This document shows positions 1 through 34,142 of a DNA stretch of 34,142 nucleotides, piece after piece (positions within the stretch are counted from its first letter, which is position 1; each line of letters starts with the position of its first letter). Below the pieces are notes generated by a model. That model had not been told where the DNA came from. It was given only the letters and a program-made list of their open reading frames with translations, and did not search any database. This DNA comes from a virus. Where the stretch lies: positions 1 through 34,142 of the IMG/VR virus record IMGVR_UViG_3300030329_005377; one strand, written 5' to 3'. The position numbers and the translations under genes were made by a program.

Positions 1-1
1 A

Positions 2-814
2 TCCTCCCCAGACTTCCGAAGAGACTCTCTTGATCTGAGGGGCGTCCAGGCTGGCGACTACAGGGTTCTCCTTCTGCTGGAGAACTCAGCAGGCACCTCT
101 GCGAGCCCGGTACACTCGGCAGTCTTCTCGTACTCGGCGGTCGTCTCTCCGCAGCCCGCTGGCCCAGAGCTCCCTATCAGCTTCGAGGAGTTCTCTGCGA
201 CGAAACCCGGAAACTCAATGGTCTCCGACGACTCTCTATTCGGGTTGATCGAGACGGACGGAGTGGAAACTCTCTATGCGATTGCGTCCGGTACAAACTA
301 CCACTCTCACTCCGGTGAGGTGGTCGAAGGCTCCCAAACCTTTTACGGGGAGTTTATGGTCGGCACTGCACGAGCTTCGCTCGGAGTGACTTTCCTGAGT
401 CAGTACCCTGTCGCCGACAAGTACTATCGGCTTCGTTCTCAGAGCGGTGGGCAGCTACGGATCTCTCCGCACGGTACGACGGTTCGTGGAGATACCGACC
501 TAGGAGTTACCCCACAGGCTGGAGCCTGGTACTCATTCCGAATCGAGGTCGACGTGGATGAAGAGGAGACAAGAATAAGAGCGCGGTCTTGGCCGCTTAC
601 GGAACCGGAGCCGGTGGGATGGCAAGCGGAGTGCTTCGACTCTACCGCGAACCGTCTGCAATCGGGCAAGGTCGGGGTCTGGACGATGCGCGGAGGGAGG
701 CGATACTGGCGACGGTTTTCGGTTCAGCCCACTTCTGTGGACTTACCTCCTCCCTTTTTCCCGGACATCGAGCCCCCGAGCCAACCCAGAAACGTGTCAC
801 TAAGAGAAGTCTAA
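2..814 (+). CDS. Virion appendage protein with Fn3-like and LamG-like parts (5' end missing)
   Basis: The reading frame is open from base 2 with no start codon in the window, so the gene begins upstream; the ATG at 218 is internal. The first ~50 visible residues (GDYRVLLLLENSAGTSASPV) look like the last strands of a fibronectin type III domain. The rest looks like a LamG/concanavalin-type jelly roll: YYRLRSQSGG, then WYSFRIEVDVDEEETRIRAR, then GKVGVWTMRGGRRYWRRFSV. It ends with a proline-rich tail (PPPFFPDIEPPSQPRNV) that could be a linker to another Fn3 domain lost by truncation or never present. Such domains usually sit on the virion surface and bind glycans or host surfaces. It heads the visible part of the structural operon, 9 bases before the next start. 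The surface role is inferred; the fold call is moderate. Confidence 0.7.
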   Translation, partial: SSPDFRRDSLDLRGVQAGDYRVLLLLENSAGTSASPVHSAVFSYSAVVSPQPAGPELPISFEEFSATKPGNSMVSDDSLFGLIETDGVETLYAIASGTNYHSHSGEVVEGSQTFYGEFMVGTARASLGVTFLSQYPVADKYYRLRSQSGGQLRISPHGTTVRGDTDLGVTPQAGAWYSFRIEVDVDEEETRIRARSWPLTEPEPVGWQAECFDSTANRLQSGKVGVWTMRGGRRYWRRFSVQPTSVDLPPPFFPDIEPPSQPRNVSLREV

Positions 815-823
815 GGAGACTCC

Positions 824-1117
824 ATGGCCTTCAAGGATCAGTATCTACTCACCCAGAATGAAGAGTTTAAACAAAGAGTCGCTATGGCTGTTCAGACGTG
901 TGCATTGCAGATCCTCAAGGAGCCTGTCGACACGAGCACGCGAACGGGCAAGGCCCGATGGGGAAGCGCTTCGACTGTCGTGGGCTCGGGAGTGCTCGAT
1001 TCTCGCCCTTACGTGACAGCACTCGCCGCAGACCCGTCGATAGGCGTCGATAGCTCAGACGAGGAGCTGCTCGGTGCGGTTCTCGCGCTCTGGGACTTAA
1101 TGACCGGGGTCCGGTAG
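824..1117 (+). CDS. Small phage protein, function unknown
   Basis: A 97-residue protein whose ATG is preceded by AAGGAG at 813-818. It is mostly helical in appearance. The N-terminal pattern (a short polar start, FKQRVAMAVQTCALQIL) and the C-terminal LLGAVLALWDLMTGV resemble a group of small proteins often found among phage tail and head accessory genes, but I cannot name a function. It lies between two surface-type proteins in the virion operon, so a structural or assembly role is likely by position. No signal peptide or clear membrane helix is visible. Expression as a real gene is well supported by the ribosome binding site and tight packing. Confidence 0.75.
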   Translation: MAFKDQYLLTQNEEFKQRVAMAVQTCALQILKEPVDTSTRTGKARWGSASTVVGSGVLDSRPYVTALAADPSIGVDSSDEELLGAVLALWDLMTGVR

Positions 1118-1127
1118 GAGGTTAAGA

Positions 1128-1598
1128 ATGGGCACGCCAATCGAATGGAACGACGGGAGTACGGGTGGCGCGAATGAACTGGGGCTCAACAGCCTTGCCT
1201 CAGAAGAGTACTCGGTAGGTGAAAAAGTAGACTTGGGGGCGTCTTTCGAGCCGGGTGTCTATGCGTGGCGGCTAAAAGTCGAATTCGATTCTGCGGTAGT
1301 CGCTGGCGAATCCATTCAGGTGTACGCTGCGGCAGCTCGCGATGGCCATGAGAACGAGATCGACGGGGGCTTTACTGCTGACGGCACCGAGGAAGGCGAG
1401 ACCGACCGAGATCGATTGAACAACCTAAAACATATTGGGAACCTGTACGCGGACGGCGAAACCGGCAACGACTTCACCGGCTCTGGTCAATTCACTTGGT
1501 GGGAGCGATATTTTGCTCCTGTGGTGTTGAACCAGACGGACGATCCTCTCCATTCAAGTGGGCACGCTTTCGAGATCGAAGAGCTAATTAAGGTCTGA
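1128..1598 (+). CDS. Putative virion structural protein, beta-rich
   Basis: A 156-residue acidic protein. The start ATG follows AGGAGG, which overlaps the stop of the preceding gene (1115-1121). The sequence is beta-rich: EPGVYAWRLKVEFDSAVVAG reads like paired strands, and the C terminus (YFAPVVLNQTDDPLHSSGHAFEIEEL) looks like the closing strands of a jelly-roll. This arrangement is common in phage decoration or appendage proteins. It sits between a small unknown protein and a LamG-like protein, which fits a virion surface role. No catalytic motif is visible and no family was recognised with certainty. Confidence 0.72.
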   Translation: MGTPIEWNDGSTGGANELGLNSLASEEYSVGEKVDLGASFEPGVYAWRLKVEFDSAVVAGESIQVYAAAARDGHENEIDGGFTADGTEEGETDRDRLNNLKHIGNLYADGETGNDFTGSGQFTWWERYFAPVVLNQTDDPLHSSGHAFEIEELIKV

Positions 1599-1602
1599 TC
1601 TC

Positions 1603-3303
1603 ATGCGGAGAATCTCGGAACAGGTTCCGAAGGGAGCCACGCAGCAGGGGCGAGTCGCCAAGTCCCCTGATTGGACGGTCCCCGACTACTCGATTCCGCA
1701 GCCGAGTTATTTGGACCGGGTGCCGTGGACCCTGAACGAGACGACATGCGAGCAAGAGTGGCGCTTCGCGCACGGTCGCGGCTGTTTGCAGCTCATCCAG
1801 ACGTTCGCCAAGAGCGAAGGCCAGAATCTCAGCCACGTACTGGTTCCAAGTGCCGGGGCTGAGTTCGCGAGCACAGCGGCCATCCACGATTACTCCCCGC
1901 AGGGGAACCACTGTCAGTACTCGCACCAAGAGCAGCGCACGTCGACGCCGCAATACCACACTGGATTCCGTGGAGCATCCAACTGGGTTCCGTCGAGCTA
2001 TACACACGAGCCCAGCGGGCGCGACTCATTCGATGAAACGGACTCGGTGTGGTCGTGGAGGTCAAAAGGCAGGTCGCTCGCAGGGCATGGGAAACAGCCG
2101 AAACTTGTCCCTGCACGTATGGTCAAGTGGCTTGGTTCGACCGACGACCATTACAGGGGGAGTCGGGGGGAGTTCACGTTCCACGCTTACGCCTATTGGC
2201 AAGGGCGAGGAAATGGCAAGCCAGACTCATGTCTCTTCTCTCTGAGCAAGGGAACCAACGATTCTTACGATTCCTATCTCCGTATCGGGCAGAGGCAGGA
2301 CGGGCAGATCTACGCCCGTGTGATGACCGATAGCTCATACTATGAGGATGATGAGGGGGATATTGAGTCCCAGCTGCACTACTCGGACACAGACAACCTA
2401 GCTGACGCCAGATACCACCTCATCTCTGTGGTTCTCGATGGGAACGAGCAGGTGAAGATTTTCTGCGACGGCCAGAAGTTGGACATCACTAGCCCCGGCG
2501 TCTCAGACGGATTTCAGGAGGGGAACCTGTTTGTCCCCAACGATTTCTATGATGAGACCATGTGGCTGTGCGAGAGGAGCACCGTAAACAGCGGGGCGTG
2601 GCTGGGCGGCTTCGCGTGGGGCGGGCTATGGGGATTCGCGTGGCGCGATCAGGATATACGGCGACTTGCAGAGGATGTTTATGCCCCGTTTCGACTGCGC
2701 GAGCGGTCTTCGGTTGCGGTCGCTGATCCAAACGTCACTCTGACGATGACTACGCAGGTCGCGGATTGGGTCGTGCCTGCGCCGGGCTTGACTCGGAGTC
2801 GCACCCTATCGATGACCACGCAGGTCGCAGACTGGGTTGTCCCTGCCCCAGAGTTGGCGCGGAGCCGCACCCTGTCGATGACGACCGAGACTGCGGATTG
2901 GGTTGTACCCGCTCCGAGTCTGCTTGGGGGTCAAACCCTATCGATGACCACTCAGGTCGCCGATTGGGTTGTACCCGCTCCGGGCTTATCCCTGGGCCGC
3001 GTCCTGTCGATGACGACTCAAACTGCTGACTGGGTCGTGCCCGCGCCGAGTCTCGCTCGTGGGCGGACACTGTCCGCGTCGACCCAGGTTGCGAATTGGG
3101 TCGTGCCCGCACCGGCTCTGTCTTCGGACCAGAGCCTCACTATGGCGACGGTCCTCGCTGCCTGGGCAACCCCAGGGGTCGTTATCCCTGAGCTCTCGAT
3201 TGTCGTCGAGCTCAACGTCGGCGACCTCGTATTCGACACAGAGGTAGGTGTCCGTGACCTTGTATTCGATGTAGAAATGAACGAAGACAATCTGACCTTC
3301 TAA
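1603..3303 (+). CDS. LamG-like virion surface protein with a 22-residue repeat tail
   Basis: A 566-residue protein starting 4 bases after the previous stop. Residues ~188-350 look like a LamG/concanavalin A-like lectin domain: EFTFHAYAYWQGRGNG, then QIYARVMTDSS, then YHLISVVLDGNEQVKIFCDG. Residues 379-510 are six tandem 22-residue repeats (consensus TLSMTTQVADWVVPAPGLxR) plus a decayed seventh. The C terminus has shorter LVFD repeats (GDLVFDTEVGVRDLVFDVEM). The lectin-like domain suggests glycan binding; the repeat region probably forms an extended stalk or a set of small beta units. Repeat number may vary between relatives because the DNA repeats are close copies. The surface role is inferred from the domains and the operon context. 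Confidence 0.78.
   Translation: MRRISEQVPKGATQQGRVAKSPDWTVPDYSIPQPSYLDRVPWTLNETTCEQEWRFAHGRGCLQLIQTFAKSEGQNLSHVLVPSAGAEFASTAAIHDYSPQGNHCQYSHQEQRTSTPQYHTGFRGASNWVPSSYTHEPSGRDSFDETDSVWSWRSKGRSLAGHGKQPKLVPARMVKWLGSTDDHYRGSRGEFTFHAYAYWQGRGNGKPDSCLFSLSKGTNDSYDSYLRIGQRQDGQIYARVMTDSSYYEDDEGDIESQLHYSDTDNLADARYHLISVVLDGNEQVKIFCDGQKLDITSPGVSDGFQEGNLFVPNDFYDETMWLCERSTVNSGAWLGGFAWGGLWGFAWRDQDIRRLAEDVYAPFRLRERSSVAVADPNVTLTMTTQVADWVVPAPGLTRSRTLSMTTQVADWVVPAPELARSRTLSMTTETADWVVPAPSLLGGQTLSMTTQVADWVVPAPGLSLGRVLSMTTQTADWVVPAPSLARGRTLSASTQVANWVVPAPALSSDQSLTMATVLAAWATPGVVIPELSIVVELNVGDLVFDTEVGVRDLVFDVEMNEDNLTF
2737..3190 (+). repeat. Tandem 66-bp coding repeats, six copies plus a degenerate seventh
   Basis: Unit boundaries are 2737, 2803, 2869, 2935, 3001 and 3067, with a decayed copy from 3133. 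Each unit encodes 22 residues with the invariant core DWVVPAP (NWVVPAP in the sixth). The length is a multiple of three, so copy-number change keeps the frame. Confidence 0.95.
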
Positions 3304-3314
3304 GGGAGAGACTT

Positions 3315-3803
3315 ATGGCCATTTATCACAAAGGCGTAAAACTCGTCTTCGCGGAAACCGAAACTAACGGAGGCTGGGACAGGTGGGCGGGAGGCGACAC
3401 CAGCGACTTCCAGGTAGCGCTCGTCGATGGCACCGGGACGTTCGAACAAGATCAGACTGAAGCGGTCGTCGCTGACGTGTTCGCTCATACGGAGAACTCC
3501 GAAGTTGTCGCTACCGGATACGCCCGAAAGGACTTAGGTGGTCGGGAGCTCGCTGTCGGGGGCGACATGACGAAATTCACTGCAACTGACACGGCGTTCG
3601 GCAATGTGGGGTCAGCCAGCGGAGGAACGAACTCCGAGATTCTGCGTGCGGCGCTGATCCTGCAGTTTGTAGGCGACAACGACAACGACTACGCTGCAAT
3701 ATGCGCTATCGACCTCCCCGGTGCGCCGATCACGACAAACGGCGGGACCATCACGCTGGAGTGGGATGCAAATGGGGTCTTTGCCCTGGACGCGACGCCG
3801 TAA
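3315..3803 (+). CDS. Putative virion decoration or fibre-base protein
   Basis: A 162-residue protein with a clear ribosome binding site (GGGAGAGA) before ATG 3315. The pattern DFQVALVDGTGTFEQDQTEA, then EVVATGYARKDLGGRELAV, matches a common type of phage virion protein in which a short 'VAL' strand is followed by a GTGY-like motif. The C terminus (APITTNGGTITLEWDANGVF) also fits that group. Members are usually annotated as head fibre, decoration or unknown virion proteins. It overlaps the next gene by one base (TAATG). The precise place in the virion is not known. Confidence 0.72.
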   Translation: MAIYHKGVKLVFAETETNGGWDRWAGGDTSDFQVALVDGTGTFEQDQTEAVVADVFAHTENSEVVATGYARKDLGGRELAVGGDMTKFTATDTAFGNVGSASGGTNSEILRAALILQFVGDNDNDYAAICAIDLPGAPITTNGGTITLEWDANGVFALDATP

Positions 3804-4084
3804 TGAACTGGGGAGTAGACGTCTATAAGGTCTCGGCGCGTGCCCGCGTCTGCGTTCGCGGCGTCGAGACAAAAGCGGACGCTGAGAAGGCGGCGTTGGC
3901 TAAGATCCAGGGGCAGAAGGCAAGGCTCGTGGAAAGCGGGCAGGGATGGGTCGCCGTCGCCTCTACTTGGCCGTTCGATCAAGTCCTTAGGATCGAGAAC
4001 ACCCCACGGGCGCGGCCCCCAAAAGGCTGGACTCCGTCAGTGCCCCAGTGGATGACGCGCAAGGCGATATCGTTGGGAGGATAG
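3803..4084 (+). CDS. Hypothetical small protein
   Basis: A 93-residue basic protein read from ATG 3803, which shares one base with the preceding stop (TAATG), a typical coupled start. An open frame extends upstream to 3701, but that part lies inside the previous gene and is disregarded. The middle (ETKADAEKAALAKIQGQKAR) is probably an alpha helix; the C terminus carries PRARPPKGWTPSVPQWM. No family was recognised. Its position within the virion operon suggests a structural or assembly accessory role. Confidence 0.65.
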   Translation: MNWGVDVYKVSARARVCVRGVETKADAEKAALAKIQGQKARLVESGQGWVAVASTWPFDQVLRIENTPRARPPKGWTPSVPQWMTRKAISLGG

Positions 4085-4085
4085 G

Positions 4086-4394
4086 ATGAAGAGTTTTTTT
4101 CAGGTCGCAGGCAACGAGCCTACGGTTCGAGTCACCTGCAAAGACCAGAGTCTTGCGGCGATAGACCTCACGAGCGGAAGCGCCGTGATCCGTTGGCGGG
4201 TGTCTGGCTCCACGCCGGTTAGCTCGGCGACGATGACGCTTGACGACGCATCGGCTGGTAAGGTCAGCTACAAATTCCAGGCAGGGGAACTTGTTGCTGG
4301 AACAATGCGGGCAGAAGTTGTAATCACTGACGCAGCTGGATCGAAATTCAGCTCTCGGGAAGAATTCATCATAGAGGTTCGACGAGCAGCCTAA
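4086..4394 (+). CDS. Ig-like/BppU N-terminal-like small virion protein
   Basis: A 102-residue protein with a strong GGGAGG ribosome binding site one base after the previous stop. The pattern of an N-terminal strand, an 'IDLTSGSAVIRWRV' strand pair, a 'GKVSYKFQAGEL' segment and a final 'TMRAEVVITDAAG ... EEFIIEVRR' resembles the Ig-like domain at the N terminus of baseplate upper proteins and similar stand-alone phage proteins. It probably joins or decorates the virion. Its stop shares one base with the next start. The family call is by pattern only. Confidence 0.65.
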   Translation: MKSFFQVAGNEPTVRVTCKDQSLAAIDLTSGSAVIRWRVSGSTPVSSATMTLDDASAGKVSYKFQAGELVAGTMRAEVVITDAAGSKFSSREEFIIEVRRAA

Positions 4395-4744
4395 TGGACT
4401 TCGCACTCATTTCCTTGACTGTCGCATACCCGCTACTCATCGGCTTCGTCGCCTACCTAATCAACAGCCTGCACTCCCGCCAGGTCTCGGTGATGACCGA
4501 GGTTATGGAGGCCCAGGCCAGGCGAGCCGACAAGCTTAATCAAAAAATAAGTACCATTTTGCAGGATAGCCTGGATAAGCTTGCGGCCAAGGACTTCACG
4601 GCCTATATGGCAAGCAGGGATCCGAGGGAGGGCTCTATACGGGACCGGATAAGGACCAGCCAGGAGGCTATCGTAGAGGGGGACGTTTACGAAGACCCCT
4701 TTGCTGCACACGAAGAAACGCCCCTTGGCCCAATCAACGCATAG
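4394..4744 (+). CDS. Single-span membrane protein with a coiled tail
   Basis: A 116-residue protein starting in a TAATG overlap with the previous gene. Residues ~3-26 (ALISLTVAYPLLIGFVAYLI) form one hydrophobic helix, followed by a charged helical segment (MTEVMEAQARRADKLNQKIS) and an acidic C terminus ending in a PxGPI-like tail. This architecture would suit an inner-membrane protein with a cytoplasmic tail. A holin-like or lysis-accessory role is possible but not supported by any specific motif. It lies immediately before the portal gene, three bases from the portal TTG start. Confidence 0.68.
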   Translation: MDFALISLTVAYPLLIGFVAYLINSLHSRQVSVMTEVMEAQARRADKLNQKISTILQDSLDKLAAKDFTAYMASRDPREGSIRDRIRTSQEAIVEGDVYEDPFAAHEETPLGPINA

Positions 4745-4747
4745 CCA

Positions 4748-6910
4748 TTGTCTCCCCTATCGAGATTAAAGTCTGACCCTCAGAAGACGCGAGAGTCCAA
4801 GCAGTTCAGCGAAATCGACCTGAACAGCGAAGAGGACATTGTCGGCTTCGTTGAGGGACGCTGGGGTGCTCGCCAAAGGCACCGCGGGGCGCTTGAGCGC
4901 CAATGGATGATCAACGTGGCGTTCTACTTAGGACACCAGTGGATCAGCTATGACCGGCACACCCACTCAGTTTTCACCCCGAAGGCTGCGAAGGGACGAG
5001 TCCGGGTAACTGCCAATCTCCTCCAGCCTCAGGCCCTGAAAGTAGTGTCGCTCCTCACACGGCAGCGCCCGGAGTGGGACGTCATGCCGACGACGGGCGA
5101 CCACGAGGACGTCAGCTCGGCCATCGCGGGGCAGCTTGCCCTTCGCCACTATTGGCGCGAGTCGGACATGGACGAGAAGCTCCATGACGCCTATCTGTGG
5201 CTGACCGTCTGCGGAAACGCATTCATCCGGGTCTTCTGGGATCCAAAGGGAGGTCCAAGGATGGACGTCCCCAAGGAAGACCTGGCAGATATGCCTCAGG
5301 ACGTGAAGGCTGCAGCGAAGAAGTTGCCCTCGCGAGACGGGGTCGTGACTGTGCCGCTGGGAGACCTCGGGTACGAGGTACTTAGCCCCTTCCAGCTGGA
5401 CGTCGACCCTGAGACGATGAATTTCCAGGACGCCAAGTGGTCGATCCAATCGAAGTCTCGCAGCCTGAGCTGGGTTCGGGATCGTTACCCCAGCGCAGAG
5501 GTGGCTGCTGGCTCTGGGCTTCACGAGCTGTCTGTCTTCTACGAGGACAAAATCCGGCACATGGCTGGGCCGCAGGAGACGAGCTCAACCCTGAACTTTT
5601 CAAAGGATCCGGCCACGCAGGACGCTCTCGTCGTTCACGACTTGTGGGTGAACCCCTGCTCTGACGCGCCGCGTGGGCGTCATTATGTAGTGGCTGACGG
5701 GAAGGTTCTGAACCGCAGCCGGGCAGACCAAGACCTGCCATACAGTTTTCTCAAAGCTCCGCTGATCCACATAAAAGAGCGGAACGTCCCCGGTCGGCTC
5801 TGGGGGACTTGCGCGTTAGAGCAATCCCTTCGGCTGCAGAGCGAGTACAACAGGCTCCGATCACAGATCGTCGAGCACCACAATGAGACGATTCGTCCGA
5901 AGGTGCTCGTCCCTATTGGCTCTGAGGTCAATATTGAGGCGCTTAGCGGGCCACCTGGATCCCACGTCTGGTATATCCCTGGCCTCGCTCCCGGCTATAT
6001 GTCTATCCCTCCTCTCCCAGGCGACCTTTTCCGCCGGGCGGAGGCGATCAAGCAGGATATCCGAGACACCTCCGCGATTCAGGAGGTGACGCAGGGTAGA
6101 GCTCGTGCGAACCTACGATCTGGGCGAGCTATCGAGGCCCTCCAGCAGCAAGACGAGAGCAATCTCGACCCCACCCTGTCGATCATCGAGCGCGAGCTCG
6201 GGCGTCTGGGTTCCTGGTCCTTATCAATCCTCGCGGAACACCTCGAAGAGCCTCGGCTGATTCGCATAGTCGGCCGCTCGAACCTGCTCGAGGCATTGGA
6301 GCTCAAGGGCTCCGACCTCCTGGGCGACGAGGCGAACATCGAGGGGCAGAACCAGTTCGACGTCGTAGTCCGGCTGGGATCCCAGATTCCGCATACTCGG
6401 GGAGGCAAGCTGGCGCTTATCGGCGACCTCACGGGGATGGGCTACCTCAACCCACAAGCCCATGCTGACAAGGTGCTGGGGATGTTCGGGATGGGGCCAG
6501 ACGATTCCTTGTTCGACTTCCCTAAGCTCCAAAGGGGCCTACAGCTCCGCGAGATGCAGACGCTCGTTATCGGTGGGTCGGTGGAAGTCGAAGACTGGCA
6601 CGACCATGCTGTCCACCTCGAGGTGATTCGGCGCATGCAGCTGCAGCCTGACTATGAGCTGCGTCCGCAGGGCGCTCGAGACGCGATTGAGGAGCATGCA
6701 GCCCTGCACGTCCAGTTCATCCAGCAGGAGATGGTCGCGGCTGAGGCCGCAGCGGGTGAGGGAGAGGACGTTCCTCCGCCAGAGGTGGGGATGCCAGTCG
6801 AGAACATCACAGTTGAACCGAATACAGAGCAGATCGCCGCAGCCTTGGGCCTAAGCGATGACCAGCTGCTCGACATCCTGACAAACGCCGCACAGGGAGG
6901 GCGCATATAA
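4748..6910 (+). CDS. Portal protein (P22-like)
   Basis: A 720-residue protein that forms the dodecameric ring at the capsid vertex through which DNA is packaged and leaves. Recognisable features are the N-terminal helical start with WxxNxAFYLGHQW-type sequence (WMINVAFYLGHQWISYD), the conserved VTANLLQPQALKVVSLLTRQ segment, the GNAFIRVFWDPKGG segment and a long C-terminal helical, acidic tail. Length and pattern fit the P22 gp1-type portal family. The start is TTG at 4748, three bases after the previous stop, with no clear ribosome binding site, so translation is probably coupled. It overlaps the scaffold start by one base. Portal, scaffold and capsid are adjacent, in the usual order. Confidence 0.92.
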   Translation: MSPLSRLKSDPQKTRESKQFSEIDLNSEEDIVGFVEGRWGARQRHRGALERQWMINVAFYLGHQWISYDRHTHSVFTPKAAKGRVRVTANLLQPQALKVVSLLTRQRPEWDVMPTTGDHEDVSSAIAGQLALRHYWRESDMDEKLHDAYLWLTVCGNAFIRVFWDPKGGPRMDVPKEDLADMPQDVKAAAKKLPSRDGVVTVPLGDLGYEVLSPFQLDVDPETMNFQDAKWSIQSKSRSLSWVRDRYPSAEVAAGSGLHELSVFYEDKIRHMAGPQETSSTLNFSKDPATQDALVVHDLWVNPCSDAPRGRHYVVADGKVLNRSRADQDLPYSFLKAPLIHIKERNVPGRLWGTCALEQSLRLQSEYNRLRSQIVEHHNETIRPKVLVPIGSEVNIEALSGPPGSHVWYIPGLAPGYMSIPPLPGDLFRRAEAIKQDIRDTSAIQEVTQGRARANLRSGRAIEALQQQDESNLDPTLSIIERELGRLGSWSLSILAEHLEEPRLIRIVGRSNLLEALELKGSDLLGDEANIEGQNQFDVVVRLGSQIPHTRGGKLALIGDLTGMGYLNPQAHADKVLGMFGMGPDDSLFDFPKLQRGLQLREMQTLVIGGSVEVEDWHDHAVHLEVIRRMQLQPDYELRPQGARDAIEEHAALHVQFIQQEMVAAEAAAGEGEDVPPPEVGMPVENITVEPNTEQIAAALGLSDDQLLDILTNAAQGGRI

Positions 6911-7614
6911 TGTCCGAAGAACCCGTTGAAGCTGTAGACGAAGGAACAGAGCCTGTCGCCGAGTTCGAGCCTGAAGTGGAGGAGAGAGAAGACGTTCCCC
7001 AGGCACCCCCTGCTCCGTCCGGTCCAGAGATGATTACGATTGAGATGCCTGACGAGTATGGGGGAACTGTCCCGGTCGAGATGCCGAAGGACCAGTACGA
7101 CCTACTCGCAATCGCAGGATACCGATCACAGAGCCAGCCGCAGGCTGAAGTCGAAGACAATCTTGTCGAAGACGACAACGACCCGGTGCTCGAGCAGCTG
7201 CGTGGAATCGGCTCGCGTTTGGAGAATGTAGAGAGACGCTTCTTTCAGACTGACATGGTTGACGCAGCCCAGAATAGTGAGCTCGCGAAGGAGCACCCCT
7301 CATTCAAAGACATTATTTCGGAGTACGCCACGGCCCTTATGGCCTCCGACAGGAGCCGCAGTCTCTCCAAACAAAGAGCGGCCTCTCTCGCCTCTCAGCG
7401 TTTGTCGAACGCTCTTCAGGGGTTGGGGGGAGGCGGAGACGAAATTAAGAAATATCTCTCAAAGAAAGTGAAAAGCGCGACCTCTTCAGAGGGAGGAGGG
7501 GGAGGAGGCGCGGCCATGGCCCCGAAGCGAAACCCAGCGACAAAGGAAGACCTCCGACGCGGAAGGATTGCACAGCGACTTAAAGACCGTATTGCCGCAG
7601 AAGGCTCGAAGTAG
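6910..7614 (+). CDS. Scaffolding protein
   Basis: A 234-residue protein directly between portal and capsid genes, where the head scaffold is normally found. The N-terminal ~100 residues are very acidic and proline-rich, the middle is helical (LEQLRGIGSRLENVERRFFQ), and a glycine-rich linker (GGGGGG) is followed by a basic C-terminal helix (KEDLRRGRIAQRLKDRI). In this class of proteins the basic C-terminal helices bind the capsid protein during prohead assembly, after which the scaffold leaves. Its ATG shares one base with the portal stop. The assignment rests on composition and position. Confidence 0.85.
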   Translation: MSEEPVEAVDEGTEPVAEFEPEVEEREDVPQAPPAPSGPEMITIEMPDEYGGTVPVEMPKDQYDLLAIAGYRSQSQPQAEVEDNLVEDDNDPVLEQLRGIGSRLENVERRFFQTDMVDAAQNSELAKEHPSFKDIISEYATALMASDRSRSLSKQRAASLASQRLSNALQGLGGGGDEIKKYLSKKVKSATSSEGGGGGGAAMAPKRNPATKEDLRRGRIAQRLKDRIAAEGSK

Positions 7615-7673
7615 ACAATATTTCAAAGGTTTCCTGTTACCGGATGGACAGGGAGTAACAAGGAGACCGCAAG

Positions 7674-9050
7674 ATGGCTGTTTTTTCAGGACTCAATCTT
7701 AGCTCTGCCGACGACATTCTGAAGGTTGACTACCAGGACGCGATTCGCGACCAGCTCGACAACATCAACGTTGTCTGGGCGATGATGGAAAAGAAGACCG
7801 TCCCGCATCGAGGCAAGGACTTCTATGTCGCGCTTCGAACGGGACGAAACGAAGGAACCGGATTCCGAGGCGAGTTCGAAGACCTTCCCGAACACGGGCA
7901 CCAGTCGTATGAGAGCGCGGTATTTGAGCGCTTCCATCAGTACACCCGAATCTCCCTGACTGGCCAGGTCATGGAAGCGACGGTGGGTGACAACGCAGCG
8001 TTTGCTGACGCTCTCGACTCCGAGATCAACGGAGCCGTCGAAGATACCGCCCGCGACGCGAACCGCGTCGTCTGGGGCGATGGGACCGGCTGCCTCTCGG
8101 CTGTCGACGCGTACACCACCGACGCCAATATCCCTGTCCAGTCAACGGTGTTTCTACGTAGAAACCAGAAAATCATCCCATACACGACCGGCGATTCCAC
8201 ACACGCGATGACCGGGGGCTCGGACCCCGTGTACATCAAGTCGGTGACTCCCTCTAGCACCGGCAATCGGCGTGGAACGATTACAGTCTCCAACGCCATT
8301 GGCGGGGATGCCGTTGACGCCGACTGGGCTGCAGGGAGGATTTATCGGGCCGGGAAGTCTGGCACAGCTCACGCGACAACCCTCTCAGAGGCGAACGGTA
8401 TCGGAAACCTCGTGAGCGACAGCAACACGCTCGGAGGTATTGATCGCAGCAGCGACGCTGGCGCCTTCTGGAAGTCAACGATTCGAGACGGGACTGGGGC
8501 TACTATGCCCACGGACTGGGAAGAAGAGCTCCAGACGACCCTCGACCTGATCGACATCAACGAGGGCGGGAAGATCGACTTCATGGTGACGAGTCACCAG
8601 TACCGAAACAGTTACTTCTCGGCCCTGCAGCAAGATCGTCGTTTCGTAGTCGAGTCTCGCGCTACTGACCTGCCCGGCGGATTCTCGGCTGTCCTTTACA
8701 ACGACATTCCGTTCGCGGTCGACCGCGACGCCTCAGGTATTACCCATGACGGTAATGATGGCGGAGGCCAAGCAGGCTCGGGCGCTTTAGACGTAGCCTC
8801 TGGCGAGCCGTGGACTGGGCACAACGCAGATGGAGACAATAACGCATGTGCCGGGTCTGTCGTATTCCTGTCCACGCAGCACATGTTCGTAGCCCAGACT
8901 GGGGATCCAAAGTGGATCGACGTCGACGGCTCGATTCTCCGAGAGATCTCGAACAAGGACGCCGTTGAGGCGACCTGGAGACGGTACTTCAACGTCGTGA
9001 CGGACAAGGGCGCGGCCCACGGTCGCCTCGACCTCCCGTCGATTTCATAG
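7674..9050 (+). CDS. Major capsid protein
   Basis: A 458-residue protein preceded by AAGGAG and located after portal and scaffold. The N-terminal region (DDILKVDYQDAIRDQLDNIN), followed by the GKDFYVALRTGRNEGTGFRG strand segment, is characteristic of HK97-fold capsid proteins of P22-like and related phages. The middle (residues ~150-240, TGDSTHAMTGGSDPVYIKSV and onward) looks like an inserted beta domain. The C-terminal part, including FMVTSHQYRNSYFSALQQDR and GAAHGRLD, matches the core P- and A-domain pattern. A 59-base gap before it carries a small imperfect hairpin and the ribosome binding site, which may help raise its expression. Confidence 0.92.
   Translation: MAVFSGLNLSSADDILKVDYQDAIRDQLDNINVVWAMMEKKTVPHRGKDFYVALRTGRNEGTGFRGEFEDLPEHGHQSYESAVFERFHQYTRISLTGQVMEATVGDNAAFADALDSEINGAVEDTARDANRVVWGDGTGCLSAVDAYTTDANIPVQSTVFLRRNQKIIPYTTGDSTHAMTGGSDPVYIKSVTPSSTGNRRGTITVSNAIGGDAVDADWAAGRIYRAGKSGTAHATTLSEANGIGNLVSDSNTLGGIDRSSDAGAFWKSTIRDGTGATMPTDWEEELQTTLDLIDINEGGKIDFMVTSHQYRNSYFSALQQDRRFVVESRATDLPGGFSAVLYNDIPFAVDRDASGITHDGNDGGGQAGSGALDVASGEPWTGHNADGDNNACAGSVVFLSTQHMFVAQTGDPKWIDVDGSILREISNKDAVEATWRRYFNVVTDKGAAHGRLDLPSIS
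8150..8165. repeat. Perfect 16-bp palindrome inside the capsid gene
   Basis: GTTTCTACGTAGAAAC reads the same on both strands. It lies within codons for VFLRRN in the major capsid gene. No function is implied by the sequence alone. Confidence 0.9.
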
Positions 9051-9061
9051 TTGCAGAGAGT

Positions 9062-9634
9062 ATGAATCCGAAACTACCGCAGAAGCGCCTTAGTCGTCTC
9101 TACAACCGAGGCAGACCGAGGAGAGAGCGCCGTTTTTTGAGTCACTGCCTTCGGGCAGAGCTCATCCCATCCGGTAAAACGGCCTCTCTTCCCGGCCTCG
9201 AAAAACTAGACGACATGGAATTGTACTGGCATCCCGTATTGGAGCGCTGGGGGGTGTACCGGCGTGCAGCCAAGGGTACCTCCCCAGCCTCAGATTTGCT
9301 GTACTTGGTGATGAGATGCCAAGGCAGCGATGGCTCCTATCGGGCTCCGGGCAATTGGGTTCTTGACTTGCTCCGCAAGCACGACACGACACGCAATGGC
9401 TCCCTCGATCCCAGACGGGCTCGCAGGGAGTACATTGAGTACATCGAGAAGCGCGACGAGCTCGCTGCAAAGCTACGTGCGAAGCGCCGAAAGAACCTGA
9501 CGAGAAACGTATCGAAAGACATAGCCATCGGCTGGGTTGGTCGGGTTCGCTCGACTGGCGGGATCCAGCTGATGGACCGCCCCAAGGCAGGGACTAAGAG
9601 GATCTACGGCAAGTCTCAGGAGAGGCGCAGATGA
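9062..9634 (+). CDS. Basic hypothetical protein after the capsid gene
   Basis: A 190-residue, strongly basic protein 11 bases after the capsid stop. A central segment (DDMELYWHPVLERWGVYRRA) followed by DLLYLVMRCQG suggests a compact beta-rich core; the C-terminal half is a long charged helix (RRARREYIEYIEKRDELAAK) with a basic tail. Basic proteins in this position are often DNA-contacting head or connector accessories, but I recognise no named family. Its stop overlaps the next start by 4 bases (ATGA), implying coupled translation with the adaptor gene. Confidence 0.7.
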   Translation: MNPKLPQKRLSRLYNRGRPRRERRFLSHCLRAELIPSGKTASLPGLEKLDDMELYWHPVLERWGVYRRAAKGTSPASDLLYLVMRCQGSDGSYRAPGNWVLDLLRKHDTTRNGSLDPRRARREYIEYIEKRDELAAKLRAKRRKNLTRNVSKDIAIGWVGRVRSTGGIQLMDRPKAGTKRIYGKSQERRR

Positions 9635-10284
9635 ACTTTGCTCAGATGCGCGAAATGTTTCTCGACTACATGGACGACCCTCGGGCTCAGTCATGGGACG
9701 AGAACAAGGTTGCTCGATTCATCAATCGTGGTGTCGAACACATTACGAACGTGATGCGAGCGAACAACCGGAACGATTTCGTGGCGTCTACCGATTTTGC
9801 GATCACCTCAGACTCGTCCAATGATTTTCGTCAGGCTCTGCCTGCAGACTTCCTACAGGTGAATCACGTTGAGAGGATACTCGGGGAGACTCGGGTTCCC
9901 ATGGCGAGCGTCTCGTTCGGAAATCGAGACGGCGCTGGAGGCGCGAGGCTCCAAGGGGCGAAGGGAGCTCAAGGTTCAGATCTCTACTTCATTCACGGGA
10001 CCGAGTTCGGGGTCGCAAGGCCGTCGGGAACTTACACAGCACGGTTGTGGTATATCCAGGCCCCAACGGAACTGGGGGACGACGCCGACACGCTGCCCGA
10101 AGTGCCATCCGACCTTCACAATGCTGTCGTCCTTTACGGAGTGAGGCTCGCGAAGCCTTCGTTCCTGAAGGCTGACGGCTTCCGAGATGTTTACAACGAA
10201 GAAATGGCGAAGGTCCGGTCGGTCGCGGTGCGGCGGGCGGGTGAACCAACCCACACGGGCATCGATCCTCACGCCGCCTTCTGA
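9631..10284 (+). CDS. Head-tail adaptor-like protein
   Basis: A 217-residue protein with a good AGGAGAGG ribosome binding site. It starts with a helical pattern (MREMFLDYMDDPRAQSWDEN, then VARFINRGVEHITNVM), followed by a beta segment with ALPADFLQVNHVERILGETR and, near the end, SDLHNAVVLYGVRLAKPSFL. This layout (N-terminal helices, 'LPxDFL' strand, C-terminal helices) is typical of the adaptor or connector proteins that dock under the portal in podoviruses and some siphoviruses. It lies between the capsid and the beta-propeller tail protein, as expected. The exact adaptor family was not resolved. Confidence 0.78.
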   Translation: MNFAQMREMFLDYMDDPRAQSWDENKVARFINRGVEHITNVMRANNRNDFVASTDFAITSDSSNDFRQALPADFLQVNHVERILGETRVPMASVSFGNRDGAGGARLQGAKGAQGSDLYFIHGTEFGVARPSGTYTARLWYIQAPTELGDDADTLPEVPSDLHNAVVLYGVRLAKPSFLKADGFRDVYNEEMAKVRSVAVRRAGEPTHTGIDPHAAF

Positions 10285-10296
10285 AGGAGTTCATGA

Positions 10297-12072
10297 GTGT
10301 CGGTCGCAATCGTCTCCAACGAGATGACCACGGCGACGGCTCCTTTCGTGGGGTTGTCGACGCGAGTCCTGTCTCGGTCTCTCCGCTTCGATGAGGCGGA
10401 GGTTGCCCTCAACCTTCAACCTGACGAGGGAGCCCTCAAGACTCGTCCGGGGCTGAAGGGAATATCAACGGCCCCGAACGGCGGGGCTATCGAAGGAATC
10501 CACGACTACGTCCTTAGCGACGGATCCAATCTCCTTCTCGTCAAGGCAGGAGCTCAGCTCTACAAAGTTGACCGCGCCGCCGATCCAATCACATGGACAG
10601 CGATTGGCGACGGGGGACTCACGTCTGGGCAGATAGCCCAGTTCGTCACGGCGAACAACAAGGTGTACATCGCCCACGGGGGAACGCCAAAAGCCACAGA
10701 CGGGACGGGTCTCTTTAACTGGCTCATCGATCCGCCGTCTCCAGCTCCGACCGTCGCTTCGAATTCTGCCGTAGGGAATCTCGACCCAGACGGCACCTAC
10801 TCCTACAAGGTGACGTACTACTCCAGCAGCTGGGGGTTGGAATCGCCCTCTTCTGCAGAGACTACAGCGCTCGACCTGGAGAACCAGAGCTCGTCTATCC
10901 AGCTGTCTTCCCTCAGCGAGACTGACGACGAGAGGGTGGACAAGGTTCGGATATACAGACGGCGAATCGACGCGGCAGAAGGGGACTGGCTCCTCGTAGA
11001 CGAGATTGCAGAGGACGGGGTTAGCACCTACCTCGACAAGAAAGACGACGGGATGAGGTCGCTGGACTTCATAGCCCCTGAGAGCTTTGATTCGGACTTG
11101 CCAGAGTTCGACTTCATTAGCTGGAACAACGACGTCATGCTGGCGACGACGTCTGCCGAACCGAACAACCTGTACTTCACGGAGTCTGGGGGAGTCACGC
11201 CTTACGGCTTCTTCACGGCAGACAACGAGGTGAGCTCTATCCATGCGTATCAAGCTGCGTGGGCGATTCTGACCCGCAGCTCAATATGGCTCCTGACTGG
11301 CGGTTCAGTTCGGGACTTCTCTTTTCGAAAGACTATCGAGAATCGCGGATGCATCTCGCCCTACGGGGGAGTGTCACGAGACGAAGGCGTCTACATGGCG
11401 TCTGATCTCGGAATCTACCTCTATCCACTCCAGCGCCCCGTGAAATTGAGCGGCAGGGTTCAGACGGACTGGAAGAACCGGAACACGAGCCTCGACCACA
11501 AGATCAAGGCCATAGACATCCCGGAACTCGGGGCGATTGGCTGGCTCTATGCGTCGACCCCAACGTCGAGCTCTGTCGACAAGCTGCTCGTCTACTTCTA
11601 CGACAACTCGGCGAAGGTGTCTGACCATTCCTGGTTCGAATGGAAGATCACTGGCCTAACTTGCGGCGATTCGATCCGCGACTCTGGGGACGACGAAGAG
11701 ATAACACTCCTCGGGTTCTCAGACGGGCGTCTCGCACAGTTAGGAGGGGAAGACGACGGGGGTACGGCAATCGACTGGGAGTGGAGGACTGGTAAGCACG
11801 ACAGGAACCATCCGGCACGCAACAAGCACTGGGGCGACTGCAGTGTGGACTGCGTCAAGAAGACCGGCGGCTCTGTCTTCAACATCCACGCCCGTTTCGA
11901 CGAGGACGAATCCGACTACTTAGTTGGGACTCACGACTCTTCGGGCTACTCGCACTTCGCAGGCAGGGTGTCTGCCCAGTCGCAGCAAATCCGTTTGCGC
12001 TTCGAGGGCTCAGGCCCCGTGGAAATCTTTTCCTACGCCGTGCAGGCTATCCTTTCCGACAGGCCCTCATGA
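10297..12072 (+). CDS. Beta-propeller-like tail protein (nozzle/stabilisation type)
   Basis: A 591-residue protein, start GTG 10297 placed 7 bases after AAGGAG; the nearby ATG 10293 is in another frame. Features seen: an N-terminal 'FDEAEVALNLQPDEGALKTRPGLKG' type segment typical of phage proteins reporting 'ARNxxxxxxGxLxTRPG'; blade-like repeats (YVLSDGSNLLLVKAGAQLYK and QFVTANNKVYIAHGG); an Fn3-like insertion around residues 150-240 (DGTYSYKVTYYSSSWGLESP); then further blades (SSIWLLTGG, SDLGIYLYPL). This matches the beta-propeller proteins that close the podovirus tail tube, such as nozzle or DNA-stabilisation proteins. Position after the adaptor supports it. The stop overlaps the next start by 4 bases. 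Confidence 0.75.
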   Translation: MSVAIVSNEMTTATAPFVGLSTRVLSRSLRFDEAEVALNLQPDEGALKTRPGLKGISTAPNGGAIEGIHDYVLSDGSNLLLVKAGAQLYKVDRAADPITWTAIGDGGLTSGQIAQFVTANNKVYIAHGGTPKATDGTGLFNWLIDPPSPAPTVASNSAVGNLDPDGTYSYKVTYYSSSWGLESPSSAETTALDLENQSSSIQLSSLSETDDERVDKVRIYRRRIDAAEGDWLLVDEIAEDGVSTYLDKKDDGMRSLDFIAPESFDSDLPEFDFISWNNDVMLATTSAEPNNLYFTESGGVTPYGFFTADNEVSSIHAYQAAWAILTRSSIWLLTGGSVRDFSFRKTIENRGCISPYGGVSRDEGVYMASDLGIYLYPLQRPVKLSGRVQTDWKNRNTSLDHKIKAIDIPELGAIGWLYASTPTSSSVDKLLVYFYDNSAKVSDHSWFEWKITGLTCGDSIRDSGDDEEITLLGFSDGRLAQLGGEDDGGTAIDWEWRTGKHDRNHPARNKHWGDCSVDCVKKTGGSVFNIHARFDEDESDYLVGTHDSSGYSHFAGRVSAQSQQIRLRFEGSGPVEIFSYAVQAILSDRPS

Positions 12073-13427
12073 GCAGACGTCGACCACGAAACCTCGCGGG
12101 AAAAGTTTTCGAAGTCGACGACCACAGAGTTGACCGACAACTCGACCGCGTCCTTGACCTCGTCTCTCGACCCGATTCGTTTCTTGCGAACTCGATTGAC
12201 GGGACATCGATTCGTACGGGCAGCCTCCCCGCGAACAGACTAAGCGACGAGCTCCGCCCAGCGTTCAATGTCATTCGCTACGGGGCTGACCCCTTTGGAC
12301 AGAAGGACTCAGCTTCGGCGTTCGCCCAGGCGATCTCTCTCGCGAACGACCAAGGAGGTGGCGTGGTAGTGGTCCCCCCCGGAGACTACCTTGTGACAGA
12401 CCACGACTCCGACGGGGCCGCAATCAAGATGGAGGCGTCGGTCACCTTGTCTGGGTCCGGGGCGGGAGCCACGACGATCACGCTCGGAGACGGGGAGGAC
12501 GTAGACGTCATCTTCGCGGACACCAAGAGCGACATCGGAGTCAGAGAGCTGACGGTAGACGGCAACCAAGACAACAACACTTCGGGGTGTGGCATCCGCC
12601 TCTTGTCCGGGCAAGGCGGATCATCATTCGCCGAGGCTCGCATACAAAACGTCATAATTCGCTCTCCAGCGGATCATGGGCTTTTCTTCGACCAGGACTC
12701 CGTCACTCCAGTTTTCTGGAACAACGTTGTCGAAGACGTGTGGATCTACTACCCAGGAGGCGACGGGATCCGGTTCGACGGGGATGATGCAGACGCGATC
12801 ACTGGCAACCGAATATCTGGAGTAACGATCTTCCTGGCCGGGGGCTCTGAGGGGAACGGGATCAGGCTGTATGGCGACCACTTCGTGGTGTCGGGCGTCA
12901 TTGTCGAGGGTGTTGAAGGCTCGGGCTACGCCGGGATCGACTACCAGGGGGGAAAGAGCAGCACACTCTCGGACCTGAGTATTGTGGGAGTAGGATCGAG
13001 CGGCGAGCAAGACGACGGCAGAGGGGTCTTTTTAGGGAGCACCGAATCCGTAACAGTTCGCGGGATGACTGCGGACAACTTGGGGGAGGGAGTCTTCGCC
13101 TTTGGCTCGACGAACACGTCCATCAGCGGGGTCGTCACCAATAACTGCTATTACGGCGTCGCTGTGGCGGGGGGGGCTCCTCCCACCTCGACAGTGATCT
13201 CAGGATGCACCTTCGCAGACGGGGAGCAGGGGATCCGGGTCGGGCAGGCTACGGCGACCACCATCACCGGCTGCAACAGCCGGGGGAACGCTGAGGGCCT
13301 GAGAGTCTTGGTTACTGCGGCCGACACGACAGTGGTAGCGAACAACTTTACGGGGAACACTGCGGCGACGGAGATACATGCGTCAGCCACCGGGACTATT
13401 GACGAGCACAACGCACTCGGCGAGTAG
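12069..13427 (+). CDS. Tailspike with pectate-lyase-like right-handed beta-helix
   Basis: A 452-residue protein. A basic N-terminal ~60 residues probably anchors it to the tail; residues ~66-110 carry the classical start of a pectate-lyase-3-like beta-helix (FNVIRYGADPFGQKDSASAF and GGGVVVVPPGDYLVT). Beyond that are repeated short strand-turn units ending in N, G or D turns (SGVTIFLAGG, VRGMTADNLGEGVFAFG, STVISGCTFADGEQGIRVGQ). Such proteins trimerise and bind or cut host surface polysaccharide. Catalytic residues cannot be assigned by eye. It follows the nozzle-like gene with an ATGA overlap and is followed by the internal protein genes. Confidence 0.85.
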   Translation: MSRRRPRNLAGKVFEVDDHRVDRQLDRVLDLVSRPDSFLANSIDGTSIRTGSLPANRLSDELRPAFNVIRYGADPFGQKDSASAFAQAISLANDQGGGVVVVPPGDYLVTDHDSDGAAIKMEASVTLSGSGAGATTITLGDGEDVDVIFADTKSDIGVRELTVDGNQDNNTSGCGIRLLSGQGGSSFAEARIQNVIIRSPADHGLFFDQDSVTPVFWNNVVEDVWIYYPGGDGIRFDGDDADAITGNRISGVTIFLAGGSEGNGIRLYGDHFVVSGVIVEGVEGSGYAGIDYQGGKSSTLSDLSIVGVGSSGEQDDGRGVFLGSTESVTVRGMTADNLGEGVFAFGSTNTSISGVVTNNCYYGVAVAGGAPPTSTVISGCTFADGEQGIRVGQATATTITGCNSRGNAEGLRVLVTAADTTVVANNFTGNTAATEIHASATGTIDEHNALGE

Positions 13428-13487
13428 CGCCTGATTCGATTTTCAATAGGGGCTCACTTGAGTACCCTGATCCAAGGAGAATGACCC

Positions 13488-14774
13488 ATGCCAGAAGGAA
13501 TCGGATACGCGAAGCAACGACCGGGTTCAGGCCGGACCCCGTCGAAGCAAGAGCGAAGGGGGACGGGGCGAAAACTCAAGCAAGCCATTAAGGCCGAAGG
13601 CCAGTCGGGGGGGTTACTTGATCGAATGGCCGCAGGCCAGTCGAAGCAGGAACGAAGACAGCAGAGACGAGCATTCAAGCAATCCAGGCGAGCGGCTGTG
13701 GCCCAGTCGGGGCAAAAGAGGCGAAAGAATAAGAAGCAAGGAAGCGCTCCCCCGGCTCGGACAGCCGCCACTCGAGCCGCCGCCGACAAACGCGCCGGAC
13801 GCGACGAGTGGGGTTTTTTACCCGAAGAGCGGCGCACGAACGTGTCGCCGTGGAACAGGAACGAGGCGACTCGGGGGCGAGCAGAGGAAGCCATAAAGGA
13901 AACGTTTAATAGGGAGAGGGAGGCCGCTCGGCAGCGGGGGCATTCTACAGTCGAGCAAGTCGACCCGACATTGGGCGGCACTACGCGGATGGACAAGCAT
14001 CGGCGGAAGAAGGGTCCGAACAAGAAAGCGATCAGGCAGCGAAACCTGCTGGGGCCAGAGCTCGCGAAACTCGTCCCGGATCGAGGGTTGAGGAAGAACG
14101 AGCTCGGGCTGCTCACTGCGAGGCAGAGCGAGGAGAACCAGAAAATCGCAGAGGTCCAGCAGGACCAGGCTCAGGAGCTTATTGCGCAGCAGATCTCCTC
14201 GCTGCTCGGTCATCCCACGTCGCCGCCTCCTCACACAGGGTTCCCAGGATCTCCTCAGCAGGGGTTCGCTCCTCAGCAGGGGTTCGCTCCTCAGCAGGGG
14301 TTCGCTCCGCAGCCGGGGTTCGCTCCTCAGCCGGGGGCTACCCCGCAGCAGTCAATCCAGTTCCTGCGGCAGGAGTTCGCCAGGCGGGCGCAAGCTGACC
14401 CGTTCAGCTCCCAAGACATCGCTTCTCGGCGAGCAGGCTTGCAGGCTGAGGGGGTCAGGCAGGCGCTCGACGCTCGGCGCAGAATACAGCAAGACATGGC
14501 GTCTCGCGGGTTGGTCGGCAGCCTTCCGGCCATGGCGCAGGCGCAGCAGGCTGCGAACGTGCGGCGTGGCGTGGCTGACCAGATGCGTCGGCAGATCGGC
14601 GAGGAGTTCGGGTTCCGTAATCAGTTCCAGAGACAGGGGCTGCAAGACCTACTTGGGCTTGATCTCGAGCAGCAGAGGCGTCAGCAGGAGATGGCGATGC
14701 AGTTAGCCCAGACACACTTAATTCCGAGAGGCCAGGTTGACCTCCAGGGCCTACTGACCCCCATAACCCCATAA
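13488..14774 (+). CDS. Basic internal virion protein candidate
   Basis: A 428-residue protein with a clear AAGGAG 8 bases before ATG 13488; an ATG at 13481 is out of frame. The N-terminal half is extremely rich in Arg, Lys and Gln (KQERRGTGRKLKQAIKAEGQ) and probably binds nucleic acid or is largely unfolded. Five PQQGFA-type repeats occupy residues ~256-285. The C-terminal third is a long amphipathic helical region (ARRRIQQDMASRGLVG, then RRGVADQMRRQIGEEFGFRN) of a kind seen in DNA-ejection proteins. It opens a set of four genes after the tailspike, where podoviruses keep internal core or ejection proteins. The function is inferred from position and composition. Confidence 0.65.
   Translation: MPEGIGYAKQRPGSGRTPSKQERRGTGRKLKQAIKAEGQSGGLLDRMAAGQSKQERRQQRRAFKQSRRAAVAQSGQKRRKNKKQGSAPPARTAATRAAADKRAGRDEWGFLPEERRTNVSPWNRNEATRGRAEEAIKETFNREREAARQRGHSTVEQVDPTLGGTTRMDKHRRKKGPNKKAIRQRNLLGPELAKLVPDRGLRKNELGLLTARQSEENQKIAEVQQDQAQELIAQQISSLLGHPTSPPPHTGFPGSPQQGFAPQQGFAPQQGFAPQPGFAPQPGATPQQSIQFLRQEFARRAQADPFSSQDIASRRAGLQAEGVRQALDARRRIQQDMASRGLVGSLPAMAQAQQAANVRRGVADQMRRQIGEEFGFRNQFQRQGLQDLLGLDLEQQRRQQEMAMQLAQTHLIPRGQVDLQGLLTPITP
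14253..14342 (+). repeat. 18-bp coding repeats (PQQGFA), four copies plus a partial
   Basis: Units start at 14253, 14271, 14289 and 14307, with a partial at 14325. The first three are identical in sequence (CCTCAGCAGGGGTTCGCT); the fourth and fifth replace one Gln by Pro. The frame is preserved by the 18-bp period. Confidence 0.95.
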
Positions 14775-14789
14775 GGGATAGGACTTACA

Positions 14790-15251
14790 ATGGATCCAGC
14801 GACGATGGGTTTGATCGCAGCGGCGGCGGGCGGCGGTATGTCGATGGCGGGAAAATTCATGGGAGACGACGAACCGGGGGTACCGGGACAGCCGTGGAGG
14901 CCACCCACTCTGGGGATGCCTGGCGGAGCCCAGGGAGGGGCGCCTGCGTTGTCGGCTGGCTCGCCGAATCCCTATGGTGGCTTGGGCGGTGGTCAGCAGT
15001 CTGACCTCCAGCAAGGGCTAAACGCGGGCGCGATGGGCATGGGACTCCTTTCCAAAGCCCTTGGCCTTTGGGGCGATCCAGACGACGAAGCCCCTGACAC
15101 GTCGCAGGGGATCGACTGGACAGGGGGAGGGCCAGCGCAGTACAACTCCGCGCCTGCAGGCAACTCCATGGGACATCCTGCGAACTATGATCTCCTTCCA
15201 GACCAGAGCTTCCTTGGCGGTCCTGGGCTGGATTATAGGAGTCTGGCATAG
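14790..15251 (+). CDS. Glycine/proline-rich internal virion protein candidate
   Basis: A 153-residue protein. The N terminus (MDPATMGLIAAAAGGGMSMA) is a small-residue, weakly hydrophobic helix of the kind found at the start of podovirus internal (gp14-like) proteins that insert into the host membrane during DNA ejection. The rest is rich in Gly, Pro and Ala, with a second helical part (QQGLNAGAMGMGLLSKALGL). It lies between two other putative internal proteins. No enzymatic motif is visible. Small size and low complexity limit confidence. Confidence 0.62.
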   Translation: MDPATMGLIAAAAGGGMSMAGKFMGDDEPGVPGQPWRPPTLGMPGGAQGGAPALSAGSPNPYGGLGGGQQSDLQQGLNAGAMGMGLLSKALGLWGDPDDEAPDTSQGIDWTGGGPAQYNSAPAGNSMGHPANYDLLPDQSFLGGPGLDYRSLA

Positions 15252-15305
15252 AGCCCCTCCACGCAGGGCCGATCAGCTTCGAACCGTATAACAAGGGGTG
15301 AGCAT

Positions 15306-16949
15306 ATGGCTATTCCAGGTATCAGCGCGGGAAGAACCCAGGTTTCGCCGTCGGCGGCGAGATCTCGCCGCCAGAACGACGATCTCAACGACATCCTCCA
15401 GCTCGTGAATTCGATAGGGCGGACGATGTTCGGCGCTGCCGATATTGGGTTGCGCTACAAAAACGCCAAGACTGCCGAACTCCAGCAAGCGGCTAGGAGA
15501 GAGCTGGAGAAGGCAAGGGACGCACGTGCCAAGGAAAGGGACCAGCTCGCCAAAGATAGGTTTGCCTATGAGAAGGAGCGCCACACGGAGGAAGACACAA
15601 GGAGGGTAGGAAAAGCAGCGGCGGAGTTGGAAGAGAAGATTCGTAACGAGCGGCGCAAAACCCTCAGAGAGGCGATAGACGTCGGGAACGTAAACTCCGT
15701 CGATTCCGGCGAGTTGATCAAGATGGCTGGCAACGTCCTCTCGTTGGGGCTCGAAGACGTAGTTTCCGAGCTCTACCCCGGAAGCGCTCTCGAGGCGTAT
15801 GTGCGCCTGGGCCTGGCAAGCGCAGGGAGGCCGGAAGATGCCCACACCCTCGTGAGTCGGGCAGTTCAGGAGCTGGGCGTCAATAACGCCCTCGCCGGGG
15901 GGGCAGGCACGGACCCCGCGGCGCAGGGGACAGGCACGGGCTCCGCAGCGCAGGGGACAGGGGGTGAAACCAAGGAAGAAGAGAAGGCCCGCCGCATTGC
16001 TGAGGGGAAGGAGGCTGCTGATGTCCTCGATGACCCTAATAGGCATGCTAAGGTACCAATCCATCCTGACAACGAGGATCTGCAGTCTGCGCTCGGACGC
16101 GCCATTTGGATGCTTGGTGCTCATGCCAGCAATGCCTGGGATTGGGGGGCAGAGAAGAACCGCGAGATCTCCGCCGCGATGGCTGATGACCTTGGGTGGT
16201 TCTGGGATAGGCTCTGGGGCTCCTCCGATCAGGGGGCGGCAGAGACTGGAGCCCAAGGGGGGGCGACTCAGGAGAGTGCCCCTTTAGGACTCGGGCGGGA
16301 TCAAGGCGGAGAGATCGATCCAAGACTGGGGCCGTTCCCTGCCCCTGACTTCGGAGAGACGCCCGGACCCGTAGCGCCGGAGGGGGCACCGGCTCAGTTC
16401 ATTCGCGACACGATGCGCCGCGCCAAAGCGACGCACCCTATGCTCCGAGACGACCGCCCTCGCGATCTTCGGCTGTGGCGGGGGAGGGGGGGGCTCCTCC
16501 CACCTGGGATGTCCGCCTCGGACGCGATCAGCGAGGTTGGGAGTTACTTGCATGAGGGGGCACCGGCTCAGTTCATTCGCGACACGATGCGCCGCGCCAA
16601 AGCGACGCACCCTATGCTCGGTGGCGGTCAGGCGTCCGCCGCATCCCCTGCTCCCCCTCCCGCGTTCGGCCCCCAACATCGGCAGGTAGCTGAAGCACTT
16701 TTCCAGGGCGACCACATCCCCCCTCCAGGCGTCGCTGGGGCAGCGGTTGATGACGTGCTCAGGCGGGATCTCCTCCTCCGGGCCGGATTTCCAGGTGTCC
16801 CCGACCTCCGTGCGTTGTCCCCCCAAAGCCAGCAGGCAGCTGCAGCTACCCTGCAGTCGGTAATGCACCCGATGCTCGGTGGCGGTCAGGTATCCCCCAC
16901 GTCTCCTGCCCTCCCCCCCGCGTTCGGCCCGTCTCTCTACAGTCGGTAA
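15306..16949 (+). CDS. Coiled-coil internal virion protein candidate
   Basis: A 547-residue protein. Residues ~50-125 form a long charged coiled coil (ELQQAARRELEKARDARAKE, then KDRFAYEKERHTEEDTRRVG). The middle has small helices and Gly/Thr-rich linkers with a short repeat (GTDPAAQGTGTGSAAQGTGG). The C-terminal third is made of repeats: a perfect 66-bp duplication encoding EGAPAQFIRDTMRRAKATHP appears twice, and HPMLGGGQ followed by PPAFGP appears twice. A further copy of the DNA unit begins at the stop codon but in another frame, so the present C terminus probably arose by frameshift in a repeat. It sits in the internal-protein gene cluster; function is inferred. Confidence 0.65.
   Translation: MAIPGISAGRTQVSPSAARSRRQNDDLNDILQLVNSIGRTMFGAADIGLRYKNAKTAELQQAARRELEKARDARAKERDQLAKDRFAYEKERHTEEDTRRVGKAAAELEEKIRNERRKTLREAIDVGNVNSVDSGELIKMAGNVLSLGLEDVVSELYPGSALEAYVRLGLASAGRPEDAHTLVSRAVQELGVNNALAGGAGTDPAAQGTGTGSAAQGTGGETKEEEKARRIAEGKEAADVLDDPNRHAKVPIHPDNEDLQSALGRAIWMLGAHASNAWDWGAEKNREISAAMADDLGWFWDRLWGSSDQGAAETGAQGGATQESAPLGLGRDQGGEIDPRLGPFPAPDFGETPGPVAPEGAPAQFIRDTMRRAKATHPMLRDDRPRDLRLWRGRGGLLPPGMSASDAISEVGSYLHEGAPAQFIRDTMRRAKATHPMLGGGQASAASPAPPPAFGPQHRQVAEALFQGDHIPPPGVAGAAVDDVLRRDLLLRAGFPGVPDLRALSPQSQQAAAATLQSVMHPMLGGGQVSPTSPALPPAFGPSLYSR
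16380..16619 (+). repeat. Perfect 66-bp direct repeat, copies 174 bp apart
   Basis: The copies are 16380-16445 and 16554-16619 and are identical base for base. They encode the same 22 residues in frame. A weaker partial unit (HPMLGGGQ) recurs at ~16862-16930. Confidence 0.95.
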
Positions 16950-16984
16950 TGTTCCCCTACTCGGACCCAACCATCTGACAGACC

Positions 16985-19900
16985 ATGCCTGAAAAAAAAT
17001 ACCAGGATCGCGTGCTGGCTCAGCTTCGTCGAGAGCAGAGGGAGAGAGAGGCTTCCGGAGGACTCTCGCCCGGAGGGTCGAGCCCCCAGCGCAAGACCAG
17101 AAAAAAGCGAAAGCCCTCAAAGCGACAGCTGCAGCGAGCGCAGGAAGGGATGCAGACTGCTGAGCAGTGGGCTCAGGAAGAGGTGGACGACCGCCCCGGT
17201 CTCCTGACAAGGATCAGCGACGCCTTCGAGGCTGTCGACGCTCCATTCAGGGGAACGGTCGCTCACATCATCACTGGGAAACCCTACCGCTCGGATATGA
17301 CCGAAGCCCAGTTCAACGAGGAGGTGCTCGGCATCGAGCCCACCGCAGAGGGCAGCTTCCCGTTCAAGGAAATGCTCACCGGGATGGTCGTGAGCCCCTT
17401 CAACTTCCTGGGGCCAGTCGGGGGACTCACCTCGAAGGGCGGCAAGATCGCAAAAGCAGCCGACCTTAGGGCGGCTCTTAAAGCTCGGGTTCGCGCAGGC
17501 AGGTCGACTAAGCGTGCGCTTAAGGAGGAAATCAAGAGGGGGACTCCCGGAGCTGCGAAGAGGCTTGAGGTTTTCGACAGGCCTACCAGGGAGATTCTAA
17601 AGCAGATCAAAAAGCTCGAAGCGATGAGCCCGGATCTCGCGAAGAGCCTTGGGGATCAGCTCAGGCGTGGAGAGAGGAGCCTCCTCCAACTCAGGATCCC
17701 CGGAATCCCCTTCACTCGCAATTTTCGCGGCAAAGATATACCCCTGGACATCTGGGGGGGGAAATCGGCTCCCGGTGTCGGTGCCCTGGGAGACGCCCTC
17801 AGTGCCGCTGGGCGTCAGGCCGCGAAGCTCCCTGGAGCTCGGCCACTTGGGCGCCAGCTTGACCGCGCTTTCCGTCGCACGCCGCAAGCTCGGCAGGCTC
17901 GGGCTCTCCTCGAAGCGCAGAAGGGCGTCGCTCGTTCCATCGAAGAGGCGGGCACCGTCCTGGGGCATGACACCGCAGAGGCGATGGAGGGAGTCGCGAG
18001 ACAACTCGGAGCCTCCTCTTCAAGCCCAGAATTTCGGGAGCGCCTGTTCAATGCGTGGGAACGCTCCGCAGAACACGTCGAAGAGGCCGTCCGCACGGGG
18101 CAAGACGCGGCGGACAGCGACAAGATCCGCAAGGCGATCCTCGAGTCTGGCACCAGCGCAAGCGACGAGCATGTCGACTTCCTTCGCGACCTGACGACGA
18201 TCACGGCGATTCCCACCCTGCAGCAGATCAAGCGCGGAGCTCGTCCCTCGGAGAGTCTGCTTGCTGACGAGCGCATTGGCTACGTCAAGCGCATGTGGAC
18301 TCCAGAGGCGAAGGCGTTGGCCCGGAAGAACAAGAAGCTCAAGAAGAAAACCGATCAGGTGCTGCGCGATGAGCTCGAGCGGCTCAACACGTTCGAGACA
18401 TCTCAAATCGGGCGCAACGCCGGTCTCCGAGGAAAGCTGACCACCGAGTTAAACAAGACCTTTCGAGCTGCGGGGTTCAAAGGCGACGTCTTCGAGCTCG
18501 ACGTTCCCAAAGTCCTCAGAGAGGCCTGGGTAACGAAGAACCTCAGTACCCTGAACGCTAACGTTGGTCACTCCTACATCCGGTCGTTCGGGATGCGTGG
18601 AGAAGGTGTCGACCTCGCGGACTTCATCACTCGCGCCGGGATCTTCAGGCTGCCTGCATCTACTGTGAGAAGCTTCAACCCGAAGTACGCGGGCGGCGAC
18701 CTTGTCTTCTCACCGAAGTCGCCGAATATCAGCAGGGACACGGTCCAAAGCCTGTTGAGGAAGGCGAAGATCCAAGACATTCGTCTCCCTGAGGACACGA
18801 CTCGGGTCATGTTTGAGCAGACGTTGCCAGCCGTTAGCGAGGGGATTGGTCGTCTGTTCGACTGGGTAAACTCCAACTACGCTAGGCTTCTGACTCTGCC
18901 CTTCCCCGCGTTCCACGTTCGAAACGCGATGGGAAACACAGTCCAAATGGGTATGGCGGGCATGAGCCCGCCGGAAATCGTAGCGGGGCTCGGCGCTGCG
19001 TTTGCTAGATCATTCAAGAAGGGGCCAGCAGCTGATGCCCATCGGCGATATATGCGGCAAGCCGGTGTCCACGTAGGGCGTGCTGGATTCGCTGGAGCGC
19101 TTTCCGAGGAGTTCCTTCGGAACGAGCTGCGGGGAGTGAAAAGCGTTAAAGACCTGATGAAGAAGCCGACCCCTGGGAACCTGATGGAAATCAGCGGACG
19201 CGTGGGGCAAGAGACCGAGAACCTTGGACGCGAAGCGCTTTTCATGCACGCCAAGAAGTACCAAGGGCTCGACGACGTCGCGGCTCTTCGGCTCGTCAAC
19301 AAGCACCTCTTCGACTATTCGAGTCTGACAGACTTCGAGCGCAAATTTCCAAACAGGATGATGCTGTTCTATCGCTGGACCTCAAACGTCCTCCCCTGGC
19401 TCGCCTCTAGCGCTGCGGAGAACCCTAAGGTGTTCCGGCTGATGGCTAAGGCTGCCGCGCCGACTACCGAAGCCCCCGGTCTCGAACGCTCGTCTGGAAC
19501 TCCGTCTTTTATTCGGCGCTACGGGGGGATTCCCTTCACACGGACAGAAAGCGGGAGAGAGCAGGCGATCTCTGGACTGCCGCTCCCCATCCAAGACCTC
19601 GCCCGCTTCGACTTTCGAACGGAGCAGGAGTCATCCGGGGTCGGTGGAGCAGCGCTCAGGGTTGCCCACACAGCCGCTACCCATTTCCTCTCGCCCCCGA
19701 TTGTCGGAATCCTCGAGGCGGTCGCCGGACGAGACTTCTTCTACAACCGCCCCATCGAGCAGCTCAGGGGAAAGGCTCCGCCCTCTCTTCGTCGCGCCCC
19801 TGGCTGGCTTCAAAAGGCCTTCGCCTTCGAGGAAATCGATCCTCGGTCAGGGACAGGCTCGCAGTACCGGATGGACCCCTACGTCGAGTGGCTGCTGAGG

Positions 19901-20263
19901 AAGTCCCCGCTATCTCGTGGGCTGGGCGTCTTGAAGAAGCTCGACGACCCTCGGCGCAGGGAGCTGCTCCCTGGGATCTCTAAGGAGCTGCTCCTCCAGA
20001 CCCTGGTCGGATTCAATATTCAGTCGTGGGACCATGTGACGGGCGTGGTCTACAACGCAAAAAGGCGCCTTAGACGAGAGCTCAACGCTGGAAGGAGGAA
20101 GGGCTTGGTGGGTACTTTCACAAGCCCGTATCTTACCCGTCGAGGCAAAGACCCCAATAACCTGGACGCGACGGAAGTTCGGGCACTCATTGAGCTCAAC
20201 AGAGCATTCAGCGAGGTTCTTCGCCTCCGCAGGGATGCCCAGGCTCAACCTACTGGGCAGTAG
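16985..20263 (+). CDS. Large internal virion/ejection-type protein
   Basis: A 1092-residue protein, the largest in the window. It has a basic, low-complexity N terminus (RKTRKKRKPSKRQLQRAQEG) and long helical stretches. A C-terminal half carries PFPAFHVRNAMGNTVQMGMA and later LFDYSSLTDFERKFPNRMML followed by FYRWTSNVLPWLA. The 'FDYSxLTxFE ... FYxWxxxxxP' signature recurs in very large phage proteins usually annotated as internal, ejection or virion-associated proteins. It closes the + strand structural operon, as large ejection proteins do in podoviruses. No lytic transglycosylase catalytic motif was found. ATG 16985 has no clear ribosome binding site. Its 3' end overlaps the convergent minus-strand gene by 14 bases. 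Confidence 0.72.
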   Translation: MPEKKYQDRVLAQLRREQREREASGGLSPGGSSPQRKTRKKRKPSKRQLQRAQEGMQTAEQWAQEEVDDRPGLLTRISDAFEAVDAPFRGTVAHIITGKPYRSDMTEAQFNEEVLGIEPTAEGSFPFKEMLTGMVVSPFNFLGPVGGLTSKGGKIAKAADLRAALKARVRAGRSTKRALKEEIKRGTPGAAKRLEVFDRPTREILKQIKKLEAMSPDLAKSLGDQLRRGERSLLQLRIPGIPFTRNFRGKDIPLDIWGGKSAPGVGALGDALSAAGRQAAKLPGARPLGRQLDRAFRRTPQARQARALLEAQKGVARSIEEAGTVLGHDTAEAMEGVARQLGASSSSPEFRERLFNAWERSAEHVEEAVRTGQDAADSDKIRKAILESGTSASDEHVDFLRDLTTITAIPTLQQIKRGARPSESLLADERIGYVKRMWTPEAKALARKNKKLKKKTDQVLRDELERLNTFETSQIGRNAGLRGKLTTELNKTFRAAGFKGDVFELDVPKVLREAWVTKNLSTLNANVGHSYIRSFGMRGEGVDLADFITRAGIFRLPASTVRSFNPKYAGGDLVFSPKSPNISRDTVQSLLRKAKIQDIRLPEDTTRVMFEQTLPAVSEGIGRLFDWVNSNYARLLTLPFPAFHVRNAMGNTVQMGMAGMSPPEIVAGLGAAFARSFKKGPAADAHRRYMRQAGVHVGRAGFAGALSEEFLRNELRGVKSVKDLMKKPTPGNLMEISGRVGQETENLGREALFMHAKKYQGLDDVAALRLVNKHLFDYSSLTDFERKFPNRMMLFYRWTSNVLPWLASSAAENPKVFRLMAKAAAPTTEAPGLERSSGTPSFIRRYGGIPFTRTESGREQAISGLPLPIQDLARFDFRTEQESSGVGGAALRVAHTAATHFLSPPIVGILEAVAGRDFFYNRPIEQLRGKAPPSLRRAPGWLQKAFAFEEIDPRSGTGSQYRMDPYVEWLLRKSPLSRGLGVLKKLDDPRRRELLPGISKELLLQTLVGFNIQSWDHVTGVVYNAKRRLRRELNAGRRKGLVGTFTSPYLTRRGKDPNNLDATEVRALIELNRAFSEVLRLRRDAQAQPTGQ

Positions 20264-20564
20264 CGCGTTTCGTCGGCTTGCGCGGCGGCTTTTTCCTGAG
20301 CTCCTTCACCGCTTCCTTCACTTCGGTGATCCGCCTATCCTTGAAGACAAGGTTTTTGCGGAGGTCTCTTTGCGCGTCCTCGACGGCGTCCATGCGGTCG
20401 AGTAGTTCCGTGGCCAAGATCACGAGCAGTGAGGGGAGAGATGGAAGCTGCTCCATGCACCAGCCTCTGTAGCAGCGGTGCTCTGTGGAACCGCAAGAGC
20501 ACGGTTCCTTAGTAGAAGTTTCCGAGGCCCCCGGCGTGGTCTTCTGCGAATCCGAGTCTTTCAC
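20250..20564 (-). CDS. Small Cys-rich coiled-coil protein downstream of terminase
   Basis: A 104-residue protein from a GTG start inside the last 56 bases of the terminase gene; a start at the internal Met (20456, MEQLPSLPSLLV) is also possible. The N terminus has a CSCGSTEHRCYRGWC cluster that could bind zinc; it is followed by a hydrophobic helix and a charged coiled coil (RMDAVEDAQRDLRKNLVFKD) with a very basic end (KKPPRKPTKRATAQ). No family was recognised. Its coupling to the terminase suggests an accessory role, but this is inference. It converges on, and overlaps, the large internal protein gene. Confidence 0.6.
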   Translation of the reverse strand: MKDSDSQKTTPGASETSTKEPCSCGSTEHRCYRGWCMEQLPSLPSLLVILATELLDRMDAVEDAQRDLRKNLVFKDRRITEVKEAVKELRKKPPRKPTKRATAQ

Positions 20565-22236
20565 TTTCTTGCATCTCCCATTCAGCCTTTTGAATTGAGT
20601 TCCACGCTGCGCTCTTTGTCTCGTCGTACTTGAACTGGGAAGTCCCGCCCCTTCGGACCACTTGTTCCATTGGTATGAAGTGCGGACGGTGCGCGGCGAT
20701 GTATCGCATCGCGTCCATCGCGTGGTCTCGCTTCTTTACCGGGCGGTTTGCCTTGCTGTCTCCAGCCCCGACCCGGTGAAAGCGGTAGCGGCGAATCTCC
20801 TGGAAAGTTTCTGCCAGAGTGTTGAAGTACTGGAACTGCGGGTCGCTCCACCCGTCGCTCGTTTGCTCCATTCGCAGCCCCTGCTTCACGCACTCAAGCC
20901 CGTAGTTCACTTCGTTCACAGCGGGGGCGCATGCGATACCGTAGAACGAGCTGAATAGAGTTCCAAGCTTCATGCCGCCTTCGGTGTTGATGCCGAACCC
21001 TGACGGGTCCATCAGGCGGCAATGGATCACTTCCGTCTCTGGCACCTGCACCCAGACGTCCTTCTCGTAAGACAGGGGGCCTTGCGTCTGCTTCTTCGTT
21101 CCGTGCGCCTGCCATCCCTCCGCCGTGTAGATCTCACGGGCGATCTCCCGGTAGTTCATGTTGTGGAGGTAGCGCTCTCGGTAGAAGTAGACACGCCCTT
21201 CGGGGGATACGGCTGCCCATAGGATCGCGCATGTGTGCCAGCCTGGGTCTATAGCCATGTATCGCGTCCAGTCCTTTGGGACTTCGAACGGATCGCAGAT
21301 ATGGTTTTGCGCCGAGAACTCGTGGTAGATCAGCCCCTGTCTTCGCCGCGACTGCCCAAGCATGCGGACTTCTCTATTCTCGTCGCTCATTACACCGAAG
21401 AGAGACGCGAATCGCTTCGCCTGGAGGTGCCCCACTTCGGCAGCCCGCTGCGAGGAGAGTCGAAAGACATGGTGATCTCCATCTCCAGACTCCGCGACGT
21501 CTTCGAGGGAGAGCAGCCATTCGTAGGATTCCACGAGTGTCGCGGAAATGACGATGCGACCGCCACGCGCCAAGCAGCGGACAATGAGCTCGTTGTATGC
21601 TCCCTCGTCAATCTCTTCGTCGATAATAATCAGGTCGAGGGCTGCAGCTTGGAACCGCTTACGTGCCCTGCCTCCGCCTTCGGCAGACAGGAACTCAACG
21701 ATTCCCCCCTTCTTCATCTTGATCCATCGGGGCATTGGGAACTTCTCGACGGGAGGCCCAGTCCCGGCAATCTCCCACTCGCTGAGGATGCTCTCGTCTG
21801 CCTTGGTGCCTCCGTGGAGATGACGATAGATCCCCTGCGCGTGAGTCTGGAAGTTCGCAGAGACGACGTAGATGTGCGGAGCTTTTGGCGTCTCTTGGTA
21901 TGGGTGATTCTCTTCGAGGAACCACTTCACCTCGAACGCGGCGGCTTTCGACTTGCCGCTTTGGTTCCCGCCAAAGAGCATGCGATTGTCTGCACGCGAC
22001 TTGTGGAACCCAAGCTGGTTCCTGTCCGGGTGATCGTCGGGGACGTAGAGGTGCCCCGGATGATGCGCACGCCGCATCCACTCTTCGCAAACCGGGTACA
22101 CCAACTCGAGAAGGTCGGGGCGGGCGGTCAGCTTGTCGAGCGAGACGCTGAGTTCTCTGTCCCGAAAGAACTTTGGGACTATATCCCAGTTCGGTTCAGC
22201 CTTCGGGAAGTCCGCTCTATTTATCTTGAGGGGCAT
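20509..22236 (-). CDS. terL: Terminase large subunit
   Basis: A 575-residue ATPase/nuclease that drives DNA into proheads and cuts the concatemer. Walker A is GGNQSGKS at residues 89-96; Walker B is LIIIDEEID at 202-210 with catalytic Asp-Glu; a coupling motif ISATLVE follows at 230-236. The RNase H-like nuclease domain starts with the Asp in YMAIDPGWHTCAILWA (D330) and has later acidic residues in KRDHAMDAMR (about 504-508). The full set of motifs is intact. It is transcribed opposite to the portal and capsid genes, which is less common. The start ATG 22236 lies within the last 20 bases of the preceding small gene. Confidence 0.94.
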   Translation of the reverse strand: MPLKINRADFPKAEPNWDIVPKFFRDRELSVSLDKLTARPDLLELVYPVCEEWMRRAHHPGHLYVPDDHPDRNQLGFHKSRADNRMLFGGNQSGKSKAAAFEVKWFLEENHPYQETPKAPHIYVVSANFQTHAQGIYRHLHGGTKADESILSEWEIAGTGPPVEKFPMPRWIKMKKGGIVEFLSAEGGGRARKRFQAAALDLIIIDEEIDEGAYNELIVRCLARGGRIVISATLVESYEWLLSLEDVAESGDGDHHVFRLSSQRAAEVGHLQAKRFASLFGVMSDENREVRMLGQSRRRQGLIYHEFSAQNHICDPFEVPKDWTRYMAIDPGWHTCAILWAAVSPEGRVYFYRERYLHNMNYREIAREIYTAEGWQAHGTKKQTQGPLSYEKDVWVQVPETEVIHCRLMDPSGFGINTEGGMKLGTLFSSFYGIACAPAVNEVNYGLECVKQGLRMEQTSDGWSDPQFQYFNTLAETFQEIRRYRFHRVGAGDSKANRPVKKRDHAMDAMRYIAAHRPHFIPMEQVVRRGGTSQFKYDETKSAAWNSIQKAEWEMQESERLGFAEDHAGGLGNFY

Positions 22237-22450
22237 CGTCAGCTGGGCGTTTAGCTCTCTGCTTCCCGATCCCCATCAGCCGTTCGTAGAGTTCTTCTGC
22301 GGGCAAGTCTGCCTCTGGCTCTTCGGGGTGGGGGCTACTGTCAAGGATCTCGGCTATAGCCCGGATCTTCGTTCCCAGAATCCGCGGGCGTTTGCGGTTC
22401 CTCTTCCAGGTGTTGACGAGATCCCTGGCTGCGTCTTCAAGAGTCGACAT
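22217..22450 (-). CDS. Small protein before terminase large subunit; possible small terminase
   Basis: A 77-residue protein with an excellent AGGAGG ribosome binding site 7 bases before ATG 22450. The sequence is helical and charged (EDAARDLVNTWKRNRKRPRI, then AEELYERLMGIGKQRAK). Its 3' end overlaps terL by 20 bases and its 5' end overlaps the upstream gene by 14 bases, so the three form one unit. Small terminase subunits often lie here, and this or the upstream gene could be one. No helix-turn-helix DNA-binding motif is evident by eye. Confidence 0.7.
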   Translation of the reverse strand: MSTLEDAARDLVNTWKRNRKRPRILGTKIRAIAEILDSSPHPEEPEADLPAEELYERLMGIGKQRAKRPADDAPQDK

Positions 22451-22751
22451 CTGTAAGCCTCCTTGTGTCTACGCTGGCCCCCATTTGACGGAGGACAGGG
22501 ATGACCATCTCCTTTGTGAGCCGCTCCAGCTCTACGGAACTCTTTGAACGGAGCTCCTGGACGGAGTCGGCGGTGAACCCCTGCATTTGTATCAAGGTCT
22601 TCATCGCGGTGTTCTTGTCGGACGCCGTGGTGTCCGCGTCGTTCGAGTTGACGGTGTCAATCAGGCGCTGCCTGATCCAGTCACGCGAGCCTTCGAACTC
22701 TTGAGTCGCGTCGAGAGCTTCCGCCAATTTGTCTATTCGCTTCTTGCGCAT
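22437..22751 (-). CDS. Helical small protein; possible small terminase subunit
   Basis: A 104-residue protein read from ATG 22751; an open frame extends to 22826 but would run across the divergent gene, so the internal start is preferred. It is almost entirely helical: KRIDKLAEALDATQEFEGSR, WIRQRLIDTVNSNDA, then DSVQELRSKSSVELERLTKE. Size, helicity and position two genes upstream of terL would suit a small terminase subunit, which recognises the packaging site and forms a ring, but no diagnostic motif is visible. It diverges from a ribbon-helix-helix-like gene with only 22 bases between start codons. Confidence 0.65.
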   Translation of the reverse strand: MRKKRIDKLAEALDATQEFEGSRDWIRQRLIDTVNSNDADTTASDKNTAMKTLIQMQGFTADSVQELRSKSSVELERLTKEMVIPVLRQMGASVDTRRLTDVDS

Positions 22752-22775
22752 GAGAAGCTTAGAATCCCTTCTTAT
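22750..22775. promoter_or_regulatory. Imperfect inverted repeat spanning two divergent start codons
   Basis: Arms ATGAGAAG (22750-22757) and CTTCTTAT (22768-22775) match with one mismatch around a 10-base centre. The repeat covers the minus-strand ATG (22749-22751) and touches the plus-strand ATG (22774). It is a candidate operator for the adjacent putative DNA-binding protein. This is inferred from position and symmetry. Confidence 0.4.
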
Positions 22776-23154
22776 GGGAAAAAAAGCAAGCCGAAGGAGC
22801 GAGACCGGGAAGCCGCAGAGGTTCACAACCTTCCGCCTGCGCGAGCATATCCGGGACGCTTATAAGCTACACCGTGCCGACGTAGACTGTACGAATCGCA
22901 TAGACGAATACCTTGATGCTGCGCTGGAGGCGCTGATCCGTAAACATGGAATCCCAGACAAACCGTTCCGGTCTCCGAAGAAGGGGATTGTCGCCTGGAT
23001 CTCGGAAGGAACCGAGAGGAAGATCCGCCGCGTCTGTGTCTACCTCAACCTCGACGAAGACCAGGCAGTCGAGGCCGCAGTCGAAAACCTCCTCAAGCGG
23101 AACGGGTACCACACGGACCTCGACCTCGCGAGCGTGGGCGAAGAGACGCGGTGA
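22774..23154 (+). CDS. Putative ribbon-helix-helix DNA-binding protein
   Basis: A 126-residue protein taken from ATG 22774 (start MGKKASRR); in-frame starts at 22729 (TTG) and 22750 (ATG) also exist. Two similar halves each show a short basic strand followed by two helices: RFTTFRLREHIRDAYKLHR with EYLDAALEALIRKHG, and KIRRVCVYLNLDEDQAVEAA with VENLLKRNGY. This is the pattern of Arc/MetJ-type ribbon-helix-helix folds, possibly a tandem pair in one chain. It is the first gene of the replication operon and divergent from the terminase group, so a role as a regulator is plausible. The ribosome binding site is weak. Confidence 0.6.
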   Translation: MGKKASRRSETGKPQRFTTFRLREHIRDAYKLHRADVDCTNRIDEYLDAALEALIRKHGIPDKPFRSPKKGIVAWISEGTERKIRRVCVYLNLDEDQAVEAAVENLLKRNGYHTDLDLASVGEETR

Positions 23155-23155
23155 C

Positions 23156-23575
23156 TTGCGCTGCAAGGAGTGCGGCACTACCGAGGCTCCGCACTGTTCG
23201 GGCGGTCGCTGCCGCCCGTGCGTCAATCGGCTGGAGAGCGCCCGCAATGGGCGCACACGCTTCCAGAAGTGGTTCTCCGATCCTGACAAGCGTGCGAACT
23301 TCTACCGGCGGCGCACGCGCCAGAGGCTCAAGAAGAAATGGGAGCTCTGGCTGCTCAACCAGAAGTTTCTTAAGGCAATCGGCGAGGACGCGGAGTTAGA
23401 ATTTGAGGCAAACGAGCACCGGATCCGGGGGCTATTCCAGCGCCAGGATACGAAAGAAATCATTCAAGAGCAGAGGAGGCAGGATGCCAGGGAAGAAGCC
23501 AGGAAAGCCAGGAAAGCCAGGGAAGAACCCAGAAATCTCTCTGATTCTGGAGGTAAAGCCAAGCCAGCCTCCTGA
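23156..23575 (+). CDS. Basic protein with a Cys4 zinc-binding motif
   Basis: A 139-residue protein; the best start is TTG 23156, two bases after the previous stop. The frame extends upstream to 22946 but that part overlaps the previous gene in another frame. The N terminus has LRCKECGTTEAPHCSGGRCR then PCVNRL: two CxxC pairs typical of a small zinc ribbon, as in HNH-type or recombination-linked phage proteins, though no HNH histidines are evident. It continues with a basic helix (FYRRRTRQRLKKKWELWLLN) and ends in charged repeats (EEARKARKAREEPRN). It overlaps the next gene by 92 bases. Function is unknown; nucleic acid binding is likely. Confidence 0.55.
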   Translation: MRCKECGTTEAPHCSGGRCRPCVNRLESARNGRTRFQKWFSDPDKRANFYRRRTRQRLKKKWELWLLNQKFLKAIGEDAELEFEANEHRIRGLFQRQDTKEIIQEQRRQDAREEARKARKAREEPRNLSDSGGKAKPAS

Positions 23576-23723
23576 ACCCACTGTGAGCCGAGGAGTCGCT
23601 ATGGAACGCGCACCTGAGCGAGTCCGCAAGGCGTTCGAAGGTACGCAGCCGAAGGCCAAACTGTGCTCCCTCGCCCGTGCGTTCCAGGATTCAGGCAAGG
23701 TGATCAAGAACACGGGTAGCTGA
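23484..23723 (+). CDS. Small hypothetical protein with a PGKPGKPGK N terminus
   Basis: A 79-residue protein with a near-perfect AGAGGAGG ribosome binding site 4-5 bases before ATG 23484, which is the main support. The N terminus is MPGKKPGKPGKPGKNPE, then EISLILEV, then a basic helical part (ERAPERVRKAFEGTQPKAKL, SLARAFQDSGKVIKNTG). It overlaps the 3' part of the preceding gene by 92 bases, and the same DNA repeat (CCAGGAAAG type) codes low-complexity sequence in both frames. It lies one base from the next GTG start. No family was recognised. Confidence 0.6.
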   Translation: MPGKKPGKPGKPGKNPEISLILEVKPSQPPEPTVSRGVAMERAPERVRKAFEGTQPKAKLCSLARAFQDSGKVIKNTGS

Positions 23724-23724
23724 G

Positions 23725-24027
23725 GTGGAGGGTAAGACCTTAGACGTTTGCACCTGCTGTGGGTCTCTAACCGAGGAGCCGCTGCTCCTTTATGACTCGC
23801 CCGTGTGCCCCTGGTGTGCTCAGAATGTGTTCCTCCCGCGGCATGTGATAGCGCACGTTCTCCGCGCTTGGAAGGGGTTAGATCCAGACGACGAGGAAGA
23901 CTCTCCCCGATCCCCGGAGTGGCGGCGGGTCGCAGGGGAGAAATTCGAAGAGGCTATCGACGAGATGGCGTTCTTTATGGAAGACAGTGAGCAGATGCTC
24001 AAGGATCTGTGTCAAGAAGAAGGTTGA
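23725..24027 (+). CDS. Small zinc-ribbon protein
   Basis: A 100-residue acidic protein from GTG 23725, one base after the previous stop; GGTGGAGG sequence around the junction can serve as ribosome binding site. The N-terminal half has VCTCCGSL and PVCPWCAQN, two CxxC pairs 20 residues apart, i.e. a zinc ribbon. The C-terminal half is an acidic helix (EKFEEAIDEMAFFMEDSEQM). Similar small zinc proteins are common among phage early genes, but the role is not known. A promoter-like sequence begins over its stop codon and a terminator follows. Confidence 0.68.
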   Translation: MEGKTLDVCTCCGSLTEEPLLLYDSPVCPWCAQNVFLPRHVIAHVLRAWKGLDPDDEEDSPRSPEWRRVAGEKFEEAIDEMAFFMEDSEQMLKDLCQEEG

Positions 24028-24053
24028 CTCGGCGCTGACCCCCCGTCTACACT
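24024..24053 (+). promoter_or_regulatory. Candidate sigma70-type promoter
   Basis: TTGACT (24024-24029) and TACACT (24048-24053) are separated by 18 bases; they match 5/6 and 4/6 of the -35 and -10 consensus. Transcription would begin near 24060, just before the terminator at 24083-24108, and might supply the primase-helicase operon if the terminator is partial. Confidence 0.45.
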
Positions 24054-24082
24054 TTTCGCCCTGACAACAGCCGAACGTCCTG

Positions 24083-24108
24083 CCGCCTACATGATTGGCG
24101 GTTTTTTT
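24083..24108 (+). terminator. Rho-independent terminator before the primase gene
   Basis: CCGCC (24083-24087) and GGCGG (24097-24101) form a 5-bp GC-only stem around a 9-base loop, followed at once by seven T (24102-24108). It lies in the gap between the zinc-ribbon gene and the primase. The stem is short, so termination may be partial. Confidence 0.7.
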
Positions 24109-24123
24109 GTCGGAGGCCGGGGT

Positions 24124-24990
24124 GTGAAGATCGTCGAGCTACTGCAGAGGACCGGGGCCGAGCTCACGGACAGGGGCAATGGCAAGTTCATCCTCTCGTG
24201 CCCCCTGTGTTCCGACAAGCGGAAGCGGGCAGCGGTGTGGGTCGACGGGGGGTTCGACTGCAAGAATTGTGGTGAGCGCCTGTCCTATTCCGCTCTGAAG
24301 CAGAAGCTCGGCGTGTTCGAATCTCAACCGCTCGCCCCCCTACGCACGAAGCGGGTGCGTCCCAGGTCTACCGAGGAGGTGGAAGCTCTCTGGGAGTCGG
24401 CCCGCAAGCGGGTGCTTACTCGGAAGGACTCCGACGAGGAAATCTACGCCTACCTTCGCTCCCGTGGTCTTCTCGACGTGCTCAAAAGCGGCGAATGCGG
24501 GATTCTCCCGCCGGAAGAGTCTCAAGAACTCCTGCGGCACCGTTTCGTGGTCCCACTTCGGCGGGAAGGGAGAGTTGTCTCTATGCAGGGCCGGGCAGTT
24601 TCCGAACACAAGATCAAGTGGAAGACTCTCGGCGGGACCACAACATGCGGCGGAGCCTTCTTTCGAAAAGCTGGGAGTCTTATCCTGGTCGCCGAAGGCG
24701 CGAGCGACTACCTCGCCCTCTGTCTAAGCACGGAGGACACCGTAGTCTCCGCGCCTGGTTGCGGATCCCTCGTCGACCTGATCGGCCCCTGGGTCTGTGG
24801 TCGCCGAATCGTCGTGTGCGGAGATGGCGACTATGTCGGTTCCTGCGCCGCTTCGGGCGTGGCCAGCGCTGCGCGGCGCTGGGGAGCTACGGTTCGGCAG
24901 TGGAGTGGCCGCTACCCAGACGTTTGTGAGGCTCTTCTCGCTGGTGGTTCTCGCGCTATAAGGAAGGAGATAGACGCGGATGGAGGATAA
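24124..24990 (+). CDS. DNA primase (zinc-binding plus Toprim)
   Basis: A 288-residue primase that would make RNA primers for lagging-strand synthesis. Start GTG 24124 is 7 bases after GGAGG (24112-24116); an earlier ATG at 24091 lies inside the terminator hairpin and is rejected. A zinc-binding domain holds CPLC (C26, C29) and CKNC (C46, C49), as in phage-type primase N termini. A Toprim-like core shows VAEGASDYLAL with E191 and VVCGDGDYVG with D234/D236, the acidic metal-binding triad. The central part (VPLRREGRVVSMQGRAV) is the usual strand pair before Toprim. It overlaps the helicase gene by 11 bases, a pairing typical of phage replication modules. Confidence 0.88.
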   Translation: MKIVELLQRTGAELTDRGNGKFILSCPLCSDKRKRAAVWVDGGFDCKNCGERLSYSALKQKLGVFESQPLAPLRTKRVRPRSTEEVEALWESARKRVLTRKDSDEEIYAYLRSRGLLDVLKSGECGILPPEESQELLRHRFVVPLRREGRVVSMQGRAVSEHKIKWKTLGGTTTCGGAFFRKAGSLILVAEGASDYLALCLSTEDTVVSAPGCGSLVDLIGPWVCGRRIVVCGDGDYVGSCAASGVASAARRWGATVRQWSGRYPDVCEALLAGGSRAIRKEIDADGG

Positions 24991-26338
24991 CGGCACGTTT
25001 TCCTATGACCCCCTGCTCCGGGCGCTCTCGTACCTGGATGTTCCGCAAGGGGAGCACAGGTTCAGCGCCCTGGACGAGGCGTACCTGTCGAGACTGCAGG
25101 ATCAGGTTGCTCTGGTCCTGAAAAAGAAGGGGAGGGACGGGGCAGCCGAGTTTCGAAAGAAATTCCCGGAGCTGGGGGCACTTTTGCTCCAGAAATTGTC
25201 GGGCGGGGACTTAGCGGCGGTTGAGGAGCTCAGGCGCCTCGTTCAGCAGTACGACAGGGCTTCGGTCCTGACTGGCGGAGACTCCGAGGTCTCTCCTTGG
25301 GTGAGAGTAGGGACCGAGGCAACTCAGCAGGTGCCCCCACTGCGTTTCATCTGGGGCCAATCCCTGCGGGAGGGACTCACAATCGTTTCAGGCCGTGAGA
25401 AGAGCGGCAAGACCCTCTTCTTCCTGGCTCTGAGCTACAGCTGGTCTCTTGGCGTTCCCTTCCTGGGGCAGGACTGCCCAAAGCTGCGCGTTGCTTGGTT
25501 CCAGGAGATGGGCTCCCAGGACTTCCGGCGGTACTCCGAGGAGGTCCGAGTGGGGCACGGGTTCCCGAGCGATGGGTGTGAGTTCATGGCCTGCTTCCCC
25601 CGTGGGCTGGACCTAACAAAGCCCGAACAGCAGAGGCTCTGGATTGACCATGTCGTCGGGCTCTCTCCTCGCCCTGAGGTCGTAATCGTCGACAGCCTCG
25701 CGGGACTCCACTCGGCTCCAGAGAAGAGCTCGGAGGAGGTGCGGAAGTTCACCCGTGGTTTCCTGGTCCCGCTCAAGGAAGCTCTGGGTGAGGGGTCGGC
25801 GGTGATCGGCCTCCATCACCAGGCCAAGCACGGGGACGGGCTGAGCGCTCGCGGCTCCACTGAGTTCGGGGCGGCTACTGATGCGAACGCGTTCTTCGTG
25901 GCTACGGTCGCGGGCGAAGGCCCCGATTCGGCCCCGGTAGAGTTCGTTGCTGGCGGGGGTCGCGGGATAGGGTCGGGGGGACGGGTAGCCTTCCAAACGA
26001 CCCACGCTCGCCAGGACGGGCAGAGCCTGACCAAGGTCCATCTGGCTGAGGAGGACGCAATCGAGGCCGCTAGAGAGCGATCTGAGGCCTCCAAGCGGAG
26101 GTCTAAGCCAATCGAAGACTCGAAGCGCTCCGTGTATGAGCACGTTCGGACGCTCGGCCCCCTCGAGAAGGGAGAGATGATCCGGGCGTTTTCGGAGACA
26201 GAAATAACAGAGACCCGGATCACCAAGTCGCTGACAGCGCTGCGTGCCGAGGGGCACCTACGGCTCCGTGGTCGGGAGTGGTCAGCGGTCAACCCAGAAG
26301 TGGCTTATGGTCGGCTGCTGAGGATAAGTAGCACTTAG
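24980..26338 (+). CDS. RepA-like/AAA_25 replicative helicase
   Basis: A 452-residue RecA-fold ATPase that probably unwinds DNA with the primase. Walker A is GREKSGKT (138-145), Walker B is VVIVDSL (234-240), the sensor region has GLHHQAKHG (277-285) followed by LSARGSTEF, the RepA-type signature. The N-terminal ~110 residues are helical and resemble an adaptor domain. The C-terminal ~70 residues (EKGEMIRAFSETEITETRIT, SLTALRAEGHLRLRGREW) look like a winged helix that may bind DNA. The ribosome binding site is GGAG before ATG 24980. It ends just before the long structured non-coding region, which would suit an origin next to its helicase. Confidence 0.85.
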   Translation: MEDNGTFSYDPLLRALSYLDVPQGEHRFSALDEAYLSRLQDQVALVLKKKGRDGAAEFRKKFPELGALLLQKLSGGDLAAVEELRRLVQQYDRASVLTGGDSEVSPWVRVGTEATQQVPPLRFIWGQSLREGLTIVSGREKSGKTLFFLALSYSWSLGVPFLGQDCPKLRVAWFQEMGSQDFRRYSEEVRVGHGFPSDGCEFMACFPRGLDLTKPEQQRLWIDHVVGLSPRPEVVIVDSLAGLHSAPEKSSEEVRKFTRGFLVPLKEALGEGSAVIGLHHQAKHGDGLSARGSTEFGAATDANAFFVATVAGEGPDSAPVEFVAGGGRGIGSGGRVAFQTTHARQDGQSLTKVHLAEEDAIEAARERSEASKRRSKPIEDSKRSVYEHVRTLGPLEKGEMIRAFSETEITETRITKSLTALRAEGHLRLRGREWSAVNPEVAYGRLLRISST

Positions 26339-26428
26339 GAGTGTTTTAGTCAGCTTCTTCGCGAGCACGCTGTCGCGCGCAGCGAAGTAAGCGTAACGAA
26401 AAGTCGTAAGTCTGTCAAGAGGGGGGCA

Positions 26429-26539
26429 ATGAGATTCGTCCTCCACAGCGAGGCCCTAACAAACAACTACCCGACGGTCACCCGACTAGTCGGGGCCGTC
26501 GGGCGACCAGAGCTCCGAATAAAAAAACCCCACGCCTGA
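26429..26539 (+). CDS. Possible 36-residue micro-ORF
   Basis: ATG 26429 follows AGAGGGGGG and reads 36 codons to TGA: MRFVLHSEALTNNYPTVTRL, then VGAVGRPELRIKKPHA. The nested CCCGAC palindrome lies inside it. It is too short to judge by composition, and the palindrome offers an alternative reason for the sequence. Listed as possible only. Confidence 0.25.
   Translation: MRFVLHSEALTNNYPTVTRLVGAVGRPELRIKKPHA
26470..26503. repeat. Nested palindromes built on CCCGAC/GTCGGG
   Basis: The inner palindrome CCCGACTAGTCGGG (26481-26494) is perfect. It is enclosed by CCCGACGG (26470-26477) and CCGTCGGG (26496-26503). CCCGAC thus occurs twice in each orientation within 34 bases, as expected for a site bound by dimers or for a strong RNA hairpin. 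No T-run follows on the plus strand. Confidence 0.85.
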
Positions 26540-26556
26540 GGGTCTTAGGCGCGGGG
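26521..26556 (-). terminator. Minus-strand rho-independent terminator
   Basis: Read on the minus strand, CCCCGCGCCT and AGGCGTGGGG form a 10-bp stem (one G-U pair) around a 9-base loop, followed by seven T (plus-strand A run 26521-26527). On the plus strand the stem has a mismatch and no T-run, so it works for leftward transcription, presumably that of the 29424-27500 cassette running past the amidase gene. Confidence 0.85.
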
Positions 26557-26593
26557 TCGTACGGAAAGTGCCTGCAAATGCGATTGCTATTTT

Positions 26594-26609
26594 AACGAAT
26601 CGGTTCGTT
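26594..26609. repeat. AACGAA/TTCGTT inverted repeat
   Basis: A perfect 6-bp inverted repeat around TCGG. It lies between the opposed terminators in a short AT-richer patch (TGCTATTTTAACG). It could be an operator or a minor hairpin. Confidence 0.5.
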
Positions 26610-26610
26610 C

Positions 26611-26639
26611 GGGTCACTCGTCGTGACCCATCTTTTTTT
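26611..26639 (+). terminator. Plus-strand terminator, first of two
   Basis: GGGTCAC (26611-26617) and GTGACCC (26623-26629) form a perfect 7-bp stem with a TCGTC loop, followed by ATC and seven T (26633-26639). It would end the primase-helicase transcript. Confidence 0.9.
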
Positions 26640-26699
26640 GGCTGCCGAGTGAGTGACCCCCTTCGGGACACTCTCCTTCTAACTCGGCAGCCTTTTTTT
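26640..26699 (+). terminator. Plus-strand terminator with a branched stem, second of two
   Basis: GGCTGCCGAGT (26640-26650) pairs perfectly with ACTCGGCAGCC (26682-26692), then seven T (26693-26699). A smaller hairpin sits inside: GAGTG (26651-26655) with CACTC (26669-26673) and CCC with GGG. It directly abuts the T-run of the first terminator. Confidence 0.9.
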
Positions 26700-26708
26700 G
26701 CCCCCTCG

Positions 26709-26771
26709 GAACGGAATGCCCGGCCCCCAGAACGGAATGCCCGGCCCTCAGAACGGAATGCCCGGCCCTCA
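26709..26771. repeat. Iteron set A: three 21-bp direct repeats
   Basis: Units 26709-26729, 26730-26750 and 26751-26771 share the core GAACGGAATGCCCGGCCC, differing at one position near the end. A 21-bp period places each unit on the same face of the helix. Confidence 0.93.
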
Positions 26772-26844
26772 AAAGCGACAGCCTGGGGTGAAAAAGCGAC
26801 AGATTGGGGCGAAAAAGCGACAGCCTGTGGTAAGGCGCGGGTAG
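26716..26844 (+). CDS. Possible micro-ORF through the iterons
   Basis: ATG 26716 opens 42 codons through both iteron sets to TAG at 26842: MPGPQNG three times in near form, then QPGVKKR, QIGAKKR and QPVVRRG. In-frame ATGs recur at the start of the first three repeats. The upstream sequence has no convincing ribosome binding site. The repeat period is a multiple of three, so any frame gives peptide repeats; coding is therefore not favoured. Confidence 0.15.
   Translation: MPGPQNGMPGPQNGMPGPQKRQPGVKKRQIGAKKRQPVVRRG
26772..26834. repeat. Iteron set B: three 21-bp direct repeats
   Basis: Units 26772-26792, 26793-26813 and 26814-26834 share the core AAAGCGACAG followed by a G/T-rich half (CCTGGGGTG, ATTGGGGCG, CCTGTGGTA). 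They follow set A without a gap and keep its 21-bp phase, although the sequence is different. Confidence 0.92.
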
Positions 26845-26888
26845 GATCTTTCGTGGAGTTAAGACGCTTCCTATACAGGAGACCCCCC

Positions 26889-27503
26889 GTGCCCTACGCA
26901 GAGACGGTTCGATCCGAGTTTCGGAGTGGAGACGTCCTCCTCTTCGGGGGCAAGGGGGCGATATCCTCCACAATCAAGTGGTTCACGGGGTCGCGGCACT
27001 CCCACTGTGGGCTTTTGCTGTACAGCTCGGAGCTCGATTGCGTTCTCCTCTTCGAGTCGACGACGCTCTCCGACGTGCCAGGGGCTCTCACGGGAGAGGC
27101 TACTCAGGGAGTCCAGCTGGTAGCTCTTTCGGAGAGGCTCAAGACTTACGACGGAGAGGTGTTCGTACGGCACTTGAGCCCGGCCCTCGACTCTGCCCAA
27201 CTTCGGAGCCTGTGCTCTTTTCGGAAGGAGATGCGCGGGCGACCGTATGAGGAATCCAAGCTCGAGTTGATACGGGCAGCCTACGACGGATGGGGCGGGA
27301 AGAATGAGGAGGATTTGTCGAGTCTGTTCTGCAGTGAGCTCGTGGCGGAGGGGCTGCAACGAGTCGGGGTTCTCGGAGAGACAAAGCCCTCGAACGAGTA
27401 CACCCCGGCAGATTTTAGCTCGGCGCGGGAAGGTTTGGAGCTGGCCCCCGGATACTCTTACGGTCCAGAGGTCCAGCTCCTGTCTGGTAGAGCTCCCGAC
27501 TAA
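26889..27503 (+). CDS. Permuted NlpC/P60-like (YiiX-type) cysteine hydrolase
   Basis: A 204-residue protein from GTG 26889, 6 bases after AGGAGA; the frame runs open to 26568, but that part crosses two terminators and the iterons. Motifs follow the permuted papain-like order: FRSGDVLLFGGKGAISSTIK, a His in TGSRHSHCGLLLYSS, a Glu in VLLFESTTL, then a Cys in LFCSELVAEGLQRVGVL, and finally a PSNEYTPADFSS tail. In YiiX-type enzymes the His precedes the Cys. Substrates could be peptidoglycan stem peptides or protein/lipid amides; the sequence does not tell. There is no signal peptide. Its stop overlaps the convergent gene's stop by 4 bases (27500-27503). Confidence 0.72.
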   Translation: MPYAETVRSEFRSGDVLLFGGKGAISSTIKWFTGSRHSHCGLLLYSSELDCVLLFESTTLSDVPGALTGEATQGVQLVALSERLKTYDGEVFVRHLSPALDSAQLRSLCSFRKEMRGRPYEESKLELIRAAYDGWGGKNEEDLSSLFCSELVAEGLQRVGVLGETKPSNEYTPADFSSAREGLELAPGYSYGPEVQLLSGRAPD

Positions 27504-28732
27504 CTCAGAGACTCCCGGTGGACCTTCAGGATTGTGGACTTCTGCTTCGGCGAGAGGGGGTACTGACCTTTCTTGCCCAGTAGGTCTTCGACGAACTTGC
27601 TCTCCCAATCGTTGAGCTCACCAATCTCGTCGAGTTCCTCGAGCTTGGCGTAGTACGCTTCGTCTGACTCTGACTCTCCTCCCCCGTCCGCCTCGGCTGG
27701 CTTCAGGTCGTTGAAAATCCCCTCGAGGAGGGCCGACACGTTGCTCAGCTCACCCTGCTGCGTCGTGTCGTTTATCAGCGCCGCGACATCAGCCCCGCCG
27801 AAGGCCGAGTCTAAGGCCCGCTTGAAGGCTGGGTCTTGTTTGGCTCTGTCCCTGGCGGAGTCGTATATCTTGCGGACTGCGCTACGCGCCGAGTCGAGCC
27901 CGTCAAACTGCATGTTGTCGAGCTCCTCGTTCTTCCTCTCCTCGGTCGAGGCGGTGCGCACCTTGCGATCCGAGAGTTCTTCGACGTTCTTCCTCAACTT
28001 CTTCAAGGCGAGCTCGGCTTGAGCCTCGGAGAGCTGCGTCAGGCTGTCGACGCCGAAGCGGCTGCAGACTTTGAGGCTTAGATCTTCGTGGCTCCACCCA
28101 AGCGCACTCCCCCCGGCGTGCAGCGCCTTCATCTGGTTTCGCGTGATCCCCTCTCCCGGAGGCTCTGCTTCTGCCCTCGAGGGTGCCGACATCTTAGGCG
28201 GTCCGGCGTCGATCACTCCGTTGGCTTTGAGGTCTTCGATGTCTTGGGTGAAGAGGTCGCTCGCTCCAGACATCAGCAGAGCTGCAGCAACCTTGGCGCG
28301 TTTGTGCGCCATTTTGCAAACCGTGTTGTCCAAATCGGTCGGGTTGTCGGACGGCTTGCCCGACCGCCAGTACCGGCGTTCTTTGGAGCTCGCGGTCCCC
28401 TCGGCTACCCAGTTCTGATTGCCGCTGCTAATCGTAGCCTGGGAGCGGTAGAGGTAGTGGTCGTTGTCGAGGTTGAGACGCTCGATGGTTTCGACCTTCG
28501 CGCTGGCGTTCCTAAGCTGTATCAGCAGGTCAGCCCCCGGCTGGAAGAGCGACTTCTTGCCCCTTGTGTGCGGCACCTCTCCGTAGTGGACGCCCTCGCT
28601 CATAGCCTGACGCATAAGGGAGACCACGTTCTCCCTCCGCTTGAGGATTAGCTCAACCTGCGAGGTGCCGCCGTCGTCTGTGGGCACCGTCAAGGCTTGC
28701 TCTCCTGGTACGGCTAAGTCCGTGTCTGTCAT
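27500..28732 (-). CDS. Putative single-strand annealing/recombination protein
   Basis: A 410-residue protein from ATG 28732, with AGGAGA 10 bases upstream. The sequence shows the well-known phage pattern GVHYGEVPHTRGKKSLFQPG then ADLLIQL, a beta segment, GTASSKERRYW, and TVCKMAHKRAKVAAALLMSG followed by ASDLFTQDIEDL. A short C-terminal domain follows (ITRNQMKALHAGGSALGWSH, then SRFGVDSLTQLSEAQAELAL), as seen at the end of several phage recombination proteins. This family is often found with recombination genes and may anneal single strands; that function is inferred. The last ~140 residues are acidic. It shares a transcript with a zinc-finger gene and a RuvC-like resolvase. The frame stays open upstream of 28732 (see findings). 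Confidence 0.72.
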   Translation of the reverse strand: MTDTDLAVPGEQALTVPTDDGGTSQVELILKRRENVVSLMRQAMSEGVHYGEVPHTRGKKSLFQPGADLLIQLRNASAKVETIERLNLDNDHYLYRSQATISSGNQNWVAEGTASSKERRYWRSGKPSDNPTDLDNTVCKMAHKRAKVAAALLMSGASDLFTQDIEDLKANGVIDAGPPKMSAPSRAEAEPPGEGITRNQMKALHAGGSALGWSHEDLSLKVCSRFGVDSLTQLSEAQAELALKKLRKNVEELSDRKVRTASTEERKNEELDNMQFDGLDSARSAVRKIYDSARDRAKQDPAFKRALDSAFGGADVAALINDTTQQGELSNVSALLEGIFNDLKPAEADGGGESESDEAYYAKLEELDEIGELNDWESKFVEDLLGKKGQYPLSPKQKSTILKVHRESLS

Positions 28733-28817
28733 CGTATCTGTATCTCCTGTGTCTATCTGTAATGGTTGCTTGCCCCAGCGCCTTGCTAAATAACAGTCCA
28801 AGCATACGGCCCCGACC

Positions 28818-28991
28818 CTAACTAGGGCGGCGCCCGAACAGCTCTGACAAGTCCAGTTCCTCGGTGTAGCCTCGCGTCTCGATCTTCCGCTTGCAACGTT
28901 TGCACACATGGCCGCGAAGCCTCTCACAGTAGTAGAGCTCGGCGCTCTGCCCTCTGCAGGCGGAGCACCGGGCGAGTTCTTGCTTATCCAC
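28818..28991 (-). CDS. Small zinc-finger protein
   Basis: A 57-residue protein. GTG 28991 follows GGAGG at a 7-base spacing and overlaps the resolvase stop by 8 bases; a TTG at 29018 would add nine residues. Two CxxC pairs (ARCSACRGQ and HVCKRCKRK) 17 residues apart form a zinc ribbon, and the end is acidic (TEELDLSELFG). Such proteins often bind nucleic acids or act as accessory factors. It lies between the resolvase and the annealing-type protein, so a recombination link is plausible. Confidence 0.7.
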   Translation of the reverse strand: MDKQELARCSACRGQSAELYYCERLRGHVCKRCKRKIETRGYTEELDLSELFGRRPS

Positions 28992-29424
28992 CTCTGTGCC
29001 TCCAGTTGTACTCGGCAATGAGCAGCGCGTCGGCTGTGCGGTGCGTGATCTTCAGGGCCGGGAACAGCTCTTGAGCTCGGCGCTTACTCACGTTTTTATC
29101 GCCTTTGGTTTGACAGCTCATCGCCCTCTGCCAGGTGAGCGGAGTGACCACTTCGAAAGGGATCCCGAGGGAGGTCAGCAGCCCGCGCCACTCGCCATAG
29201 TTGACCCCGAACTTAAAGGTGGAGCTCACGCCTTGTCCGGGCATCGCGTGGACCTTCTCGAGCAGGGCGAAGGCGCCCCCGTGCTGCCAAGCCCAGTCTC
29301 TCAGGACAGTCGACGCATCGGCTGTCGTGGTCCACGGAGTCACCTTGGGCGGCTCGTCCTCGGAGATACAGGCAACGGCCCCACTAACTCCGGGGTCTAT
29401 ACCGATGGCGGCTTTCTTCTTCAC
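28984..29424 (-). CDS. RuvC-like Holliday junction resolvase
   Basis: A 146-residue RNase H-fold nuclease. Motif 1 is AIGIDPGVSGAVA with D10, the acidic residue in LLEKVHAMPGQG is E56, and the C-terminal acidic site is HRTADALLIAEY with D132. The middle has FKFGVNYGEWRGLL and TPLTWQRAM followed by KRRAQELFP, as in phage RuvC relatives. It would cut branched DNA before packaging or during recombination. The start is GTG 29424 after AGAGGT. It begins the leftward recombination cassette and is divergent from the small ribbon-helix-helix gene. Confidence 0.88.
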   Translation of the reverse strand: MKKKAAIGIDPGVSGAVACISEDEPPKVTPWTTTADASTVLRDWAWQHGGAFALLEKVHAMPGQGVSSTFKFGVNYGEWRGLLTSLGIPFEVVTPLTWQRAMSCQTKGDKNVSKRRAQELFPALKITHRTADALLIAEYNWRHRGG

Positions 29425-29439
29425 GTCTTACCTCTCGCG

Positions 29440-29447
29440 TGTATACT
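29440..29447. promoter_or_regulatory. Shared palindromic -10 box for divergent genes
   Basis: TGTATACT contains the palindrome GTATAC. On the plus strand it gives TATACT (29442-29447), 5/6 to the -10 consensus, with a weak TTCACG -35 16 bases upstream. On the minus strand it gives TATACA toward the resolvase gene. The -35 for the minus direction is weak. Confidence 0.5.
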
Positions 29448-29453
29448 GTGCCT

Positions 29454-29624
29454 ATGGCAAGAAGACCAAAGAATTGGCGCGGGTTTCACGCCAAACTGGA
29501 CTCGGAAGTCCACGACCTGATCGACGAGCTCGCCCTTAGGCAGAAGACAACCAAGACCCACTGGCTCGAGGAATTGGTCAAGAAGTTTGGCCGCCGCCTC
29601 AGGGTCAAAAAGAGGGAGCTTTAG
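29454..29624 (+). CDS. Small ribbon-helix-helix protein
   Basis: A 56-residue protein of Arc/MetJ-like type: a short basic N terminus (MARRPKNW), a strand (RGFHAKLD), helix A (SEVHDLIDELALRQ) and helix B (KTHWLEELVKKFGRRL). Such proteins bind DNA as dimers and often repress their own promoter. ATG 29454 has no ribosome binding site and lies where transcription from the TATACT box would begin, so the mRNA may be leaderless; GTG 29439 would be an alternative start only if transcription began further upstream. It is the only plus-strand gene in this part of the window. Its stop overlaps that of the convergent gene by 4 bases (29621-29624). Confidence 0.75.
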   Translation: MARRPKNWRGFHAKLDSEVHDLIDELALRQKTTKTHWLEELVKKFGRRLRVKKREL

Positions 29625-29629
29625 CTCCC
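29614..29629. repeat. Short hairpin over two convergent stop codons
   Basis: GGGAGC (29614-29619) and GCTCCC (29624-29629) enclose TTTA, which contains both stop codons. There is no T-run, so terminator activity is uncertain. Confidence 0.6.
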
Positions 29630-29854
29630 GGCTCTCCGGTTCTCGGCGGCGATCTCGCGGAGCTGTTCCGACAGCCCCCCAACCTGCTCTGAGATCACGG
29701 ACAGGGTGACGCACAAGGCGTCCACCCCCTGGCAGAGATCGCTCAGCTTGCTGCTGGTAGCGGTGCCAATCTCGCGGAGGTCGCTCAGCTTGGCTGAGTT
29801 GCCTGCAGTCAGCGACCGCAGAACATCGTCGGTTGTTGGTCCAATGTGCTTCAT
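29621..29854 (-). CDS. Small helical protein, unknown
   Basis: A 77-residue protein from ATG 29854, with AGAGGG 5 bases before it. It has repeated LSDL-type helical segments (NSAKLSDLREIGTATSSKLS, then DLCQGVDALCVTLSV) and a C-terminal coiled segment (ISEQVGGLSEQLREIAAENR), suggesting a small coiled-coil oligomer. A (CA)9 run and a terminator lie directly upstream, so it needs either readthrough or a promoter in a very short gap. No family was recognised. Confidence 0.6.
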   Translation of the reverse strand: MKHIGPTTDDVLRSLTAGNSAKLSDLREIGTATSSKLSDLCQGVDALCVTLSVISEQVGGLSEQLREIAAENRRAGS

Positions 29855-29864
29855 CGTTGCCCTC

Positions 29865-29882
29865 TGTGTGTGTGTGTGTGTG
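29865..29882. repeat. (TG)9 dinucleotide run
   Basis: Nine TG units directly upstream (minus strand: CA) of the 29854 gene's ribosome binding site. Confidence 0.95.
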
Positions 29883-29887
29883 GCGGG

Positions 29888-29933
29888 AAAAAAAATGACC
29901 CGGCCAAGATCCACCACAAATCAAGGCCGGGTC
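29888..29933 (-). terminator. Strong minus-strand terminator ending the accessory gene array
   Basis: Read on the minus strand, GACCCGGCC and GGCCGGGTC form a perfect 9-bp stem with a 19-base loop, then ATTTTTTTT. It lies downstream of the 30199-29981 gene. Confidence 0.92.
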
Positions 29934-29980
29934 GAGCGGCAGTAGGGCCTAGGTTGCCGCCGCTTGGCGCACGCCAAATC

Positions 29981-30199
29981 TTAGTCGCAACTGCCACTAC
30001 ACGTCCACGAATACACGTAGTCTTCGCCCTCTCGTCGGAGCGCGTTTGGGGTGATCGAACAGCCGTATCCGTAGGGGTCGTAACCCAAGGTTGTCTGCTC
30101 TTGGGCGAGCTGCGCGTTGGACATTGGCTCTGAGCTCACGGATTCGAAGAGGACTCGCCTGGTGTTTCGGTCAACGATCCGGGACTTGATGCTCTGCAT
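29981..30199 (-). CDS. Small protein with C-terminal cysteines, unknown
   Basis: A 72-residue protein; ATG 30199 follows GGGAG with 6-7 bases spacing. The N terminus (IKSRIVDRNTRRVLFESVSS) looks like a small beta-rich domain and the C terminus ends in YVYSWTCSGSCD, with three Cys overall. No family recognised. It is the last gene of the leftward array, followed by the strong terminator. Confidence 0.62.
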   Translation of the reverse strand: MQSIKSRIVDRNTRRVLFESVSSEPMSNAQLAQEQTTLGYDPYGYGCSITPNALRREGEDYVYSWTCSGSCD

Positions 30200-30241
30200 G
30201 GCTGGCTCCCTTGCAAGTTGAGGTGGACGTGGTGTTTAGTG

Positions 30242-30323
30242 GGGGGTGAAGGCGGCGGATAACAACACCTCCACCCCCAGAGATATGGGCTTGTGAACTG
30301 CCGGGACCGCCGTCTCTCGGCAG
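30242..30323. other. Two hairpins in the 30200-30343 gap
   Basis: GGGGGTG (30242-30248) pairs with CACCCCC (30272-30278), extended by AGG with CCT; CTGCCG (30298-30303) pairs with CGGCAG (30318-30323). Neither has a T-run on either strand, so they are not simple terminators; they may be RNA stability or processing elements on the minus-strand message. Confidence 0.5.
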
Positions 30324-30343
30324 CCCCGGCCCAAAGAGGTGTG

Positions 30344-30607
30344 TTACGTTTGGTCTCGGTCGTCAGGATAGGCGACCGTAGGCTCCTCCCAATCGGGGGT
30401 CTTGCCCGCGAGCTCCGTCAGCCGGTCGATGATCACGTCCAGCTCCTCGCAGATGTCGAGCAGGTTCTCGGTGCTCGAGCTCGGCTCCGAGAAGCCCTCC
30501 GTGTTGGTTTTGACCGTGCGAATTGACGACTTGAGGGGCTCGATGTCGAAGCGGAGACCGCTTAGGTCTATCCTCCCAAGCTTGTCGAGCGGTTTGCGGC
30601 TGTGCAT
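30344..30607 (-). CDS. Small acidic protein, unknown
   Basis: An 87-residue protein from ATG 30607, preceded by the array's usual leader CACCACGAAAGG. It has a basic start (MHSRKPLDKLGRI), an acidic middle helix (STENLLDICEELDVIIDRLT) and an acidic tail. No membrane segment, signal peptide or known motif is visible. It is expressed from the leftward accessory array by position and leader. Confidence 0.62.
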   Translation of the reverse strand: MHSRKPLDKLGRIDLSGLRFDIEPLKSSIRTVKTNTEGFSEPSSSTENLLDICEELDVIIDRLTELAGKTPDWEEPTVAYPDDRDQT

Positions 30608-30650
30608 TTGGCTGCCTTTCGTGGTGCTGTTGATGCGGTTGACGTGTAGA

Positions 30651-31307
30651 CTATAGCCCGTTCTGCGCGGGAAGTCGAGGAGAATCGAGACGGGTCAGGG
30701 CTTCTCGCGGGTCGACACCCCAGCCGACTACCCTCCAGACGGCCATTGCTCCAGACAGCCCCAGCCCGATAGCCCTCGAGGTCTTCCGCCCGGTAGCGCT
30801 GTGGTCGTGGTCTTTGCCGGTCTCTGTGCCCTGTCCTGAAGTCACTCCGTAGGATCGCTCGCCCGATTCGTATTCCTGCAGCTGCCTCCGTGCGTCGCCA
30901 GCCGAGGTTGCCTCGAGCACCCTCAGGCGCCCCTCTCGCCTTGCCGCTGATCGCAGGTAGTACTCGAGCCTGCAAGTGTCCTCTGCCTCCCCCCTGAGGT
31001 ACCCCTTAACCAAGTACTTCCGAGTCCTGGCTCGCTTCCAGAGCAGGTAGGTTCGCGGCCCCGGCTCCCTTCTCGGCAACACGTCCGCAGGCGAGAACCG
31101 TGAAAGGGCAGCTCGCAGGCTCGAGCGGACACCTCGAGACCGGGACAGTTGCAGCCCTTGCTTTAGAGCCGAGATTGTTTCCGGTGACGCTCTCAGCTCG
31201 AAGCGCCCGTCGGGCTCGGAGTCTACGACTGACGGGCTGTGGCTCCGCAAGAAGCGAGCGGCGGCCGCCGTGATCCAGTAAGAATGCGAGGAGTTGTAGT
31301 GGTGCAT
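30651..31307 (-). CDS. Basic hypothetical protein
   Basis: A 218-residue protein rich in Arg, from ATG 31307 with AAAGG 7 bases upstream in the array's usual leader (CACCACGAAAGG class). A hydrophobic, glycine-rich stretch near the C terminus (AIGLGLSGAMAVWRVVGWGV) could be a membrane-associated or buried helix. The middle has Ser/Arg-rich segments (SRSRGVRSSLRAALSRFSPA). No family was recognised. The presence of the array's leader is the main support. Confidence 0.6.
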   Translation of the reverse strand: MHHYNSSHSYWITAAAARFLRSHSPSVVDSEPDGRFELRASPETISALKQGLQLSRSRGVRSSLRAALSRFSPADVLPRREPGPRTYLLWKRARTRKYLVKGYLRGEAEDTCRLEYYLRSAARREGRLRVLEATSAGDARRQLQEYESGERSYGVTSGQGTETGKDHDHSATGRKTSRAIGLGLSGAMAVWRVVGWGVDPREALTRLDSPRLPAQNGL

Positions 31308-31330
31308 GGTGCGTCCTTTCGTGGTGTGTG

Positions 31331-31771
31331 TTAGTTGCGGGGTTTAGACTTCTGAAGCTCCGCCTGCACTTTCTTCCAATACGCGATGGTCGATGTTTTT
31401 GAGGCACCCCTCGGTCCCCCGTTGTGAGTACGTGCGATGCGCTCCGCGTCGAGGCGCGTCCACGCTGCGCTGACGTACCGCCGCATGTAGGCCCGGATTA
31501 CCTTCTCCGCATAGCCCCGCTTGCGGCAGTCTTGATACGTGCCGCCAAGCGATGGGTCGAAGCTCGTCGCGTCTTCCCAGTAGGCGCGCTGGACCTGGTA
31601 CGGCCCGATGGAACGGCCCCCGTCACCGTCTGGGCAGTCGTCTCGCCCGCCGCTCTCCACTTGCCGGATAGCGTCGAGTATCTGACGTTCGGAGTACCGC
31701 CCTTCCGGCCCCGCTGTTGCGGGGGCGGCTAAGGCCAGGACGCCGAGGATCACCGCCTGGTGCTGGATCAT
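31331..31771 (-). CDS. Secreted i-type (destabilase-like) lysozyme; probable endolysin
   Basis: A 146-residue protein with an N-terminal signal-like segment (AVILGVLALAAPATA, cut likely after the ATA at residue 20). The mature part has the invertebrate-type lysozyme pattern: IRQVESGGRDDC with Glu39, DGDGGRSIGPYQVQRAYW with Asp50, GGTYQDCRKRG, VIRAYMRRYV, and IARTHNGGPRGA followed by YWKKVQ. In this family a Glu and an Asp about 11-12 residues apart cut the peptidoglycan glycan strand. It would be exported to the periplasm by Sec. It has fewer cysteines than animal members. ATG 31771 overlaps the upstream stop by 4 bases (ATGA). A lysis role is inferred. Confidence 0.8.
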   Translation of the reverse strand: MIQHQAVILGVLALAAPATAGPEGRYSERQILDAIRQVESGGRDDCPDGDGGRSIGPYQVQRAYWEDATSFDPSLGGTYQDCRKRGYAEKVIRAYMRRYVSAAWTRLDAERIARTHNGGPRGASKTSTIAYWKKVQAELQKSKPRN

Positions 31772-32154
31772 AGCTCTGTCTCCAACAGCTCACGAGCGAT
31801 TGCTCGAGCGTGCGGCACGCCCAGCTCGAGGTCGTGGACAAAGAGCAGCGCAGCATCGGTGTCGGTTGCTTTCTTTCCCGGCCCGTGGCCTCTACGGATC
31901 GCGCAACAGTCACAGCTATCCTCACACTGGATTTCGAGAGGCGGGTGAGCATACGAGTTTGTCTCGAAAGCGTGGTACCCGTAGCCGTTGCATTCGGGGC
32001 ATTCGACGTCGGCTATAGGGCACCTGATGAGGTCTTTGACCGAGCACTCTCTACAGGCTCCTAAACAAACATCGCTCTGAGCCGCCCAGACGCACTCTTC
32101 GCATGGCCCTGTCTTGTCTATCGGTTTCTCCGTCAATATGTTTCGCGCGTTCAT
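31768..32154 (-). CDS. Cys-rich protein with a DnaJ-like zinc motif
   Basis: A 128-residue protein. The preferred start is ATG 32154, because AAAGG lies 9 bases before it exactly as in two sister leaders; ATG 32163 is an alternative. The first 75 residues hold about a dozen cysteines in pairs (GPCEECVWA, CLGACRECSVK, VECPECNGYGYH, CEDSCDCC). CPECNGYG matches the CxxCxGxG element of DnaJ-type zinc centres. The C-terminal part is helical (LELGVPHARAIARELLETEL). It precedes the lysozyme with an ATGA overlap, so the two are made together. It may bind zinc; a role in lysozyme export or folding is only a guess. Confidence 0.68.
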   Translation of the reverse strand: MNARNILTEKPIDKTGPCEECVWAAQSDVCLGACRECSVKDLIRCPIADVECPECNGYGYHAFETNSYAHPPLEIQCEDSCDCCAIRRGHGPGKKATDTDAALLFVHDLELGVPHARAIARELLETEL

Positions 32155-32182
32155 CAGTTGCATCCTTTGGTTGTGGTGTGGC

Positions 32183-32204
32183 GCCTCGCCCACGTGGGCG
32201 AGGC
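32183..32204 (-). repeat. 22-bp intergenic palindrome, copy 1
   Basis: GCCTCGCCC and GGGCGAGGC enclose ACGT; the whole unit is a perfect palindrome. On the minus strand it is followed by GCCACACCACAACC and AAAGG before the 32154 gene. Confidence 0.95.
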
Positions 32205-32205
32205 T

Positions 32206-32219
32206 TGTGTGTGTGTGTG
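32206..32219. repeat. (TG)7 dinucleotide run
   Basis: Seven TG units between the stop of the 32643 gene and palindrome copy 1; a second such run lies at 29865-29882. Confidence 0.95.
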
Positions 32220-32220
32220 G

Positions 32221-32643
32221 TTACAATGATTTCGATGGAACCATGTCTTCCTTGGCGGGGACGCATACGAGCAACTCACCTGGTTCGGTCGAGCCTTGTT
32301 TCTTAGGGTCCCTGACAGCTACCCCTGCTGGCCCGACGTCCCGCAGGAAAGCCTGTATCAATGTGTTTTCGTCCGCGAAGAACTTGCCGGCGACTCGGAG
32401 GGCGCGAAATTGACGGGACAGCTCGTTAAATCCTGCTGGCCCGACGTCGTGCTTCTTCGACGCTTCGAAGGCGTCGTCCCAGCTGTCGTGCTCGCTTCGA
32501 GCTTCGAAGGTGTCGTGGGGGCCGTTGGCCAAGACTAACCTTTTTTGGTGGTAGCTCCACACGACTTCGTCGCCGCAGTGGGTAATCTGGAGCGCTGCGA
32601 CCCAGCTTGGCTTACTGACCCGGAACGTTTTTAGCTCAGTCAT
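32221..32643 (-). CDS. Small accessory protein, paralogue-like to its neighbour
   Basis: A 140-residue protein from ATG 32643, preceded by CACCACAAAGGAGAGAGACC. Its core (WVAALQITHCGDEVVWSYHQ), a later SEHDSWDDAFEASKKHD segment and the C-terminal ELLVCVPA resemble in order the upstream-neighbour protein at 32687-33004 (MYIATLQIDYYG, VHDSKAKAIEAAEEID, DTLVCVPVE). The two are probably distant paralogues with different middle parts. Function is unknown; no membrane or catalytic motif is visible. Confidence 0.65.
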   Translation of the reverse strand: MTELKTFRVSKPSWVAALQITHCGDEVVWSYHQKRLVLANGPHDTFEARSEHDSWDDAFEASKKHDVGPAGFNELSRQFRALRVAGKFFADENTLIQAFLRDVGPAGVAVRDPKKQGSTEPGELLVCVPAKEDMVPSKSL

Positions 32644-32686
32644 GGTCTCTCTCCTTTGTGGTGTGTGGTGAACGTGGTGACGGTCT

Positions 32687-33004
32687 CTACTCGACCGGGA
32701 CACAAACCAGCGTATCGAAGAACGCCATGGGAGCCCGGACGATTACCGAGTCGGCGTTTATCTCCGCGCATCCCTCTATCACCGCTTCGTCATCATGGCC
32801 TTCGCGGAACTTGTCGACCACTACAAGGGCGCAGCCGCTGCGGGAGTACTCGTTGTGGCCTAGTCGCATAACCCCGTCCTGCACGGTGCCTGCATCAATC
32901 TCTTCTGCCGCCTCGATGGCTTTGGCTTTGGAGTCGTGGACGCTGTGTATGATGTGGTCACTGCTTGGTCCGTAGTAGTCGATCTGTAGTGTGGCGATGT
33001 ACAT
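32687..33004 (-). CDS. Small accessory protein, paralogue-like to its neighbour
   Basis: A 105-residue protein from ATG 33004, with leader CACCACAACCAAAGGAGAGA just before it. It begins MYIATLQIDYYGPSSDHIIH, continues with SVHDSKAKAIEAAEEIDAGT and a VVVDKFREGHDDEAVIEGCA segment, and ends DTLVCVPVE. The fold looks alpha/beta with alternating strands and helices. It is related in plan to the 32221-32643 protein. The palindrome copy 2 lies before it. Function unknown. Confidence 0.68.
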   Translation of the reverse strand: MYIATLQIDYYGPSSDHIIHSVHDSKAKAIEAAEEIDAGTVQDGVMRLGHNEYSRSGCALVVVDKFREGHDDEAVIEGCAEINADSVIVRAPMAFFDTLVCVPVE

Positions 33005-33032
33005 GGTCTCTCTCCTTTGGTTGTGGTGTGGC

Positions 33033-33054
33033 GCCTCGCCCATGCGGGCGAGGC
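33033..33054 (-). repeat. 22-bp intergenic palindrome, copy 2
   Basis: GCCTCGCCC and GGGCGAGGC enclose ATGC; arms are identical to copies 1 and 3, with a non-palindromic centre. On the minus strand it precedes the leader of the 33004 gene. Confidence 0.95.
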
Positions 33055-33061
33055 GTTTCGA

Positions 33062-33493
33062 TTACGGTTGCAGAGTTGGCCGATTGTCCCACGGTATGAA
33101 TCTGATCGACCCTCGCAGGAGCTTTAGTGCAGCTGGAATAGCTTCGCGAAACTCCTCCAGTTCCTCAGGGTGACAAGCCCCCCAGGTATCTCCCCCTGTC
33201 ACACCAAGCGCCCTCGCCCAGAGACACCCGACGTGCTGGTGTCCCATTTTGGGGAGGATATGAACCTCCTTGTCTCTGAGTCCCGCTGCAACTTCCTGGA
33301 GAAGTAAGAGCTTAGCGTAACGTTGGCCACGTGTTGTCCATTCGTGCCATAGGCAAGTTTTTAGGTTGTGGCTTTCGCCGCAGAAATCGACGAGTTTCTC
33401 GAGTTGTTCCCAAGCTCTATTGAGGGCCTGAATTTCTTCTTGGGTTAGGTGATCCATTGAAGCCCAATAGCCTTTAGTTTCATGGCTTTCCAT
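33062..33493 (-). CDS. Hypothetical acidic helical protein
   Basis: A 143-residue protein from ATG 33493, with AAAGGAGG 9 bases upstream. It has helical segments (TQEEIQALNRAWEQLEKLVD, RYAKLLLLQEVAAGL) and several His and Cys (DFCGESHNLKTCLWHEW, GHQHVGCLW) that might bind metal. The C terminus (IPAALKLLRGSIRFIPWD) is compact. No family was recognised. Palindrome copy 3 precedes its leader. Confidence 0.65.
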   Translation of the reverse strand: MESHETKGYWASMDHLTQEEIQALNRAWEQLEKLVDFCGESHNLKTCLWHEWTTRGQRYAKLLLLQEVAAGLRDKEVHILPKMGHQHVGCLWARALGVTGGDTWGACHPEELEEFREAIPAALKLLRGSIRFIPWDNRPTLQP

Positions 33494-33524
33494 GCGGTGT
33501 TACCTCCTTTGCTGTGGACGTGGC

Positions 33525-33546
33525 GCCTCGCCCATATGGGCGAGGC
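33525..33546 (-). repeat. 22-bp intergenic palindrome, copy 3
   Basis: GCCTCGCCC and GGGCGAGGC enclose ATAT; the whole unit is a perfect palindrome. On the minus strand it precedes GCCACGTCCACAGC and AAAGGAGG of the 33493 gene. Confidence 0.95.
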
Positions 33547-33557
33547 TTGTGGGTGTG

Positions 33558-34142
33558 TTAGAACGTGCGACGGTCGGCAGGGACTGCAAAGATACCGGCG
33601 CGACGCACTACCTCAGCGAACGGTACATCGGAACCCTTTAGGGATAAGGCGACAACTATGCCTTTCGGCTTCCGTGTGTCACGGAATCTCGCGTCGTGCT
33701 TGTCACCGTCGACGATTTCGTAGCCTTCAAAATCCCCAGTGGGGAGCGCCGATGGCCGGTTTTGCGATTCCGATGCAGGCATGACGGCGAAAACGACGGC
33801 GACCTTCCCGCCGGAAGCCAAAACCCGACGGCAGGAGTCGGCGTTTTCCCCTGAGTATGAAAACGTCAAGTCGTAGTTCGGGATGGGTTTTTTTGCGCAA
33901 TGGACCGCACGCTCGACCGATTTCGTGTAATCGTAGAATTCGACGTCGGGGTAGTAGCTCGCAAGCTGTTGTCCGATCCCAGTATCGGACGATCCGTCGA
34001 CACGGACGGCCGGAGTGTACCCGGATTTTTCCGTCCGTTTCTGAAGAGTTTCGATTTCTTTGCAGAACAGCGCGACGAAGATAATCGGCGCGATTTCCAG
34101 CAATGCAGTTTTCCAACGTTGGGCGTTTCTGGCACAGCTCAG
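33558..34142 (-). CDS. Gp88-like phage protein (5' end missing)
   Basis: The frame is open to the right edge, so the start lies outside; a TTG at 34103 is internal. Visible sequence begins LSCARNAQRWKTALLEIAPI and shows the Gp88 pattern: YTPAVRVDGSSDTGIGQQLA, then YPDVEFYDYTKSVERA, LTFSYSGENAD, GGKVAVVFAV, EIVDGDKHDARFRD and KGIVVALSLKG. This family is widespread in phages (L5 gp88 group) and its function is not established. The 3' end leads into the intergenic palindrome and leader of the next gene. It is the first visible gene of the leftward array. Confidence 0.78.
   Translation of the reverse strand: MSCARNAQRWKTALLEIAPIIFVALFCKEIETLQKRTEKSGYTPAVRVDGSSDTGIGQQLASYYPDVEFYDYTKSVERAVHCAKKPIPNYDLTFSYSGENADSCRRVLASGGKVAVVFAVMPASESQNRPSALPTGDFEGYEIVDGDKHDARFRDTRKPKGIVVALSLKGSDVPFAEVVRRAGIFAVPADRRTF

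Follow-up and report, generated by a model that had tools for sequence, protein, structure and literature searches.

The gap between the helicase gene and the gene for an amidase-like protein in this virus holds six contiguous 21-bp direct repeats, and we read it as a transcription boundary at which a helically phased array of regulator-binding sites lies at a weak, private promoter of the amidase-like gene, a reading to which we assign a probability of about 0.48. The window, i.e., the whole stretch of 34,142 nt that was analysed, comprises bases 1-34142 of an IMG/VR virus record of 35,062 bp in total; a run of N at its right edge (L006:1144-1153) is a scaffold gap. Portal, major capsid and TerL proteins give podovirus-like matches that are distant (about 25% identity; Microbacterium phage Shocker, Arthrobacter phage Jasmine). 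The array-bearing gap lies between the second and the third of the following genes:

24124-24990, plus strand: DNA primase-like gene with zinc finger and Toprim-like parts, in an operon with the helicase gene
24980-26338, plus strand: AAA_25 (RepA/hexameric helicase-like) gene; AAA_25 domain match with E 1.8e-15, and matches to helicase-primase PHROGs
26889-27503, plus strand: C92-like gene (YiiX/YaeF-type permuted papain-like amidase), 204 aa

The earlier note had placed a RepA-like helicase beside the repeats, and at the level of the domain this call holds. On the right, a minus-strand gene (27500-28927), the last of the right-hand operon, is convergent with the C92-like gene and overlaps it by 4 nt (27500-27503). 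Its protein carries a widespread phage domain, phrog_10048 (GVHYGEVP..PGADLL), that is also found in Eggerthella and Geobacillus phages. As a separate observation, the window's best plus-strand promoter match (TTGACT-18-TACACT, -10 at 24048, within 24024-24124) lies ahead of the primase gene, and an intrinsic terminator at about 24082-24106 follows it by some 30 nt, shortly ahead of position 24124, where the primase gene starts; this leader possibly serves attenuation or antitermination.

The repeats fall into two sets:

26703-26765, plus strand: A units, three direct repeats of 21 bp with the consensus CCCTCAGAACGGAATGCCCGG, unique in the genome
26766-26828, plus strand: B units, three direct repeats of 21 bp with the core AAAAGCGACAGCCTGG, in phase with the A units and unique in the genome

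The A units start at 26703 (CCCTCGGAACGGAATGCCCGG), 26724 (CCCCCAGAACGGAATGCCCGG) and 26745, the last being identical to the consensus, and the B units at 26766 (CCCTCAAAAGCGACAGCCTGG), 26787 (GGTGAAAAAGCGACAGATTGG) and 26808 (GGCGAAAAAGCGACAGCCTGT). This is the same array that had been framed before as 26709-26834, i.e., 6 nt later. At a lag of 21, 85 of 105 positions over the array are identical, which is far above chance, the maximum over lags 10-60 being 54 of 105 when the window was shuffled 30 times with its dinucleotides preserved. The A units are nearly identical to each other, and the B units vary at several positions while AAAAGCGACAG is intact in all. In phase, the consensus sequences of A and B agree at 10 of 21 positions, which has a P of 0.03 if this phase is taken by itself and of 0.51 if every phase is allowed, such that their similarity is not significant and the description as two unrelated sets of three in one phase is a fair one. 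The CCCTCA with which the A units begin on the left is retained in the first B unit.

With 21 bp, each unit spans two helical turns at 10.5 bp per turn, and the units, which are not palindromic, come to lie on one face of the helix; the array is thus of the kind formed by tandem, helically phased direct repeats of about 17-22 bp. RNA transcribed from the array folds no better than shuffled sequences (z 0.24), which points to a role at the level of DNA, and Rfam gave no match. Weight matrices built from A, from B or from all six units found no further site above the shuffled level elsewhere in the 35,062-bp record. In IMG/VR, a 16-mer of the A motif has 12 single chance matches, none of them in tandem, and the B motif has one single match (L122), which lies outside any array in a record that has no relative of the helicase.

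The near-identity of the A units is what a recent duplication would give, and the array was seen in no other sequence searched; the repeats could accordingly be a functionless expansion by replication slippage in a spacer. We hold this to be quite unlikely, since two triplications of equal length and the same phase fill the space from a terminator to the start of a gene in a genome that is densely packed, and since the B units differ from each other at several positions and yet have kept the shared motif.

To the left of the array, the gap contains the following elements:

26611-26639, plus strand: intrinsic terminator T1, stem 26611-26629 (-12.7 kcal/mol) followed by a T-run
26640-26699, plus strand: intrinsic terminator T2, stem 26640-26692 (-32.7) followed by T7, ending 3 nt left of the array
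26520-26558, minus strand: intrinsic terminator T3 (-23.4)
26470-26503, no strand assigned: nested palindrome, inner part CCCGACTAGTCGGG at 26481-26494

The left border of the array had been described in the earlier note as two tandem plus-strand terminators with a minus-strand terminator and a nested palindrome further left, and all four were located, T2 adjoining the array. On the minus strand, the nested palindrome forms a hairpin whose T-rich tail is weak, and it is possible that this hairpin acts as a second minus-strand terminator (T4). Two further observations concern this area. Pairing is possible between GGGTCACTC, the 5′ arm of T1, and GAGTGACCC in T2 (-24.5 kcal/mol; window 26608-26662), which would preclude both terminators; this is possibly an antiterminator, or else chance. 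An open reading frame of 36 codons (26429-26539) with a purine-rich ribosome-binding site overlaps the nested palindrome and T3 and has no family match.

The right edge of the array adjoins the start region of the C92-like gene, a point absent from the earlier note. This gene starts with GTG at 26889, preceded by the ribosome-binding site AGGAG at 26877-26881, and a homologue of 57% identity from other viral contigs starts at the corresponding position. The two proteins have in common the HSH (SH) and FCSEL motifs, the putative catalytic His and Cys motifs. The tentative family assignment draws on matches to PF05708 (E 0.0014, under the gathering score), to the NCBIfam models YaeF and YiiX (E 1.7e-5 and 8.1e-5, far under the cut-offs) and to PDB entry 3kw0 (E 1.8e-4). 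Homologues of the protein occur on small viral contigs (L003, L004, L005, L123-L125). Three of the homologue matches fall on contigs assigned to a Pacearchaeota MAG (NYZR01), and these are probably viral contigs binned with that MAG. An array is absent upstream of the C92 homologues in the other viral contigs.

The repeat length of 21 bp corresponds to seven codons, and the frame through the repeats is open from 26568, so that each unit could specify a heptapeptide in an extended N-terminus of the C92-like protein. This is hardly credible, however, since the longer frame would cross two intrinsic terminators, and there is a good ribosome-binding site at the GTG. The open frame was rejected as coding because the start of the homologue is level with GTG 26889.

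From the last T of T2 (26699) to the ribosome-binding site of the C92-like gene (26877) there are 177 nt, 126 of which are taken by the array. Barring read-through of both T1 and T2, a promoter of the C92-like gene must therefore overlap or abut the repeats. Its candidate is:

26817-26847, plus strand: putative weak promoter of the C92-like gene, GCGACA (in the last B unit)-19-TAGGAT, score 4.6, which is not outstanding

All plus-strand promoter scores in the gap are weak, the best being 4.6-6.1 as compared to 11 and above at the genome's best sites. Such matches are as expected for a promoter that needs a bound activator or regulator, and they also fit the absence of a promoter.

On the preferred reading, transcripts of the primase-helicase operon would terminate at T1 and T2, while leftward transcripts of the right-hand operon would cross the C92-like gene in antisense and stop at T3, perhaps also at T4. 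Since the 4-nt convergent overlap leaves no room for a terminator, T3 would be the first possible stop, and from the operon ends and this overlap we infer that the terminators of both directions are accounted for without invoking an origin. The six units, on one helix face, would extend into the -35 region of the weak promoter, where one DNA-binding protein, or two with one per class of site, would occupy the array and switch the C92-like promoter, most likely on. The units with their positions and uniqueness, the terminator-like hairpins and the order of the genes are seen in the sequence itself, whereas the binding of a protein, the direction of control and the place of the promoter are deduced. 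Candidates for such a regulator, picked by eye from the translations, are small RHH-like and zinc-ribbon-like proteins (22774-23154, 23156-23575, 29454-29624). A fact that stands against the private promoter is that the genome has no second place with these motifs, implying a regulator that serves a single gene, whereas phage late activators normally act at several operons; the lack of an array ahead of the C92 homologues in other viral contigs stands against it as well. The literature on direct repeats at late promoters yielded nothing. The proposal of a master control site survives in its local part, because the repeats fill the promoter space of the C92-like gene behind two terminators, but the absence of the motifs elsewhere argues against the word master.

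Two further observations come from the right part of the window. A TATACT -10 element is located 6 nt ahead of the start codon (ATG) of an RHH-like protein of 56 aa (29442-29624), which predicts a leaderless mRNA, and a hairpin (GCCTCGCCC..GGGCGAGGC) recurs between small minus-strand genes, before their ribosome-binding sites (32175-32210, 33030-33060, 33520-33550).

The gap had been called insulated, yet it contains good promoter-like sites on the minus strand, which had escaped notice before. With an approximate matrix that assumes the sigma70 consensus, the two top-scoring sites on the minus strand of the entire window lie here, and the first of them predicts a short RNA:

26589-26617, minus strand: promoter-like site Pm1, GTGACC-17-TAAAAT, top minus-strand score of the window
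26390-26418, minus strand: promoter-like site Pm2, TTGACA-17-TACGCT, second-best minus-strand score, which would direct antisense transcription of the helicase gene
26520-26582, minus strand: predicted leftward RNA of about 65 nt, from Pm1 to T3 (fold z -2.7)

Among 400 shuffles of the gap, one equally good site was obtained in 6% and two in 0.25%. The spacer of Pm1 is filled by a 16-bp palindrome, AACGAATCGGTTCGTT (26594-26609), which is operator-like. T3 follows the predicted start of Pm1 transcription by about 25 nt, and the predicted RNA would be antisense to the 3′-terminal part of the mRNA for the helicase.

A different account takes the units as iterons for one or two initiators that would melt the DNA and load the RepA-like helicase encoded next to them, possibly helped by leftward transcription from Pm1. 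The array resembles the iteron origins of RK2/TrfA-type plasmids, of lambda and of RSF1010 (oriV), the primase of the latter being RepB′, in its tandem, non-palindromic direct repeats of about 20 bp, here two helical turns each, and in the helicase and primase genes that adjoin it. The genome also has a single copy of the site, as is expected of an origin. The predicted short leftward RNA that ends at an intrinsic terminator resembles the lambda pO/oop system, in which such a transcript likewise arises in the replication region and is antisense to the end of the upstream message, but the likeness is one of layout, and in our case the element is found at the 3′ end of the helicase gene. In lambda, the origin has four 19-bp iterons and the pO promoter affects replication, though the oop RNA itself is thought to be of little importance for replication from ori-lambda (PMC3985674). 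RSF1010 has an oriV with the RepA helicase, RepC and a primase (PMC2200642), and in the origins of iteron plasmids the iterons are accompanied by DnaA boxes and by a region that melts (PMC4980987).

Set beside this last description, the origin has several points against it, as neither DnaA boxes, which are optional in phages, nor an unwinding element were seen at the array, nor an initiator gene among the proteins scanned. The array is 30-45% AT, array and flanks together are mostly at 30-57% per 40 nt with no AT-rich unwinding element alongside, and the AT-richest 50-nt windows of the genome lie elsewhere. The exact DnaA box TTATNCACA is absent, and near-matches number 5 as compared to 7 expected, one of them at 26319-26327. 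Among the subset of proteins scanned against Pfam, PHROGs and NCBIfam there is no initiator of the Rep_3 type; many of the scanned proteins belong to no family, and an initiator of an unrecognised family is possible. In contrast to iteron origins, the array furthermore has two unlike repeat sets and abuts the promoter region of a gene, and the C92-like promoter would have to fit into the same 177 nt.

Two checks that the earlier note had proposed gave the origin no backing. The raw cumulative GC skew does have its maximum near 27 kb, but this tracks gene direction and was rejected as evidence, the third-position skew in the coding sense having no step at 26.7 kb. Likewise, tandem arrays are absent within about 1.5 kb of the AAA_25 gene in nine relatives that carry one, a weak negative result, as these relatives are very distant. 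Scans of IMG/VR with helicase, TerL, MCP and primase and of genome contigs with the helicase found no close relative, nor did tblastn of the helicase and blastn of the region in phages. A TerL profile retrieved 80 distant relatives, the best at 43% (L030), and in the DNA examined from these no relative of the helicase was seen. Taken together, we consider an origin at this site unlikely, while still deserving serious attention.

A combination of both functions, in which origin iterons also regulate the adjacent promoter and A and B are bound by different proteins (an initiator and a regulator), would accommodate two sets in the same phase that have no significant similarity, the A set contacting the terminator and the B set the promoter. 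However, two binders are not in evidence, A and B could be diverged copies that serve one protein, and the A-type left end retained in the first B unit fits such a divergence, so that we rate the combination as quite unlikely. More speculative still is an extension in which the two iteron sets and their two proteins would couple helicase loading to the timing of the amidase-like gene, with the oop-like leftward RNA tuning the helicase message.

The private, regulated promoter that we favour resembles the activator or repressor arrays at bacterial and phage promoters in its helix-phased direct repeats, which follow terminators and reach the place at which the -35 region of a weak promoter is expected, and differs from them in having six sites in two classes at one genomic place only. 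Under either reading, the dense gap of terminators and promoters represents a compact and testable element. If it is an origin, it would be the first mapped replication start for an isolated podovirus-like lineage, and it would test whether iterons recruit RepA-like phage helicases. If it is a promoter switch, it would point to a phage DNA-binding protein that is dedicated to one amidase-like gene.
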